NCBI RefSeq assembly: GCF_001984215.1
Contig: NZ_CP019420.1
Coordinates: forward strand, 186,001-250,000
Source: Mycobacterium sp. MS1601
GTDB lineage: Bacteria; Actinomycetota; Actinomycetes; Mycobacteriales; Mycobacteriaceae
DNA length: 64,000 bases
Direction: 5' to 3'
Each line of letters starts with the position of its first letter. The stretch's first letter is position 1. Both the position numbers and the translations under genes were made by a program. The notes beneath the pieces are model-generated. The model saw only the letters and a list, made by a program, of their open reading frames with translations. It was not told where the DNA came from and made no database searches. Positions 1-64,000 of the stretch are shown in pieces.

Positions 1-2054
1 ACCTTGCCCGTGACCTCAGCGTGCGACAGGTCAGCGATCTCACCCTGGCGGGCGACCCGGTACCGATCGGGAAGCGACTCGAGGCGCACTACCTGCGGCA
101 GGTCCGGGAACTGTCCGCCGAAGCGCAGACGTGGCTGTTGGTGGCCGCCACCGCGTCGGCCGGGCACCCCGACCTCATCGAACGTGCCGCCGCGCAGTTG
201 GGATCCTCACCGCAGGACGGTGCCGCGGCCGCAGCGGCAGGGCTGGTCAAACACAGCAGCACCAGCATCGACTTCCGCCACCCCCTGATCAGGTCCGCGG
301 TGTACTCAGCGGCTACCGGAGCACAGCGGCGACGGGTCCATTCCATGCTGGCCGACGAAGCCGAGGCTTTGAACCTGCTCGAAGTGCAGGTCTGGCATGC
401 CGCCAAGGCCACGCTGGGTCCCGCACCAGAGGTCGCCGACCGTCTCGACGACGTGGCCCAGCGCGCGGGGCGCCGCGGCGGCCTGGCCTCTCAGGCCAGC
501 CTGCTGAATCAGGCCGCCGAGTTGACACCACCTGGACCGCAACGCAATGCGCGACTGTTGTCCGCTGCCGAAGCGGCAAGCGCGGCGGGGGCAGCACATC
601 TGTCCCGCGACCTGCTGGACCGCATCGACGCCGACCACCTGGACGCGGTGCAGCACGGACGACTGCTCTCGGCCGAGACGGCGTGGGCGATGTTCGTTGC
701 CGATCCGGCCGCCGTGATGCGCGGCCCGGCCCAGATGCTCGAGGCCGCCGAGTTCTTCCACGGTGCGGACTGCACATTGGAGCACAAGGCCCTGCTCAAG
801 GCGTTCGAGCATGCGCTTGTGACCGAGCAGCAGATGCAGGGCACCGACCTCAAGGAACTCGGCCGCCGACTGCAGGCGGGTGTGCGGTGCGCCGAGGGCC
901 CGCTGCGGGTGTTGTTGGAGGCGCTGGCGACACACGTCCTGGCGCCCTACGCTCAGGCCGTGCCGCCCATGCGAGCGGCACTGGCCGTCCTGGCTGAACT
1001 CGACGACTCCATGCTGCAGGACTGTGGATTTGTCGGAATAGCTTTCGCCACCGGCCTTTTCGACGACGCTGCCGCCATCCGGTATCTCGACCGACTGACC
1101 GCCATCGCCAGGGACAACGGCACCCTGCGTGCCTTGGACACAGTGCTGTGGGTGCGGGCGTCGTTCGAAGTGGGTCGTGGCGACCCGGCCACAGCACGGA
1201 TGTTCATGGACCAGGTTCGCGAACTGCGGCGGGCCATCGGATACGAGGCAGAGAACGTCGTCAACGTCCCCGTCCTCGCCTGGTCCGACACCCCCGCCGA
1301 GCATGTCGACGGACTCGCTTCGCTGATCGCGCAGATGGGCTTCGGCGGTGTGCACCTGTCCACCCACGCCGCGCTGGCCGTGCGCGAGATCGCCGAGAAC
1401 CGCTACGACGCCGCCTTCGACCGTCTGCAGCCACTCGTCGCGCGGCCCTTCCTGCAGGTCACCTATCTGCAACTCGCCGATTTCGCCGAATCCGCCTACC
1501 GCACCGGCCATCTCGAGGCGGCCACCGAGACGGCCGCCACCCTCTCGAGAATGGCCGACGTCAACGACGCCGCGTGGCTGCACGGACTCGACCATCGCTG
1601 CCGGGCGCTGCTCGACGATGACGAACAGCACTACCAACTGGCCGTCGACTTGTTGTCCACGGTGTCCGTACCGATGGAGCTGGGGCGCGCGCGACTGCTC
1701 TACGGCGAGTGGCTGCGCCGGCGCAAGCGTCGACGCGCCGCGCGGGTGGAGCTGCGGGCGGCGCTGGAGATCTTCGAACGGATCGAAGCGACTGCCTTTG
1801 CCGAGCGGGCGCGCGCCGAACTCGCCGCCACCGGGGAGAGCCCGGCCCAGCGGGAATCGGTGGCGGGCGTGGAGATGTCGCCGCGGGAGGCGGCGGTGGC
1901 AGGCATGGCTGCAGGCGGCGCCACCAACGCTGAAATCGCGGCGTCGCTGTTCATCAGCGTCAACACCGTCGACTACCACCTGCGCAAAGTGTTCGGCAAG
2001 CTCGGGGTCTCCTCGCGGCGCCAACTCAGCGAGCGGTTCCGCACAGCCACCTGA
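1..2054 (+). CDS. LuxR-family (LAL-type) transcriptional regulator, 3' part
   Basis: The frame is open to the left edge, so the gene starts outside the window; 683 residues are visible. It matches the later part of large ATP-binding LuxR regulators (LAL family): an all-helical TPR-like middle, then a C-terminal LuxR helix-turn-helix in about the last 60 residues (SPREAAVAGM, NAEIAASLFISVNTVDYHLR, KVFGKLGVSSRRQL). The N-terminal AAA ATPase domain would lie upstream. The GTG at position 21 is internal, because the reading frame with family-like sequence continues before it. The target genes are unknown; the two hydrolase genes that follow on the same strand are candidates by position only. Confidence 0.85.
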   Translation, partial: LARDLSVRQVSDLTLAGDPVPIGKRLEAHYLRQVRELSAEAQTWLLVAATASAGHPDLIERAAAQLGSSPQDGAAAAAAGLVKHSSTSIDFRHPLIRSAVYSAATGAQRRRVHSMLADEAEALNLLEVQVWHAAKATLGPAPEVADRLDDVAQRAGRRGGLASQASLLNQAAELTPPGPQRNARLLSAAEAASAAGAAHLSRDLLDRIDADHLDAVQHGRLLSAETAWAMFVADPAAVMRGPAQMLEAAEFFHGADCTLEHKALLKAFEHALVTEQQMQGTDLKELGRRLQAGVRCAEGPLRVLLEALATHVLAPYAQAVPPMRAALAVLAELDDSMLQDCGFVGIAFATGLFDDAAAIRYLDRLTAIARDNGTLRALDTVLWVRASFEVGRGDPATARMFMDQVRELRRAIGYEAENVVNVPVLAWSDTPAEHVDGLASLIAQMGFGGVHLSTHAALAVREIAENRYDAAFDRLQPLVARPFLQVTYLQLADFAESAYRTGHLEAATETAATLSRMADVNDAAWLHGLDHRCRALLDDDEQHYQLAVDLLSTVSVPMELGRARLLYGEWLRRRKRRRAARVELRAALEIFERIEATAFAERARAELAATGESPAQRESVAGVEMSPREAAVAGMAAGGATNAEIAASLFISVNTVDYHLRKVFGKLGVSSRRQLSERFRTAT

Positions 2055-2108
2055 TCACTACGAACAACACGTGGTTCGGAGGGCGGCCGTGGTCGACACA
2101 CTGGCCGC

Positions 2109-2933
2109 ATGCCCTTTGTGACCGCCGACGACGGCGCGCAGATCTTCTACAAGGACTGGGGTCTGGACGGCAGCCCGGTCCTGCTGAGCCACGGCTGGCC
2201 GTTGAACGCCGACGCCTGGGAGGCCACCGCGCTGTTCCTGGCCACCCACGGCCATCGCGCCGTCGCCCATGACCGCCGCGGCCACGGCCGCTCCAGCCAG
2301 ACCTGGCACGGCAACGAGATGGACACCTACGCCGACGATCTGGCCACGCTGCTGAACACCTTGGATCTCACCGGTGTGACATTGGTGGGGCATTCCACCG
2401 GCGGCGGCGAAGTTGTCCGCTACCTGGCCCGGCATGGGTCGCAGCGGATCGCGAAACTGGTTCTGGTGTCCGCGGTTCCGCCGCTGATGCTGCGCACCGA
2501 CGACAACCCCGCCGGACTGCCGTCGGATGTCTTCGACAAGATCCGCAGCGGCGAGCTGGCGGATCGCTCACAGCTCTATCGGAGCTTCGCCGACGGGCCG
2601 TTCTTCGGGCACAACCGACGCGGCGATGTGTCCCAGGGCGTTCGCGACGCGTTCTGGTTGCAGAGCATGGCGTGCGGGCACCGCGCCGCGTACGAGTGCA
2701 TCGCGGCGTTCTCGGCCACCGACTTTCGACCGGACCTTGCCACGATCGACGTCCCCACCCTGGTCATTCACGGCGACGACGACCAGATCGTTCCGTTCGA
2801 GGTGGGCGGAAAGCGGTCGGCCGAGTTGGTCGCCGGCGCCACCCTGATCGTCTACGAGGGGTCCGGCCACGGACTGCCCGACACCGACCGCGACCGCCTG
2901 CACACCGACCTCCTCACCTTCATCAACCAGTGA
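2109..2933 (+). CDS. Alpha/beta hydrolase, cofactor-free haloperoxidase type
   Basis: A 274-residue protein with the complete alpha/beta-hydrolase pattern. The nucleophile elbow is GHSTGG with Ser96, the acid is in the HGDDDQ stretch (Asp223-225), and the histidine is His254 in GSGHGL. The HGWP oxyanion loop near residue 28 and the opening FVTADDG, with a Tyr and Trp soon after, are typical of the cofactor-independent chloro/bromoperoxidase and esterase branch. Perhydrolase or esterase activity is therefore likely, but the natural substrate cannot be read from sequence. It lies 54 nt after the LuxR gene. Its stop codon is the first part of a perfect 17-bp inverted repeat. Confidence 0.85.
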
Positions 2934-2980
2934 TTTCGGCGTGATTCCCGTCGCTGAGCGGTTGGAATCACGCCGAAATC
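2932..2980 (+). repeat. Perfect 17-bp inverted repeat, stop-codon-overlapping hairpin
   Basis: The arms are GATTTCGGCGTGATTCC (2932-2948) and its exact complement (2964-2980), with a 15-nt loop. The left arm begins at the second base of the upstream gene's TGA. A closely related, longer hairpin sits at 11068-11116 in the same position relative to the prpC stop. No U-tract follows, so it may be a mycobacterial hairpin-only terminator or a dispersed palindromic repeat. Confidence 0.8.
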
Positions 2981-2998
2981 CCAAGAAAGGAAGCCAGC

Positions 2999-3823
2999 AT
3001 GACTGCCTGCGACACCATTGTCTTGATCCACGGCCTGTGGGTGACGCCCCGCAGCTGGGAGCACTGGGTGCCGTACTACGAGAGCAAGGGCTACCGAGTC
3101 CTGACACCGGCGTACCCCGGCTTCGACATCGAGGTGGAAGCGCTGCGCGACAACCCGGACGTCATCGCGAACCTGACCGTCCCAGAAACCGTCGACCATT
3201 TGGCCTCCGTCGTCGAATCGGTGGAGGTGCCACCGATCATCATGGGGCACAGCTTCGGTGGGATCATGACCCAGCTGCTCCTGGCCCGGGGGTTGGGCGC
3301 GGCCGGTGTGGTCTTCGATTCCGCACCCACCGAAGGTGTTCGTGTCAGCCCGCTGTCTCAGGTGAAATCACTGTTCCCGGCGTTGAAGAACCCGGCGAAC
3401 TACCACCGGGCTGTCGGGTTCACCCCCGAGGAGTTCCACTACGCATTCACCAACACCCTGGAGCGCGACGAGTCCGACAAGGTGTGGGAGCGCTATGCCA
3501 TCGCCGCCCCTGGTAGCTGGGTGTGGGCCTACGGATTGCTTGCGAATTACAAACCAGGCCATCAGGAGACGTGGGTGGACTACAAGGCCGACAGGGCCCC
3601 GTTGCTCTTCATCGGCGGCGAGAAGGACCACATCATGCCCCCAGCGGTCAACAAGTCCAATGCCAAGCACTACGCCTCGTCACCGGCTGTCACCGAGTAC
3701 TTCGAGTTCGAAGGCCGTGACCACTGGACCTGTGGAGCTCCCGGCTGGGAGGCGGTAGCCGATCACGCACTGGACTGGGCACTGGCGTACGCGGACACCG
3801 CGCCCAGAGGTAAGCACGTCTGA
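2999..3823 (+). CDS. Alpha/beta hydrolase
   Basis: A 274-residue alpha/beta-hydrolase. It has an N-terminal beta strand with LIHGLW as oxyanion loop, a nucleophile elbow GHSFGG near residue 83, an acid in GGEKDHIMP, and the catalytic histidine in GRDHWT near residue 242. A good Shine-Dalgarno (AAAGGAAG) precedes the ATG. It follows the preceding hydrolase on the same strand but is separated from it by a strong hairpin, so the two may not share a transcript. The substrate is unknown. This is a different subfamily from its neighbour, with a bulkier cap region. Confidence 0.85.
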   Translation: MTACDTIVLIHGLWVTPRSWEHWVPYYESKGYRVLTPAYPGFDIEVEALRDNPDVIANLTVPETVDHLASVVESVEVPPIIMGHSFGGIMTQLLLARGLGAAGVVFDSAPTEGVRVSPLSQVKSLFPALKNPANYHRAVGFTPEEFHYAFTNTLERDESDKVWERYAIAAPGSWVWAYGLLANYKPGHQETWVDYKADRAPLLFIGGEKDHIMPPAVNKSNAKHYASSPAVTEYFEFEGRDHWTCGAPGWEAVADHALDWALAYADTAPRGKHV

Positions 3824-3894
3824 ACCGGACTACCGGAATTCCCGTGGTCTGGCCCTTGCTCGCCGGTTCTTTCGCCGCCGTGTCGTCGAGTCAA

Positions 3895-4494
3895 TCAACC
3901 CGGACGGTTCATCGCATACAGCGCCATCCGCCGATTCGACATCTGGTGCTCGCCCAGGAAGTCGCACTTTGCGAACTCACACAGGCGGCGAGCGCCGGTG
4001 TTTCGGTAATCGGGGTCGAACATGATGCGCCGACACTGGGGCTCGATGTTGAACAGACTGGCAGCCAAGCGCGGCAACAGGATCGGGCCGAACCCGCGGT
4101 TGACGATGTTCACGTCCGCGATGGCAGCGTGCAGGCCCAGATCCCAGGGGTCGGCGTCGTAGCGGGGGGCGATGGAATCCTTGGCCGCGCGATAGACCTC
4201 GACGTAGCCGTAGTCCTCACCTTTGAAGCTGCCGATCACGGGGCGTGAGTACTCACCGGCGAGCTGGGCCCGAAGGTAGCCGTGCCACCACTGCACCGGA
4301 CGGTCGTACTCCCACGCTTCGGCCAGGTGCGGGCGATTCATCCACTCCGAGAGCATCGCCGCGTCGCGGTCGGGATCCACCACGCGGATCGAGTACGGCT
4401 GCGGCAACTCCGGAACGGGCGGCGGCGGCACCGCCCTGACCTCATCGGTGATGTCGGTGAGCTCGCGAGGCAGGATGGGCAGCGCGTCAGTCAT
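3895..4494 (-). CDS. mbtK: Mycobactin lysine N-acyltransferase MbtK
   Basis: A 199-residue GNAT-fold protein that closely follows my memory of M. tuberculosis Rv1347c/MbtK, including [24 protein letters not shown] and [11 protein letters not shown]. MbtK transfers the long acyl chain to the epsilon-amino group of the mycobactin lysine, later hydroxylated. His122 and Asp160 correspond to the conserved active-site pair. The gene stands alone here, with no mbt synthetases or irtAB in the window. An IdeR-like box lies 25-43 nt upstream of its start, consistent with iron-repressed expression. Confidence 0.92.
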
Positions 4495-4518
4495 GATGAG
4501 CGCAAAGCCTACCCGAGG

Positions 4519-4537
4519 CCAGGCTAGGTTTACCTTC
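4519..4537 (-). promoter_or_regulatory. Candidate IdeR (iron box) operator of mbtK
   Basis: The 19-mer CCAGGCTAGGTTTACCTTC matches 12 of 19 positions of the mycobacterial IdeR consensus TTAGGTTAGGCTAACCTAA, including the AGG and ACCT half-site cores. Its position just upstream of mbtK, a known iron-regulated siderophore function, supports the call. The match is moderate and unproven. Confidence 0.55.
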
Positions 4538-4538
4538 C

Positions 4539-4770
4539 TCAGCGGTCTGCGAGCACCGTGAGCAGCACCGCCGAATCATCGACCGCCGACAGTGCGTGCC
4601 GTGTCGGTGGCATCACCAGGAGGTCGCCTGGGGCACACGGCCGCGCAGCACTTGCAGCGTCGCTTCCCCGGGACTGTCGTGCTCACCGAGTGCGCGGCAT
4701 GTCCGCTGTGAGTCTCCCGCGCTGCGGCCAACTGCTCGTCGACAACCTGTTCGAGAGAGAGCGTCTCCAT
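4539..4770 (-). pseudogene. Decayed small cupin protein gene
   Basis: Pieces of one small cupin protein lie in different frames of the minus strand. The start (METLSLEQVVDEQLAAARE, from 4770) reads to about HAAHSV. A second frame then gives EHDSPGEATLQVLRGRV, and a third gives [20 protein letters not shown] up to a stop at 4539. The intact family has roughly 110 residues; only about 230 bp remain, so there is at least one deletion plus two frame changes. The decayed 3' end abuts the IdeR-like box of mbtK. It probably once followed the membrane protein gene at 4789-5106. Confidence 0.75.
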
Positions 4771-4788
4771 GGCTTGTCCTCGAATCCG

Positions 4789-5106
4789 TCACGGGAGCAA
4801 CAGAATGCCCGTTGTCAGCAAAGCGATCACCTTGACCACCTCGAGTGCCACGTAGCCATGGTGCGCACGGGACCGCGAACCGTCGGCTCCAGCCAGTACC
4901 TCATCGGAACGTCGACTCAGGACCGGCCGAACCGCCACGATCTGCAGTACCAGCGCCAGCGCCGGTGTCACGCCTGGGACACGAAACTTCAGCGGTGCTT
5001 CCACAAACGAGATCGCCACGACCATGCCCAACCACACGAACACCGCCGCGACAGCTACTGACCAGCCCATACCCATGATCCTCGACACCGCAAGAGCAGA
5101 ATTCAA
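4789..5106 (-). CDS. Small membrane protein, apparently internally deleted
   Basis: The frame is open for 105 residues. It begins with a membrane segment containing WLGMVVAISFVEAPLKFRVP, the signature start of a small membrane family of roughly 150 residues as I remember it. It ends with the family-like C-terminus (RRSDEVLAG, RAHHGYVALEVVKV and a final hydrophobic helix). The middle helices appear to be missing, with PGVTP joined directly to ALALVLQ. It may be a non-functional remnant, because the adjacent cupin gene is clearly decayed. The length estimate for the family is from memory. Confidence 0.5.
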   Translation of the reverse strand: MNSALAVSRIMGMGWSVAVAAVFVWLGMVVAISFVEAPLKFRVPGVTPALALVLQIVAVRPVLSRRSDEVLAGADGSRSRAHHGYVALEVVKVIALLTTGILLLP

Positions 5107-5192
5107 CGTTCGGTCATGGCTACGTCCTGGTCAGCGATGCGCTCTGCAGCGCGGCTGCCACCCGCCCGCGAAACGCCGGCATCGCGTCGGCT

Positions 5193-5813
5193 TCAGAAGA
5201 TCAGGCCGTTTGTCTTGCTGACGGCGGCGGCGTAACGATTCTGGACGTCAGCCCAGTTCACCACGTTCCAGAACGCTTTGACGTAATCAGCCTTGACGTT
5301 CTTGTACTGCAGGTAGAACGCATGCTCCCACATGTCGACCTGCAGCAACGGGATGATGCCCAGTGGCACGTTGGCCTGCTGGTCATACAGCTGGAAGGTC
5401 AGCAGTCGATCGCCGAGGCTGTCATATCCCAGCACCGCCCAACCCGACCCCTGCAGGCCATTGGCCGCCGCGGTGAACTGGGCGCGAAACTTGTCGAACG
5501 ACCCGAACTGATCATCGAGGGCGGCCGCGAGATCACCCTGGGGCTTGTCGCCGCCGTTGGGCGACAGGTTTTTCCACCAGATGCTGTGGTTCACGTGCCC
5601 ACCGAGGTGGAACGCCAGGTTCTTCTCGTGCAGGAAGATCGCGGCGTGATCGTCTCCCGCGCGGGCCTCCTCCAGCTTGGCCACCGCGTCATTGACGCCC
5701 TTGACGTAGGTGGCGTGGTGCTTGCTGTGGTGCAGCTCGTTGATCTGCCCCGAGATGTGCGGCTCCAGAGCGCCGTAGTCCCAGTCCAGATCGGGCAGGG
5801 TGTACTCCGCCAT
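5193..5813 (-). CDS. sodA: Superoxide dismutase (Mn/Fe family)
   Basis: A 206-residue protein starting [13 protein letters not shown], the standard mycobacterial SodA start; the ATG at 5813 has AAGGGA just upstream, so longer in-frame starts are rejected. Metal ligands are His28, His76, Asp160 and His164. It removes superoxide to H2O2 and O2. Residue 145 is Gln, where the iron enzyme of M. tuberculosis has His, so manganese is the likely metal, as in other fast growers. No signal peptide is present, although mycobacterial SodA is often found outside the cell. It lies alone downstream of prpR. Confidence 0.95.
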
Positions 5814-5995
5814 GCGCTTCCCTTCGTTCGTCACCGTGATCGACCTTTCGAGAATACCTGTCTGGATGTTCAGATGTTGTGATAGCTTGATGTAGCGGTC
5901 CGGCCGCCCGCCCGTCGATGCAGCAATCGGTGTCGTCTCGTGGCGAGGCATGGCGGCGCGGCCGACCGTGCTAACTTGCTGCGCTGCAGCTCATT

Positions 5996-7420
5996 TCAAT
6001 TCGAGGTGAGTACGTCGGCCGGCGGGTACGGCAGGTCACTGCTGGAGTGCGGGTCGACGCGCACCGGCCGGCCCACGTACGGGAACGCCCGCTGCGGACA
6101 GGCCGGGCGATCACAGATCTTGCACCCCGCTCCGATCGCCACCGCGGCGTCGGGGTCGGCCGGATTGATGCCCGCCGAGTAGATGAGTTTCTCGGCATGG
6201 GCCAGATCGCATCCCAGGCCGATCGCAAAACTCTTCCTGGGCCCCAGGTAGCTGCTCGGGGTGGAGGTCGTGGTGCGGGCAATCCAGAAGTACGACCGCC
6301 CATCAGGCATCTGCGCCACCTGCGTGAGGAACTGATCAGGCTGGGAAAAGGCATGGTGCACCACCCACAGCGGACAGTTTCCACCCACCCGGGAGAAGTG
6401 AAATGCGGTGGCCGACTGTCGTTTCGAGATGTTCCCGGCGGAGTCGGTGCGCACGAAGATGAACGGCACGCCCCGCGCGTCGGTGCGCTGCATCGTCGAG
6501 AGGCGGTGACAGATGGTCTCGAAACCCACCTCGAAGCGGCGGGCCAGTTGGTCGATGTCGTAGCGCAGCGACTCGGCCTCGGCCAGAAAACGCCGGTAGG
6601 GCAACAGCAGCGCGCCGGCGAAGTAGTTCGCCAGCCCGATCCGTGCCACTCCCCTGGCCTCCGGACTGAGCTGGTCGTCGCAGGCCACCAAAGCGGTGAT
6701 CACGTGATCCTGGGTGAGCAGCGCCAGCTGGGTGGCGAGTTGGAAAGCGCGCTGCCCCGGCTGCAGCCAGCGTGCCACGTACAAGGTCTTGGTATCCACG
6801 CGATACCACCTTTTGACGTTGGGCGACAATACATTCCCGTCGTCGAGCTGCACGGTGATGCCGTGTTGGGCAGCCAACAGGTCGGCCAACTGCGCGTCAA
6901 GACCACCGATCTGTAGCCGGTTTTCCGCAAACACGGCCTCGGCCGCCATGTCCAGGTCGGCCACATAGTTCTTGCGGTCGTAGAAGAAGTCACGCACCTC
7001 CTCGAACGGCATCGGTTGCTGCGCAGCCGTATTGGGGTCGCCGCTGGCCCTGCCGCGGAACACCTCGACCTCGGCGGTCACATCGTGGAATCGGCGGTGC
7101 AAACTGACCATCGCCTTGCCCACCTCTGGCATCCGTGCCACCAGTTCCTCGATCTGGGCAGCCGTGGCGGGGCTCTCGGCGAGAATCTCACGCAGGTCGG
7201 AGATCAGCCGGGCGTCGGAGTCCGGAGCGAAGTAGTGGGTCGGCAGATCAAATCGCTCGGTCAGCGTCAGCAGCACCGGCACCGTGATGGGGCGTTGATC
7301 GTTTTCGAGTTGATTGACATAGCTGGTGGACAGATCCAGGGCGCGAGCCAGTGCCACCTGGGTCAAACCTCGCTCTTCACGCAGTCGCCGCAACCTGGCG
7401 CCCGCGAATGTCTTGGCCAT
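5996..7420 (-). CDS. prpR: PrpR, XRE-family regulator of the methylcitrate cycle
   Basis: A 474-residue member of the PrpR/RamB (short-chain fatty acyl regulator) family. It has an N-terminal XRE helix-turn-helix (GLTQVALARALDLSTSYVNQ), a central IrrE-like metallopeptidase-fold region and a C-terminal Cys-rich domain. The last carries CDLAHAEKL and GCKICDRPACPQRAFP, the cysteines thought to hold an iron-sulfur cluster in mycobacterial PrpR. It is divergent from prpD with 129 nt between, the same arrangement as Rv1129c/prpDC. RamB is the close alternative, but the prp neighbourhood favours PrpR. It is expected to activate prpDBC in response to propionate or acyl-CoA. Confidence 0.88.
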   Translation of the reverse strand: MAKTFAGARLRRLREERGLTQVALARALDLSTSYVNQLENDQRPITVPVLLTLTERFDLPTHYFAPDSDARLISDLREILAESPATAAQIEELVARMPEVGKAMVSLHRRFHDVTAEVEVFRGRASGDPNTAAQQPMPFEEVRDFFYDRKNYVADLDMAAEAVFAENRLQIGGLDAQLADLLAAQHGITVQLDDGNVLSPNVKRWYRVDTKTLYVARWLQPGQRAFQLATQLALLTQDHVITALVACDDQLSPEARGVARIGLANYFAGALLLPYRRFLAEAESLRYDIDQLARRFEVGFETICHRLSTMQRTDARGVPFIFVRTDSAGNISKRQSATAFHFSRVGGNCPLWVVHHAFSQPDQFLTQVAQMPDGRSYFWIARTTTSTPSSYLGPRKSFAIGLGCDLAHAEKLIYSAGINPADPDAAVAIGAGCKICDRPACPQRAFPYVGRPVRVDPHSSSDLPYPPADVLTSN

Positions 7421-7549
7421 GATGCCTCCAGCCGCTCACGGTACCGCACCGCGCTTACACAACATTCGCAAAACAGCCCGCCCAAGGACACATGATTACG
7501 CCCTTACAGGCCATTTCGCACTTTGCGCTGCGGGATTAGCGTGCGGATC
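7421..7549. promoter_or_regulatory. prpR-prpD divergent regulatory region
   Basis: This 129-nt divergent intergenic region holds TTCGCAAA at 7465-7472 and the paired TTTCGCA / TTTGCG sequences at about 7514-7526. These resemble the TTTGCAAA-type sites described for PrpR and RamB. No clear Shine-Dalgarno precedes prpD. Assignment of the sites is inference. Confidence 0.4.
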
Positions 7550-9055
7550 ATGCGTAATCACGAAGTACGGACCCGACGTAGCGCCGATCAGTTCCCTCGA
7601 TCCGAGCATCTGGCCTGGAAGCTCGCCGAACTGGCCGCCGATCCCGTCGCGGTACCCGCGGACACCGAAGCGATGGTGCTCAACCGCATCATCGACAACG
7701 CTGCGGTGTCGGCAGCATCGGTGATCCGCCGACCGGTCACCGTCGCACGTGCGCAGGCACAGGCGCACCGGACCAAACAAGGCGCGACCGTCTTCGGCGT
7801 CGAGGGAACCTACTCGCCCGAATGGGCCGCCTGGGCCAACGGTGTGGCCGTCCGCGAGCTGGACTTCCACGACACTTTCCTGGCCGCCGACTACTCGCAT
7901 CCCGGTGACAACATCCCGGCTCTGGTGGCCGTGGCTCAGCAACTGGGCGTGCGGGGCTCCGACCTGATCCGCGGTATCGCCACCGCGTACGAGGTCCAGA
8001 TCGATCTGGTGAAAGGTATCTGCCTGCACCGGCACAAGATCGACCACGTGGCACACCTCGGCCCGGCGGTGGCGGCGGGACTGGGCACCATGCTGCGCCT
8101 GGACACCGACACCATCTACGCCGCCATCGGCCAGGCGCTGCACCTGACCACTGCCACCCGACAGTCGCGCAAGGGCCTGATCTCCAGCTGGAAGGCCTTT
8201 GCACCGGCCTATGCAGGCAAAGTCGCGATCGAGGCCGTCGACCGCGCGATGCGGGGCGAAGGGGCACCCGCCCCGATCTGGGAGGGCGAAGACGGAGTGA
8301 TCGCCTGGATGCTGGGCGGCCCCGACCACACCTACCAGGTACCACTGCCCGAACCCGGCGAACCGAAACGGGCCATCCTGGACAGCTACACCAAGGAGCA
8401 CTCCGCCGAGTACCAGAGTCAGGCGCCGATCGACCTCGCCCGCCGGATGCGCAACCGCATAGACGATTTCGACCAGATCGAGTCCATCCTGCTGCGCACC
8501 AGCAATCACACCCACGTGGTCATCGGCACGGGTTCGGGAGACCCACAGAAGTTCGATCCCGGTGCCTCCCGCGAAACCCTCGACCACTCGGTGATGTACA
8601 TCTTCGCGGTGGCCCTGCAGGACGGGACCTGGCATCACGAGCGGTCGTACGCGCCCGAGCGCGCACACCGGCCGGACACCGTCGCGCTGTGGCGCAAGAT
8701 CTCCACCGTCGAGGATCCGGAATGGACGCGTCGTTACCATTCGGAAGACCCGAGTGAGAAGGCATTCGGCGCCCGCGCCGAGATCACACTGCGCGACGGC
8801 ACAGTGATCGTCGACGAGCTGGCGGTGGCCGACGCGCATCCCCTGGGCGCCCGTCCGTTCGAGCGGGACCAGTACGTTGCCAAGTTCACCGAACTCGCCG
8901 AGGGCGTCATCGAACCGAGTGAACAACAACGCTTCCTCGATGTGGTGGCCCGAGTCAGCGAACTCGAGGCCGGTGCCCTCGGCGGGTTGAACCCGTTGGT
9001 GGATCCGCGGGTGCTGGACAAGGCGCCGACGATTCCGTCCGGGATCTTCCGGTGA
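7550..9055 (+). CDS. prpD: 2-methylcitrate dehydratase
   Basis: A 501-residue MmgE/PrpD-family protein. It dehydrates 2-methylcitrate to 2-methyl-cis-aconitate in the methylcitrate cycle, which detoxifies propionyl-CoA from odd-chain and branched lipids or cholesterol. Family sequence runs end to end, for example [16 protein letters not shown] and the [15 protein letters not shown] segment. I chose ATG 7550 ([20 protein letters not shown]), where family similarity begins, over an ORF start nine codons upstream. It overlaps prpB by 4 nt, so the two are translationally coupled. Confidence 0.93.
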
Positions 9056-9969
9056 CCGGGCTGTTGGCCGCCTCCACGTCCGCGGCCCAGAAGCGTTCCC
9101 ACTTCCGTACCGTTCTCAACTCTGGTCAGCTGCAGCGCTTTCCGGGCGCATTCTCCCCGCTGGTGGCCAAGCTGGTCACCGAGATCGGGTTCGAGGGGGT
9201 GTATGTCTCCGGGGCCGTGCTGTCGGCGGACCTGGGCCTACCCGATATCGGCCTGACCACGTTGTCCGAGGTCTCCGCGCGCGGAGCTCAGATCGCCGCC
9301 GTGACCGATCTGCCGACCCTGATCGACGCGGACACCGGCTTCGGCGAACCGATGAGCTCTGCCCGCACGGTGACCGTGCTCGAAGACTGCGGACTTGCCG
9401 GCCTGCACCTGGAGGACCAGGTGAACCCGAAGCGCTGCGGTCACCTCGACGGCAAGGCGGTGGTGCCCACATCGGAGATGGTCAAGCGGCTGCGTGCAGC
9501 GGTATCTGCTCGTCGCGATCCGAACTTCGTGATCTGTGCACGGACGGACGCCGCAGGCATCGAGGGGGTGCCCGCGGCCATCGAGCGTGCCAAGGCCTAC
9601 GCCGACGCCGGAGCAGACCTCATCTTCACCGAGGCACTCACCACGCCGGCCGATTTCGAACAGTTCCGGGCCGCCGTGCAGACCCCGCTGCTGGCGAACA
9701 TGACCGAGTTCGGCAAGTCCGATCTGCTCACCACACGGCAGCTGGCCGACATCGGCTACAACGTCGTCATCTACCCGGTATCCACGCTGCGACTGGCGAT
9801 GCACGCCGTGGAGACCGGACTCCGCGAGATCCATTCGACGGGAACACAATCCGGGATCCTGGACCGGATGCAGCAGCGCAGCCGACTCTACGAACTGCTG
9901 CGCTACGCCGACTACAACGAGTTTGACTCCGACATCTACAATTTCGCCCTGCAAGGAGCGCGGACATGA
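9052..9969 (+). CDS. prpB: 2-methylisocitrate lyase
   Basis: A 305-residue isocitrate-lyase/PEP-mutase-superfamily protein. It splits 2-methylisocitrate into pyruvate and succinate, the last step of the methylcitrate cycle. The catalytic loop KRCGH, the metal-site stretch DADTGFG and LHLEDQ are all present. It starts with GTG inside the prpD stop (GTGA) and its own stop overlaps prpC (ATGA). M. tuberculosis lacks prpB and uses isocitrate lyase for this step, so a dedicated prpB points to an environmental fast grower. Confidence 0.95.
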
Positions 9970-11069
9970 GCACACCCACCATCCACAAGGGGTTGGCCGG
10001 CGTCGTCGTGGACACTACGGCCATCTCCAAGGTGGTTCCGGAGACCAACACGCTCACCTACCGCGGTTACCCGGTGCAGGACCTGGCCGCGCAGTGCAGT
10101 TTCGAGCAGGTCGCCTACCTGCTGTGGAACGGAGAGCTGCCGACCCCGCATCAGTTGGAGCTGTTCTCCCAGCGGGAGCGGGCGGCGCGGCGACTGGACC
10201 GCTCCATGCAGTCGTTGCTGGCCAAGCTTCCCGACACCTGCCATCCGATGGACGTGGTGCGCACCGCCATCAGCTATCTGGGTGCCGAGGACCCCGATGA
10301 GGACGACCCGTCCACCAACCACGCCACATCGCTGCGGATGTTCGCCGTGCTGCCCACCATCGTCGCCTTCGACATGCGCCGTCGGCGCGGGCTCGAACCC
10401 ATTGCCCCGCACAGTCATCTGAGCTATGCCGAGAACTTCCTGAACATGTGCTTCGGCGCCGTTCCCGAACCGGTGGTGGTGCAAGCCTTCGAGCAGTCGA
10501 TGGTGCTCTACGCCGAGCACAGCTTCAATGCCTCCACTTTCGCCGCAAGGGTGGTGACGTCCACCCAGTCGGATATCTACAGCGCCGTCACCGCAGCCAT
10601 CGGTGCGCTCAAGGGCTCACTTCACGGCGGCGCCAACGAAGCCGTCATGCATGACATGCTCGCCATCGGCAGCGCCGACCGGGCCGCGGAATGGTTGCAC
10701 GCCAGGCTGTCCCGCAAGCAGAAGGTGATGGGGTTCGGCCATCGGGTCTACCGCAACGGCGACTCGCGGGTGCCGACGATGAAGGCAGCCCTGGTCCGGG
10801 TGGCAGCGGTGCGCGACGGCCAACGCTGGCTGGACATCTATGAGGTGCTGGAGCGCGCCATGGCGGCCACCACCGGAATCAAGCCCAATCTCGACTTCCC
10901 CACCGGTCCTGCTTACCACCTGATGGGGTTCGACATTCCGAGTTTCACACCAATTTTCGTGATGAGCCGCATCACCGGCTGGACCGCGCACATCATCGAG
11001 CAGGCCGCGTCCAATGCCCTGATCCGGCCGCTGAGCGAGTATTCGGGTCCGCCGCAGCGGGCGCTCTGA
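9966..11069 (+). CDS. prpC: 2-methylcitrate synthase
   Basis: A 367-residue citrate-synthase-family enzyme that condenses propionyl-CoA with oxaloacetate. The His motifs LKGSLHGGANEAVM and MGFGHRVYRNGDSR, and the C-terminal Asp region KPNLDFPTGPAYHLMGF, are intact. The context (prpD-prpB-prpC, divergent prpR) separates it from housekeeping citrate synthase. The stop codon leads straight into a perfect hairpin that separates it from convergent metE. Confidence 0.93.
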   Translation: MSTPTIHKGLAGVVVDTTAISKVVPETNTLTYRGYPVQDLAAQCSFEQVAYLLWNGELPTPHQLELFSQRERAARRLDRSMQSLLAKLPDTCHPMDVVRTAISYLGAEDPDEDDPSTNHATSLRMFAVLPTIVAFDMRRRRGLEPIAPHSHLSYAENFLNMCFGAVPEPVVVQAFEQSMVLYAEHSFNASTFAARVVTSTQSDIYSAVTAAIGALKGSLHGGANEAVMHDMLAIGSADRAAEWLHARLSRKQKVMGFGHRVYRNGDSRVPTMKAALVRVAAVRDGQRWLDIYEVLERAMAATTGIKPNLDFPTGPAYHLMGFDIPSFTPIFVMSRITGWTAHIIEQAASNALIRPLSEYSGPPQRAL

Positions 11070-11116
11070 TTTGGGCGTGATTCCCACCGCGCAGCGGTGG
11101 GAATCACGCCCAAATC
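11068..11116. terminator. Perfect 23-bp inverted repeat between prpC and metE
   Basis: The arms are 11068-11090 and 11094-11116 with a 3-nt loop. They share the core GATTTsGGCGTGATTCC with the hairpin at 2932-2980, and both start at the second base of a TGA. It lies between convergent genes, so a bidirectional terminator role is likely despite the absence of a U-tract. Confidence 0.75.
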
Positions 11117-11123
11117 GCATGAA

Positions 11124-13382
11124 CTACTCGGCGCGTACCTGTCGGGCGGCGGCCACCATGTTGCGCAACGAGGCCCTCACCTCCTCGGTGCGACGGGTTT
11201 TGAGCCCGCAGTCGGGGTTGACCCACAACCGCTCGGCAGTCACAGCAGCCATCGCGGCACGCAACGACACGGCCATCTCCTCGGTGGTGGGCACCCGCGG
11301 CGAATGGATGTCGTAGACACCGGGTCCCACGCTGTTGCCGAAGCCGATCGCGTTCAGGTCGTCGAGCACCTCCATGTGCGAGCGGGCCGCCTCGATGGAG
11401 GTGACGTCGGCATCCAGGTCGGCGATGGCCCCGATCACCTCTCCGAACTCCGAATAGCACAAGTGCGTGTGAATCTGGGTGCAGTCGCTGACCCCGGACG
11501 TCGACAGCCGGAACGCAGCCACCGCCCAGCGCAGGTACTCCTCTTTGTCCTTGACGCGCAAGGGCAGCAACTCCCGTAGTGCCGGTTCGTCGACCTGGAT
11601 GATCGCGATGCCCGCTGTTTGCAGATCCACCGTCTCGTCACGGATCGCCAGCGCGATCTGATTGGCGGTGTCCGCCAACGGCTGGTCATCGCGGACGAAA
11701 GACCAGGCCAGAATCGTCACCGGCCCGGTCAGCATGCCTTTGACCGGCTTGTCGGTCAGCGACTGGGCATAGGTGGCCCAGTCGACCGTCATCGGCCGCC
11801 GCCGCACCACGTCGCCGTAGAGGATCGGCGGTCGCACACACCGGGTGCCGTAGGACTGCACCCAACCGTTCTGCGTGGCGAAGAAGCCGTCGAGCTGCTC
11901 GGCGAAGTACTGCACCATGTCGTTGCGTTCGGGCTCTCCGTGTACCAGGACGTCGATGCCCAGCTCTTCCTGCAGTGTGATGACTTCGGCGACTTCGGCC
12001 TTCATCCGCCGGGTGTACTCGGCCTGGTCGATCTCCCCGGCCCGCAAGGCGGCGCGCGCTTGACGGATCTGCGTGGTCTGCGGATACGAGCCGATGGTCG
12101 TGGTGGGAAGGACGGGCAGGCGCAGCCGGGCGTCCTGCGCGGCGCGGCGCTCCGGGGCGGCACCTCGGTGCAGACCCGCGGCCAGCACCGTGCCGAGCAC
12201 TGCGCGGATGTCGGCATTGTGCAGCCGCGCATCCGATCTGCGCGACGCCACCGCCGCCGCCGAAGCCGCAAACACGTCCTCATCGCGTTCACCGCGCACC
12301 GCCGACGCCAACGTGACCACCTCGCGGACCTTTTCGGCACCGAACGCCAGCCAGCTGCGCAGCGCGTCGTCCAGCCCTGTCTCCGGCTCCAGCGAGTACG
12401 GCACGTGCAACGTCGAGCACGACGTGGACACCGCTACCGCGCCGACCGATCCCACCAGCGCGTTGAGCGCGCCGAGCGCTTTCTCCAGGTCGGTCGCCCA
12501 GATGTTGCGCCCGTCCACCACCCCGGCGACGACGAGCTTCTCCGCCAGTTCGGGAACCGCCGTCACGGCTTGCTCGCTGCCTGCCGCCAAGTCGACGCCG
12601 ATGGCCTCGACCGGGGTGCGGGCCAGCGCGGGCAGCGCCGCGTCGAGTCCGCCGAAGTAGGTGGAGACGAAGATCGACGGTCGTTCGGCCACCTCACCGA
12701 GACGGCGATAGACGGACTCCGCGAGACCTGCGGCGTTGGAGAGGATGTCGGTGACCAGCACGGGTTCGTCGAGCTGTACCCACGAAGCGCCCGCTGCGGA
12801 CAACCGGCCCAGCAGGTCGATGTACAGGGGAACGAGATCGTCGAGCCGTTCGATCGGATCACCACCACCATCAACGGCTTTGGCCAACGCGAGGAACGTG
12901 ATGGGCCCGATCACCACCGGGCGAGCGGCGATCTTCTGTGACAGCGCTTCCGCGAGCTCACCGAGCACTTTGGTGGGGTGGAGGCTGAAGGTCGTCGACG
13001 GGCCGATCTCCGGGACGATGTAGTGGTAGTTGGTGTCGAACCACTTGGTCATCTCCAGTGGGGCGATCTCCCCGGTACCACGAGCGGCGGCGAAGTAGCG
13101 GTCCAGATCGTCGTCGACGACGGCCACCCGGGGCGGCAGCGCACCCAGCATCACCGCGGTGTCCAGCATTTGGTCGTAGTAGGAGAACGTGTTGACCGGA
13201 ATCGAGTCCAGGCCTGCGGCGGTCAGGGCCGCCCAGGTGGAAAATCGCAGACCCGAGGCGACGGCCTCGAGCTTGGCGCGGTTGATCTTGCCGGCCCAGT
13301 AGTTCTCGGTGGCGCGTTTGAGTTCGCGGTTGGGCCCGATCCGGGGTGAACCGAGAACGGTGGCGGAGAAGGTCGGTGACAC
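11124..13382 (-). CDS. metE: Cobalamin-independent methionine synthase
   Basis: A 752-residue MetE, close to the usual length of about 760. It moves the methyl group from 5-methyltetrahydropteroyl-triglutamate to homocysteine without B12. The N-terminal folate domain ([19 protein letters not shown]) and the C-terminal catalytic domain ([41 protein letters not shown]) are both complete. I chose GTG 13382 ([11 protein letters not shown]) because AAGGAA lies about 9 nt upstream; the longer in-frame extension reads into the riboswitch. A cobalamin riboswitch precedes it, so expression should fall when B12 is available and MetH can work. Confidence 0.95.
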
Positions 13383-13509
13383 GGGATGGTTCCTTCGGTA
13401 CGACGGAGTGCCCATCGCCCACGGCCGTACCGCCGGACCGACCACCTGCACGACGCAAGGGATCACCACGCCGGCCATACGCCCAGTCCACGAGGCGATG
13501 CGCCGCCGG

Positions 13510-13705
13510 ACGCGGCGCGCCCGGCACAACTGGCAGGTCTTCGGACTCACAGGCGCGCATCCGTGGATGCTCCTACTGGCCGTCGCTTCCCGATGCTTGA
13601 CATCAGTGCCGTTGACGGCGGTCGTTCCTGCATACCGCTGCGGGACAGTCCCGGATTCTCACCGGGTTCCCTCTTGCGATGCCCTTGACGGATGTCAAAG
13701 GCAAA
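13510..13705 (-). promoter_or_regulatory. Cobalamin riboswitch upstream of metE
   Basis: On the minus strand the conserved pieces occur in order. First is GGGAACCCGGTGAGAATCCG at about 13654-13673, then ACTGTCCCGCAGCGGTA, and finally the 3' core GAGTCCGAAGACCTGCCAGT at about 13530-13549. This is the canonical B12-box arrangement. About 130 nt of leader separates it from the metE start, room for an expression platform. Boundaries are approximate. Confidence 0.92.
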
Positions 13706-13723
13706 CCAGCTGCACCGGGAACA

Positions 13724-14197
13724 CTACCGCGAACGTCCCGCGAGCAGCACCACCGCGGTGACCAACTCCCAGACGATGATCGGGTACACCGACCGACACC
13801 AGGACCAGCGGCCGGCGCCACCACCCACAACGAGGGCCAGGTTGCCACCGATGATGGCGAGCCCGGCGCCGATACCGTGCCACGGCACCTTGGTGTCGAG
13901 GTAGCTCGGGAACACGGCGATGACCACGTTGCCCAGCGCATTCACCGCGGCGGCCGCGACGAAACCGCGCCTGGTCAGGACCGGCTCCGCTCCGTGGGTG
14001 ACAACGACGGCTCCGACTGCGAACAATGCACCGTGAACCACGAACCCGACGTTCATAACGGTTGCGACGCCGAGGTCGCTGAGGTAGTTATACAGGTAGC
14101 TGTAGCCTGGGAGTGCCTTTGCTGCAAGAGCTTCGGAGGCCAGGTAGACAGTCGCGCCCACAATCCAGCAGCCAGCTGCCGTTCGCCCCGAGTCCAC
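13724..14197 (-). CDS. DUF998-like membrane protein, possibly shortened
   Basis: About 157 residues with several hydrophobic helices and DUF998-like sequence (YSYLYNYLSDLGV, AVFPSYLDTKVPWHGIGAG). The start is uncertain; GTG 14197 fits the first conserved stretch and leaves room for the divergent crtI promoter. DUF998 proteins are often near 200 residues, so the C-terminus after PIIVWELVTAVVLLAG may be truncated. The stop lies only about 20 nt before the riboswitch of metE on the same strand, so some metE transcription could start inside this gene. Function unknown. Confidence 0.65.
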   Translation of the reverse strand: MDSGRTAAGCWIVGATVYLASEALAAKALPGYSYLYNYLSDLGVATVMNVGFVVHGALFAVGAVVVTHGAEPVLTRRGFVAAAAVNALGNVVIAVFPSYLDTKVPWHGIGAGLAIIGGNLALVVGGGAGRWSWCRSVYPIIVWELVTAVVLLAGRSR

Positions 14198-14284
14198 AGC
14201 GTTTCTGGTACCCGAGAAGCGATGTTTTCGACCTGGCCAGAACGGGAACTTCCTTCGCACTGTCTGTAGCCCGGGAGGACCTTC

Positions 14285-15790
14285 GTGACCCTGCGTTTCC
14301 GTCAACCCCGCCGCGTGGTGGTGGTCGGAGCTGGTCTTTCCGGGCTCTCTGCTGCCATGCACCTTGCCGGCCGCGGTGTCGCGGTCACAGTGCTGGAGCG
14401 CGGCCACCACCCCGGCGGACGGATGGGCCGAGCCGACATCGACGGCTACCGGCTCGACACCGGGCCCACCGTGTTGACCATGCCGGAGATCATCGACGAC
14501 GCCTTCGCCGCAGTGGGCGAATCCAGTGCCGACCGCTTGGACCTGATCCCGGTGGCACCGGCATACCGGGCCTCCTTCGCCGACGGCACCGCACTGCAGG
14601 TACACAGCGATGCGGCGGCCATGGCCGCCGAGGTGGAACGCTTCGCCGGCCCGCAGCAGGCGCAGGGCTATCTGCAACTGCGCCAATGGCTCACCCGCCT
14701 CTACGACGTGGAGTTCGACGGCTTCATCGGATCGAACTTCCAATCACCTCTTTCGCTGGTGAACTCCGATTTGCTGCGGTTGCTGTCCATCGGCGGGTTT
14801 CGCCGCTGGGACTCCGTGGTCAGGCGATTCCTGACCGATGAGCGCCTGCAGCGGGTGTTCACCTTCCAGGCGCTGTATGCGGGGGTGCCGCCGCAGCGGG
14901 CGCTCGCGGTGTACGCCGTCATCGCCTACATGGACACGGTCGCCGGGGTGTACTTCCCGCGGGGCGGCATGCGTGCCGTGCCGGACGCCATGGCTGCCGC
15001 AGCCAGCGCCGCAGGAGTCGAATTCCGTTACGGCACTTCGGTGACCGAGCTGATACACAGTGGCGGCGTGGTCAGCACCGTGGGTACCGACACCGGCGAG
15101 CGGTTCGCGGCCGACGCCGTGGTGTTGACCACCGAACTGCCCGACACCTACCGGATGCTCGGTCGAACGCCGCGTCGATTGCTACGCCTGCGTCCGGCGC
15201 CATCCGCCGTGGTGGCGCACATTGGCTGCCGCGCAACAGGTTCAGACCTTCCCCACCACAACATCCTGTTCGGAGACGCCTGGCGCGACACCTTCCGGGA
15301 GATCATCGACCACGGCACGGTGATGTCGGATCCGTCGCTGCTGGTCACCAGACCCACCGTCGCTGATCCCACACTGGCACCCGAGGGCCGCGACCTGCTC
15401 TATGTGCTGGCTCCTGCCCCCAACACCGAGGTCGGCACCATCGACTGGTCGGCGATCGGTCCCGCCTACACCGAGCAGATGATCGAGACGGTGGACCGCC
15501 GGCTTCCCGGCCTGATCGAGGACCCCCAGTTGCTCGACGTCGTGGATCCGTCCGGCTGGGCCCGGCAGGGCATGGCCGCAGGCACCCCGTTCGCGTTGGC
15601 GCACAACTTCACCCAGACCGGGCCATTCCGGCCGGCGAACCGGATCCGCGGTATCGACAACGTGGTGCTCGCCGGGTCGTCCACCGTGCCCGGAGTCGGC
15701 GTCCCGACGGCGGTGATCTCCGGCCGACTGGCCGCCGAGCGGCTCACCGGTTCTCCTTCCCGCAGACAACAGACGATGGTGGTGCGCTGA
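14285..15790 (+). CDS. crtI: Phytoene desaturase
   Basis: A 501-residue FAD-dependent desaturase with an N-terminal dinucleotide-binding motif (VVVVGAGLSGLSAAMHLAG, about residues 11-29) and a CrtI C-terminal motif (STVPGVGVPTAVISGRLAAE). It converts phytoene to lycopene by stepwise dehydrogenation at the membrane. It starts with GTG behind a strong GGAGGA. It is the first gene of the carotenoid operon, and its stop overlaps the crtB start by one base (TGATG). Confidence 0.95.
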   Translation: MTLRFRQPRRVVVVGAGLSGLSAAMHLAGRGVAVTVLERGHHPGGRMGRADIDGYRLDTGPTVLTMPEIIDDAFAAVGESSADRLDLIPVAPAYRASFADGTALQVHSDAAAMAAEVERFAGPQQAQGYLQLRQWLTRLYDVEFDGFIGSNFQSPLSLVNSDLLRLLSIGGFRRWDSVVRRFLTDERLQRVFTFQALYAGVPPQRALAVYAVIAYMDTVAGVYFPRGGMRAVPDAMAAAASAAGVEFRYGTSVTELIHSGGVVSTVGTDTGERFAADAVVLTTELPDTYRMLGRTPRRLLRLRPAPSAVVAHIGCRATGSDLPHHNILFGDAWRDTFREIIDHGTVMSDPSLLVTRPTVADPTLAPEGRDLLYVLAPAPNTEVGTIDWSAIGPAYTEQMIETVDRRLPGLIEDPQLLDVVDPSGWARQGMAAGTPFALAHNFTQTGPFRPANRIRGIDNVVLAGSSTVPGVGVPTAVISGRLAAERLTGSPSRRQQTMVVR

Positions 15791-16734
15791 TGCTCAGCTC
15801 TGAACTCGATGCCGCAGGCGTCCACGACCCCCAACTGCGCGAGGCCTATCGGGTGTGCCGCGAATTGAACGCCGAACACGGCCGCACCTTCTTTCTGGCC
15901 ACCCGCCTGCTGGCGCCGGACCAGCGTCCCGCCGTACACGCGCTCTACGGGTTCGCCCGCCGCGCCGATGACATCCTCGACGATCTCGACTCCACCGCCA
16001 CCATCGCGCAGCGCCAGGAACTGCTCGAGCGCCTGCGAATCCAGCTGTTCAACCGTCTGGTCAACGATGAAGCCGACGGGGATGACCCGGCGCTGTCCGC
16101 TGTGGTGCACTGCGCCCGCACCTTCGGCATCAGCTGGGACCTGTTCGACGATTTCCTGACCTCCATGCGGATGGACCTGACCGTCACCGACTACGCGGAC
16201 CGGCCAGCGCTGCAGCGCTACATGCACGGCTCGGCCGAGGTGATCGGCCTGCAGATGCTGCCGGTGCTGGGCACGGTGGGTCCCCGCGAGGAGGCGGCGA
16301 CGTATGCCGCGGCGTTGGGCACGGCCTTCCAGCTCACCAACTTCATCCGCGATGTGGACGAGGACCTCGATCGCGGCCGCGTCTACCTGCCCGCCGACGA
16401 GCTCGCGGCGCACGGTGTGGACCGGGATCTGCTGCAGTGGTGCCACGACAATCGTGTCACCGATCCGCGGGTGCAGCGGGCACTCACCGAGCAGGTCGCC
16501 ATCACCCGTGAGGTGTACTCGGTTGCCGAGCAAGGGATCCCGTTGCTGGATCCGCGCTCTCGACCCTGCATCACGGCGGCACTGACGCTCTACTCCGAGA
16601 TCCTGGACCGGGTCGAGGACATGGGTTTCCTGGTGTTCGGCCAACGAGCCACCGTCGGTAACCGCCGCCGTCTACAGGTGGCGGCAGTGGGGCTGCTGGA
16701 CGCCTGGCGCAGCCGGCACACCCGGGCGGCGTGA
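15790..16734 (+). CDS. crtB: Phytoene synthase
   Basis: A 314-residue head-to-head prenyl synthase joining two geranylgeranyl-PP molecules to phytoene. Both Asp-rich metal/diphosphate motifs are clear: YGFARRADDILDD near residue 50, and QLTNFIRDVDEDLDRGRVYL near residue 180. No GGPP synthase (crtE) is present in the window, so the precursor must come from elsewhere in the genome. It is coupled to crtI and crtYc. Confidence 0.95.
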   Translation: MLSSELDAAGVHDPQLREAYRVCRELNAEHGRTFFLATRLLAPDQRPAVHALYGFARRADDILDDLDSTATIAQRQELLERLRIQLFNRLVNDEADGDDPALSAVVHCARTFGISWDLFDDFLTSMRMDLTVTDYADRPALQRYMHGSAEVIGLQMLPVLGTVGPREEAATYAAALGTAFQLTNFIRDVDEDLDRGRVYLPADELAAHGVDRDLLQWCHDNRVTDPRVQRALTEQVAITREVYSVAEQGIPLLDPRSRPCITAALTLYSEILDRVEDMGFLVFGQRATVGNRRRLQVAAVGLLDAWRSRHTRAA

Positions 16735-17072
16735 GCATGGACCGCTGGCAGTACCTGCTGGTGCTGGCGGCCTGCCTGGCCATCACCGCGCCGCTGGAGT
16801 TCCTCGGCACCGGGGTGTACCGCCAGATCGGTAGGGCGGCACGGGCGATCCTGCCGGTGGCCGCGGTGTTCATCGCCTGGGATCTGGTGGCCATCCTGGC
16901 TGACATCTGGTCCTACAACCCGCAGTACATCACCGGCGTCCACATCGGGCCGGTGCCGCTGGAGGAACTGCTGTTCTTCCTGGTGATCCCGATGTGTGGG
17001 TTGCTCACCTATTCGGCGGTGGAGGGCATTGTGGCCCGGCTGCGCAAGCGTTCGCGGGTGCGACGCACGTGA
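16731..17072 (+). CDS. crtYc: Lycopene beta-cyclase subunit CrtYc
   Basis: A 113-residue membrane protein with three predicted helices and the cyclase signature PVPLEELLFFLVIP. It is one half of the heterodimeric actinobacterial lycopene cyclase that forms beta-ionone rings. The start is GTG overlapping the crtB stop (GTGA); an ATG two codons further in is possible. Confidence 0.9.
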   Translation: MSMDRWQYLLVLAACLAITAPLEFLGTGVYRQIGRAARAILPVAAVFIAWDLVAILADIWSYNPQYITGVHIGPVPLEELLFFLVIPMCGLLTYSAVEGIVARLRKRSRVRRT

Positions 17073-17380
17073 TCGGCTACACCCTGCCCACCGCCGTCGC
17101 CGTGATCGTGGTCTGTGTCCTGGAATGGAAAGTGCTGCGCACCGGTATCTTCCGCAAACCGGTCTACTGGATCTCGATGGTCATCGTGCTGGGCTTCCAG
17201 ATCCCGGTGGACGGGTGGTTGACCAAGCTGAGCGCCCCCATCGTCCTCTACGACGAACAGCACACCACCGGCATCCGCATACCGTGGGATATTCCCGTCG
17301 AGGACTTCTTCTTCGGATGGGCCATGGTCACCGCTGTGCTGATGCTCTGGGAACGCTCCCGCACCAAGGAATCCCGATGA
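17069..17380 (+). CDS. crtYd: Lycopene beta-cyclase subunit CrtYd
   Basis: A 103-residue partner of CrtYc, with three helices and the matching signature IPVEDFFFGWAMV. I chose GTG 17069 because it overlaps the crtYc stop by 4 nt like the other junctions; longer upstream starts would run through crtYc in another frame. Together the two subunits make beta-carotene from lycopene. Confidence 0.9.
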   Translation: MIGYTLPTAVAVIVVCVLEWKVLRTGIFRKPVYWISMVIVLGFQIPVDGWLTKLSAPIVLYDEQHTTGIRIPWDIPVEDFFFGWAMVTAVLMLWERSRTKESR

Positions 17381-18894
17381 GTGACCGCAGACGCGTCGAA
17401 CACCCCGCGCCCCGGGGACTGCCGAACGCTGCAACGCTCGACCGTCCGCCACGGGTGGCAGTGGTGGGCGCAGGCATCGCCGGGCTGACCGCGGCCACCG
17501 CGCTGGCTGAGCGCGGCGTGCGTGTCCAGATCGTGGAACGCGAACATCATCTCGGTGGCCGGGTCGGCGCGTGGACCGAGGTGCTGGACGACGGCACCCC
17601 CGTGGCGATGAACCGAGGTTTCCACGCCTTCTTCCGGCAGTACTACAACCTGCGCGCAGTACTGCGTCGTGTCGATCCGGATCTGGGCATGCTCACCGCG
17701 GTGCAGGACTACCCACTGGTGGACGGGGACGGCCGGCGCGACACCTTTCGTGGACTGCCCACGTCACCACCGCTGAATGCCATCGCCTTCGCGTTGCGCA
17801 GCCCCACTTTTCGGCTTCGGGACCTGATCCGCCTCGACGCCCGGGCTGCCGCACCGCTGGCTGCGGTGTCGGTACCGGAGATCTACCGGCGACTCGACGA
17901 CACCGATGCAGAAGCATTCCTGGCAGCCATCAACTTTCCCGAGGCGGCCAGGCATCTGGCTTTCGAAGTGTTCTCCCGCAGCTTCTTCGCCCGGCCGTCG
18001 CAGCTGTCGGCCGCCGAGTTGGCCACCATGTTCCACATCTACTTCCTGGGCTCGTCGGAGGGTCTGATCTTCGATGTCGCGGACTCCAACTTCGATGTCG
18101 CGCTGTGGAATCCGCTGAGGAAGTATCTGGAGAACCTCGACGTGACGTTCCGCACCGGCACCGGCGTGGACAGAATCGACGCCGGCGACGAGTTCTACGT
18201 GCACTGCGGCAGCGGCCACGACATCGCCGTCGACGCGGTGGTGATGGCAACCGATGTCGAAGGCCTACAGCGCATCACCGCGGCCTCCCCGGGACTCGGC
18301 GATCACCACTGGCGTAACCGGGTGGCGGCAATGGGTCGCGCGGCGCCGTTCGTGGTGCACCGATTGTGGCTCGACCGACCCGTACATCCTCATCGACCAG
18401 CGTTTCTCGGCACGGGCGGGCTGGAACCGCTGGACAATGTGAGTGTGCTGGAGCGCTACGAGCAGCAGGCCGCCGACTGGGCACGCAGCACCGGAGGATC
18501 GGTGGTGGAACTGCACTCCTATGCAGTCGGCGAGGACGAACCCGACCTACGGGAACCCCTGCTGGATCGCCTGCGTCAACTGTTCCCCGAGACCGCCGGG
18601 GCGCAGGTGATCGCCGAGCGGATACTGCGACGCGCCGATTGTCCACGGTTCGCACCCGGCGACTTCGCCGACCGCCCGGGCGTGCACACCCCGACGCCCG
18701 GATTGGTGCTCGCCGGCGATGGTATCCGGGTGGATCTGCCGGTGGCGCTGATGGAACGTGCCGCCACCACCGGCTTCTGCGCCGCCAACGCACTGTTGCA
18801 CGGCTTCGGCATCGCCGGACATCCCATCCACACCGTCCCGACGCGGGGCCGGATGCCGGTGCTGAGCAAGCTGGCAGGAAGAGTGAACCGATGA
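17377..18894 (+). CDS. crtU: Carotene desaturase/methyltransferase CrtU
   Basis: A 505-residue FAD-dependent amine-oxidase-fold protein with an N-terminal nucleotide-binding motif (VAVVGAGIAGLTAATALAE, starting near residue 27) and a C-terminal FAD motif (GLVLAGDGIRVDLPVALMER). Its position right after crtYcYd matches crtU of the M. aurum leprotene cluster, where CrtU turns beta rings into aromatic rings to give isorenieratene. The start ATG 17377 overlaps the crtYd stop. A CrtO-like oxidase is the alternative, but gene order favours CrtU. Confidence 0.8.
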   Translation: MSDRRRVEHPAPRGLPNAATLDRPPRVAVVGAGIAGLTAATALAERGVRVQIVEREHHLGGRVGAWTEVLDDGTPVAMNRGFHAFFRQYYNLRAVLRRVDPDLGMLTAVQDYPLVDGDGRRDTFRGLPTSPPLNAIAFALRSPTFRLRDLIRLDARAAAPLAAVSVPEIYRRLDDTDAEAFLAAINFPEAARHLAFEVFSRSFFARPSQLSAAELATMFHIYFLGSSEGLIFDVADSNFDVALWNPLRKYLENLDVTFRTGTGVDRIDAGDEFYVHCGSGHDIAVDAVVMATDVEGLQRITAASPGLGDHHWRNRVAAMGRAAPFVVHRLWLDRPVHPHRPAFLGTGGLEPLDNVSVLERYEQQAADWARSTGGSVVELHSYAVGEDEPDLREPLLDRLRQLFPETAGAQVIAERILRRADCPRFAPGDFADRPGVHTPTPGLVLAGDGIRVDLPVALMERAATTGFCAANALLHGFGIAGHPIHTVPTRGRMPVLSKLAGRVNR

Positions 18895-19901
18895 ACCTGT
18901 TGCGTAAAGCGTCGAAAGCCACACCGTTTCAGGTACTTCCGCGGGTGCGTTGGGCGCAGCAACGTGCCACCTGGCGCGATGCCGACCCGGCCATCATCAA
19001 CTCGGCTCTGCGACGGGCACTCGAGCGCCCGAGCGGCAACTGGTATGTCATCGCCGCCGCAGGCGACATCGGGTCCAAGCCCCATGCCGTCAGCGTCGCC
19101 GGGCGTGAGCTGGTGGCGTGGCGCGACACCGACACAACGCTGCACGTCGCACCCGCCGCCTGCCCGCATCTGGGCGCCGATCTGTGCACCGGCGTCGTGG
19201 ACCGCGGTGCGCTGGTGTGCCCGTGGCACGGCCTGCGGCTGAGCGGCCACCCCCGGCAGGGCTGGGCGCCGTTTCCGGCCCATGACGACGGTGTGCTGGC
19301 CTGGGTGCGCCTCGACGATGTGGGTGGCGAAACACCCACGGAAACACCGATTCTGCCCGTTCGGCCAACGGAACCGCGATTGTCCGCCGTGACGCGTCTC
19401 AGCGGGTTGTGCGAGACGCGGGACATCATCGCCAACAGGCTGGACCCTTGGCACGGCGCATGGTTTCACCCGTACTCGTTCACCCGCCTCGAGGTGCTCG
19501 ACGCTCCGCCGCCCGAAGCCGACCTGCCTGAACACCTGGATCGCTTCGTCGTCGCGGTGACGTTTCACATCGGACGGTTGGGGGTGCCCGTCATCGCCGA
19601 GTTCAGCTGCCCTGAGCCACGCACCATCGTCATGCACATCGTCGAGGGTGAGGGCTCGGGAAGTGTGGTGGAGACGCACGCCACCCCGCTGGGTCCCGGC
19701 CCCGACGGACGCCCACGCACCGCCGTCGTCGAGGCGGTGATCGCGCATTCGGACCGGCCGGGTTTCGTGCACGCCCCTCGCGCCTCGGCGCTGGTGGCGC
19801 CCCTGATGCGCCACGCCGCCACCCGGTTGTGGCGCGACGACTTGGTGTACGCCGAACGGATCTACGCGCTGCGCACCCTCACGGACCACACACCACGGTG
19901 A
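18891..19901 (+). CDS. Rieske [2Fe-2S] protein of the carotenoid operon (DUF5914-like)
   Basis: A 336-residue protein. The Rieske centre is at about residues 90-115: CPHLGADLC supplies Cys-x-His and CPWHGL supplies Cys-x-x-His. After it comes a long domain of unknown fold resembling DUF5914. It overlaps crtU by 4 nt and ends the operon. It may pass electrons to, or work with, CrtU in ring aromatization; that role is inferred from coupling only. Its 3' end overlaps the convergent FHA gene by 23 bp. Confidence 0.8.
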   Translation: MNLLRKASKATPFQVLPRVRWAQQRATWRDADPAIINSALRRALERPSGNWYVIAAAGDIGSKPHAVSVAGRELVAWRDTDTTLHVAPAACPHLGADLCTGVVDRGALVCPWHGLRLSGHPRQGWAPFPAHDDGVLAWVRLDDVGGETPTETPILPVRPTEPRLSAVTRLSGLCETRDIIANRLDPWHGAWFHPYSFTRLEVLDAPPPEADLPEHLDRFVVAVTFHIGRLGVPVIAEFSCPEPRTIVMHIVEGEGSGSVVETHATPLGPGPDGRPRTAVVEAVIAHSDRPGFVHAPRASALVAPLMRHAATRLWRDDLVYAERIYALRTLTDHTPR

Positions 19902-20487
19902 TGGTGGTCCACGCCCCGACGTGGATACGGTCGCCGTCGGCCAGGGTGGTCTCCTGGCCTTCGGCCAGCAGCGTCTCGCTACCGTTGAGGCTGGTACCGT
20001 TCGTGGAGCCCAGGTCGGTGATGGTCAACCCGTCACCACGCACCCGCAGCACGGCATGCTGAGTGGAGACGCCGCGGTCGCTGGGGTGGATACCCAGATC
20101 GATCTCCGGCTCCACCCCCTGCCCCACGTTGCGTCGGCCGATCAGAGTCGTGCTCTGCTGCAGGGTGATTCGACGCTCGGGGAAGAACTGCGGGAAGCCC
20201 ACGGTGTCAGGTCCGCCGCGGGCCAGCACCCGGTTGTAGAACTCCCGGTCGGCGGCCACCACAGCCGTCCACACCGCCACCGAAGTCGACGGCGCCACGG
20301 GAGCGGGCGTGGGCGCAGGGAGCGCCGAGTCGTGGCCGCAGGATTCGCAGAACCGGCCGTTGATCGTCGCACCGCACGCCGAACACACCTGTGCCGCAGG
20401 TGCCGGTGGGGCAGCGGACATCGCCGAACCGCACACATCGCAGTAATCGGTGGCCGTCGAGGTATGTCCCTCCACACAGGTCGGCAT
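19879..20487 (-). CDS. Zinc-ribbon and FHA-domain protein
   Basis: A 202-residue protein. The first 50 residues hold Cys pairs typical of zinc ribbons (Cys4, Cys16/19, Cys35/38, Cys47/50). After a Pro/Ala linker, residues about 110-195 form an FHA domain with GR117-118, S141-x-x-H144 and the LGSTNG loop at 159-164. FHA domains bind phosphothreonine. As last gene of the PknG-like operon it is a natural counterpart of GarA, the FHA substrate of M. tuberculosis PknG, but it lacks a GarA-type N-terminal tail. The start ATG overlaps the VWA stop. Confidence 0.85.
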   Translation of the reverse strand: MPTCVEGHTSTATDYCDVCGSAMSAAPPAPAAQVCSACGATINGRFCESCGHDSALPAPTPAPVAPSTSVAVWTAVVAADREFYNRVLARGGPDTVGFPQFFPERRITLQQSTTLIGRRNVGQGVEPEIDLGIHPSDRGVSTQHAVLRVRGDGLTITDLGSTNGTSLNGSETLLAEGQETTLADGDRIHVGAWTTITVVCGP

Positions 20488-21776
20488 CAGGACTCCTTCC
20501 GCACCCGGGCCGTCTTGGTGGATCTGGCGTCCAGGGCCATCTCGTCGGCGGCGGCCACTTCCCGCTTCAGACGTGCGGTCCCGGTCTTCTCGTCCACCTC
20601 GACAACACCACGCAGCAGGGTGGCAGTGCCGTCGTTGCCGGATTCCACGGCCAGTTCCATCGCCCGCTGCAGTTTGGCGGTGGCCGTCGCGACGTCGCCG
20701 CTCTTGCGTGCACTCAAGCCCTCCTGCACGGCCTGCGCCAGCTCGGCCTGCCCGGTGTAGTGCGCCACCCGTCTGCTGATGCGCGCCGACAGCGCCGAGT
20801 CCGCGGTCCACACCGCCTTGACCAAGCCTTCACCCAGCACCTGGTCGCCTGCGACGACAGTCATTCTGGCGGCGAGCTTTTCCCGCCCCACCGCGGCGGG
20901 CTCGACCTCCACCTGCACGTGGTAGTCACGCTCCTCGGCACCCCAGGCGCCCAGCGGGTACTCCCCTGTCTGCGCTGCGGTGTCGACGCGACGTCCGGTC
21001 AGGTCCTCGACGGTGGGTGCCACCTGTTTGACGAACTCGATGCGGGCACCAGCGGGAGTCCACAGCCGCAGGGTCATCGCCGCGATCGACTTGCCCATCG
21101 ATGAGCGCATCATCTCAGCGAAATCCTCGGCCAGGTCTTCAGGGTCAGCCACGATGTCGACGGTGCCCAGCAATGCCGAGGCGATGGCGCGAAGCTCCTC
21201 GACCACCCAGTCGGTGCCCACGCCACGGCAGTCGCAGGTGAACACTCCTTCGCTCAATCCGATTTCCTGGCCCAGCTGTTCGGGGGTCTCGTGCTCGTCC
21301 TTGCCGTCAGTCAGCAGAATCGCGTGCGCCAGCGCGCCGGGCCGCTGCTCGACGATGCCACGGACGTGGGCCAACCACCTGCCGATGGCGGTGCCACCCT
21401 TGGGCCGCAGCGCGTCGACGGCCCGGGTGGCCTCCGCCTTGGTGCGCGGATCAGCCTGCGCCAGGGCACCGTCGGCCGGATAGACACTGTGCGCCTTGTC
21501 CGACCCCGCGACGATGACGAAGTAGGTGCCGTCCACCAGTTCGTTGATCGCCGCCAGGGTGGCGCGCTTGGCCCCGTCGAACTTCGACGACGGCGAGAGC
21601 ATCGACGTGGAGGTGTCGATGACGATGGCCTCGATCCGTTCGGTGGGCGGGGCCGCGGTCTCGATGCCCGATCCCGCGCTGACGCTGACGATGGCATCGA
21701 CGGTGCCGCTGCCTTCGGCCAGGTACGGGTTGTGGTCGACCTCGACGGAGATACCTTGCACCTGCGGTGAACTCAT
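20487..21776 (-). CDS. VWA-domain protein of the PknG-like operon
   Basis: A 429-residue protein without signal peptide or membrane helix. A von Willebrand factor A domain spans roughly residues 45-235 with a complete metal-ion site: Asp54-x-Ser56-x-Ser58 (DTSTSM), Thr129 (GGTAIG) and Asp157 (TDGKDE). The remainder is a beta-rich and then helical region. VWA plus PP2C plus Ser/Thr kinase recalls the TerY-type phosphorylation triads described in other bacteria. It overlaps both neighbours by a few bases, so equimolar expression is likely. Partner unknown. Confidence 0.85.
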   Translation of the reverse strand: MSSPQVQGISVEVDHNPYLAEGSGTVDAIVSVSAGSGIETAAPPTERIEAIVIDTSTSMLSPSSKFDGAKRATLAAINELVDGTYFVIVAGSDKAHSVYPADGALAQADPRTKAEATRAVDALRPKGGTAIGRWLAHVRGIVEQRPGALAHAILLTDGKDEHETPEQLGQEIGLSEGVFTCDCRGVGTDWVVEELRAIASALLGTVDIVADPEDLAEDFAEMMRSSMGKSIAAMTLRLWTPAGARIEFVKQVAPTVEDLTGRRVDTAAQTGEYPLGAWGAEERDYHVQVEVEPAAVGREKLAARMTVVAGDQVLGEGLVKAVWTADSALSARISRRVAHYTGQAELAQAVQEGLSARKSGDVATATAKLQRAMELAVESGNDGTATLLRGVVEVDEKTGTARLKREVAAADEMALDARSTKTARVRKES

Positions 21777-22759
21777 TGGGCTCCTCCGATCGGGATGAGT
21801 GCGACGGTGATGTTGTCCTGACCTCCTGCTGCCAGGGCGAACTCCACCAGCGCCTGTGCCGCCGAGGACTCGGCAGCACAGAAACGGGCGAGATCCGCGG
21901 CACCCGGCAGATAGTTCCAGAGCCCGTCACTGCACAACAACAGGGTTCCGGGTCCGGTGAGGGTGAGGGTCTGCACGCTGGAATCAGCCCAGGGCTGGGG
22001 TTCGGAGTCGGCCCCCAGCCACCGGGTGATGGTGTGGGCACCCCGCAGCACCGCCGGGGAGTCGGCCGGCAGGCCGGTGCTGATGAGTTCCTGGGCCAGT
22101 GAGTCGTCGACGGTCAATTGCTGTGCCGCCGTGGGATCCTCGGGCAACCAGTATGCCCGGCTGTCGCCGACATTGCCGAGGGCGACCTGTGCGGTACCGT
22201 CGTCTGCGGGTACCACCACCGCAGCGGTGTAGGTGCACGACGGTGAGGTGGACGTCGACGAGCCGGTGTGCGCGGCGGCGGCGGCTTCGGCGGCTTGGGT
22301 CAGTCCGGCCAGAATGGCCGCGCGGGCATCGCTCGAGGCGCTCAGCGCCGTCAGCATCGTGTCCACCCCGGCGGTGGCGGCGGCCAACGATGCCAGTTGC
22401 GCGTCCTCGGAGGTGGACACCCCGTCGCTGACGACGATCGCGAAAGCCGTTGAACTGCCTGCCAGTACCCCGGCGGCAGCGGCGTCTTCGTTGCGGTGGT
22501 GCTCGATGCCACGGTCGGTGACCAGCACGATGGGGGCGATCTCGGCCTCAACACGATCGGGCGCGGCGCGCCGGTGCCCGCAGGCACTGCAGTAGCCGTC
22601 GGTGAAGGTGCTGTTGCCGCAGTCCGCGCAGGCGCCGCCGTCGTCTTTCAGTGGCTGTGGCACCGCAACACGACGGATGTCGGCCAACGACGTCCCGCAG
22701 CCACCGCAGAACCGGTCGGCGGGCGCAACGGGTGCAGCGCAGCTGCGGCACGTGCTCAC
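21773..22759 (-). CDS. PP2C-type Ser/Thr protein phosphatase with N-terminal zinc ribbons
   Basis: A 328-residue protein. N-terminal Cys pairs (4/7 with 18/21, 44/47 with 57/60) suggest two zinc ribbons. The PP2C domain runs from about residue 75 to the end with the usual motifs: RNEDA (Asp92), SDGV (Asp112), GNVGDSRAY, LLCSDGLW and GGQDNITV. It is soluble, unlike PstP. The GTG start overlaps the kinase stop (GTGA), which fixes the start. It is the likely antagonist of the kinase encoded just upstream. Confidence 0.9.
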   Translation of the reverse strand: MSTCRSCAAPVAPADRFCGGCGTSLADIRRVAVPQPLKDDGGACADCGNSTFTDGYCSACGHRRAAPDRVEAEIAPIVLVTDRGIEHHRNEDAAAAGVLAGSSTAFAIVVSDGVSTSEDAQLASLAAATAGVDTMLTALSASSDARAAILAGLTQAAEAAAAAHTGSSTSTSPSCTYTAAVVVPADDGTAQVALGNVGDSRAYWLPEDPTAAQQLTVDDSLAQELISTGLPADSPAVLRGAHTITRWLGADSEPQPWADSSVQTLTLTGPGTLLLCSDGLWNYLPGAADLARFCAAESSAAQALVEFALAAGGQDNITVALIPIGGAQ

Positions 22760-24954
22760 AGCGTTGTCCTGGGTCGGATTTGATTCGCCTTCTCCACCAA
22801 GCTGATTCGCTCCCACACATCCGGCGTCTCATGAGCAAGGTCGCGATAGCTGCGCTCCATCACCGAGCGGACGCCCGGCTCGGTGAACTCCACCCCCAGC
22901 AGCCACTGGGTGCTCGGCGTGCGGCCTGCCTGCAGCCAGGCCAGCGCCGCACCCAGTACGCGCAGTTCCGTGGTCGCCCGCCGCGCAGCCGATTCCAACG
23001 TCAGCGCCGAGGTGCGGGTGCCCGCATCCACCAGAGTCGGTTCGTCGATGGTGTCTATGGTGGCGCCGGCGAGCAGTATCTCCACGGCCGTCACCCGTGC
23101 GGTGGTGTAGAGCGCCGAGGTGGGCGCCACCCGGTCCAGTGCCGCGATGGCCCCCGCGCGGTTACCACGGCGGGCCAGCTCACGTGCCAATCCGAACGCG
23201 GCGCTGACGTAGCCCCGGTCGGTGCGCCACACGACGTCGTAGTAGCGCAGCGCGCGGTCGTGGCCGCCGCGAAGTTCGGCCGCCGCGGCGATGGCCACCT
23301 TGGGCGCCAGCTCGCCGGGCAATGAGGCCAGCACCGCGTCGAATTCCAGTTCGGCTTGTTCGAAATCGCCTTCCAACAGCGCACATTGGCCTGTGTACCA
23401 CCGCAACCGCCAGTCGTTGGGTATCACCGTGTTCAGCTTGGTCAACCGTGCCCTGGCAGCTGCCGGGTTGCCCAGTTCCAGAGAAGCCCGCACCAGCCGC
23501 AGCGGGATCTCCACCGAGGAGGCGTCGTCCTGGCTGGTGCCACTTCGCGACAGCGTTAGCGCCTGTTCGAGCTGCGCGGGCGAGGCGCCACTGGTGGTGG
23601 CCAGCAGCACCGCACCGCTGTCGCCGGGATCCACCACCGGCACCGACAGTGCCACCACCAGGTCGGCGGCCGTCAGCGGCACACCTGCGCCGAACACCGC
23701 CCGCTGGGGACTGAAATAGTGTGACACCCTGGGCTTCTCGACCCCGGTGTTGATGGCGGCGATCTCGTGCAGCACGCCGGTCAGCTGGTCGGCCATCTCT
23801 TCGATGGACGAGAAACGTTGGGCGGGGTCGGGATCGGTGGCCCGCAGGATGGCCCGGTGCAGCGATTCGTACTTCGCCAGCATCGGGACGGTTTCGGGTC
23901 CGGGCAAGGTCTCGACGAAATGGCCCTTTTCCTGTGGCACGTCCATCACCAGCACGGCCAGCGTCCGGCCCACGGTGTAGACGTCGCTGGCCACGGTGGG
24001 TCCGGTCTGGGCTACCTCGGGGGCCTGGTAGCCCACGGTGCCGAACAGCGAACCCTCGGTGTCATCCATGCGGATGACGGCGCCGAGGTCGATCAGTTTG
24101 AGCTGTTCGTCGCTCTGCATCACGTTGTCGGGCTTGAAATCGCAGTAGGCCAGCCCCTGGGAGTGCAGGTAACCCAGGGCCGGGGCGATCTCGATGATGT
24201 AGGCCACCGCCTGGTCCGGCGGCAGCGGGGCCCCCAGCGTCTTGCGGATCTGCTTGAGCGAGGTGCCCCCGACGAACTCCATCACGATGTAGCCGACGGC
24301 CGCACCCGTGGGATCGATGTACTGGACGAAGTTGTAGATCTTGACGATGTTGGGGTGTTCCACCTCGGCCAGGGCCAGCACCTCCGCCGCCGCTGCGGCG
24401 ATGGCATCGGCGTCGTTGGTGTTGATCAGGCCCTTGAGCACCACCCACCGGTTGTGCACGTTGCGGTCCACCGCCAGATAGATCCAACCGAGACCGCCGT
24501 GGGCGATGGCGCCCTGCACCTCGTACTGGCCACCCACCAGATCACCACGGCGTAGCTTGGGCACAAACGAGTACGGGGTGCCGCACTGGGTGCAGAAACC
24601 TTCGGTACGCCCCGGCTGGTCGTTCTGGGCGCGCCCCACCGGCTTGCCGCAGTCAGGATTGCCGCAGAACCGGTTCCGTTCGGGCACTTGAGGATCAGTG
24701 AGGATAGCCGCGGCCGGATCACCTTTGGGCACCCGCGGGATAGTGACGATGCCTGCGCCGAGGCGGCCGCGCGTGCTCGACGACCGGCTGGACCCGGTCC
24801 TGGCCGTGGCCGCCGACCGCGCCGTGGCGACACTGGGTTGCACCATGGCAGCGGTGCCTTCGGGGGCTGTCGATTCGGCGGCGGGCGCGGTGCCGCACAC
24901 AGTGCAGTAGCCGTCGACGACGGTGCCGTCACATCCTGGTTCCGCACACGTCAT
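22756..24954 (-). CDS. PknG-like serine/threonine protein kinase
   Basis: A 732-residue protein with PknG architecture. It has an N-terminal extra Cys4 motif (Cys3, 8, 17, 20), the rubredoxin-like site (Cys97, Cys102, Cys121, Cys124), a kinase domain at about 140-400 and a C-terminal TPR region. Catalytic residues are Lys174 (VVLKG), Asp272 in CDFKPDN and Asp289 of DLG. It differs from M. tuberculosis PknG (YNDLKPEN, as recalled) much more than a mycobacterial orthologue should. The extra N-terminal ribbon and CxxxxC spacing also differ, so it is probably a paralogue. It is coupled to the PP2C gene downstream. Confidence 0.88.
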   Translation of the reverse strand: MTCAEPGCDGTVVDGYCTVCGTAPAAESTAPEGTAAMVQPSVATARSAATARTGSSRSSSTRGRLGAGIVTIPRVPKGDPAAAILTDPQVPERNRFCGNPDCGKPVGRAQNDQPGRTEGFCTQCGTPYSFVPKLRRGDLVGGQYEVQGAIAHGGLGWIYLAVDRNVHNRWVVLKGLINTNDADAIAAAAAEVLALAEVEHPNIVKIYNFVQYIDPTGAAVGYIVMEFVGGTSLKQIRKTLGAPLPPDQAVAYIIEIAPALGYLHSQGLAYCDFKPDNVMQSDEQLKLIDLGAVIRMDDTEGSLFGTVGYQAPEVAQTGPTVASDVYTVGRTLAVLVMDVPQEKGHFVETLPGPETVPMLAKYESLHRAILRATDPDPAQRFSSIEEMADQLTGVLHEIAAINTGVEKPRVSHYFSPQRAVFGAGVPLTAADLVVALSVPVVDPGDSGAVLLATTSGASPAQLEQALTLSRSGTSQDDASSVEIPLRLVRASLELGNPAAARARLTKLNTVIPNDWRLRWYTGQCALLEGDFEQAELEFDAVLASLPGELAPKVAIAAAAELRGGHDRALRYYDVVWRTDRGYVSAAFGLARELARRGNRAGAIAALDRVAPTSALYTTARVTAVEILLAGATIDTIDEPTLVDAGTRTSALTLESAARRATTELRVLGAALAWLQAGRTPSTQWLLGVEFTEPGVRSVMERSYRDLAHETPDVWERISLVEKANQIRPRTTL

Positions 24955-26087
24955 CGCGTACTCCCCCGCTTCTCGGTGAGCAACTCCTGGTAGTCGGCGA
25001 CAGCGCGGGTGACCGCACGCAGATCACAGGGCCGCCGTGACAACAACCCGGACGCGATCTGCGCGCATGACAGCAGATCCCGGTCCTCGCCCAGGCCCAG
25101 TCGGGCCGCTTTGGCCTCGTAGGCGGTCAATCTGCCTTTGAGCTCGGAGCGCCGGTCCAGCAGGCCCTGGGCCAGTTCGGCATCGTGACGGGCGCTGTGC
25201 AGGGCATCGTCGATCCGCATCCGCAGCGCCCGCAGCGCTGCGGGATCCGGCGTCGACAGGGCGGCCAACGCGGCGCGCAGCTCCGGTTCGGCGTCGTCGC
25301 GCACCGGGAAGGCGCCGGTGATCACCGTGCGTTCTGCTTCGATCCTGGCCCGGGCGGCCTCGGTCACCGCGCTCTGCAACAGGTTGAGCCGGGCCGCGGC
25401 CTCCGCCAGTGCCAGCGGCCAGTTGGCTTGCAGCGCTGCGAGTTCGGCGGCCTCGGCAACACTGGTCCGCACCTTGTCCGCGATTACCGCAAGCCGAGCG
25501 TCCACGTCGTGTCGTTCCAGTGACAACGGATCATTGGCCGACAGTGTCAGCAGCTCGGCGAGTTCGGGCGGGACGGGCGCGCCGGCGTTCTCCAGCTGCT
25601 TCTGCAAGGGGGCAAGTCCTCTGGCCACCCGGTTGTTGGCCGCGTCCACGGAGTCGAGAAACTCCACGACCGCCGGATACGTGGCCTGCATGCGCTCGGC
25701 GGTGTCGGCCAGGCCGACGTACTCGACCGTCTCCGCCGATCCCCCGATCTTCCGTTGCGCCAGGGGCACCGCTTGCCGGGACACCTCGTAGTGCCGCTCG
25801 CGCAGCAGCCGAGTCAGCTCGGCCCGCTCCTGGTCGTCGAGCCGTGCCCGGCCCCGCTTGGCCTGCACCGCGTCCAGGATGGTGGTCATCCGGCCGAGGT
25901 CCTGCCAGAGCTGCGCCAGCACGTTCTCGATCACCGCCCACCGCTGAGCGGTCAGTCCGGTCGGCGGGTAGTGCCGCACATGCGTCAACCCCGGGTGATT
26001 GTCCAGCTCCACCATGGTGGCCGACATCGCCGCGACTTCCTTGGCGCGCGAATCGAGTTCGCGGTCGATCTCCTCTGTGCTGAGCAT
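24951..26087 (-). CDS. Helical/coiled-coil protein of the PknG-like operon
   Basis: A 378-residue, Ala/Leu/Glu-rich, almost entirely helical protein with no signal peptide, membrane segment or Cys clusters. I recognise no named domain. It sits between the GlnH-like lipoprotein and the kinase, overlapping the kinase start by 4 nt. No such gene lies between glnH and pknG in the M. tuberculosis locus as I know it. A scaffold or adaptor linking the membrane sensor to the kinase is a guess from position. Confidence 0.75.
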   Translation of the reverse strand: MLSTEEIDRELDSRAKEVAAMSATMVELDNHPGLTHVRHYPPTGLTAQRWAVIENVLAQLWQDLGRMTTILDAVQAKRGRARLDDQERAELTRLLRERHYEVSRQAVPLAQRKIGGSAETVEYVGLADTAERMQATYPAVVEFLDSVDAANNRVARGLAPLQKQLENAGAPVPPELAELLTLSANDPLSLERHDVDARLAVIADKVRTSVAEAAELAALQANWPLALAEAAARLNLLQSAVTEAARARIEAERTVITGAFPVRDDAEPELRAALAALSTPDPAALRALRMRIDDALHSARHDAELAQGLLDRRSELKGRLTAYEAKAARLGLGEDRDLLSCAQIASGLLSRRPCDLRAVTRAVADYQELLTEKRGSTR

Positions 26088-26089
26088 GC

Positions 26090-27058
26090 TCAGTCCTGGT
26101 ACCGCGGCGCGGGCGGACCGGGTGAGGGGCCGAAGCTCTGCAGATGACGGGCATAGAGCCGTTCCCAGGTGCCGTCGTCACGCATGCGCTCCAGCACGGC
26201 GTTGACGAACCGCACCAGGTCGACATTCTCTAACCTGACTCCCACTCCATACGGTTCGACACCCAGGCTGTCGCCCATCATCTCCACGGTGGGGTCTTGC
26301 CTGGCCAGCCCAGCGAGCACGGCGTCGTCGGTGCTGATGGCGTCCACCTGCCCCTGCTGCAGCATCACCAGGCAGTCGGTCCAGCTGCTCACCCCGACCA
26401 ACTCGGGGCGCTTCTGCAGGTTGTACAGGGTCGCCATGGACGTGGTGCCGTTGACCGCGCACACCCTCTTGCCCAGGAGATCGGTTGCCGCGGAATCGAT
26501 TCCTGCTCCTTTGAGGGCAAGCACCCGCTGTTCGGCGTTGTAGTACACAGTGGAGAAGCCGATGTTCTGCTTGCGGGCGCAGGTGATGGAGAACGTCCGC
26601 ACCACCAAGTCCACCTGGCCGGACTGCAGCGCCGCTTCTCGCTGGCTGGCGTCGACCACCCGCAGGTCGACCCGGTCGGGATCGCCGAAGATGGCGCGGG
26701 CAATCTCGTGCGCGATGTCGATGTCGAAGCCCTCGAGCTGACCTGTGGAGGGGTTGCGGAAACCGAACAGGAAGGTGTTCTGGTCCACCCCCACCACCAG
26801 ACGACCGCGCTCCTGGATTGCGGCCATCGACGATCCCGGCGGCATAGCCCCCGGCGCGGGCAGCGGTCCGGGCCGCAGGCTGGCCTCTCGGTCGCAGTCC
26901 ACGGGCGGCGTCGCCGGTACCTCGGTGACATCCTGGGCGCCGGCCGGGCTGGGGTACACCGGCGAGACCGCAACCGGCTGTTCGGGTGCCGAGGACGAAC
27001 ATCCCGCCAGCGTCACGGCCGCCACGGCGGTGACGACCAGTGTTGCCCATTGCGTCAC
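26090..27058 (-). CDS. GlnH-like solute-binding lipoprotein
   Basis: A 322-residue exported lipoprotein. The N-terminal hydrophobic stretch ends in the lipobox LAGC with Cys20, followed by a Ser/Pro-rich linker. A family-3 solute-binding domain starts near residue 85 (LVVGVDQNTFLFGF, GQLEGFDIDIAHEIARAIFG). In M. tuberculosis, GlnH binds Asp/Glu and works with GlnX to control PknG rather than with an ABC transporter. No permease or ATPase gene is present here, which supports the same sensing role. The ligand is unknown. Confidence 0.85.
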   Translation of the reverse strand: MTQWATLVVTAVAAVTLAGCSSSAPEQPVAVSPVYPSPAGAQDVTEVPATPPVDCDREASLRPGPLPAPGAMPPGSSMAAIQERGRLVVGVDQNTFLFGFRNPSTGQLEGFDIDIAHEIARAIFGDPDRVDLRVVDASQREAALQSGQVDLVVRTFSITCARKQNIGFSTVYYNAEQRVLALKGAGIDSAATDLLGKRVCAVNGTTSMATLYNLQKRPELVGVSSWTDCLVMLQQGQVDAISTDDAVLAGLARQDPTVEMMGDSLGVEPYGVGVRLENVDLVRFVNAVLERMRDDGTWERLYARHLQSFGPSPGPPAPRYQD

Positions 27059-28311
27059 AGGAACTCCTTGAGCCGGGGCCAGAGTCCGACCACGGCGGCC
27101 GCAGCCGCCAACACCATCAATACCAGCGTTGCGGTGGGACTCCAGGACAAGACGTTCCCGGCCCGGGCAACATCGTCACGCAGTGCGGCCCTGGTCTCTT
27201 CGATGCCGTCTCGCAAGTCGGCTTCGACAGCACCGAACTGGGCGGCCGAGGCGTTCGGATCGGGGCCGATGGCCTGGTTCAAGGCGGCGCCGTAGTCACC
27301 GCTGAGATAGAACTCGACGTGTCGGCGGTGGCTCTCACCCCACGCCTGTAGGTCCGGGTCCTGCAATTGCTCCTGCAGCCGGGCCATTCGCTCGTTGAAC
27401 GACTTTTCCGAGGCCGTGATGTCGCCGCGAGCGATCAGCTGCAGCGTCTCGTCGGTGCGCACCTGCTGCACCAGGATGCGAGCCTCGGCGAGGTCGGAGT
27501 AGCGATTCCCTTGAGCCCGGCCGTCGTTGATGGCAGCGCCGGCCAGCACCGTGGCGATCAACACCCAGCCGGCCACCCCCACCACCAGGCCGGCACAAAC
27601 CAGCAGCCCCAGGTTGAACGTCCGGTTGGTCCGTCTGGTGGCGATCACCGAGCTCACCACGATCGCCGCGATCACCAGCACCAGAAGCACCAGCGTGACG
27701 ATGGGCGTCGACCCCACCGCTCGCTGGTCCCGGTCGAGGGCGGCCATCTTGTCCTCGAAGATCTGCTGCGCTCCCGGCAACAGCGAGTTCTGCATCAACG
27801 CCGATGCCTCACGCAGATAGGCCGAGCCGACCGGAAACCCCTGCCGGTTGTTGACCCGCGCCGACTCCACGAGACCTGCGTAGGTGGCCAACTGCAGAGA
27901 GATGTCGGCGGCGGCGGTTCTGGTGGCGATATCAGTGGCACCCGCAGTGACATCGGCCAGTGCCGCGGAAGCATCGGCAAGCGCGCCCTTGTAGCGGTCG
28001 CGCATTTCCGAGGTCTCGATGCCGCCGGAGAGGAACGACGCCGCCGCAGCAGCGTCGGCAGCTGACAGTTCGGCGTAGAGGTCCTGCGCCGCATACGCCA
28101 GCGGCTCGGACCGGTCGAGCACCGCGTCGTGCCGGGCGATCCTGGAATCGAGTTGGCCGCCACTCACCACGCCGGTCAACACGCAGGCTCCGGCCAACAG
28201 CACGGCGATGAGGCTCAGCACACCGGGAGTGGTACCGGCGAAGCGCCGCAGCCACGCCATCGAGGCGCGGGTGTCCACCGTGCGCGGTGTGGCCATCGCC
28301 TTCACCCCCAT
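27055..28311 (-). CDS. GlnX-like transmembrane sensor protein
   Basis: A 418-residue membrane protein and first gene of the seven-gene operon. Hydrophobic helices are near residues 30-52, 203-226, 233-258 and 393-412, with two helical extracytoplasmic regions rich in Ala and Glu between them. This matches the layout of GlnX (Rv0412c), which pairs with GlnH. It overlaps the glnH-like gene by 4 nt. A shorter start at Met6 (MATPRTVDTR) is possible. It should relay ligand binding by the lipoprotein across the membrane. Confidence 0.8.
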   Translation of the reverse strand: MGVKAMATPRTVDTRASMAWLRRFAGTTPGVLSLIAVLLAGACVLTGVVSGGQLDSRIARHDAVLDRSEPLAYAAQDLYAELSAADAAAAASFLSGGIETSEMRDRYKGALADASAALADVTAGATDIATRTAAADISLQLATYAGLVESARVNNRQGFPVGSAYLREASALMQNSLLPGAQQIFEDKMAALDRDQRAVGSTPIVTLVLLVLVIAAIVVSSVIATRRTNRTFNLGLLVCAGLVVGVAGWVLIATVLAGAAINDGRAQGNRYSDLAEARILVQQVRTDETLQLIARGDITASEKSFNERMARLQEQLQDPDLQAWGESHRRHVEFYLSGDYGAALNQAIGPDPNASAAQFGAVEADLRDGIEETRAALRDDVARAGNVLSWSPTATLVLMVLAAAAAVVGLWPRLKEFL

Positions 28312-28348
28312 CCGTCAGCGAGATGGTATCCGGGTGTGCTGGGCGCGG

Positions 28349-29044
28349 TCAGTCGAACAGCCGGTCGAGGGCTCCCTGCTCCAATTCCACCCAACGAGCG
28401 ACGTCACTGCGAACGGCGTCGACCTCGTCCGGACTCAGGTGGTGGGCGCCGTCCGGTGTCAGCCGGCAGATGTCCATAGGGCCGCCCACACTCGGAGAGG
28501 AGGCGTCCAAGGCATCGAGCACACGCAATGCGGCAACGACACCATGGTCGAGATCGCGTTCGGTCATCCGGAAGTGAGCCAGCAGCGCGTGGGCCTGCTG
28601 CGCCATCGGAGCGCCGCTGCCGATGGCCTGAAAGCCGGTTTCTTCGTGATGGCCGAGCAGGCCGTTGGGATCCAGGTCGATGATGAACGGTTGGTCTCCG
28701 ACGTATCCGGCGGCCAGCAGATAGGTGGCCGGCGTGCCCGCCTTCTGCTGCCCGGGAACGTCCTCGATGAAGGCGTCGTAGTGATGCTGGAACACCGGAA
28801 GTGCCTTGGCCTGCAACGCATGACCGATGTTGCGGGCCTCCATGACGGCATCGGCCTCCTCCCGGAAGATCTGCTCGATGTCGTAGAGCACCGCCCGCGA
28901 GCCGCTGCCGCCCCACGCCGCGTGGGCACCGAGCGGGTGGAGCTTCTGGGCCGGATAACTCAGCCCGCGGCCTGGATCGGTGATCTGCGAGTCCGATGCC
29001 AAGGCGATGCCGTTGGCGCATTTGATGGCGAGAACCACAGTCAT
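28349..29044 (-). CDS. Proteasome-beta-like Ntn hydrolase
   Basis: A 231-residue protein starting MTVVLAIKCANGIALASDS. If Met is removed, Thr1, Asp17 and Lys33 fall exactly at the catalytic positions of 20S proteasome beta/HslV peptidases, so the start at 29044 is well supported and longer frames are rejected. The body continues with proteasome-like sequence (TYLLAAGYVGDQPFIIDLDPNG). It is distinct from PrcB, and no prcA, mpa or pup gene is nearby. It probably forms a self-assembled peptidase or amidase ring. Only 22 nt separate its start from that of the divergent polymerase gene. Confidence 0.82.
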   Translation of the reverse strand: MTVVLAIKCANGIALASDSQITDPGRGLSYPAQKLHPLGAHAAWGGSGSRAVLYDIEQIFREEADAVMEARNIGHALQAKALPVFQHHYDAFIEDVPGQQKAGTPATYLLAAGYVGDQPFIIDLDPNGLLGHHEETGFQAIGSGAPMAQQAHALLAHFRMTERDLDHGVVAALRVLDALDASSPSVGGPMDICRLTPDGAHHLSPDEVDAVRSDVARWVELEQGALDRLFD

Positions 29045-29066
29045 GACTCCACCGTAAGGTGAGGCC

Positions 29067-30029
29067 ATGACAGTGCACGAGGAGCGTGCCGGGGTCGAGC
29101 TGACGAATCTCGACCAGCCCCTGGGCCCCGACTCCGGTGCCACCAAACGTCACCTGCTGGACTACCTCGACGCGGTGTCCGATCGTTTGGTTCCGGTGCT
29201 GGCGGACCGTCCGCTGACGGTGCTGCGGGCACTGCGCGGACGTGCGCCGTTCATGCAGAAGAACGTGCCGAAGTACACCCCGGAATGGGTGCGGACCGTG
29301 CCGATGTGGGCGGAAACTTCCAAGCGCGAGATCCACTACGCGGTGTGCGACGACCGCCGGACCTTGCTGTGGTTCGGTAACCAGCGCGCCATCGAGTACC
29401 ACCCGACACTGGGACTGACCGACAACATCTACCGCCCGACACATCTGGTGCTGGATCTCGATCCGCCCGACGGTTCCGACTTCTCGGCGGTGGTAGCCGT
29501 CGCACACCTGGTGCGCCAGGCGCTCACCGACAGCGGACTGTCCGGTGCGCTGAAGACCAGCGGCTCGCGCGGAGTGCACGTCTTCGTGCCGATCGACGGT
29601 TCGGCCCGGGTGGACGACGTTGCCGCGGCCACCCGTGCGCTTGCCGCCAGGGCCGAGGCGCTGGACCCAGACCTGGCCACCACCGCGTTCATCGTGGAGG
29701 ACCGTGCCGGCAAGGTCTTTGTGGACGCCACCCGCGCGGGAGGCGCCACCGTGGCGGCGGCCTACAGTCCACGGTTGCGGCCGGGCACACCCGTGTCGTT
29801 CCCGCTGGCCTGGTCGGATCTGGAGCGGGTGAATCCGGGTGATTTCACCGTGCGCACCGCAGTCGACGCGCTGGACGGCCACGACCCGTGGGCCGAGTGC
29901 ATGCCCGCCGCGCAACAGCTGCCCACCGACCTGATCGAGCAAGGCCACACCATTCCGGTGGCACGGGTGGCCGCCATGCACGAGGGCAAGCGGCGAGCCA
30001 AGGCCAGACGCGAAGGCGACGCGCGGTGA
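29067..30029 (+). CDS. LigD-type primase-polymerase (PolD)
   Basis: A 320-residue stand-alone polymerase domain of the LigD/archaeo-eukaryotic primase family. Metal-binding carboxylates are Asp130 and Asp132 (LVLDLDPPDG) and Asp220 (KVFVDATR). The nucleotide-binding segment LKTSGSRGVH supplies Lys163 and His171. Such stand-alone paralogues in mycobacteria (PolD1/PolD2) carry out ribonucleotide-preferring gap filling and end repair. No ligase or nuclease domain is fused. It overlaps the next gene by 4 nt (GTGA). Confidence 0.88.
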   Translation: MTVHEERAGVELTNLDQPLGPDSGATKRHLLDYLDAVSDRLVPVLADRPLTVLRALRGRAPFMQKNVPKYTPEWVRTVPMWAETSKREIHYAVCDDRRTLLWFGNQRAIEYHPTLGLTDNIYRPTHLVLDLDPPDGSDFSAVVAVAHLVRQALTDSGLSGALKTSGSRGVHVFVPIDGSARVDDVAAATRALAARAEALDPDLATTAFIVEDRAGKVFVDATRAGGATVAAAYSPRLRPGTPVSFPLAWSDLERVNPGDFTVRTAVDALDGHDPWAECMPAAQQLPTDLIEQGHTIPVARVAAMHEGKRRAKARREGDAR

Positions 30030-30550
30030 GCAACATCTGTGTCTTTCTGTCGGCGGCGGATCTCGACGCGCGCTATACCGACGCGGCTGTCGAGCTGGGT
30101 GCCGCGATCGGAGCAGGCGGGCACACCCTGGTGTGGGGCGGGTCAGACACCGGTTTGATGCGGGTGCTCGCCGACAGCGTTGCGGCACACGGGGGCCGGC
30201 TGCTCGGCATCTCGGTGGAGTTTCTGCGGCATCTGGCCCGCCCCGATGCCGACGAGATGGTGGTGACCACCGACCTGGCCGCGCGAAAAGCGTTGATGTT
30301 GGCCCGATCCGACGCCATTGTCGTCATGGCAGGCGGGTTGGGCACCTTGGACGAGGCCACCGAAGTACTGGAACAGAAAAAGCACGGGTTGCACGACTTG
30401 CCTGTGGTCCTGTTGAACACCGCGGGTTTCTACGACGGCCTGATCCTCCAGCTGCGCAGGATGGAAACAGAGGGATTTTTACCCCGACCGCTTGATCAGC
30501 TGGTGGTGTTCGCCGACTCCGGCACGCAAGTTCCTGCGATGATCGACTGA
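30026..30550 (+). CDS. LOG-family (TIGR00730-like) nucleotide phosphoribohydrolase
   Basis: A 174-residue Rossmann-like protein of the LOG/lysine-decarboxylase-like family, many of which cleave cytokinin riboside 5'-monophosphates. The signature is AGGLGTLDEATEV, so the usual PGGxGTxxE has Ala in place of Pro; the catalytic Arg (ARKALM) and Glu remain. The GTG start overlaps the polD stop, so the two genes are co-translated. A role in nucleotide turnover next to a polymerase is possible but unproven. Confidence 0.8.
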   Translation: MSNICVFLSAADLDARYTDAAVELGAAIGAGGHTLVWGGSDTGLMRVLADSVAAHGGRLLGISVEFLRHLARPDADEMVVTTDLAARKALMLARSDAIVVMAGGLGTLDEATEVLEQKKHGLHDLPVVLLNTAGFYDGLILQLRRMETEGFLPRPLDQLVVFADSGTQVPAMID

Positions 30551-30749
30551 CGCTGAGCCACACGTGCTCTCACCGGATCACGGTGCCCGAGCAGCCCCGG
30601 CCCCGCCGAAGACGATGTGATTCTTGGTCATTCGGCGGTCCAGCCGGGACCCGGCCGGTGAATGTATTCACATTCACTGGCAGCCACCACCATGTCATCG
30701 GTGCAACATCGCCATTTCCCGTGCACCCGTTCGGCGATAACATCGCCTG

Positions 30750-33332
30750 GTGACGCTCACCGAGCGCGAGCCGCAGCTCGGACAGCTCGCTGCCCTGGCC
30801 GCCTCCATCCGCGGCGGGCGGGGTGGCGCAGTGATGGTGTGCGGGGAATCCGGGGTGGGCAAGACCTCGTTCGTCGAAGCCGCCCTGGACCGATTCGACG
30901 GGGCGCGGGTGCTGTGGGGCGCATGCGATCCGCTGTCCACCCCGCGTCCGCTGGGCCCATTACATGATCTGGCCGCCGAGTTCAGCGGGGTCACAAGGGA
31001 TCTCCTGAGCGGAAGCCCACAGCCGTACGACATCTTCGCCGCGGTGTTCGACGACCTGCGGACTCTGCCGTCGGTCCTGGTCCTCGATGACCTGCACTGG
31101 GCTGACCAGGGCACCGTCGATCTGCTGCGGTTCCTGCTGCGACGGGCCCGCGGTGCACCCCTGCTGACCATCGGCATCCTGCGCGACGACGAGGTGAGTG
31201 TCACCCACCCGCTGCGCGGCCTGCTGGGTGATGTGGCCCGCTCCCCGCACGCCCGGACTCTGGTGTTGCCCCCGCTGTCCGAGCAGGCGGTTGTCTCGCT
31301 GGTGGGCAACCGTGATGTCGACCCGCGGTGGCTGCACCGGGTCACCGGCGGGAACCCGTTTTTTGTCTGCGAAATGCTGGACCACGACCCAAACTCGGAT
31401 CTGCCCACCACGGTCCGCGACGCCATCCTGGCCCGGACAGCCGATCTGGGGAGCGACGCCTGGGAGCTGCTGAACCTGCTGACATGTGCCCCGGGTTCGA
31501 TCCCGGATCATCTGCTCACCGATCTGGGGGTGACGCTGCCCGCCCTGCGTACCCTCGACGAAGCGAAACTGATCCGCCGCGACGCCCGCGGTGTCGCGTT
31601 CCGCCACGATCTGTGCCGGCGTGCGGTCTCCAGCGTCATCCCGCCCGGCGCCGAGGCCGGTCTGCACCGGCGGTTCATCGACGCCCACCGTGCGTCATCG
31701 CACGTCGACCCGGCGGTGCTCACCCATCACGCGTTGGGCGCCGCCGACAAGACACTGATCACCTCGGCCGGCGTGGCCGCGGGCCGCGCCGCGGCTCGCT
31801 CCGGCGCGCACACTCAGGCCTGCGAATTCTTCGAAATCGCGCTGGACAGAGGCGAATTGCTGGACATGGCCGTGGAGGCGCAGCTGCTGGAGCTCCTGGC
31901 GGCCGAGTACTACCTGACCGATCGCCTCGATGACGCCATCGACGCGTGCCGGCGCGCCCTGGTCATCCGCCAGCAGCTCGGCGTCCCGAGCGCAGTCAGC
32001 GCCGACCACCACGCCTTGGCTGTCTACCAGTGGTACAACGGCAATCGCGCGGTGGCCGACAGCCACGCGGCCGACGCTGTCGCCACCCTCGACCCGCAGT
32101 GCTCCGAGCCGGCCGCACTGATCACCCTCGGCCACGCCTTCTGCATGCAGGCATTTCTGGCGGTGCAGTCCAGCCACCTCGAGCCGGCGCAGGCGCTGCT
32201 GCAGCGTGCCCGCGAGATCTCCTCTGCCATAGTCAATCCCGATCTCGACGTGCGGACAAGGATCACCGGCTACTACTGCGCCATCGCTGCGGGCGAGCCA
32301 GCGGTGCGTGACGAACTGCTGGCGCTGCTGGCCGCTGGGCCACGCCACATCGACGAGACGTACTCGGCGGGCTACACCAATTTGACCTACCTCGACGTCG
32401 AACAGCGCCGTCTGGTGGTGGCCGCCGAACTGTTGGAGTCCAGCATCCCGTTGATGGTCGAGCACGATCTGCCGATTTGCCGCGCGGTGCAACTGGGTTC
32501 ACGCAGCCGCCTCAAACTGCTGGTGGGCGATTGGGATGACGCACTCTGCGATGCCGACGCGGTGCTGAGCGCGCAGAGCGCGCCGCTGGCCCGCACGTGG
32601 CCACTGCTGATCCGCGGCCTGGTGTCGCTGCGGCGCACCGGCGATGACGCCGGCGGTATCGACGCCGCCTGGGAGCTGGCGTGCCGGTTCGGCGAGCCGG
32701 TTCGGGTGTTGCCGGCGGCCGCCGCCCTGGCCGAACGCAGCTGGCTGACCGGTCGCGTCGACCCCCGGCTGACCGCAGTCCGCGCGCTGCTCGACACCGC
32801 CGCGGTGGCGGGTCTGGAGTGGTCGCGCGGTGAGCTGCTGATGTGGCTGCGCCGCCTCGATCCAGACGTGCAGGCCGAGGGGGTGGCAGCGCCGTACCGG
32901 TTGCTGTTCGACGGCCACTTCGAGGCCGCAGCCGAGGCCTTCCAACAGCTGTCGACGCCGTATGACGGCGCCCTGGCCCTCGTCGATTCCGGTGACCCCA
33001 CCCTGGCGCGTCGCGCACTCGACATCCTGGACCGGCTGGGTGCCGAGGCAGTGGCCGCCAAGCTCCGATTCGATCTGCGAGCCGCCGGCGCGCAGGTGAT
33101 TCCCGCGCCACGACGAGCCAGCACTCGCGCCAACCCAGCGGGATTGACCACCCGCCAGGTGGAGGTGCTGCGACTGCTCGACGACGGGCTCACCAACGCC
33201 GAGCTGGCGCAGCGATTGTTCCTCTCGGTGAAGACGGTGGATCATCACGTCTCGGCGATCCTGACGAAACTGGATGTTGCCAAGCGCCGCGACGCGGTGC
33301 GCCGGGCCAGGGAGGTCGGAATTCTCGAGTAA
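30750..33332 (+). CDS. LuxR-family (LAL-type) transcriptional regulator
   Basis: An 860-residue regulator. N-terminal AAA ATPase has Walker A GESGVGKTS (about residues 33-41) and Walker B VLVLDDLHWAD (about 110-120). A long helical TPR-like region follows, and the C-terminal LuxR helix-turn-helix carries TTRQVEVLRLLDDGLTNAEL. The start is GTG 30750 with weak RBS. It resembles the regulator at the left edge in type, not in close sequence. The methyltransferase gene 86 nt downstream is the only nearby co-directional candidate target. Confidence 0.9.
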   Translation: MTLTEREPQLGQLAALAASIRGGRGGAVMVCGESGVGKTSFVEAALDRFDGARVLWGACDPLSTPRPLGPLHDLAAEFSGVTRDLLSGSPQPYDIFAAVFDDLRTLPSVLVLDDLHWADQGTVDLLRFLLRRARGAPLLTIGILRDDEVSVTHPLRGLLGDVARSPHARTLVLPPLSEQAVVSLVGNRDVDPRWLHRVTGGNPFFVCEMLDHDPNSDLPTTVRDAILARTADLGSDAWELLNLLTCAPGSIPDHLLTDLGVTLPALRTLDEAKLIRRDARGVAFRHDLCRRAVSSVIPPGAEAGLHRRFIDAHRASSHVDPAVLTHHALGAADKTLITSAGVAAGRAAARSGAHTQACEFFEIALDRGELLDMAVEAQLLELLAAEYYLTDRLDDAIDACRRALVIRQQLGVPSAVSADHHALAVYQWYNGNRAVADSHAADAVATLDPQCSEPAALITLGHAFCMQAFLAVQSSHLEPAQALLQRAREISSAIVNPDLDVRTRITGYYCAIAAGEPAVRDELLALLAAGPRHIDETYSAGYTNLTYLDVEQRRLVVAAELLESSIPLMVEHDLPICRAVQLGSRSRLKLLVGDWDDALCDADAVLSAQSAPLARTWPLLIRGLVSLRRTGDDAGGIDAAWELACRFGEPVRVLPAAAALAERSWLTGRVDPRLTAVRALLDTAAVAGLEWSRGELLMWLRRLDPDVQAEGVAAPYRLLFDGHFEAAAEAFQQLSTPYDGALALVDSGDPTLARRALDILDRLGAEAVAAKLRFDLRAAGAQVIPAPRRASTRANPAGLTTRQVEVLRLLDDGLTNAELAQRLFLSVKTVDHHVSAILTKLDVAKRRDAVRRAREVGILE

Positions 33333-33418
33333 GGCGAACTTGGGTAGTTCTTCCCGATGTGGCGCAACCTCAACCGGCGGATCGTGGAGGACATCACACC
33401 GATCCGAGGAGTACCACC

Positions 33419-34270
33419 ATGAGCGCCACTTTGTCCCCCGCCGAAAAGGATGCCGACCGCGCCCTGAAAGCCAAGCACCGCGCACTGTGGGCTTCCGGTG
33501 ACTACCCGGCCGTCGCCCACGAGCTGATCCCGGAACTCGGCCCGCGGCTGGTGCAGGCTGCAGGCATCAATGCCGGCCAGCGGGTGCTGGATGTCGCGGC
33601 CGGTTCCGGCAACGCCGCGGTACCCGCGGCAGCAGCGGGCGCCCGGGTGGTGGCCAGCGATCTGACTCCGGAACTGTTCGACGCAGGCCGCGCCCACGCC
33701 GCTCACCACGGTGTCGAACTGGAATGGGTCGAAGCCGACGCAGAAGCACTGCCGTTCGAGGACAACAGCTTCGACGCTGTGCTGTCCTGCGTCGGTGCGA
33801 TGTTCGCGCCGCACCATCAAGCCACCGCCGACGAGCTGGTCCGGGTGGTCCGCCCGGGTGGCACCATCGCGATGATCAATTGGACCCCGACCGGATTCAT
33901 CGGCAAGCTGTTCGCCACCATGAAGCCCTACGCGGCGCCGCCACCTGCCGGGGCCAGCGCTCCCCCGCTGTGGGGTGACGAGGACCATGTGCGGGAACTG
34001 TTCGGCGACACGGTGATCGATCTGCAGACCCGGCGTGAGACCGTACGCTTCGACGTCAGCGCCAGCCCGCTGGAGTTCCGCGAGTACTGGAAGCGCAACT
34101 ATGGGCCCACCATCGCGGCGTACCGCTTCAACGCCGACAACCCGGCGCGGGTCGCCGAACTGGACCGCGACTTCCTCGCACTCTTGGAGGCCTGGAACAG
34201 CGCGACAGAACCGGATACCACCGCCTACGACGCCGAGTACCTGGTGGTGACAGCCATCAAGCGTGGTTAG
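33419..34270 (+). CDS. SAM-dependent methyltransferase (UbiE/type 11)
   Basis: A 283-residue class I methyltransferase. The SAM-binding motif VLDVAAGSGNAAV is near residues 58-70, an acidic motif follows (VVASDLTPELF), and FEDNSFDAVLSC is motif IV. The start ATG 33419 (MSATLSPAEK) follows GAGGAG; an earlier in-frame ATG at 33359 lacks this. The substrate cannot be told; small-molecule or lipid methylation is typical of this group. Confidence 0.85.
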   Translation: MSATLSPAEKDADRALKAKHRALWASGDYPAVAHELIPELGPRLVQAAGINAGQRVLDVAAGSGNAAVPAAAAGARVVASDLTPELFDAGRAHAAHHGVELEWVEADAEALPFEDNSFDAVLSCVGAMFAPHHQATADELVRVVRPGGTIAMINWTPTGFIGKLFATMKPYAAPPPAGASAPPLWGDEDHVRELFGDTVIDLQTRRETVRFDVSASPLEFREYWKRNYGPTIAAYRFNADNPARVAELDRDFLALLEAWNSATEPDTTAYDAEYLVVTAIKRG

Positions 34271-34339
34271 TCCTGGCTCGCGCACACCGGTGGCCGGCGG
34301 CCCTGGTTGCTCCGCCGGCAGCAGGCTGTGTACTCCGGG

Positions 34340-35719
34340 TTACGGGTGGTCGTCGGGATCGATGATCCGTTCCGGGAAATGCAGGTTGTTGGTACGGGGC
34401 TGCCCGCAATCCAGCTCTGGTGGCGGAATCCATTCCGTCCGCCCATCTTCGGGGCGATTACGGGTGGTCCACCCGGTGGTTTCCACCGTCCGATTGTCCG
34501 GCCCACACGCCAAGGTCAGGTCCTCGATGTTGGTCTCGCCGCCGTGTTGCCAGTCCTTGTTCGCATGATGCACTTGGGAGCGGTAGGCGCTGGCATCGCA
34601 GCCGGGCATTGTGCAACCCCTGTGCTGGGCCAGCAGCATCAACCGCTGCGCGACCGACGCCGTGCGCCGTGCCCGGCCCAGGTGCAGGGGCAGGCCTTTG
34701 CCGTCAAAGAGCGCCAGCCAAGGACGAGAGTGCGCGGCAAGCTTCAAGACATCGGACATGGGCAACCGGGTGCCGCCGGCGGTGATGCCGTGCCCGATGC
34801 CCTTCTCCAGATCGGTCAGGTTGGCCACGATAATCAGATTCGCCGGCAGCCCGTTGATGGTGCCGATCGGCGTCGTGGAGAGAATCTGGCGGCACATCCA
34901 CATCAACGCATCGTGATTGCGCTGGCCTTGGTTGCGGGTGTCTGCGCGTTTCTGATCCTCAGAGGGAGTCCCGAACACGCATGGGTTGTCATCGTGGGGG
35001 TTGCACATGCCGGGGGCGGCGTTGCGCTCAAAGATCGGCTCGATCAACGCCCAGGCCTCGGGTGTGAGCTTGCCCTTCACCGGGATCAACCCATCGGCGT
35101 CCTGCTTGCCGCAGTGCAGATAACTCTGTGCCTGGCGGTCCTCGTCGGAGAACTCGCCATCCTGGTTGAGCAGATACGCCATGTGATCGGCGGCCTTGGC
35201 AAAACCGTCGACCGTCAACTCACGGGCGTGCTTGGCCAGTTCGACTTCGGCATTCTCGCGGGTTTGGTGGTCGATCGACTTCGGCAGCTTGTGGAAAAAG
35301 GATCTGATCTTCGTTATGTGGTCGGTACTGATCAGCCCGTCGGTTTGCCCTTGGGCCACCGTCGGCCACTGCGGTGCCAGTGGTTCTCCCGTCAACGACG
35401 CCCGCGGCCCGAGCAGCCCGGCGTTCTTGAGGCGGCGGTGGGCTTCGGCGTCGCTGATCCGCAAACGGGTCACCAGCACCTTGGTGAACGTCTTGGCACC
35501 CAACTGTTTCGGCGTGCACTCCGCCATGAGTCGTTGGTAGATGGTGTGATCGAGTACCGGCTGCTGACGTGCCACGATCTCGCGGCGCTCCTGGACTTCG
35601 AGTAGTTCCAGATCGCTGAAGCCGTCGATCGAATAGTGCTTCATCCGCGCGGTGGCGGCTTCGATCAGCGCCAGGTCAGCAAGCATCGCCTCCCTGTCCT
35701 GCACCGCCGATCTGACCAT
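34340..35719 (-). CDS. DUF222 / HNH endonuclease, 13E12 repeat family protein
   Basis: About 459 residues from ATG 35719 (MVRSAVQDREAML); an upstream in-frame ATG at 35788 is less likely. The N-terminal two thirds is the DUF222 helical domain. The C-terminus holds a zinc-type HNH motif (CTMPGCDASAYRSQVHH, then NIEDLTLACGPDNR). These multi-copy mycobacterial proteins belong to the 13E12 repeat family; their function is not settled, and many sit in variable regions. It is flanked by ordinary metabolic genes with no visible terminal repeats. Confidence 0.88.
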   Translation of the reverse strand: MVRSAVQDREAMLADLALIEAATARMKHYSIDGFSDLELLEVQERREIVARQQPVLDHTIYQRLMAECTPKQLGAKTFTKVLVTRLRISDAEAHRRLKNAGLLGPRASLTGEPLAPQWPTVAQGQTDGLISTDHITKIRSFFHKLPKSIDHQTRENAEVELAKHARELTVDGFAKAADHMAYLLNQDGEFSDEDRQAQSYLHCGKQDADGLIPVKGKLTPEAWALIEPIFERNAAPGMCNPHDDNPCVFGTPSEDQKRADTRNQGQRNHDALMWMCRQILSTTPIGTINGLPANLIIVANLTDLEKGIGHGITAGGTRLPMSDVLKLAAHSRPWLALFDGKGLPLHLGRARRTASVAQRLMLLAQHRGCTMPGCDASAYRSQVHHANKDWQHGGETNIEDLTLACGPDNRTVETTGWTTRNRPEDGRTEWIPPPELDCGQPRTNNLHFPERIIDPDDHP

Positions 35720-35816
35720 GAGTCGAACATAGAGGCGGCCACCGACAAAAAACCCGCCAATGGGACGCCAGAAACCACAGTGACACATGGGTTTTCAGTC
35801 ATCAGCGCCAAGGCCA

Positions 35817-36245
35817 TCAAGCGGTGACGAACAGCTCCAGCTGGATGTTGTCGGGGTCGCGGAACACCACCGTGGCGAACTCGAACGGCACCGCACCGTC
35901 CCGGATTCCCGAGTGCGCGATGCCGAGTTCGTCGAGCCAGGCAGTCCACGCCTCGAGTTCGGTACGCGTACCGACGTTCAAGGCGATGTGGTCGAGCCCG
36001 GTGCGAGCTTCGTCGAACGGCCGGCCGTCGTTGCCGCTGTTGGTGTGCAGCCCGATGATCACCCCGGAACGCCGGTCGACCAGTAGTTCGCCGTAGCCGG
36101 TGTCCTCACAGTCGTAGTGCGGGAACTTCATCGGCACCCGGTCGGCACCGAACAACCGCTGATACCAGTCGAGGCTGGCCTCGATATCGGTGACGGTGAT
36201 GGAGAAGTGGTGGATACCCGTGATGGTGGGTGCGCTCTCGGTCAT
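35817..36245 (-). CDS. Glyoxalase/VOC-fold protein
   Basis: A 142-residue protein with two beta-alpha-beta-beta-beta modules of the vicinal-oxygen-chelate fold. Candidate metal ligands are His in GIHHFSITV near the N-terminus, His in LDHIALNVG and Glu in IQLELFV at the C-terminus. I chose ATG 36245 (MTESAPTITG), which overlaps the stop of the upstream gamma-glutamyltransferase gene by 4 nt. Coupling to ggt suggests a related gamma-glutamyl or glutathione-like substrate, but that is only positional. Confidence 0.85.
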   Translation of the reverse strand: MTESAPTITGIHHFSITVTDIEASLDWYQRLFGADRVPMKFPHYDCEDTGYGELLVDRRSGVIIGLHTNSGNDGRPFDEARTGLDHIALNVGTRTELEAWTAWLDELGIAHSGIRDGAVPFEFATVVFRDPDNIQLELFVTA

Positions 36246-38158
36246 TCGGTGTCTCCCATGACGACGCCTTCCCGGCGCGGGTCGGCACCACCGACCCAAC
36301 CCGGCTCACCGCGGACGATAGCCGAGAGACCGCTGGACTGGTCGGCAAGGTCCACCTCGTGGCGGAGGGCGCGCAGTCCCTGCACCAGGGGGTCGTGCGC
36401 TCCGTCGTCAGCGGTGTCGATGACGGGATGCTCGCCGCCCACCTTCGTGTCCGGGGTGTTGGCGGCACCGAAGTCCACCATGGACACCGCCTGCTGCGGG
36501 TTCATTCCCCAATCCAACACCCCGACAAGGGTTTTCACAACGAACTGGATGATGGCCGAACCGCCGGGTGAGCCCACCACGGCATAGAGTTGGCGCTCGG
36601 GTCCGGGATTGTCGAAAACCAGCGTGGGCGCCATGGAGCTGCGTGGCCGCTTACCCGGGGCCACCCGGTTGGCCACCGGCACTCCGTCGGGACCCGCAGG
36701 TTCGGCGGAGAAGTCGGTGAGCTGGTTGTTCAGCAAGAAGCCGTCGACCATGTGGAACGAACCGAACGCCGATTCCACGGTGGTGGTGAACGACGCCGCA
36801 TTGCCCTGAGCGTCGACCACGCTGATATGGCTGGTGCCATGCTCGGGGGTGGGTGGCACCGGGGTGGTGGGCGGACCGAACTCGCCCGGCCTGGCGGTGC
36901 CCATGCTGCGGCCCATCGAGATCTGGGCCGCGCGTCCGGCCAGGTAGTCACTGCCCAGCAAAGTGTCGGGGCTGCCGCCGGGAAGCGCCACGAAATCGGT
37001 GTCGGCGACGTACTTGTCGCGGTCGGCATACGCCAGCCGCTCGGCCTCGGCGATCAGGTGCACCCCCATCACCGTGGGTCGGCCGCCATTGAGGTCGAGG
37101 TCAGTAGGCGCGTGCTCGCTCATCGGGAAGTGCTCGAGGATGCCCAGCGTGGAAGCCACCGCGATGCCGCCGGAGGATGGGGGCGGCATCCCGCAGATCT
37201 CCTTGCCGCGGTACGGGGTACACAGCGGTTCCCGCGCCTTGGCGACATAGCCGGCCAGGTCGTCGGTGGTCATCAGGCTCGGGGTGCGACCGCCGGACGT
37301 GTCCGCAGCCGCGGCGACGATGTTCTCGGCCACTGTCCCCTGGTAGAAGCCGGCGGCCCCGTCAGCGGCGATGACACCGAGGGTCTTGGCGTATGCGGGG
37401 TTGTTCAGGCGGGTGCCCTCGGCTTTGGGGTTGCCCTGGTCATCGAGGAAGTAGGCCGCCGCCTCCGGGTCGGCGCTCAACTCCTCGGCGGAGCTCTCGA
37501 TCGCGGTGGCCAGTCGCGGGCTGATGTCGAAACCGTCGTCGGCCAGAGTGACTGCGGGGGCGAACAGTTCACCCCACGGTGCCTTGCCGTGGGCGTCGTG
37601 GACATCCTCGAGCATGCGCACCACGCCGGGAACGCCGATGGAGCGACCAGAGGCCCGCGCGTCAGGCTTGGGTTCGGTGCGATCGACGTCGTCGATCCAG
37701 CGCAGGTAGTTCTCGGTAGCCGCAGCGGGCGCCGTCTCTCGGCCGTCGAAGGCCTGGACCTCCCCGGAGGCCGCGTCGTAGTACAGCAGGAACCCACCGC
37801 CGCCGAGGCCGGAGGACTGTGGTTCCACCAGACCGAGCACCGCCTGAGCGGCCACCAGGGCGTCCGCGGCGGTGCCGCCGGCCCGCAGTACGTCGCAGGC
37901 GGCCCTGGTGGACAGCGGATTGGCGGTCACGACGGCGTAGCTGGCGGTGTGCACCGCGGTCATGTCGGAGCGGTAACCGGTGGCCACCTCGGGAGCGGCG
38001 GGGTCGCTGTCGTCGGCGCCGTTGGTGACCTCCGCCGCCGGTTCCGAGCCGGTCTCACACGGTCCGGGCGGCGCAGCGGGGGTGTTTTCCCGGGTCCCAC
38101 AGGCGGGGAGTAACAGAGCGAGCAGCGCGAGCGACGCTGTCACCGTGCGAACCGACAT
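36242..38158 (-). CDS. ggtB: Gamma-glutamyltransferase lipoprotein
   Basis: A 638-residue exported lipoprotein, close to M. tuberculosis GgtB (about 643). The signal peptide ends in LPAC with Cys20. The Ntn-hydrolase precursor is cleaved before the conserved Thr, here Thr442 in EHGTSHISVVD, to give large and small subunits. Substrate-site stretches PQSSGLGGGGFLLYY and GSPGGSAIIQ are present. It hydrolyses or transfers gamma-glutamyl groups of glutathione-like peptides outside the membrane. Start ATG 38158 gives a proper signal peptide; the longer ORF does not. Confidence 0.9.
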   Translation of the reverse strand: MSVRTVTASLALLALLLPACGTRENTPAAPPGPCETGSEPAAEVTNGADDSDPAAPEVATGYRSDMTAVHTASYAVVTANPLSTRAACDVLRAGGTAADALVAAQAVLGLVEPQSSGLGGGGFLLYYDAASGEVQAFDGRETAPAAATENYLRWIDDVDRTEPKPDARASGRSIGVPGVVRMLEDVHDAHGKAPWGELFAPAVTLADDGFDISPRLATAIESSAEELSADPEAAAYFLDDQGNPKAEGTRLNNPAYAKTLGVIAADGAAGFYQGTVAENIVAAAADTSGGRTPSLMTTDDLAGYVAKAREPLCTPYRGKEICGMPPPSSGGIAVASTLGILEHFPMSEHAPTDLDLNGGRPTVMGVHLIAEAERLAYADRDKYVADTDFVALPGGSPDTLLGSDYLAGRAAQISMGRSMGTARPGEFGPPTTPVPPTPEHGTSHISVVDAQGNAASFTTTVESAFGSFHMVDGFLLNNQLTDFSAEPAGPDGVPVANRVAPGKRPRSSMAPTLVFDNPGPERQLYAVVGSPGGSAIIQFVVKTLVGVLDWGMNPQQAVSMVDFGAANTPDTKVGGEHPVIDTADDGAHDPLVQGLRALRHEVDLADQSSGLSAIVRGEPGWVGGADPRREGVVMGDTE

Positions 38159-38302
38159 GACGTCCTCCCGGAGGGTCGACCTCTGCTCCCGTTCAATGAA
38201 TACAGTGGCAGTCGGCGCCACTCTGGGCAACCACTGTGACTCCGATCAGATGGTCGTGTGCAGCGGCGCGCCGCCGGTTCCGGTCTGCCAAAATATCGCC
38301 CG

Positions 38303-38947
38303 ATGAAGCTCAGAAGACTGCTCGGGACCCTGGTGGTGCTGTCTGTTCTGGCCGGCTCGGTCAGCGGTCATGCCACCGCTGCGCCGGGTTCGTTTCCGGT
38401 GGTGGCGTTCATCGGCGACTCCTACACCTGGGGTTCCGGTGCGTCCACCCCGGACAAGCGGTGGACGTCGTTGGTGGCCGACAAGATGGGCTGGTTGGAG
38501 TTCAACGTCGGTGAGGGCGGTACCGGGTATCTCAAGACGTTCGAGAACCGGCCCAACTACTTCGGTCAGCTCGACGAGATCAGTGCGCTTCGCCCGGACA
38601 TCGTGGTGGTGGCGGGCGGGCAGAACGACCAGACCATGCTGACCGCCAACCGCAACGAGTTGTTCGCCGGCGTCAGTCATTTCTTCGTCCAACTGCGCTC
38701 CCGGATGCCGCGGGCACGCATCATCGGAATCGGTCCGTCGTTCCCTGACGCGTTGACACCCGAGCGCTACAACTTCGACCAGGTGGTGCGCGACGCGGTG
38801 CGGGCCGTGGGCGGCGAGTTCGTGTCCCTGATCAGGCCCACACCGGTGCTCGATCCCGCGATGCTCGCACCTGATCACGTCCACGTGGGCGACGCCGGTC
38901 ATGCCGCCATCGCGTCACGGATTCTGGCGGACATGCATCCGGTGTGA
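38303..38947 (+). CDS. Secreted SGNH/GDSL hydrolase
   Basis: A 214-residue protein with a signal peptide ending at about ATAAP. The SGNH blocks are in order: Ser40 in FIGDSYTWG, Gly in GEGGTGY, Asn in GGQNDQ, and Asp191-x-x-His194 in APDHVHVGD. An esterase or deacetylase acting on extracellular or cell-wall substrates is likely. It is divergent from ggtB with 144 nt between. ATG 38303 is preferred to an upstream in-frame start because it yields the signal peptide. Confidence 0.88.
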   Translation: MKLRRLLGTLVVLSVLAGSVSGHATAAPGSFPVVAFIGDSYTWGSGASTPDKRWTSLVADKMGWLEFNVGEGGTGYLKTFENRPNYFGQLDEISALRPDIVVVAGGQNDQTMLTANRNELFAGVSHFFVQLRSRMPRARIIGIGPSFPDALTPERYNFDQVVRDAVRAVGGEFVSLIRPTPVLDPAMLAPDHVHVGDAGHAAIASRILADMHPV

Positions 38948-38949
38948 CG

Positions 38950-41295
38950 TCAGTCGCGGGCGAAACCGACATCGGTTGCCGTCCGGGGCGTAAGCGGACT
39001 CTCTCCGCGCACCTCGATGCTCACCTCGTCGAGTGTTGCGCCACGGAGGGGAAACGGTGAGCTGTACCGGCTGGACACCGAATGGCTCACGCTGCGGCCC
39101 GCCGAGACGGTCTGCAACATGTCCAACCCGGCCATGGGCACGCCCCTGCGCGCGCCGGCAACTCGGCCGTTGATGGTCAGCTCCGCGTCGCCGAGGACAT
39201 CGAAGCTTCCTTCGATCGATCCTGTCTTGAGATAGCTGAGCTGGATGTCGTTGCGCCCCAGATCGATATGTCCTACAGACGTGATGACCTGCTCTGTGCC
39301 GGCGAGGTTGGCCACCCAGTTGACCCGGCCGTCATCGAAGAACAGCGCGTGGCCGCCGGCCCGGTTGCCCTGGGAGAACACCACACCACAGGCATCGGCT
39401 CTGTCCACTGACAGAGTCGCGCGCAGGGTGAACGAGCGGCCCAACAGCAGGCCGGGAACGGGAGTGTGCCCGGCCGGGGTTCCCGGGTAGAACACCGATC
39501 GTGTTGATGCCCCGGCGCCGCCGACACCGAACCCCCGCGCGACGATCTCAGTCACACTGAGATCGTTGAGTGGGTAGGCCTGGTACCGCACGGCGTTCTC
39601 GTGCCACAGCGCTTTCAGTTCCTCGAGCCTGTCGGGATGTTCAGCGGCGAGGTCGCGGATCTGGCTGCGGTCTCGGTCGAGGTGGAACAGCTCCCACGTG
39701 TCGTCGTCGAAGTGGGACCAACCCCGTTGCGCCAACGAGGTCGGCGGGTGCACAGCGTTGGCGAACCAGCCCTGATGCCAGATGCCGCGGGTCCCCAGCA
39801 TCGAGTAGAACTGCGTCGTTTTGCGTCCGTCTCCGGTTCCCGTCAGCAGGGCCGACGCAAAACTGGTCCCTTCCAAGGGCTTCTGCACTATGCCCTTGAC
39901 GGTGGTCGGTGCGGGCAGACCCAACAGGTCATACATCGTCGGCGTCACATCGCTGACGTGGACGTACTGGTCACACACGGCGCCGCGGGCACTCAGCCCG
40001 GCGGGCCACGAAATGATGCACGGATCGGCGATGCCACCCTCCTGGGACGCGTATCGCTTGAACATCTTGTAGGGGGTGTTGAAGGCCATGGCCCACCCGG
40101 TCGAATAGTTCATCTGCGTACTGGGTCCACCGAGTTCGCCCATTCTGCGCAGTGCGTCTTCGGCCGAGAGTGCAGACCCCTGCATCGGGATCGTTTCGTG
40201 CAGCGTGCCTGTCGGGCCGCCTTCTCCGCTGGCTCCGTTGTCGGACATGGCCACGATGATCGTGTTGTCCAATTGCCCTGTCTCCTCGAGGAAGTCGAGC
40301 ACACGCCCGATCTGCGCATCGGTGTAGCTGAGGAATCCGGCGAACACCTCGGCCATTCGGCACTGCACTGTCTTCTCGTCATCGGACAGCAAGTCCCAGG
40401 ACAACACCTCGTCGCCCGCCGGCCAGGGCAAGCCCTGCGAGGAGGTGCGGGCGCTGTTCGGATTCATCGGCGACAACTCGGTGTCGTCCGGAATCAGCCC
40501 CAGCGCCTTCTGATTCGTCAGTGCGATCTCGCGATACCGCTCGTAGCCCATGTCGAACCGGCCCCGGTACCTGTCGGCCCACTCCACGGGAACCTGGTGT
40601 GGCGAATGCCCCGCCCCCGGACACAGATAGAGGAACCAGGGTTTGTCCGGGGCTGCCGCACGGTGATCGCGCAGGAAGCCGATGGTGTTGTCCGCGAGGT
40701 CCTGTGACAGGTGATAGCCGTCCTCGGGCGAGGCAGGCGGATCGATGTGCCTACTATCGCTGACCAGGCTGGGGTACCACTGATCGGTCATGCCGTCGAG
40801 GAAACCGTAAAACCGGTCGAATCCCCGACCCTGTGGCCAGAGCCGTCGCGACCCCGCCGCATGGCAGTCGTCCAGCGGGGCCAGGTGCCACTTGCCGACG
40901 GCGTAGGTGGACCATCCACGCTCGGCGAGCACCTCGGACATCAGGGCCGTCTCCGCCGGGATGCGCCCGTGCTGCCCCGGAAAGCCCTGCACCATGTTCA
41001 CCACCGACGACACCCCGACCGACGTCGGGTTGCGGCCCGTCAGCAACGCTGCGCGCGTCGGCGAGCACAGTGCCGTGGTGTGGAACTGGCTCAACCGGAC
41101 GCCCCGGTCGGCAAGTCGCTTCATGTTGGGCATCTCGACCAGTCCGCCGAAACAGTCCCAGGTCGCGATACCGGTGTCATCCCACAGCAGGTACAGCACA
41201 TTCGGTGCGCCGGTGGGTGCTTCCGCCGGGCGGTAGGGTGCCCAGTCCGGTACGGAATCGCGGATGTCGGTGCTGATGGTTCCTTGAAAGTCCAT
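38950..41295 (-). CDS. Arylsulfatase (type I sulfatase)
   Basis: A 781-residue sulfatase. The formylglycine motif is CSPTRAALLTGR with Cys77, and metal ligands include Asp39/Asp40 in LLWDDTG plus the later SDNGASGEGG block. The C-terminal third is a beta-rich domain usual in the long mycobacterial arylsulfatases. No signal peptide is seen, so it is probably cytosolic. It needs a formylglycine-generating enzyme, not encoded here. ATG 41295 is chosen because family similarity starts there. It shares direction with the small membrane protein gene 14 nt upstream. Confidence 0.9.
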   Translation of the reverse strand: MDFQGTISTDIRDSVPDWAPYRPAEAPTGAPNVLYLLWDDTGIATWDCFGGLVEMPNMKRLADRGVRLSQFHTTALCSPTRAALLTGRNPTSVGVSSVVNMVQGFPGQHGRIPAETALMSEVLAERGWSTYAVGKWHLAPLDDCHAAGSRRLWPQGRGFDRFYGFLDGMTDQWYPSLVSDSRHIDPPASPEDGYHLSQDLADNTIGFLRDHRAAAPDKPWFLYLCPGAGHSPHQVPVEWADRYRGRFDMGYERYREIALTNQKALGLIPDDTELSPMNPNSARTSSQGLPWPAGDEVLSWDLLSDDEKTVQCRMAEVFAGFLSYTDAQIGRVLDFLEETGQLDNTIIVAMSDNGASGEGGPTGTLHETIPMQGSALSAEDALRRMGELGGPSTQMNYSTGWAMAFNTPYKMFKRYASQEGGIADPCIISWPAGLSARGAVCDQYVHVSDVTPTMYDLLGLPAPTTVKGIVQKPLEGTSFASALLTGTGDGRKTTQFYSMLGTRGIWHQGWFANAVHPPTSLAQRGWSHFDDDTWELFHLDRDRSQIRDLAAEHPDRLEELKALWHENAVRYQAYPLNDLSVTEIVARGFGVGGAGASTRSVFYPGTPAGHTPVPGLLLGRSFTLRATLSVDRADACGVVFSQGNRAGGHALFFDDGRVNWVANLAGTEQVITSVGHIDLGRNDIQLSYLKTGSIEGSFDVLGDAELTINGRVAGARRGVPMAGLDMLQTVSAGRSVSHSVSSRYSSPFPLRGATLDEVSIEVRGESPLTPRTATDVGFARD

Positions 41296-41309
41296 GGCCG
41301 GGGTTCCTT

Positions 41310-41705
41310 TCAGGCCGACGCCGGCTCGCGGTGGCCGGCTCCGGAGAGCCACGGGTGGATCAGCGGCCCCACCACCGCCACCAGTACGCACATGCCGAGG
41401 CCGATCCACAGGTCGGCACTGTGCACCCATGAATCGAGGGCCAACCCTGCCACCACTGCCAGTGCCAGCAGGCCCAGTTTGGCGATGAGGAAGCGGCCGA
41501 CCGAGTGCTCGGGCACGTTCTTTCCTCGTCGGGAGGCCCAGTGCCGCACCGCGGTGGACAGTGTCATCACGACGCCCATGATCAGCAGGAGCCGCAACAC
41601 GGTCTCCCACAACGGGTCGCTGCTGTGCAAGAGCCACAGCCCGCCGAACACCATGCCCGCCACCAGATAGCCGATCTGAGTTCGCCCGCCCACAAAAAGT
41701 GTCAT
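41310..41705 (-). CDS. Four-helix membrane protein under TetR control
   Basis: A 131-residue membrane protein with about four hydrophobic helices (for example YLVAGMVFGGLWLL, LLLIMGVVMTL). I do not recognise a named family. It sits just upstream of the sulfatase on the same strand and divergent from a TetR gene, with a perfect palindromic operator between them. Start ATG 41705 leaves the operator outside the coding region. Confidence 0.7.
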   Translation of the reverse strand: MTLFVGGRTQIGYLVAGMVFGGLWLLHSSDPLWETVLRLLLIMGVVMTLSTAVRHWASRRGKNVPEHSVGRFLIAKLGLLALAVVAGLALDSWVHSADLWIGLGMCVLVAVVGPLIHPWLSGAGHREPASA

Positions 41706-41707
41706 GG

Positions 41708-41732
41708 CTGACAGTTTAGGCAAAACTGTCAG
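41708..41732. promoter_or_regulatory. Palindromic operator between membrane protein and TetR genes
   Basis: A perfect 10-bp inverted repeat, CTGACAGTTT and AAACTGTCAG, with a 5-nt spacer lies in the 56-nt divergent region; a further TGACA half-site follows at 41735-41739. TetR regulators typically bind such sites next to their own gene, so autoregulation and control of the membrane protein and sulfatase genes are likely. Confidence 0.75.
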
Positions 41733-41761
41733 AGCTGACAAGATTTTTCTATAGTGGTCTC

Positions 41762-42352
41762 ATGACCGGCGACATCGGGAAGCGCGAGGCGCACAAGATC
41801 GCCACCCGCCACGCCATCCAGGCCAGCGCCGATGCGCTCTTCGCCAGCCGGGGCTACGCCGACACCACCGTCCGCGACATCGCCGACGCCGCCGGCATCA
41901 CCGAACGGACCTTCTTCCGCTACTTTGCCGGCAAGGAAGCGCTGCTGGTCAAGGACATCGAGGCGTTGCTGCCGGTGCTGGCGGACGCAATTCGCCGACG
42001 CCCTGCCGCCGAGCCACCGCTGGACGCGGTGCGCAACGCGGTACTGGAACTCGGCAAGCAACTGCCCGACGCCAATTCCTTGTCCTGGCTGTTCCACGAC
42101 GGTCCACCGGGCCCGAAGTTGGAGAAGTCGACACCCGGGCTGCTGCTGCGCTTCGAACAGCTCATCGCCGACGCCATCGCCGATCGCCTCCCCGGCACCC
42201 CGGATCCCCGCTTTCGCAGCGAGGTCTTGGCCCGGTGCGCGGTCGGCGCACTGCGCAGCGCAGGCATCCGGCGCTGGTACCTCGACGACGAGGACGTCCC
42301 CAGCCGGGAGGAACTGATCACCCAGGCCTTCGACATCCTCCGGTACGGCTGA
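41762..42352 (+). CDS. TetR-family transcriptional regulator
   Basis: A 196-residue regulator. The N-terminal helix-turn-helix spans about residues 10-55 (ALFASRGYADTTVRDIADAA, TERTFFRYFAGKEALLV), and the C-terminal ligand-binding part is helical. It is divergent from the membrane protein/sulfatase pair and separated from it only by the palindrome at 41708-41732. The alcohol dehydrogenase gene 21 nt downstream may be co-transcribed. The ligand is unknown. Confidence 0.9.
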   Translation: MTGDIGKREAHKIATRHAIQASADALFASRGYADTTVRDIADAAGITERTFFRYFAGKEALLVKDIEALLPVLADAIRRRPAAEPPLDAVRNAVLELGKQLPDANSLSWLFHDGPPGPKLEKSTPGLLLRFEQLIADAIADRLPGTPDPRFRSEVLARCAVGALRSAGIRRWYLDDEDVPSREELITQAFDILRYG

Positions 42353-42373
42353 GCGCTAGTACCTTGGGCGCTC

Positions 42374-43414
42374 ATGCGCGCAGTGGTGTTCGAGGAGTTC
42401 GGTGGACCCGTCGAGGTCCGGTCGGTGGCCGACCCCACACCATCGGCCGGCGGAGTCGTCGTCGAAGTACACAACACCGGTCTGTGCCGCAGCGACTGGC
42501 ACGCCTGGGCCGGACATGACGACGGCGTCACCCTGCCCCACGTTCCCGGCCACGAACTCGTCGGTGTCATCGCCGCGGTGGGCGCGGACGTCCGACGGTG
42601 GGAGGTCGGGATGCGGGTGACCACGCCATTCGTCTGCGGGTGCGGGGACTGCCAATGGTGCGCCTCCGGGCAGGCCCAAGTGTGCCCGGCGCAGACGCAG
42701 CCCGGTTTCACCCACTGGGGTTCGTTCGCCGAGTTCGTGGCTCTGCACGCCGCCGACGCGAACCTGGTGGCCGTGCCCGAGCACATCGGCGACGCCGCCG
42801 CCGCCGGACTGGGATGCCGTTTCGCCACCGCCTACCGGGCCCTCACCGCACGCGCGCGGATCCTCCCCGGGGAGTGGGTGACGGTGATCGGTGTCGGTGG
42901 AGTCGGCCTCAGCGCCGTGCAGATCGCTGTGGCCGCCGGCGCCAGAGTGGTTGCGGTGGACCGCACCCCCGCGGCCCTGGACCTGGCCCGCACCCTCGGC
43001 GCCGAACACACCGTGCCGGCCGACGGCCGCGACGTCGCCGCAGCTGTCCACGAAGTGACCGGCGGTGGCAGCCATGTCGCGGTCGACGCGGTGGGCTCTG
43101 CGACGGCGTGCGCAGATGCCATCTGGAGCCTGCGTCGCCAGGGCAGGCACGTCCAGCTTGGTCTGTTGCCCAACGTCGGCGGACATCCCTCGATACCGAT
43201 GGACCGGGTGATCGCATGGGAGTTGGACCTGTTGGGCAGCCACGGCATGGCTGCCCGGGACTACCCGAAGATGTTGGAGTTGGTAGGCCGCGGCAGTCTG
43301 CGCCCACAGGCCCTCGTCGAGCGGGTGGTCAGCCTGGCCGAGGGGGCCGCTCTGCTGCCGTCGGTCGGTGGGGCCGCACCGGTGGGCGTCACCTTGATCG
43401 ACCCCAGACTCTGA
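42374..43414 (+). CDS. Zinc-dependent alcohol dehydrogenase
   Basis: A 346-residue medium-chain dehydrogenase. Catalytic zinc ligands are Cys38, His60 and Glu61, and the structural zinc site is Cys90, Cys93, Cys96 and Cys104. The NAD(P) motif is VIGVGGVGLSAVQ near residue 168, and AVDRT places an Asp at the end of the second strand, so NAD preference is likely. Only 21 nt separate it from the TetR gene, suggesting one transcript. The alcohol or aldehyde substrate is unknown. Confidence 0.9.
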   Translation: MRAVVFEEFGGPVEVRSVADPTPSAGGVVVEVHNTGLCRSDWHAWAGHDDGVTLPHVPGHELVGVIAAVGADVRRWEVGMRVTTPFVCGCGDCQWCASGQAQVCPAQTQPGFTHWGSFAEFVALHAADANLVAVPEHIGDAAAAGLGCRFATAYRALTARARILPGEWVTVIGVGGVGLSAVQIAVAAGARVVAVDRTPAALDLARTLGAEHTVPADGRDVAAAVHEVTGGGSHVAVDAVGSATACADAIWSLRRQGRHVQLGLLPNVGGHPSIPMDRVIAWELDLLGSHGMAARDYPKMLELVGRGSLRPQALVERVVSLAEGAALLPSVGGAAPVGVTLIDPRL

Positions 43415-43492
43415 CGGTCACGGTTGACACTCGGTTCGATCACAGCCCTTTCGGTGCCCGCGCGCTGATGGTGGGATCACCGGGTGGGAGTC

Positions 43493-43807
43493 ATGGAACT
43501 CGCCCTACTGCTGCTCGGCATCGCGGCAACCGCCTCGGTGTGCGGGTATGCCGGGTCCGCGCTCTCGCGGCGACGCAAGCGCCGGGTCCGCGGGATCTTC
43601 CTGATGGGCTTCTTGTGCGGATCGCTGGCGGTGTCGCTGCTGAACAGGGCTCACACCATCGGCGGGCTGATGGCGGCCGGGCCCAGGAGATCTGCACTGC
43701 TGTTGGACGAGGTACGACGCCACCTCCCGTACAGCGGCAACTCGCGTAGCGCCTCCCCCGGCAACCACCTGCGCCGGGCGCAGACCCGGATCACCGTCCG
43801 CAGGTAA
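43493..43807 (+). CDS. Small membrane protein
   Basis: About 104 residues with two hydrophobic helices (ALLLLGIAATASVCGYAG and FLMGFLCGSLAVSLL) separated by a basic RRRKRRVRG loop. After about residue 65 the sequence looks random and runs antisense through the conserved end of the convergent gene, so the original stop may have been lost. A GTG at 43484 would add three residues. Function unknown. Confidence 0.5.
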   Translation: MELALLLLGIAATASVCGYAGSALSRRRKRRVRGIFLMGFLCGSLAVSLLNRAHTIGGLMAAGPRRSALLLDEVRRHLPYSGNSRSASPGNHLRRAQTRITVRR

Positions 43808-44253
43808 CGGTTGGTCTCGGAGTACCACCGCCATTCGTAGACCCGGCCGGTGTGGAACACGCCGGCCAACGCCTCGGATTCGACGCCCTGCAGATAGGGC
43901 CGTACCCACGTCACCATCACCCACGCACCTGCGCTGTCGGGCAGCGGGAACGTCCACTCGATCGGTGCGTCGCCGGCGGCCATGGTGTGCCGCAGCGCAG
44001 GCCGATCGCTTTCCGGCGCTCCGACCAGTTGCATGGCGACGTTGTGGAACACGCCGGGGCCGCCGACCTCGAATCGCACCCGGCACTTCCCGGCGTCGAG
44101 GCGGTCGATGGTGAACGCCGCCAGCCCGCCGACCGCGACGTAGCGCGAGAACACCAGCGCGCTACCCGCCATCACGAATCGGCGCACCGCCAGCAGCACC
44201 GTGAATGTCGCAACGGTGACGGCGACGACGCTCCACATGAGGTCCACCCGCAC
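43651..44253 (-). CDS. Hypothetical membrane-anchored protein
   Basis: A 200-residue protein with one N-terminal hydrophobic helix (SVVAVTVATFTVLLAV) and a globular region that looks properly coding up to about residue 180 (AWVMVTWVRPYLQG, VYEWRWYSETNRYLRTVI). I recognise no family. The last 20 residues are low complexity. Its 3' end overlaps the convergent small membrane protein gene by 157 bp, unusually long, so one of the two stops is probably displaced. Confidence 0.6.
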   Translation of the reverse strand: MRVDLMWSVVAVTVATFTVLLAVRRFVMAGSALVFSRYVAVGGLAAFTIDRLDAGKCRVRFEVGGPGVFHNVAMQLVGAPESDRPALRHTMAAGDAPIEWTFPLPDSAGAWVMVTWVRPYLQGVESEALAGVFHTGRVYEWRWYSETNRYLRTVIRVCARRRWLPGEALRELPLYGRWRRTSSNSSADLLGPAAISPPMV

Positions 44254-44341
44254 AGGGTGTCAGAACTGCAACGAAACAGACACCGCAAACCGCCCCCTTG
44301 CATAATCGATGAACAGCGTCTGGACATCTGCAGGAGCGTCG

Positions 44342-45067
44342 ATGCAGTCACTCATCGCACAGGAACAATTCGTGGCCTACGGGCCATCACACGTGGCCGT
44401 CCTGGCGGTGTTCGTCGTCGGCGCCGTGCTGCTGGTCTACTTCGGCCGCCGCGCGACGGCCACCCAGGCCCGCATGCTCGGCCGGCTCCTCGCGGTGCTG
44501 ATCCTGGTTGTGTTCGGCGCCGCCCTGTTCTACAAACTCATCCGACCGGACATCCAGACCTCGGTGCCGTTGCAACTGTGCGACATCGCGGAACTGGTGG
44601 CGGCCTATGCGCTGTGGACACAACGGCATTGGGCCTTCGCCCTCACCTACTTCTGGGGGCTGCTGTTGAGCTCGCAGGCGCTACTCACACCGGATATCGG
44701 CACAGCGGCCGAGGGCGCACCCGACTTCCCCCACCACCTGTTCGTCACGTTTTTCGCGCTCCATGTCCTGGTGGTGTGGGCGGCCATCTTCCTGACCTGG
44801 GGCCGAGGGATGCATCCTCGCTGGAACGACTGGCGTTTCGCGGTGGTCCTGACCCTGGGCTGGGTGGCGTTCACCCTCGCGTTCAATGCGCTGGCCGGGA
44901 CCAATTACGGCTACCTCAACGCCAAGCCCCCCACCGCGTCGATACTCGACCCACTCGGGCCGTGGCCGCTGTACCTGGTGATCGAGATCGTGGCGGTCAC
45001 CGCGGCGTGGGCGGCGATGACCTGGCCGTGGGAGCGGGTGAGGCGTCGCCAGATGTCGCAAGCCTGA
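44342..45067 (+). CDS. YwaF/TIGR02206-family integral membrane protein
   Basis: A 241-residue membrane protein with about seven hydrophobic helices. The opening FVAYGPSHVAVLAV, the LQLCDIAELVAAYALWT segment and AGTNYGYLNAKPPTASILDP are typical of the TIGR02206/YwaF family (related to TMEM164). ATG 44342 is preferred because CAGGAGC lies 8 nt upstream; an in-frame ATG at 44309 lacks an RBS. Function unknown. Its stop abuts the end of the convergent secreted protein gene. Confidence 0.85.
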   Translation: MQSLIAQEQFVAYGPSHVAVLAVFVVGAVLLVYFGRRATATQARMLGRLLAVLILVVFGAALFYKLIRPDIQTSVPLQLCDIAELVAAYALWTQRHWAFALTYFWGLLLSSQALLTPDIGTAAEGAPDFPHHLFVTFFALHVLVVWAAIFLTWGRGMHPRWNDWRFAVVLTLGWVAFTLAFNALAGTNYGYLNAKPPTASILDPLGPWPLYLVIEIVAVTAAWAAMTWPWERVRRRQMSQA

Positions 45068-46585
45068 TCAGTACCGGGGTGGCAATCCCACGGCTGCGGC
45101 AATCCAGTCGTAGGCGGCCAGCACCGGACCCACGACGTAGAACACCAGAACCGCCGAGCCGACGAAGTAGGCGGCGATCACCGCACCGACGATCACCTGC
45201 CCGACCGGGGTGTACAGGAACGCCGAGATGTCGAAGCCCCACGGGAAAGCGACTGGGCGGATGGAACTTCCGCCGGTTTCCGTGTTGACGGTTGCCGCCA
45301 GTCCCGTGGTGGTGGTGATCCGCGCGGTGGCGTCGTCGGTCCCCGACAACGTGACCGACGACGGCTGGCCGGCTAGCGTCAGCGTCCTACCGACCGGCAG
45401 ACCCGTGCTGGTGTCGACCACCGCCACCTTGGTCCAATTCTTGTGCGTAGCAGCCTCATACACAGAAGTGGTGACCACCAGGCGGCTGCGGTCGCCGGTG
45501 AGCATGGAGGCGGTGTACCAGGAACCGGGAACGATGACGGTTTGTCCCACCTGTTCACCGGTGGCGAGGTCTTTCAACGTCACCCAGGAGGCGACGGCGC
45601 TGGTGCGCGAGTCGTAGACCGACGTGGTGATCACGACCATGGCACCGTCGTCACTGACCAGCGCGATCCCGGAGCCGGTGGTGTCACCGGGGACGGAAAC
45701 CGTTGCACCCACCTGCGATCCGGAACTCGTGTTGATCCTCGCCACCGACGTGGTGGAGCCGATGGCGGATGAGTATGCGACGGCGGCGAGGATGACATGC
45801 GTGCCGTCCGCACTCACCTGCGCGGTACCCGACTCCGCACCCGTCAGAATGGTGGGCGTGCCGATCACCGCGCCGGTGGTGGTGTCCACCACCTCGGCCC
45901 TGGTGGTGAATCCGGTGTCCGAGTCCCCCTCGACTGTCGTGAGCAGGGCGCGGGTGCCGTCGGCGTTCAACGGCACCGAGGATGTCGACGATGCCGCGGG
46001 GACCCCCGGATCCGCTGCGACGACCACCTCAGCCTCGTCGACTTCACGCCGCGCGGTGGCCGCGTACACCCACCCGAGCGCAGAAGTTGCTCCGCCACCA
46101 CCGTGAGCCGGAGCGGCCAATGGCTTCGGCACCGAGAGCACCGCCGTCACGGAATCCGGCTCATCTCGGTGCACAGCCGGTTCCGCAGGCGGGAGATCAT
46201 CCGGCGGTGATGCCTCCACCTCGGACGCATCCTCTGTGTCGGCGTCCGCTGGCGGATCATCTGACGGTTCCTCGTCGCGCGAAGACTCCGCGACCGAGCC
46301 TCGCTCGGACAATCGCGGTCGGGTGTCGTCATCCTCGTCGGCGGGGTCCTTCGCAGTGCTGGAGCGCTCCTCCTTCGCGTCGGTCTTCGTCGCCTCGGCC
46401 CGAGCAGACTGCTTGTCGTCACTCTTCGTCGACGAGTCCTGCTGCTGGGAACTGTCTTGCGATGACGCACTGCCGGGCGAATCGTCGTCGGCCAGCGCAG
46501 TGGGCGCGCACAGCGTCAGCAGAACCCCCACACCCAGCGCGGCGGCCAAGCCACCGACGCGGCCGACACAGCACTTGTTCGTCAC
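45068..46585 (-). CDS. Secreted protein with acidic low-complexity region and beta-propeller-like repeats
   Basis: A 505-residue protein. The N-terminus CCVGRVGGLAAALGVGVLL is a signal sequence ending at about ALADDD. Residues about 35-150 are a disordered Asp/Glu/Ser-rich stretch. Residues about 190-435 contain repeated strands (NADGTRALLTTVEGD, SADGTHVILAAVAY, SDDGAMVVITTSVYDS) like YVTN-type propeller blades. A C-terminal membrane helix is near residue 470. GTG 46585 with AGGGGG upstream is preferred to ATG 46639. A surface or cell-wall role is likely; no partner is known. Confidence 0.75.
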   Translation of the reverse strand: MTNKCCVGRVGGLAAALGVGVLLTLCAPTALADDDSPGSASSQDSSQQQDSSTKSDDKQSARAEATKTDAKEERSSTAKDPADEDDDTRPRLSERGSVAESSRDEEPSDDPPADADTEDASEVEASPPDDLPPAEPAVHRDEPDSVTAVLSVPKPLAAPAHGGGGATSALGWVYAATARREVDEAEVVVAADPGVPAASSTSSVPLNADGTRALLTTVEGDSDTGFTTRAEVVDTTTGAVIGTPTILTGAESGTAQVSADGTHVILAAVAYSSAIGSTTSVARINTSSGSQVGATVSVPGDTTGSGIALVSDDGAMVVITTSVYDSRTSAVASWVTLKDLATGEQVGQTVIVPGSWYTASMLTGDRSRLVVTTSVYEAATHKNWTKVAVVDTSTGLPVGRTLTLAGQPSSVTLSGTDDATARITTTTGLAATVNTETGGSSIRPVAFPWGFDISAFLYTPVGQVIVGAVIAAYFVGSAVLVFYVVGPVLAAYDWIAAAVGLPPRY

Positions 46586-46691
46586 ATCTGCCCCCTGAAT
46601 CACCCGCAGGTCAATGCCATGAACAGTCTCGCGGGACATTCGCTGACCTAGTTCAGTAGCGGGCTACTGCATCCGGCCGGAGCACGGAGCA

Positions 46692-46723
46692 ATAAAAAAG
46701 CCGCAGGTCGTTTGACCTGCGGC
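46692..46723 (-). terminator. Rho-independent terminator of ssrA
   Basis: A perfect 10-bp stem (GCCGCAGGTC and its complement) with a 4-nt loop is followed on the minus strand by six U residues. It lies just beyond the tmRNA 3' end. Confidence 0.92.
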
Positions 46724-46729
46724 TTTCTC

Positions 46730-47096
46730 GGTGGAGCTGCCGGGAATCGAACCCGGGTCCTACGGCATTCCCTCAAGACTTCTCCGTGCGCAGTTCACTG
46801 TGTCTCTACTCGGATCTCTCAGTCACGTGAACAAGCTGAGATGACGATCCCAGTCGCTGTTTGATGTCCCCACAGGTCCCGCGACCGAACCCGTGGGTGG
46901 GTCCCTCTAGATGACGCCAGGGTCCGGGCCGAGGGCCCTCCCGGTCTGACGGATTAGCTTCGCTTAGGCAGCGAGAGCGTAATCGCGCTGATTGGAATCG
47001 GCGCTTAATTGGTTACAACGACGCTTACGGTGGTCAGTTGTCTGCACCGGCACGCTTCCCTTGATTCGATGCGCGAAGTCGAAACCGTTCAGCCCC
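46730..47096 (-). ncRNA. ssrA: tmRNA (SsrA)
   Basis: The 5' end reads GGGGCTGAACGGTTTCGACT, and the 3' end carries the T-arm GGTTCGATTCCCGGCAGCTC, whose CAGCTCC pairs with the 5' GGGGCTG to form the tRNA-like acceptor. The tag frame at 46964-47002 encodes ADSNQRDYALAA plus stop, matching the mycobacterial tag. It rescues stalled ribosomes together with SmpB. In M. tuberculosis ssrA lies close to smpB; here about 7.5 kb separate them. The mature ends are approximate, and the terminal CCA does not look fully encoded. Confidence 0.97.
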
Positions 47097-47161
47097 TCGC
47101 ACCCCGCTGACCTTCAGCGAGAGAATCAACTATACCGGGGACTTCAACGTGGACCAGCCCA

Positions 47162-47974
47162 TTATTGTTCCGCGTCGAAAGTGCGCCGGTTGGCCAGCAC
47201 CGGCAACTGCTGGCGCACCTCGGCGACAGCGGACACGTCCAGGTCCACGGTCAGCGTGCCCGACTCCGAACCGAGGCCGGCGAGCACCTCACCGGTCGGT
47301 GAGCAGACGATGCTGTGGCCGACCCCCAGCGGGGCACTTCCGAGGGTCTCCCCCGGATCCGCCTGGCCGCAGGCCACGATGTAGGCCGTCGAGTCCAGTG
47401 CCCGCGCCTGCGCAAGCAGTTCCCACTGCTCGGCTTTCCGAGGCCCGGCGCCCCAGGAGGCCGACACCACGATCACCTGGGCACCGCGGTCACCCAGCTT
47501 CTGGAACAGCGCGGGGAAGCGGATGTCGTAACAAGTGGCGAAGCCCACGACGGTTTCGCCGATCGTGACGGTGACCGGATCGGATCCCGGTGCGACGGTG
47601 TCGGATTCAGCAAAACCGAAGGCGTCGTAGAGGTGGATCTTGTGATAGTGGGCGTCCACGCCGGGACCGGTGATCAGAGTCGTGTTGTGCACCCGGCCGT
47701 CCTGCGACGGTGTGAACATCCCGGCCACGACCACCACGCCGTGTTTGGCGGCGACCGCACGTACCGCTGTGGCCCAGGGGCCGTCGAGCGGTTCGGCCAC
47801 CTCACCCAACGGCGCTCCGAACCGGCGCATCATCGCCTCGGGGAACACCACCATCGCCGATCCAGCCGCGGCCGCGTCGGCCACCTGAGCCTCGATCAAC
47901 GTGAGGTTGCGGTCGGGCTCGAGGCCGGAGTTCAACTGCGCCAGACTGATACGGAGCTTTGATGAGGTATACAT
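47162..47974 (-). CDS. Nitrilase-superfamily carbon-nitrogen hydrolase
   Basis: A 270-residue nitrilase-fold amidase with the Glu-Lys-Cys triad: Glu in VVFPEAMM, Lys in AHYHKIHLYD and Cys in GFATCYDIRFP. It hydrolyses amides or related C-N bonds. The start ATG 47974 lies inside the GntR-type operator; a longer in-frame start at 48043 would overlap the divergent gntR. It appears to belong to a small regulon with the MFS transporter and DUF2848 genes, suggesting catabolism of an imported amide or ureide-like compound. Confidence 0.88.
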   Translation of the reverse strand: MYTSSKLRISLAQLNSGLEPDRNLTLIEAQVADAAAAGSAMVVFPEAMMRRFGAPLGEVAEPLDGPWATAVRAVAAKHGVVVVAGMFTPSQDGRVHNTTLITGPGVDAHYHKIHLYDAFGFAESDTVAPGSDPVTVTIGETVVGFATCYDIRFPALFQKLGDRGAQVIVVSASWGAGPRKAEQWELLAQARALDSTAYIVACGQADPGETLGSAPLGVGHSIVCSPTGEVLAGLGSESGTLTVDLDVSAVAEVRQQLPVLANRRTFDAEQ

Positions 47975-47983
47975 TTGGTATGC
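47967..47983. promoter_or_regulatory. GntR-type operator, nitrilase/gntR side
   Basis: GTATACATTTGGTATGC, i.e. GTATACA-N4-GTATGC. The identical outer sequence occurs at 49994-50010 between the MFS and DUF2848 genes. It overlaps the start codons of both divergent genes, a position suited to repression. Confidence 0.7.
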
Positions 47984-48621
47984 AATCCCTTTCGGGTCGA
48001 GATCGAGCGTATGCGTATCTGCGTGATCAGGTGCTGAGCTCACCTGCGGCGACGGGCACGTTCCTCAACGAGCAGCAGCTGGCCACCCAGATCGGGGTGT
48101 CGCGCACCCCGGTCCGCGAGGCACTGCTGACGTTGCAAGCCGAGGGCCTGGTCGAGATGGTGCCCAAGCGCGGGGTGTATGTGCCTGCGATGTCGGGCCG
48201 GCAGATCGCCGAGTTGATGGACCTGCGCGGAGCGCTGGAGCGCCATGCCGCCTCGACCTTCCTGAAGGCGGGCACCACCCCTGTCGCCGCCATGCAGGCC
48301 ACCCTCACCGACCAGGGTGCGATCTGCGCCTCCGACGACGACGGCGCCGCACAGCGATTCATCGAACTCGACACCCGGTTCCACCAGATCCTCATCGACG
48401 CCGCCGGAAGCGAACTGCTCTCGCGCACCTATGCGGGGCTGCGCGCCCGGCAGCTCCGCGTCGGATTGACCGCGTTGCTGCACGGGCACGAACGCCGCCG
48501 CGAGGTCTGTACCGAGCACCAGACGATCGTCGATGCGTTGGCCAACGGAGACGAGCAGCTGGCTCACCGGGCCATCGACGAACATCTTCAGATCACCCTG
48601 CAGATCCTGTTGCGGGCGTAG
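47980..48621 (+). CDS. GntR-family (FadR/FCD) transcriptional regulator
   Basis: A 213-residue regulator with an N-terminal winged helix (FLNEQQLATQIGVSRTPVRE, LQAEGLVEMVPKRGVYV) and a C-terminal FCD ligand domain with metal-site histidines (DTRFHQIL, EHQTIVDAL, HRAIDEHL). The start may be 47980 or 47959; both lie at the operator. It probably represses itself, the nitrilase and, through the second operator, the transporter and DUF2848 genes. Its 3' end overlaps the convergent MFS gene by 29 bp. Confidence 0.9.
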   Translation: MQSLSGRDRAYAYLRDQVLSSPAATGTFLNEQQLATQIGVSRTPVREALLTLQAEGLVEMVPKRGVYVPAMSGRQIAELMDLRGALERHAASTFLKAGTTPVAAMQATLTDQGAICASDDDGAAQRFIELDTRFHQILIDAAGSELLSRTYAGLRARQLRVGLTALLHGHERRREVCTEHQTIVDALANGDEQLAHRAIDEHLQITLQILLRA

Positions 48622-49930
48622 CGGTTTCGGCAATGCCGCGGTAGTGCTCCTCCTCGCTGCTGTCAGGGTTGCGCCCCAGCAGCAGACCGAGGACCGTCAG
48701 CACACCCACCACCCCGATGTAGCCGAGGATCGCCGGCCAGCCGCCGGTGGCGTCCAGCAGATAGGTGAACATCAGCGGGGCGATGGCGCCACCGAACACA
48801 CCGGCAATGGTGTAGGCCAGCGACGAGCCGGTTGAGCGCAGCGGCACGCTGAACTGTTCGGTGACAAACGCTGCCTGCGGGCCGTACATGAACGAGTGGA
48901 ACGCCAGACCGATCACCACACCGAGGATCAGCAGCGGGAACGATCCGGTGTCGATCAACAGGAAAAAGATCAGCGTCCAGATCACCCCGCCCACGGCGGC
49001 CACGCCGTAGACCAGGCGCCGGTTGAAGCGGTCGGAGACCGCGCCCGCCAGCGGGATGAGACCAAGCTGGAAGGCTGATCCGATCAGGATGGCAATCAGC
49101 ACCTCGCTGCGCTCCATTCCCAGGTGCAGGGTGCCGTAGGTGATCGAGAAAACGGTGAACAGCGCGTACATCACGTCGGGGGCGATACGGGACAGGATCG
49201 CGGCGACGAGTGGACGGGTCTGCGTGGTGAACACGTCGCGAATGGGAGCCTCCGGACGGTCGCCGCTTTCCTGCAGCGCCTTGAACACCGGAGTGTCCTC
49301 CAGCTTGAGCCGGATCCACAGGCCGAAACCGATCAGCACCGCCGACAGCAAGAACGCCAGCCGCCAGCCCCAGTCCTCGAACTGCTCCTCGGAGAATGCG
49401 AGCGTCAGGCCGGCGAGCGCGCCGTTGGCCAGCAGATTGCCCGCGGGCGGGCCCACCTGGGCGGCCGAGGCCCAGAAGCCACGTTTTCTGGGATCGCCGT
49501 ACTCGCTGGAGAGCAACACCGCACCGCCCCATTCGCCACCGACGGCGACGCCCTGGGCGAACCGCATGGCCACCAGCAGGATGGGTGCCGCCACGCCGAT
49601 CGAGGCGTAGCTCGGGATGAGGCCGATCAGGAAGGTCGTGACGCCGATCAGCAGCAGGGTGATCACCAAGAGCTGTTTGCGGCCGATGATGTCGCCGAGG
49701 CGACCGAACACGAACCCACCGATGGGCCGGGCCACATAGCCCACCGCGTAGGTGGAAAACGCCAGCAGCGTGCCGGTCAGCGGATCACTGTCGGGGAAGA
49801 ACACCACCGGGAACACCAGTGCCGCGGCGGCCGAGTAGACCGCGAAGTCGTACCACTCGAGCGCCGTGCCGGTGAGGCTGGCGGCGAAAGCCTTGGTCAG
49901 GCTCTTTTTATCGGCTACTTGCGCCGTCAT
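48593..49930 (-). CDS. MFS transporter, metabolite:H+ symporter family
   Basis: A 445-residue, twelve-helix permease. The loop motifs RPIGGFVFGRLGDIIGRKQ and the TALEWYDFAVYSAAAALVF start are typical of the metabolite:proton symporter (MHS) group that takes up carboxylates and osmolytes. ATG 49930 is the natural start. It is divergent from the DUF2848 gene, with a GntR-type operator in between, so it probably imports the substrate of that pathway. Confidence 0.9.
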   Translation of the reverse strand: MTAQVADKKSLTKAFAASLTGTALEWYDFAVYSAAAALVFPVVFFPDSDPLTGTLLAFSTYAVGYVARPIGGFVFGRLGDIIGRKQLLVITLLLIGVTTFLIGLIPSYASIGVAAPILLVAMRFAQGVAVGGEWGGAVLLSSEYGDPRKRGFWASAAQVGPPAGNLLANGALAGLTLAFSEEQFEDWGWRLAFLLSAVLIGFGLWIRLKLEDTPVFKALQESGDRPEAPIRDVFTTQTRPLVAAILSRIAPDVMYALFTVFSITYGTLHLGMERSEVLIAILIGSAFQLGLIPLAGAVSDRFNRRLVYGVAAVGGVIWTLIFFLLIDTGSFPLLILGVVIGLAFHSFMYGPQAAFVTEQFSVPLRSTGSSLAYTIAGVFGGAIAPLMFTYLLDATGGWPAILGYIGVVGVLTVLGLLLGRNPDSSEEEHYRGIAETATPATGSAG

Positions 49931-49993
49931 CGAACCAATCCTCTTCGTGTGCGGGCCGCGCATCGTGCGACCTTGTGACGTACCATACTTCTC

Positions 49994-50010
49994 GTATACA
50001 ACATGTATGC
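49994..50010. promoter_or_regulatory. GntR-type operator, MFS/DUF2848 side
   Basis: GTATACAACATGTATGC, differing from the 47967 site only in the four central bases. A further GTACCATAC half-site lies at 49980-49988. Its location between two divergent genes fits control of both. Confidence 0.7.
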
Positions 50011-50061
50011 GAAGGAACGGTCAAGGCGGAAACGCAGAATTTACGAGAAGGAGCCAGCCCG

Positions 50062-50736
50062 ATGCTGACGTTCGAACTGCCCGACGGATCCGTTGTGACG
50101 GTGCACCCCACCACGGTCTTGAACGCCGGATACGCAGGTCGCAACCAGGACGAGGTGGCCGCACACATCGCCGAACTCGCCGAGCTGGGAGTGCCCGCAC
50201 CGTCGGTCATACCTGCGCTGTACCCCGTATCGCCCTACCTGGCACAACAGACCGACACCGTGCACACCCAGCACAGCCGCACCTCCGGTGAGGCCGAGTG
50301 GGCAATCGTGATCACCGACGACGAAGACGTTCTGCTCACGGTGGCCTGCGACCACACCGATCGCACCCTGGAGACCCACAGTGTGGCCTGGAGCAAGAAC
50401 GCAGCCCCCGACGTGGTGGGCAAGCGCGCCTGGCGACTGACCGATATCGCCGACCGGATCGACGAGATCACCCTGAAAGCCTGGGTGGGCACCGAGGAGA
50501 CTCTCATCCAATCCGGGTCGCTGGCAGACCTGCTGGGACCCGACTACTGGTTGGGCGTCCTGCGCGAGCGCGGCCTGTTCCGGCCGGGCACCGTACTGCT
50601 GTCCGGCACCATCACGATGCTGGCCGACGTGGATCAGTTCGCCGACGCCTGGAAGGTCGAACTGGCCGATCCTGCAACCGGATTCACCTCCACCTGCCAG
50701 TACCGGACAGTGCCGATGCCCGAACCCATCGGCTAG
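50062..50736 (+). CDS. DUF2848 family protein
   Basis: A 224-residue protein matching the DUF2848 family (opening LTFELPDGSVVTV; later ACDHTDRTLE, SKNAAPDVVGKRAW), thought to have a fumarylacetoacetase-like fold. ATG 50062 has GAAGGAG upstream; longer in-frame starts would include the operator. Together with the nitrilase and MHS permease it probably acts in a catabolic path under the GntR regulator. The reaction is unknown. Confidence 0.82.
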   Translation: MLTFELPDGSVVTVHPTTVLNAGYAGRNQDEVAAHIAELAELGVPAPSVIPALYPVSPYLAQQTDTVHTQHSRTSGEAEWAIVITDDEDVLLTVACDHTDRTLETHSVAWSKNAAPDVVGKRAWRLTDIADRIDEITLKAWVGTEETLIQSGSLADLLGPDYWLGVLRERGLFRPGTVLLSGTITMLADVDQFADAWKVELADPATGFTSTCQYRTVPMPEPIG

Positions 50737-51572
50737 ATCACGTAGGCGAGGTTCTCCACGATCTGCCGCCCGACTGCCTGATCACCCACGATCTCGACGT
50801 CGCCGGGCGAAACCCGGCCTCCGCACAGCCGGGTGAAGTGCAGTCCGTCGACGCGGATCACGGAGGTAGGCTCGGCCCCGCCGAAATCGTCGACCACCGA
50901 CGCGCGGCCGTCGACCGCCACCCGGATGGAGCGGGTCAAACCACCGGTGAGCTCCAGCTCCACCCGCGCCCCGTCGGGTGCTTTACCGCGCTTGCCGATG
51001 ACAAATCCCATGCTGGCAGCGATCTCGTCGAGGGCCTGGCGGGCATCCGCGCCACCCAGATCAGCCGCGGTGGCCGGGAGGTTCAACGCTTCCCGGATGT
51101 CCTGCGCGTGCATCCAGCAGTCGAAGGTGCGAATGCGCATGAACCGGCCGTAACTGTCCGGGCCGGCAGGAGTGAGGGTGGCGGCGTTCCACGCCTCGTC
51201 GGTCATGGTGGTCAACATCGTGGTGCGCTGGGCGGTGACGTCCCCGAAGCGCGCCATCATGTCCTCGGGGGTCTCGGCCGCCAGATAACGCACCCAGCAC
51301 TCGTTGAGCACACCGATGTCGTTGTTGACGTGCCCCAGGGCGGCGACATCGCAATCGGCCTCCGGAGTTGGGATGCCCAGCAGCATCGACTCGGTGCCGA
51401 TGACATGACTCACCACATCGTGCACCCGCCAGCCGGGCAGCGAAGTGCCGGCCTGCCAGCCCTGCGCATGCTGTCCGGCAAGTTGGCGTTCGATGGCTTC
51501 CCAGGACGCGAAAAGCCCTGCCAGAACGCCGTTTTTGTCGAGCATGGTCACCGCGCGTGTGGGGCTGGACAT
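50733..51572 (-). CDS. Maleylpyruvate isomerase-family (mycothiol-dependent-type) protein
   Basis: A 279-residue DinB/MDMPI-fold protein. Metal-site candidates are His in WRVHDVVSHVIGTE and His in CWMHAQDIREAL, the usual three-helix arrangement. Many members use mycothiol as cofactor, but actual substrates vary widely. A start at Met10 (MLDKNG) is also possible. Its stop overlaps the convergent DUF2848 gene by 4 nt, and it follows the TPR gene by 44 nt on the same strand. Confidence 0.82.
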   Translation of the reverse strand: MSSPTRAVTMLDKNGVLAGLFASWEAIERQLAGQHAQGWQAGTSLPGWRVHDVVSHVIGTESMLLGIPTPEADCDVAALGHVNNDIGVLNECWVRYLAAETPEDMMARFGDVTAQRTTMLTTMTDEAWNAATLTPAGPDSYGRFMRIRTFDCWMHAQDIREALNLPATAADLGGADARQALDEIAASMGFVIGKRGKAPDGARVELELTGGLTRSIRVAVDGRASVVDDFGGAEPTSVIRVDGLHFTRLCGGRVSPGDVEIVGDQAVGRQIVENLAYVI

Positions 51573-51616
51573 ACCGCGATGTTAACGGCAACGCCACTGC
51601 GCCTCGCGCGGATTGC

Positions 51617-52621
51617 TCAGGTTCGCGTCAACCACCCGATGAGGATCGTCAGGATGGTGGCAAGCAACAGCACAACGGCTGCGGGCAGCGACACCGCCGC
51701 CAGAAGGCCGGACGCGCTGAGCACGCCCACCACCACCGCGTACACCGCCAGGCCCCCGCGCACCGCCAGCATCGGCCTGGCTCGCATCACCGACCGCAAC
51801 GCGGCCCTGGGCACCGGTCGCACCACCCTCACCAGCAGCGCCACCGTGACGATGGCGGCAATCACCGTGATCACCCGCGGCGCGGCGGCCCCGGGTTGAT
51901 GGCTGACGATCGCGAAATATGCGGTCACCAACACCATCAAGGTGACCCAACGCATCGGCCGAATCAGCGCCACTCCGACGTTACGACGAACATGTTCTCC
52001 CAGTTCGGGATCCATGCGCCCGGCTCCCAGAAATCCGGTCAGCGCCCGGCTCCAGTGTCCTCGGTTCAACCGGTTCACTGCGATGTTGTGCTCGGCGGAG
52101 GCGTGCTCGGGGTCCAGCCGCAGCGCCTCCTGGTAGGCCACGGTGGACTCTTCCAGCCGACCCAGCTTGTTCAGAATTCGTCCACACAGGAAATGCACCT
52201 CGGGATCTGCACTGCCACCACGCAGCGCCTCGACCGCTGCGGTGTAGGCCTGCAGAAAATGGCCGGCATTCAACAGCAGCATTCCGTAGGTGTAGTGCGT
52301 CAGGTAGTTGTGCGAATCGGCCAGCACCGCGCGGTAGGCCAGCGTGAGTGCGTCGTGCCGTTGCCCCAGTTGGTCGAGTGCCAGAGCGTAGACCCGCATC
52401 GCGTACACATGCCCGGGGTCGACAGACAACGCGGCAAAGGCGCTGGACGCGGCGGCCTCCGGGTTGTCCAGACCCAGTTGCGCCCTCGCCATCTCCACCA
52501 GCAGCGCCGCGCTGTCCGGGTTCTGCTGCAACGCCGTTCCGAGAATGTCGGCAGCTTGACGGTATTGACGACCGTCGGAGTACATCCGGGCGATGCCGAC
52601 CGTCTGCTCGACTGACGTCAA
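51617..52621 (-). CDS. TPR-repeat membrane protein
   Basis: A 334-residue protein. Residues about 5-200 are tandem TPR-like helical repeats (QTVGIARMYSDGRQYRQAAD, AYQEALRLDPEHASAEHNIA). The C-terminal third holds about four hydrophobic helices. It overlaps the AAA ATPase gene by 4 nt, so the two are co-translated and likely work together, with this protein as the membrane anchor. No named family is recognised beyond TPR. Confidence 0.8.
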   Translation of the reverse strand: MTSVEQTVGIARMYSDGRQYRQAADILGTALQQNPDSAALLVEMARAQLGLDNPEAAASSAFAALSVDPGHVYAMRVYALALDQLGQRHDALTLAYRAVLADSHNYLTHYTYGMLLLNAGHFLQAYTAAVEALRGGSADPEVHFLCGRILNKLGRLEESTVAYQEALRLDPEHASAEHNIAVNRLNRGHWSRALTGFLGAGRMDPELGEHVRRNVGVALIRPMRWVTLMVLVTAYFAIVSHQPGAAAPRVITVIAAIVTVALLVRVVRPVPRAALRSVMRARPMLAVRGGLAVYAVVVGVLSASGLLAAVSLPAAVVLLLATILTILIGWLTRT

Positions 52622-53823
52622 CGAAACTTCCTGCGGCGCAGGTACTTCGCCAGATCGTCGTAGGCGCCGTCCCGGTTGCCGAACTCGACTACGTTGCGGG
52701 CCACGTCGAACCAGGGGCCCGTGCTCGGTCTGATCTGGGCGAGCGCGGCGTCGATGTCTTTCATGGTGACCGGCCGGATGTTGCCGCTGCGCAGCGAGTC
52801 GGCCATAGCCAACTGGGTGGCCGACTCGCAGATGTGAGCCAGGTCGGCACCCGAGAATCCGTCGGTGCGAGCAGCGATCTTGGCCAGATCGATTCCGGCG
52901 ATGGGACGGTCGCGCAGGTTGGTCCGCACGATGGCCTCTCTGGCGGCGGCATCGGGCAGACCCACGAAGATCATCCGGTCGAAACGGCCGGGCCGCCGCA
53001 GCGCCGAGTCGACGTCCCAGGGCATGTTGGTGGCGCCAAGGACATACACCCCGTCGTTGTCAGAGGTCGCCGAATCCATCTCGGCCAGAAGGGTGTTCAC
53101 CAGCACTCGCAGTGTCGCGTTGTTGTTGACGGCGTTGCGGCGCTGGCCCAGCGCGTCGACCTCGTCGAAGAACAGCACGCACGGCGTATTGCGCCTGGCG
53201 GTCTCGAAGATCTCGTGCAGCGCACGTTCACTGTCACCGAACCAGTGCTGCATCACATCGGTGATGCCCACGGCAAGGAAGTTCGCGCCCAGCTCACCCG
53301 ACACAGCCTTGGCCACGTAGGTCTTGCCGCATCCGGGTGGCCCGTAGAGGAGCAGCCCGCCGCGGGCGGACACCTTGTACGCCTTCATCATCTCGGGGTT
53401 GCGGATGGGGCCCAGCAGGGCGAGTTCGAGTTGGGCTTTGACCTCAGGCATGCCCGCCACGTCCTCGAGCCGCAGAGAGCTGCGCTGCACCGCGTCGTAG
53501 TCGTCCTCGTCCAGCGGCGACGAGAACTCGGTGGAGTCGACGAACGCGGGACCGATGATGTCGGCCACCTCTTCCTCGGCCGCCGTCCAGTTGAACTCGG
53601 GCTCAGCTGCGGGGCCGGTCAGCGCAGCGCTACAGCGCTGTAAAAGGGCAAGCGCGGCGGCGTTGCCCGCGCTCTGCGTCAGCGCCGTGCTGCAGTGGCC
53701 CAGCGCTTCGGTTGCACGGCCGGCCTCCAACAGCAGTTCGGCGAGATGCAGCCGCAGCTCCAGAACCTGGGGACTGCGCTCGACGGCCGCCGTGAGTTCT
53801 GAGATCAACGCGTCCTGCGCCAC
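52618..53823 (-). CDS. AAA+ ATPase with N-terminal TPR region
   Basis: A 401-residue protein. Residues 1-70 are TPR-like, followed by an acidic linker and a classic AAA module: Walker A GPPGCGKT (161-168), Walker B VLFFDE with Asp220/Glu221, sensor LGATNMPWDVD and Arg-finger stretch RRPGRFDR. The domain is of the FtsH/Cdc48 classic type but has no protease or second AAA. Paired with the downstream TPR membrane protein it may remodel a membrane-associated complex. The substrate is unknown. Confidence 0.88.
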   Translation of the reverse strand: MAQDALISELTAAVERSPQVLELRLHLAELLLEAGRATEALGHCSTALTQSAGNAAALALLQRCSAALTGPAAEPEFNWTAAEEEVADIIGPAFVDSTEFSSPLDEDDYDAVQRSSLRLEDVAGMPEVKAQLELALLGPIRNPEMMKAYKVSARGGLLLYGPPGCGKTYVAKAVSGELGANFLAVGITDVMQHWFGDSERALHEIFETARRNTPCVLFFDEVDALGQRRNAVNNNATLRVLVNTLLAEMDSATSDNDGVYVLGATNMPWDVDSALRRPGRFDRMIFVGLPDAAAREAIVRTNLRDRPIAGIDLAKIAARTDGFSGADLAHICESATQLAMADSLRSGNIRPVTMKDIDAALAQIRPSTGPWFDVARNVVEFGNRDGAYDDLAKYLRRRKFR

Positions 53824-53832
53824 GCGCCAACC

Positions 53833-54651
53833 CTACCCGGCGGCGATCATGGCCACCGCCGCCAATGCCAGCACCATGCCGACCACCTGGCGCCAGGTCA
53901 CCCGCTCACGCAGCACCACGATGGCCAACAACACCGTCGCCGCGGGGTACAGCGAAATCAGCACACCCGCCAGCGACAGCAGCGACGAATGCAGTGCCAA
54001 CAGCATCGCCACATTGGCCACGGTGTCCAGCATCGCGGCCAGCAGCGCCAGTTTCAGCGGAACACCTCTGGGCAGCAGCAGGTTTCGGGTCAGCACCGCG
54101 AACACCACCACCAGGACGGTCGCGGAGATCCTGGCGAACACCAGCGGCCACAGTCCCGCCTGGACCGGGGCCTGATCGATCAGCACGAAGTTCAGCCCGA
54201 ACGCCAGTCCCGATCCCACGGTCAACCACGCGACGGTTCTGGTGAACGGTCGGGCCGCCCCTGGGTCGCCGGCATCGCGGCTGACCAGGAACACGGCCGC
54301 CACCGCCACGACAATGCCGATGCCTGCCACGACAGCCGGCCGCTCCCCCAGGCTCAGGCCCACCGCGACCGGCACACCGGCCACCAGGATGGCCGTCAGC
54401 GGCGACACCACCGAAATAGGACCTGCGCCCAGCGCGGCGTAGAACCACCACACCCCGAGCGCCTGACTCACACCGCACAGCGCGCCCCAGAACACCGCGT
54501 CCGAGGTCACCTGCCCGCCGACCACAGTGGCTGTGATTGCCAACAGCACCATGGCCACCGGGTAGGAGACCAGAACGATGCGCAGCGCGGCCACCCGCCG
54601 GGAGGCCACTCCGCCGACAAAATCACTGATTCCGTAGGCCAGTGCAGACAC
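53833..54651 (-). CDS. EamA/DMT-family transporter
   Basis: A 272-residue membrane protein with ten hydrophobic helices in two EamA halves (SALAYGISDFVGG at the start; SLYPAATVLLAIVVLRERVTW in the second half). It is a drug/metabolite exporter of unknown substrate. The start is uncertain: GTG 54651 is used, but family-like sequence (LLYALV) extends a few codons upstream toward smpB without an obvious start codon. Confidence 0.82.
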   Translation of the reverse strand: MSALAYGISDFVGGVASRRVAALRIVLVSYPVAMVLLAITATVVGGQVTSDAVFWGALCGVSQALGVWWFYAALGAGPISVVSPLTAILVAGVPVAVGLSLGERPAVVAGIGIVVAVAAVFLVSRDAGDPGAARPFTRTVAWLTVGSGLAFGLNFVLIDQAPVQAGLWPLVFARISATVLVVVFAVLTRNLLLPRGVPLKLALLAAMLDTVANVAMLLALHSSLLSLAGVLISLYPAATVLLAIVVLRERVTWRQVVGMVLALAAVAMIAAG

Positions 54652-54671
54652 CAGCGCGTAGAGCAGACCGG

Positions 54672-55175
54672 TCAGCGCATGCCCTTGGCGCGACGCCCTA
54701 GCTCACGGGTGATCTCACGGTCGGCGTCCCGCTTGGCCATGTCCTGGCGTTTGTCGTGGGCCTGCTTACCGCGGGCCAGCGCCAATTCGACCTTGACCTT
54801 GCCGTCCAGGAAATAGATCGACAGCGGAACCAGGGTGAGGTTGCCGTCGCGGATCTTGCCCGTCAAGTTGTCGATCTCGCCGCGGTGCAGCAGCAGCTTG
54901 CGGTTGCGCCGCGTGGCGTGGTTGGTCCAGGTGCCCAGGTGATACTCCGGGATGTGGAGGTTGCGCAGCCAGACCTCTCCGTCGTCGACCGTGGCGAACG
55001 CATCGGCCAGGGAGGCCTGGCCTTCCCGCAGACTCTTCACCTCGGTGCCCTGCAGCACCACACCGCACTCGAAGGTGTCCAGGATCGTGTAATTGTGTCG
55101 AGCTTTGCGGTTGGTCGCCACGACCTGGTTGTTGCGTTTGTCGACGATCTTCTTCGCCGCGCCTGTTTTGGCCAT
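54672..55175 (-). CDS. smpB: SsrA-binding protein SmpB
   Basis: A 167-residue SmpB. Core blocks [39 protein letters not shown] and [13 protein letters not shown] are intact, and the basic C-terminal tail ends in GRRAKGMR. It binds tmRNA, whose gene lies 7.5 kb downstream on the same strand, for rescue of stalled ribosomes. It begins 3 nt after the ftsX stop. Confidence 0.97.
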
Positions 55176-55178
55176 TGA

Positions 55179-56072
55179 TTACCTACGTACGTAGAGGCGC
55201 AACGTTGCATACGCCGTTGCTCCTGACATCAGCACACCCAGACCGAACAGTATCGGGGAGATGTAGAGGATGTCGGCGTAGTCGATGCGCGCGATGAGAT
55301 TGGCTTGGTAGAACTGGTCGAGTGCGTTCTCCAGGAACAACGCCCGCACCGTGATCAATCCCAGGACGGCGATGATCACACCTAGAGTGGCGGCGATCAC
55401 CGCCTCCAGCAGGAACGGCAGCTGCGTGTACCACCGGCTGGCACCAACCAGACGCATGATCCCGATCTCGGTTCTTCGGGTGTAGGCGGCGACCTGCACC
55501 ATGTTGGCGATCAGCAGTACGGCGCCGACGGCCTGCACGAGCGCAACGGCGAACGCCGCGCTGGAAATCCCGTCGAGCACCGCGAACAGCCGATCGATCA
55601 GCTCCTTCTGGTTGAGCACACTGCGCACACCCGGCTGGCCCACCATGGCCGCGTCGAAGTCGGCATGTTGTTCGGGGTCGTCGAGCTTGACGATGAACGA
55701 CGCCGGGAACGCGTCCTTACTGGCGACGTCGCGGTACTGCGGTACCCGGCGCACCGCGTCCTCGTAGGCGTCCTCACGGTTGAGGAACCGCACCGAGCTC
55801 ACGTCATCGCGGGACTCGATCGCCTGGCGCAGCCCCTGGCACTGCGGTGTGTCGCAGGTCAGGTCATTGGCGGAGATGTCATCGGTGAGGAACACCTGGG
55901 TCTCGACGCGGTCGAGGTAGATGTCACGGGACTGGTCGGCCAGTCGCAGCACCAGCAGGCCGCCGCCGAACAGGCCGATCGAGATGGCCGTGGTGAGGAT
56001 CATCGCGATCGTCATGGTGACGTTGCGACGAAGCCCGGTGACGACCTCGTTGATCAGGAAGCCAAAGCGCAC
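55179..56072 (-). CDS. ftsX: Cell-division ABC transporter permease FtsX
   Basis: A 297-residue membrane protein with one N-terminal helix, a large extracytoplasmic domain (about residues 45-165, with a Cys pair in [11 protein letters not shown]) and three C-terminal helices. With FtsE it controls peptidoglycan hydrolases such as RipC during division. It directly abuts ftsE with no gap. Confidence 0.95.
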
Positions 56073-56762
56073 TTAACGATCCATTCCGTAAACGCCGCGC
56101 TGCTCGTCGCGGACCAGGCGGCCCAGCGACAGCTCGACCACACGCTGGCGCATCGAGTCGACGATGTGGTGGTCATGGGTGGCCATCAGCACCGTGGTCC
56201 CGGTGCGGTTGATCCGCTCGAGCAGATCCATGATGTCTTTGCTGGTATCCGGGTCCAGGTTTCCGGTGGGCTCGTCGGCCAACAGCACCAGCGGCCGGTT
56301 GACGAAGGCACGGGCGATCGCGACACGCTGTTGCTCACCGCCGGACAGCTCGGCCGGCAGCCGATTGGCCTTGCCGGACAGCCCCACCATCTCCAGCACG
56401 TCGGGGACGACGCGGTTGATGGTGTCGGGTTTCTTGCCGATGACTTCCAATGCGAAAGCCACGTTCTCGAACACCGTCTTCTGCTGCAGCAACCGGAAGT
56501 CCTGGAACACGCAGCCGAGCACCTGCCGCAGACTCGGGACGTGCCGGCCCGCCAGCTTGTTGACGTGGAATTTCGACACTCGGATGTCGCCGGAGCTGGG
56601 GTGTTCCTCGGCCAGCAGCAGCCGCATGAAGGTGGATTTGCCTGAGCCTGACGGGCCGATCAGGAAGACGAACTCACCCTTGTCGATCTTGACGCTGACG
56701 TTGTCCAACGCAGGGCGCGCCGACTGCTTGTACTGCTTCGTCACGTTGTCGAGGGTGATCAT
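56073..56762 (-). CDS. ftsE: Cell-division ATP-binding protein FtsE
   Basis: A 229-residue ABC ATPase. Walker A GPSGSGKS is at 36-43, the signature is [15 protein letters not shown], Walker B is [12 protein letters not shown] and the switch His is in THDHHIV. ATG 56762 ([11 protein letters not shown]) is the proper start; the frame's upstream extension reads antisense-like through the proline-rich gene. It energises FtsX. Confidence 0.96.
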
Positions 56763-56809
56763 CACGGCACGCCAGTGTAGCGGTGCAACCTCAGCAAACC
56801 CGGGACGCC

Positions 56810-57274
56810 TTACGGGTTCACCGGCGGCACCGTGGGAACAAATCCCGGTGGCGACGACGGAGGCTCGGGGGTGGGCGACGGCTGGAACGGATTGAAGGGG
56901 TTGAAAGGTTCCGGCGGCGGTGTTGTCGTAGTCGGACTCGTCGGGGTGGTGGTGACCGGCTCCGACGTCGTGGTGGGTGGTTCGGTCGTCGTCGGGGTCG
57001 TCGTCGTTGTCGTGGTGCGCGGCGCCGTCGTGGTCGGGTACTGGCGCACCGAGGTCCTCGGCACCCACGTGTACTCGGGATCGGGCACAAATCCCGGCGG
57101 CACGATCTGCTGCGCGGGAGCAGGCTCGGGAGGCGGCGGCTGGTAGGTCTCGTAGAGCCAGGTCGTCACGAAGAACGCGATGACCAGACCCACTGTCGAG
57201 GTCCGCATCCTGCCGCCGAGGATGTAACCGGGCCAGCCACGGCTGTCGTCTTTTTTGCGCAGGGTCAGTTTCAT
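56810..57274 (-). CDS. Membrane-anchored Pro/Thr-rich protein (Rv3103c-like)
   Basis: A 154-residue protein with a basic N-terminus, one membrane helix ([16 protein letters not shown], about residues 26-41) and a disordered outer region dominated by Pro and Thr. It lies between mscS and ftsE as Rv3103c does in M. tuberculosis. The conserved position beside ftsEX suggests a cell-envelope role, otherwise unknown. Its start overlaps the mscS stop by 4 nt. Confidence 0.85.
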
Positions 57275-58245
57275 CGCTGGCCCGCCGGTCCCTGCGTTTC
57301 CTCTTCGGCGCCGCCTGAGGTCGCCGGATGCACTATGGCACCGACCATCGGCATGGACTCCGACGGTGTGGCGATGCCGGCCCGGTTGAACGCCGCCACC
57401 ACCAGCAGACGCAGACGCCGGCCCACCTCGAACTGTTTACCGGGCAGAGTCCGGGCGACGATGCGCATGTTCACGGTGTCCAGTTCGATGCTCTCGACAC
57501 CCATCAACTGGGGGGCGTCCAGTAGCAACTCGCGCATCTCGGGATCGTCCATGGCGTTCTCGCAGACGGCGTGCAGCAGTTCGTTGACCTTGTTCAGGTC
57601 GGCGCTGGCCGGCACCGGCACGTCGACCACGGCGCGGGCCCAGTCCTTGGACAGGTTCAGTGACTTCATGATCTGCCCGTTGGGGATGGTGAAGACCTCG
57701 CCGTCACTGGTACGCAATTTGGTCACGCGCAGGGTGACGTCCTCGACGGTGCCCGTCGCGTCGTTGGACGAACCAAGGGTGAGCGTCACCAGGTCACCGA
57801 AGCCGTACTGCTTCTCGGTGATGATGAAGAACCCCGACAACAGGTCCTGCACTATGCGCTGGGCGCCGAAACCCAGCGCGGCACCGATCACCGCGGCCGG
57901 GGCCACCAGGGAGCCGATCGGGATGGCCAGGATGGACGTGATCTGGACCAGCACCACCACGAAGACCAGCGCGATGGTGACCCACGAGATGACCGACGCG
58001 ACCGCCTGCCGGTGTTTGGCCGTCTCGCTGCGGACCAACGCGTCGCTCTCCTGGAAGTCGGCGTCGATGCGTCGGGTGACCTTCTGGGCAGACCAGTTGA
58101 CGAACCGGGCGATCAGTATCGCCAACAGGACAAGCATCAGGATGCGCAGACCGCGGTCGCGAATCCAGACGCCGATCTCGCCGGTCCAGAAGCTGTGCCA
58201 CCCCCCTGCCCAGTTCAGGGCCAGGAAGGCGCTACTGCTCGTCAT
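57271..58245 (-). CDS. Small-conductance mechanosensitive channel (MscS family)
   Basis: A 324-residue protein with three N-terminal helices. The pore helix and beta domain follow: [20 protein letters not shown], then the linker and [23 protein letters not shown]-terminal alpha/beta domain ends the MscS fold. It releases solutes on membrane stretch. The start ATG 58245 overlaps the prfB 3' end by 14 bp. It matches Rv3104c in position. Confidence 0.9.
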
Positions 58246-59340
58246 CTTTTCGGTTACGCCAGCGGATTCCCGCCTCGAGGAAGCCGTCGATGTCACCGTC
58301 GAGCACCGCGGTGGGGTTGCCCACCTCGTACTCGTTACGCAGGTCCTTGACCATCTGGTACGGATGCAGCACGTAGGACCGCATCTGATTGCCCCATGAG
58401 CTGCCGCCGTCGCCCTTGAGGGCATCCATCTCGGCGCGCTCCTCCAGGCGTTTGCGTTCCAGCAGCTTGGCCTGCAGCACGCGCATGGCCGACACCTTGT
58501 TCTGCAGCTGGGACTTCTCGTTCTGGCAGGTGACCACGATGCCGGTCGGGATGTGGGTCAGGCGCACCGCGGAGTCGGTGGTGTTCACCGACTGCCCGCC
58601 CGGGCCGCTGGAGCGGTAGACGTCGACGCGCAGATCACCTTCGGGATGTCGATGTGATCGGTGGTCTCGACCACCGGCAGCACCTCGACATCGGCGAACG
58701 ACGTCTGGCGCCGGCTCTGGTTGTCGAACGGGCTGATGCGGACCAGCCGGTGGGTGCCCTGCTCCACCGAGAGCGTGCCGTAGGCGTAAGGCGCGTGTAC
58801 CGCGAAGGTCGCACTCTTGATGCCGGCTTCTTCGGCGTAGGAGGTGTCGAACACCTCGACCCCGTAATTGTGTTTCTCGGCCCAGCGGATGTACATCCGC
58901 ATCAGCATCTCGGCCCAGTCGGCGGCGTCGACTCCGCCGGCGCCGGACCGGATGGTGACCACGGCTTCACGCTGGTCGTACTCACCGGACAGCAGTGTGC
59001 GGACCTCCATGGCCTCGATGTCCTCGCGCAGCTTGGCCAGTTCGGCGTCGGCTTCGGCGAGCTCGTCGGCGCCACCCTCCTCGGCGGCCAGTTCGTACAG
59101 CACCGGAAGATCGTCGACGCGCTGACGCAGTTCCTCCACACGACGCAATTCCGACTGGGCGTGGGACAGCTCGCTGGTCACCTTTTGGGCCCGCGACTGG
59201 TCGTCCCAGAGATTGGGGTCGGAGGCCTCGTGCTCGAGTTTTTCGATCCGGCCGCGCAATGCCTCGACGTCGAGCACCCGTTCCACCGTGGTCAAGGTGG
59301 TGTCCAGTGCAGTGATTTGGTCTTGCCGGTCGAGGTCCAC
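58232..59340 (-). CDS. prfB: Peptide chain release factor 2, with a 1-nt frameshift
   Basis: The two parts join to one RF2 of about 369 residues. From 59340 the frame gives domains 1-2 and [14 protein letters not shown] up to ETTDHIDIP. It then shifts, and the rest continues as [20 protein letters not shown] to the stop at 58232. At about 58640 the minus strand reads CCGAAGGTGAT where CCGGAAGGTGAT would keep frame, so one G is missing. RF2 is essential and this is not the E. coli-type programmed site near codon 25, so a sequencing error is the simplest reading. It terminates at UGA/UAA. Confidence 0.85.
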
Positions 59341-59561
59341 GACTGTCCAGGTTACCGGCGCGCGCGATCGCCGTGACTACCGGCGGCTCACGGTCGTGAC
59401 GATTACCATCGGTTTCGTAACCAACTCCGCCTACCGCGCGACCGACACAGCCCACCGGTCCAGCCCGATGACCGGTCTGTTGGTGTGCGCGGTAGGCCTT
59501 GCCGGACGCGTGACAGCCCCTCCACGCGACGTCGGCTACGGACAGAAGAAGGCGTCGCATC

Positions 59562-60938
59562 GTGTCTGAAGACCGAGAACAACCGAAGCCCCGCCCGTAC
59601 CACGTGGCTATCGTCGGTGCCGGGCCGTCCGGATACTTCGCGGCTGCCGCGCTGCTCAAGGCCGAAGTCGATGTCCGTGTCGACATGCTGGAGATGCTGC
59701 CCACCCCGTGGGGTCTGGTGCGTTCCGGTGTCGCGCCGGATCATCCGAAGATCAAGTCGATCAGTGCTCAGTTCGACAAGATCGCCGCCGACGACCGCTT
59801 CCGTTTCTTCGGCAATGTGACCGTGGGTGATCAGGTGCAGACCGCCGAACTCGCCGAGCGGTATGACGCGGTGGTGTACGCCGTGGGCGCACAGTCCGAC
59901 CGTCCGTTGAACATCCCGGGTGAGGATCTGCCCGGCAGCGTGGCCGCCGTCGATTTTGTGGGCTGGTACAACGCTCATCCCCACTTCGAGGCCATGGCGC
60001 CGGACCTGTCCGGTGGCCGCGCCATCGTGGTGGGCAACGGCAACGTCGCGCTGGACGTGGCCCGGGTCCTGGTCAGCGACCCCTCGGCCCTGGCGGTCAC
60101 CGATATCGCCAACCACGCCTTGACCTCGTTGCACGGACGTGGCGTCGAGGAGGTCGTTGTGGTCGGCCGTCGTGGGCCACTGCAAGCCACGTTCACCACC
60201 GTCGAACTTCGAGAGCTCGGCGACCTGGAGGGGCTCGCCGACGTCGACGTGGTTCTGGACCCGCAAGACTTCGCCGAGATCACCGACGCCGATCTGGAAG
60301 CGGCCAGCAAGACCGTGCGACAGAACATCAAGGTGCTGCGCGGCCTTCTTGACAGGCCCACCACTGCGGGCCATCGGCGCATCGTGTTCCGATTCCGAAC
60401 CTCTCCCATCGAGATCCGCGGCACCGATCGGGTGGAATCGGTGGTGCTGGGCCGCAACGAACTGGTTTCCGACGGCGGGCGAATCACCGCCAAGGACACC
60501 GGAGACCGCGAGGAACTGCCCGCACAATTGGTGGTGCGGGCTGTCGGTTACCGAGGCGTCGCCACACCGGGGCTGCCATTCGACGACAGCAGCGCCACCA
60601 TTCCCCATGAGGATGGGCGGGTGTCAGGCCGTGCCAACGAGTACGTGGTCGGCTGGATCAAGCGAGGACCTTCCGGGGTGATCGGCAGCAACAAGAAGGA
60701 CTCCCAGGACACCGTCGACACCCTGCTCGATGATCTGGCCGGGCGCGAATTGATCTCACGGCCAACCGATTACAGCGACCAACTGGTGACGTGGCTGTTG
60801 TCGCGCCAGCCGAAGCTGGTCACCGACGACCATTGGCAGCTGATCGACACCCATGAGCGCACGGCCGGCCAGCCGCACGGCCGGCCGCGGGTCAAGCTGA
60901 CGAGCGTGGAAGAGCTGCTGAAAATTGGGCACGGCTGA
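59562..60938 (+). CDS. fprA: NADPH-ferredoxin reductase FprA
   Basis: A 458-residue adrenodoxin-reductase-like flavoprotein. The FAD motif GAGPSG is at 19-24, and the NADPH motif VVGNGNVALDVARV is near residue 158. The C-terminal GWIKRGPSGVIGSNKKDS is characteristic of the family. It passes electrons from NADPH to ferredoxins and so to cytochromes P450. The start is GTG 59562 behind GAAGAAGG. It is divergent from prfB, as Rv3106 is in M. tuberculosis. Confidence 0.95.
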   Translation: MSEDREQPKPRPYHVAIVGAGPSGYFAAAALLKAEVDVRVDMLEMLPTPWGLVRSGVAPDHPKIKSISAQFDKIAADDRFRFFGNVTVGDQVQTAELAERYDAVVYAVGAQSDRPLNIPGEDLPGSVAAVDFVGWYNAHPHFEAMAPDLSGGRAIVVGNGNVALDVARVLVSDPSALAVTDIANHALTSLHGRGVEEVVVVGRRGPLQATFTTVELRELGDLEGLADVDVVLDPQDFAEITDADLEAASKTVRQNIKVLRGLLDRPTTAGHRRIVFRFRTSPIEIRGTDRVESVVLGRNELVSDGGRITAKDTGDREELPAQLVVRAVGYRGVATPGLPFDDSSATIPHEDGRVSGRANEYVVGWIKRGPSGVIGSNKKDSQDTVDTLLDDLAGRELISRPTDYSDQLVTWLLSRQPKLVTDDHWQLIDTHERTAGQPHGRPRVKLTSVEELLKIGHG

Positions 60939-60966
60939 GCAGCGAAGCAATCCGGCCCGAACTGAG

Positions 60967-61557
60967 TCAGTGCCCGTACTCCCCCAGCACCGGTAGCCGC
61001 ACCACCAACATGCTGTGGGAGATCTTTCGGCCGTTGTTGACAAAGCGGTGGGGATGATCAGCGTCGAGGCTGATCGAATCACCGGTGGCCAGTTCGAACA
61101 CCTCCTCGCCGATCTGGACGGTCAGGGTGCCCACCTGGACGACGACGACCTCGTATCCCTCGTGGCGCACCAATTCGTCGCCGGTGTGAGCCCCGGGGTC
61201 CAGGCGCAGGGCCACCACTTCGAGTCCGTGTTCGCGGCTGCGGTGCACGATCCGGCGGGTGACACCGGGCCCTAGCGTCAGTTCACGCTGATCGACGAGC
61301 CTGTTGAGCGACGAGTCCGACCCGGACATGGGGCCGAAGAGGTCGCCGACGGCGATGCCGAGAGCTGACGCCACTGCCACCAGTGAGCCGATCGAGACAC
61401 CGCTCTTGCCGCGTTCCAGCATCGAGAGCATCGACACGCTCAGACCCGTGCTGGCGGAGACATCCACCAGGGTCAGCCCACTCTCCATCCGCGCGCGACG
61501 GATCTTGGCCCCCAACGACTTGGTGGCATTGGCCGAGACAGATTCCACTTCAGCCAC
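60967..61557 (-). CDS. XRE-family regulator with C-terminal cupin domain
   Basis: A 196-residue protein. The N-terminal helix-turn-helix is SGLTLVDVSASTGLSVSMLS with LERGKSGVSIGSLVAVASAL following, and a small cupin domain (about residues 110-195) contains HTGDELVRHEGYEVVVV. GTG 61557 is preferred because AAGGGGGG lies 5 nt upstream; a GTG two codons earlier has no spacing. No neighbouring gene is an obvious target. The convergent fprA ends 28 nt away. Confidence 0.88.
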   Translation of the reverse strand: MAEVESVSANATKSLGAKIRRARMESGLTLVDVSASTGLSVSMLSMLERGKSGVSIGSLVAVASALGIAVGDLFGPMSGSDSSLNRLVDQRELTLGPGVTRRIVHRSREHGLEVVALRLDPGAHTGDELVRHEGYEVVVVQVGTLTVQIGEEVFELATGDSISLDADHPHRFVNNGRKISHSMLVVRLPVLGEYGH

Positions 61558-62039
61558 GAGCACCCCCCTTCAGTCCTACTGTGATCGACATTGTGCACGG
61601 CCCGGCGCCGCCCACGTCGGACGGCCTGCGGCATGTCCGCGTCGAGAGCATCTGCTTGTTCGTTCCAGCCTCACTCAAATCTCTAGGCTGCTGAAGCGTT
61701 CCTCAACTCATCCGGCGATTATTGCAGTCATGCTGCAATCAAAGAGTGCCTCGTCCCTGGGACAAGATCGAGCCTGGACGAGGTTGCCGGCGGCATCCAT
61801 GGCGCGGCGTGCATTCGTCACACCTGCACGGTGGGCCGGCGATTGCCGTGTGCGGCAGCACCTTCCGTGCTCTGCAGACAACCTGAAATGGATTCACGGG
61901 TAGCACACCCGGACCGCTGTACTCGCCTCACCACACCTATCTGGCGCTGCGCGACACCCGAGGAACGCCGAGTCACTCCTGGGCGAGGATTCGGCCCTGA
62001 TTCAGCCCGGCAGTGAACGGGAGTCACTCCTGGGCGAGA
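61558..62039. other. Gene-free stretch with a palindrome and an 18-bp direct repeat
   Basis: No convincing gene is visible in about 480 bp; the short open frames lack codon bias and RBS. Two features stand out. A 7-bp inverted repeat ATTGCAG-TCATG-CTGCAAT at 61721-61739 is a candidate operator for the XRE-cupin regulator. An 18-bp direct repeat GAGTCACTCCTGGGCGAG occurs at 61970-61987 and 62021-62038. Confidence 0.6.
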
Positions 62040-62420
62040 TCAGGACGGTGGCGCGTATGGCGGCTGCGGCGGTGCCGGCGGAGCAGGAGGCGGCCCTTCC
62101 GGCGGGGCGAAGTTCCAGTTGTCCGGGTTCTTCGGTGAGTAGATCACCGTGAACAGCTGGCCCATGGTCGGCCATCGATTCACATCAACGGCCATCCGCT
62201 GATAGACCACGTGTTCGTTGACTGTGGGTCCGTTGATCACGCCGGTGATGGTGACGAACTGGTCGCCGTCGACGCCGTCGGGCCTGGGACTCACCCCAGT
62301 CACCAACAGCGTTCCTTCCGCGAGCGGTTGCCCGGGTCGCGGCCCCCGTCCCCTCAACCTGGGCACGATCAGCAGGGCCAGCGCCCCGACCAGCAGCAGT
62401 ATCATCGCCAATTCCCACAC
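62040..62420 (-). CDS. Small single-pass membrane protein with Pro-rich tail
   Basis: About 126 residues. An N-terminal helix ([16 protein letters not shown]) is followed by a basic [11 protein letters not shown] loop, a compact beta-rich region ([33 protein letters not shown]) and a Pro-rich tail ([12 protein letters not shown]). The start is GTG 62420 or ATG 62405. It is divergent from the hisN-type gene with only 23 nt between. Function unknown. Confidence 0.65.
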
Positions 62421-62443
62421 ACCGCCATGGTAGGACTGCTGCC

Positions 62444-63226
62444 GTGGATGCCTCGAAGAACGACCTGGCTTTGGCCCTCGAACTCGCCGATCGTGCCGAC
62501 GTGGTGACGATGGACCGCTACGGCGCACTGGACCTGCACATCGACACCAAACCGGACCTCACCCCGGTCACCGACGCTGACCGCTCGGCCGAAACCACCC
62601 TGCGCGAACTGCTGGCCCAATCCCGCCCCGATGACCTGGTGTTCGGCGAGGAGTTCGGGGGCTCGCCGACGCTCACCGGACGGCAATGGGTGCTGGACCC
62701 AATCGACGGCACCAAGAACTTTGTACGCCGAGTTCCGGTGTGGTGCACCCTGATTGCGCTTCTCGAGGACGGAGTACCGACCGTCGGAGTGGTGAGCGCG
62801 CCCGCACTGGGCCGACGCTGGTGGGCGGCGACGGGACAGGGTGCGCACACGTCGTTCCAGGGTGAGACGCAGCGTATCTCGGTGTCAGGAGTCGCAGACC
62901 TCGGCTCGGCAAGCCTGTCGTACTCCGATCTCGTCGGCTGGGGCGAGCGGCGGGCCGATTTCCTCGCGCTGCTCGACGACGTGTGGCGCGTCCGCGCTTA
63001 CGGCGACTTCTGGTCCTACTGCCTGCTCGCCGAAGGCGCCGTCGACGTCACCGCCGAGCCCGAGGTCAACCTGTGGGATCTGGCGCCGCTGGACATTCTC
63101 ATCCGCGAGGCGGGCGGCAGCTTCACCAACCTCGCCGGCCGGCCGGGCCCGCACGGCGGTAGTGCAGTCGCCACCAACGGACTACTCCACGACGCCGTCT
63201 TGGCACGCCTCAAGAGTGTGAACTAG
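62444..63226 (+). CDS. hisN: Inositol-monophosphatase-family phosphatase, histidinol-phosphatase type
   Basis: A 260-residue Mg-dependent phosphatase. Metal-site motifs are GEEFG (Glu near residue 69), [12 protein letters not shown] near residue 82 and [15 protein letters not shown] near residue 210. It resembles Rv3137, annotated as the HisN-type enzyme that removes phosphate from L-histidinol phosphate in actinobacteria. The start is GTG 62444. The acyl-CoA dehydrogenase downstream also follows the Rv3137-Rv3139 neighbourhood. Confidence 0.87.
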
Positions 63227-63244
63227 CTAACAGGGTCGCCGTAC

Positions 63245-63260
63245 CTTACTCTGGAGTAAG
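63245..63260. promoter_or_regulatory. Palindromic operator candidate upstream of fadE
   Basis: A perfect palindrome CTTACTC-TG-GAGTAAG lies 40-55 nt before the acyl-CoA dehydrogenase start. This form and position suit a TetR-type lipid-responsive repressor; the regulator is not encoded in the window. Confidence 0.55.
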
Positions 63261-63299
63261 ATACGGTTCATCGGTCCCCAACTACTTGAGGCTGTTGAT

Positions 63300-64000
63300 A
63301 TGACCAACACACTTCCGGCCCGGTCCGAATCTGGTGTAGGGCTGCAAAAGCACAAACGCACTGCCACCGATATCGGCCTGGCGCTCATCACACCGCTGGT
63401 CGGCCAAGAATTCCTCGACCGCTACCATCTCCGCGATCCGCTCAACCGCGGCCTGCGGCTGGGCGTCAAGACGGCGTTCTCCGCCGCGGGTGCGTCCACC
63501 AGGCAGTTCAACCGCATCCAGGGTCTCGGCAAACCGCCCACCCGGCTCAAGTCCAGCGGAGCCAACTACTTCGACCTCACCCCCGATGACGATCAGAAGA
63601 TGATCGTCGAGACGGTCAACGAGTTCGCCGAAGAGATCTTGCGCCCCGCCGCTCACGATGCCGATGCCGCCGTCACCTACCCCAAGGATCTGGTGGCCAA
63701 AGCGGCTGAGCTGGGTGTCACCGCGATCAACATCCCCGAGGATTTCGACGGGATCGCCGCGCACCGGGCCACAGTCACCAACGCCCTGGTGGCCGAGGCG
63801 CTGGCCTACGGCGACATGGGACTGGCGCTGCCCATCCTGGCGCCCAGCGGTGTTGCCGCCGCGCTCACCCATTGGGGCAGCGCCGATCAGCAGGCCACCT
63901 ATCTCAAGGAGTTCGCGGGCGAGAGCGTGCCGCAGGCCTGCCTCGCCATCGCCGAGCCGCGGCCGCTGTTCGATCCCACCGCGTTGAAGACCACCGCGGT
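63300..64000 (+). CDS. Acyl-CoA dehydrogenase (FadE24-like), 5' part
   Basis: The gene runs off the right edge; 233 residues are visible. After an unusual basic N-terminal extension of about 90 residues (KHKRTATDIGLALITPLVG) the acyl-CoA dehydrogenase N-terminal domain begins (DDDQKMIVETVNEFAEEILR, GVTAINIPEDFDG). It reaches the substrate-side segment AEALAYGDMGLALPIL. It introduces the alpha-beta double bond in fatty or sterol acyl-CoA. ATG 63300 has TTGAGG upstream. The position after the hisN-type gene and the N-terminal extension recall FadE24 (Rv3139), but that name is tentative. Confidence 0.85.
   Translation, partial: MTNTLPARSESGVGLQKHKRTATDIGLALITPLVGQEFLDRYHLRDPLNRGLRLGVKTAFSAAGASTRQFNRIQGLGKPPTRLKSSGANYFDLTPDDDQKMIVETVNEFAEEILRPAAHDADAAVTYPKDLVAKAAELGVTAINIPEDFDGIAAHRATVTNALVAEALAYGDMGLALPILAPSGVAAALTHWGSADQQATYLKEFAGESVPQACLAIAEPRPLFDPTALKTTA

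Follow-up and report, generated by a model that had tools for sequence, protein, structure and literature searches.

A seven-gene operon around a PknG-like kinase

The window, a stretch of 64,000 nucleotides from Mycobacterium sp. MS1601, carries on its minus strand seven open reading frames, all present with the ends given in an earlier note on this DNA. In order, they encode a GlnX-like membrane signal transducer (27055..28311, 418 aa), a GlnH-like solute-binding lipoprotein (26090..27058, 322 aa), a nearly all-helical, elongated protein without a known family that we call h (24951..26087, 378 aa), a PknG paralogue (22756..24954, 732 aa), a PP2C phosphatase with a GTG start (21773..22759, 328 aa), a VWA protein (20487..21776, 429 aa) and an ArnA-like protein with zinc ribbons and an FHA domain (19879..20487, 202 aa). 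With all frames and domains confirmed, the seven-gene operon proposed in that note is real. Its description of every junction as an ATGA or GTGA overlap or a short gap holds for five of the six, four of which overlap by 4 nt each and one of which is a 2-nt gap, but not for the VWA/FHA junction, a TGATG with a 1-nt overlap. Neighboring frames were annotated in part; a proteasome-like gene (28349-29146), absent from the earlier note, lies 37 nt upstream of glnX, and an HMM built from it found no such gene adjoining glnX among the other surveyed loci.

The first two proteins are recognizable relatives of a known amino acid sensor. The window GlnX passes the cut-off of the GlnX family NF058618 (390.7 bits against 250) and falls below that of the canonical GlnX equivalog NF041460 (234.5 against 780). 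GlnH is an SBP_bac_3 protein with the lipobox LAGC, and in an alignment to 6h1u/6h2t it keeps all six of the side chains that directly contact aspartate in Mycobacterium tuberculosis GlnH (R147, T162, S164, R169, W232 and D250; PMC6069109), with the water-mediated contact K161 replaced by arginine. It is thus a lipoprotein of the Asp/Glu type found in the GlnX-GlnH-PknG pathway, and the operon likely senses amino acids; the contact residues are altered in Streptomyces-type and other copies. The third protein, h, has no Pfam, NCBIfam or PADLOC family match at E <= 0.001, and its AlphaFold2 model (pLDDT 94.6) has no Foldseek match in the PDB at the same threshold.

The kinase is a PknG paralogue

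The window kinase combines the rubredoxin-like (PF16919), Ser/Thr kinase (PF00069) and TPR (PF16918) domains that mark a PknG, matches the PknG structure 2pzi with 641 bits, and begins with a zinc ribbon, C-x4-C-x8-C-x2-C (24895..24948). Second PknG and GlnX matches lie elsewhere in the same genome, at C1:3473637 and C1:3477011, and in quick, midpoint-rooted trees the window kinase falls outside its own family's canonical three-gene PknG clade, as sister to it (99 and 98 in two trees). The paralogy that the earlier note had supposed for the kinase is thus supported, and the operon as a whole is a paralogue of the canonical three-gene set, glnX-glnH-pknG, found elsewhere in this genome.

The window copy could alternatively have arrived by recent horizontal transfer from Streptomyces-like bacteria. 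The operon is patchy within the genus (17 of 248), the window has none of the flanking genes common to subsets of mycobacterial loci, and its PknG_TPR match starts at position 36, a start shared with several Streptomyces-type copies. The second tree speaks against such an origin: in it the kinase joins first the seven-gene copies of Mycobacterium and Nocardia (99), then, at 98, the three-gene clade from its own GTDB family, apart from the Streptomycetaceae copies, and we regard recent transfer as very improbable.

The gene set is conserved, and its three-gene form is likely reduced

The expectation that the seven genes would be kept together in relatives is borne out across many actinobacteria, so that neither of the outcomes which the earlier note had named as refuting it has come about. 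All seven occur in 41 of 123 loci chosen from PknG matches, a grouping far beyond chance. Streptomycetaceae often carry all seven genes, and some of their genomes have no other PknG that we found; a seven-gene-type kinase is also the single PknG match in Streptacidiphilus, Actinoplanes, Dactylosporangium and a Solirubrobacteraceae MAG, and the sole match in three genomes of a Streptomyces-type family (G539, G443 and G486).

Where the earlier note saw an established GlnX-GlnH-PknG set to which genes had been added, the tree points the opposite way: the three-gene set is likely derived from the seven-gene set by reduction. By parsimony, this reduction likely took place independently in the family to which the window belongs and in a second one (f71, apparently Pseudonocardiaceae), giving the three-gene operons of each. 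The kinase ribbon was lost together with the VWA protein and h, and is found in only one of the 24 three-gene PknGs examined (L249). Its presence follows that of h and FHA about as closely as that of VWA, so that h or FHA may be its partner just as VWA may, and five loci have a kinase ribbon without VWA (L029, L031, L062, L249 and L283). The first rubredoxin knuckle also varies, being C-x4-C in all 15 evaluable mycobacterial seven-gene-type copies, the window's included, and C-x2-C in 23 of 23 three-gene kinases and in many other seven-gene lineages.

A phosphatase, and VWA and FHA proteins that resemble an archaeal pair

The phosphatase matches PF13672 and PF00481, and its double zinc ribbon scores 27.0 against PF12773, just below the cut-off of 27.3. 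Ribbon 1 (C-x2-C-x10-C-x2-C, 22697..22750) agrees in its spacing with the published zinc finger of ArnA (C21, C24, C35 and C38; PMC12852372), and ribbon 2 (22580..22630) is of a DGYCxxCG type that resembles the kinase ribbon. Where VWA was not found, the PP2C ribbons persist in 8 of 8 cases, one of which (L060) is too short to tell.

The VWA protein has VWA_3 and VWA_3_C domains and an intact MIDAS (DTSTS/T/TDG), with D54, S56, S58, T129 and D157 invariant in 39 of 39 sequences. It matches ArnB across nearly its full length, and its predicted fold shares ArnB's division into a VWA domain, a beta-sandwich and a C-terminal helical bundle. At the junction of sandwich and bundle in the model lies VAHYTGQ (20748..20768), the most conserved 7-mer of the family, with the lowest mean entropy of 423 windows; a second presumed docking loop is unremarkable, at rank 97 of 423. 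The C-terminal tail, RSTKTAR (20505..20525), is a predicted phospho-tail in which R418, S419, T422 and R424 are invariant in 39/39; the last block of the model has a mean pLDDT of 66.

Next to the VWA gene lies that for the FHA protein, whose ribbon (C-x2-C-x8-C-x2-C, 20338..20385) is followed by a PF00498 domain (19915..20145). In the alignment S141, H144 and N163, which we take to form the phospho-threonine pocket, are invariant in 31 of 31 sequences. The family profile matches the ArnA structures 8s05_C and 5a8i with scores close to that of GarA, while the window sequence by itself has no ArnA match at E <= 0.001.

The putative pathway of the earlier note, complete with an eraser and a reader, finds support in the anatomy of the operon and in its conservation. 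The note's other comparison, with TerY-type triads, is apt in that VWA, PP2C and kinase share one operon, but the near-full-length ArnB match and the ArnA-like ribbon and FHA protein make the archaeal ArnA-ArnB pair the better parallel. A related alternative is a stress or conflict module, a TerY-P-like or GAP1-N2 triad of kinase, PP2C and VWA, that captured a GlnH-GlnX sensor. Yet PADLOC gave no match for VWA, PP2C, FHA or h, the TPR and rubredoxin-like domains mark the kinase as a true PknG, and the gene set is conserved together with GlnX and GlnH, all of which, with neighboring frames annotated in part, make this origin improbable.

A proposed amino-acid-controlled phospho-switch

We propose, with confidence about evenly balanced against doubt, that the operon is an amino-acid-controlled phospho-switch in which VWA serves as an ArnB-like hub for the ribbon-bearing kinase, phosphatase and FHA reader. 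This proposal builds on the observed gene content and order, conservation, paralogue tree, catalytic and ligand residues, predicted ArnB fold and loss of the kinase ribbon along with VWA and h. Aspartate or glutamate would close the GlnH lipoprotein, and GlnX would relay the signal across the membrane, where PknG would receive it through its TPR domain, a route already proposed in the literature for the canonical set. PknG, and perhaps PP2C, would dock on VWA through their zinc ribbons, with the long helical h tethering the complex to GlnX or PknG. Active PknG could then phosphorylate VWA, either in its helical bundle or in its invariant tail (RSTKT), upon which the FHA protein, at first docked loosely by its ribbon, would bind the phospho-threonine tightly, by analogy with ArnA-ArnB, until PP2C undoes the phosphorylation.

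The operon might instead be no more than a second route to a known output: on sensing Asp/Glu, GlnH-GlnX-PknG would phosphorylate GarA/OdhI and thereby release 2-oxoglutarate dehydrogenase, and the role of PP2C, VWA and FHA would be to tune this response. PknG may simply act on GarA: a GarA/OdhI-like match exists in 46 of 46 genomes searched, the window's own included (scores from about 163 bits upward, with 25 above the family cut-off), the GlnH contacts are kept in the window, and the seven-gene-type kinase is the only PknG match in some lineages. However, a PknG of canonical-like score is also present in the window genome and in each of the 10 named Mycobacterium and Nocardia genomes examined, PP2C, VWA, FHA and h stay together without need for a GarA/OdhI output, and the window kinase has an N-terminus unlike the canonical one, the region reported to recruit GarA/OdhI (PMC8546545). 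We consider this second route unlikely, though a serious contender.

Extending the phospho-switch model, we tentatively suggest, at somewhat below even confidence, that the ancestral PknG system was a ribbon-wired particle, its GlnH-GlnX sensor, kinase, phosphatase and reader all joined to a single ArnB-like VWA hub by zinc ribbons and a helical scaffold, and thus a bacterial counterpart of ArnA-ArnB. The textbook mycobacterial PknG pathway would then be a remnant that lacks the hub and the kinase's plug, with the same loss at least one more time elsewhere. PknG is a much-studied actinobacterial kinase whose model rests on the three-gene operon; should this set prove to be a pared-down version, the full wiring, with the kinase's docking partners, the eraser and the reader, would have been missed so far. 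The ArnAB link, if true, would join bacterial and archaeal nutrient switches of the same architecture, and it makes concrete predictions: the ribbons should bind VWA, the VWA tail should be phosphorylated, and the FHA protein should read it.

Comparison with known systems

The TerY-P triad is defined by VWA, PP2C and kinase genes in one operon, with a TerY-type VWA or tellurite-resistance genes. Actinobacterial GAP1-N2 neighborhoods combine kinase (often zinc-ribbon), PP2C and vWA genes and so have three component types in common with the window operon, but are GTPase-centered, with GlnX, GlnH and PknG unnamed in the portion of the source drawn on here (PMC7159879). The canonical GlnX-GlnH-PknG system of mycobacteria and corynebacteria shares the GlnX family, an Asp-type GlnH, a three-domain PknG and the same relative order; the window operon differs by four more genes (h, PP2C, VWA and FHA) and by a kinase of a separate clade with an N-terminal zinc ribbon. 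Among the closest known VWA proteins is caci_2163 of Catenulispora acidiphila (PDB 4fx5), a structure without known function. Like ArnA-ArnB of Sulfolobus, the window operon sets a three-domain VWA protein with an intact MIDAS beside a zinc-ribbon and FHA protein, a pair acted on by a Ser/Thr kinase and a phosphatase under nutrient input, here as predicted from the genes. The identity is 14%, and the window system differs in joining the pair to a membrane sensor and PknG in one operon, in using PP2C rather than PP2A, and in the extra zinc ribbons on its kinase and phosphatase.

Results

On the minus strand, the seven genes of the operon are arranged head to tail (28311 to 19879), and domain searches identify their products, in order, as a GlnX-family membrane protein, a GlnH-type lipoprotein, a helical protein (h), PknG, PP2C, a VWA protein and an FHA protein, with junction overlaps of 4, -2, 4, 4, 4 and 1 nt from the ORF coordinates. 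The kinase motifs VVLK, DFKPDN and DLG look intact by eye when aligned with PknG (2pzi), as do the VWA MIDAS (DTSTS/GGT/TDG) and the S, H and N of the presumed pThr pocket of the FHA protein in their alignments; on inspection, so do the residues that we take to be the PP2C aspartates. The protein h is nearly all-helical, belongs to no known family in our family searches, and accompanies VWA-type operons. Its predicted model is confident (pLDDT 94.6) and elongated, with no significant Foldseek match in the PDB; our guess is that it acts as a scaffold.

The window kinase is a paralogue: the same genome holds a second PknG_TPR match (C1:3473637-3474656) and, at the same locus, a second GlnX match (C1:3477011-3478237), where the gene order is glnX-glnH-pknG only; an ORF that we take to be acetate-kinase-like is also present.

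Genomes were surveyed for PknG_TPR at three levels (phylum, 296; class, 296; order, 200), and the three sets overlap in part. At loci chosen from the matches, gene order was read using HMMs built in this analysis. Among 123 chosen loci, 32 carry the window's order, 9 the rotation h-pknG-PP2C-VWA-FHA-glnX-glnH and 24 the three-gene order; the other 58 are incomplete, either through reduction or because the contig stops. Within the genus, a VWA_3_C domain occurs in 17 of 248 genomes, the window included; 13 of the 16 others have the full set in order, and in the remaining three (L046, L050, L059) a contig end truncates the locus. A VWA-alignment scan of named genomes gave at least 589 relatives; among the best 80, which were kept, the exact order occurs in 51 (including Mycobacterium, Nocardia, Streptomyces, Kitasatospora, Streptacidiphilus, Saccharothrix, Kibdelosporangium, Actinoplanes and a Solirubrobacteraceae MAG) and the rotation in 7 (found in Actinomadura and Actinoallomurus). 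Re-searching 19 named genomes for PknG gave two matches in each of 3 Mycobacterium, three to four in each of 7 Nocardia (one G970 kinase being split in two), and a single match each in Streptacidiphilus, Actinoplanes, Dactylosporangium and the Solirubrobacteraceae MAG; every one of these Mycobacterium and Nocardia genomes has one match that looks canonical by its score.

Several odd copies were also seen. In one same-genus genome (L007, G552:C75) there is a third PknG, accompanied by a separate GlnX and GlnH; the GlnH has altered contact residues (RNATRMD), and the copy sits on a long branch in the tree. Reduced h-pknG-VWA operons (L066, L068, L079, L095, L278-L281; families f71, f2 and f4) mostly have a GlnX-like gene after the VWA gene and are without PP2C or FHA. 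PknG paralogues of family f86 (L245, L252, L255, L262 and others) are without an N-terminal ribbon, L252 having little upstream sequence, and no other member of the seven-gene set was found nearby.

A proteasome-like Ntn hydrolase gene (28349-29146, minus strand) lies 37 nt upstream of glnX. Counting from MTVVLAIK, its Thr1, Asp17 and Lys33 presumably match proteasome beta subunit positions, and the protein gives weak PDB matches to beta subunits (E about 2e-4). With an HMM of the window gene, no such gene was found adjoining glnX at any other locus of the first gene-order set or of the VWA-alignment scan. A gene for a LigD-type primase-polymerase domain protein (PF21686; 29067-30029, plus strand) diverges from the proteasome-like gene, and the listed 5' ends overlap.

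In a 90-row kinase tree, the window kinase groups with mycobacterial copies of the seven-gene type, 15 in all (100*), and the sister of this clade is their own family's three-gene clade (99*); the three-gene label changes at least three times, as forced by starred branches. In a second tree, of 22 named rows and 42 rows of the first, the Mycobacterium seven-gene copies are sister to those of Nocardia (99*), next to which stands their family's three-gene clade (98*). The three-gene clade of f71, apparently Pseudonocardiaceae because Kutzneria and Saccharothrix are the partners of other f71 rows, is placed apart from it, and forcing all three-gene rows into one group costs 60.6 log units (AU p = 0.00175). 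The same-genus copy L048 has Mycolicibacterium canariasense (L136) as its nearest neighbour in the second tree, by which the window's genus is apparently Mycobacterium.

In the rubredoxin-like domain of the kinase (22756-24954), the first metal knuckle reads C-x4-C in the window and the other evaluable mycobacterial copies of the seven-gene type (15 in all), as well as in 5 of 5 f4 copies; in every one of 23 three-gene kinases, as in many other seven-gene lineages, it is C-x2-C. The C-x4-C form may alter redox regulation.

Discussion

Far-apart branches share these seven genes in identical order, which is explained more simply by loss than by the set having been gained several times. We therefore infer at least two independent trimmings from the seven-gene to the three-gene operon, a direction that is inference because the trees are quick and midpoint-rooted.

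On the input side, alignment shows that the six M. tuberculosis GlnH residues that touch aspartate directly with their side chains are all retained in the window GlnH, and 11 of 13 other mycobacterial seven-gene copies also keep them. W232 and D250 are changed in 5 of 5 Streptomyces-type copies, so their ligand may differ, and Asp/Glu binding by these proteins is questionable. In L020 and L023-L026, the ligand-backbone-contacting D250 is G or N, and the Trp is Q.

On the output side, GarA/OdhI-like genes occur in 46 of 46 genomes searched, 25 of them above the family cut-off; GarA remains a candidate substrate, and may be shared as an output. We read the VWA and FHA proteins together as forming an output switch. 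S419 and T422 are invariant in the VWA tail, and the family's most conserved stretch, VAHYTGQ, sits at the sandwich-bundle junction of the predicted model, which by topology would place it close to the docking face described in print, whose other loop is not unusually conserved (rank 97 of 423).

Both PP2C and the FHA protein bear zinc ribbons. The FHA-protein ribbons extend to Streptomyces-type genomes (5 of 5), with none found in L073, and in 53 of 53 evaluable loci the PP2C domain follows two or more CxxC pairs. Most VWA-type operons also have an N-terminal kinase ribbon, which was seen in 0 of 23 three-gene operons of a first set and 1 of 24 (L249) after 40 more loci were added. Kinase ribbon and VWA agree in 184 of 194 evaluable loci (214 in total), and in 99 of 107 when VWA-picked loci are omitted. 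Among 11 independent pairs differing in VWA, the ribbon differs the same way in 7, the opposite way in 0 and not at all in 4 (p 0.016), and same-way to other-way ratios are about 7.7:0 for h, 6.5:0 for FHA and 2.0:0.1 for PP2C. By these pair counts the kinase ribbon depends on VWA, h or FHA, three that the pair test does not separate. In the archaeal ArnA-ArnB pair, the ribbon of the FHA protein ArnA is published as docking on the VWA protein ArnB, and by this analogy the likeliest partner of the kinase ribbon would be the VWA protein.
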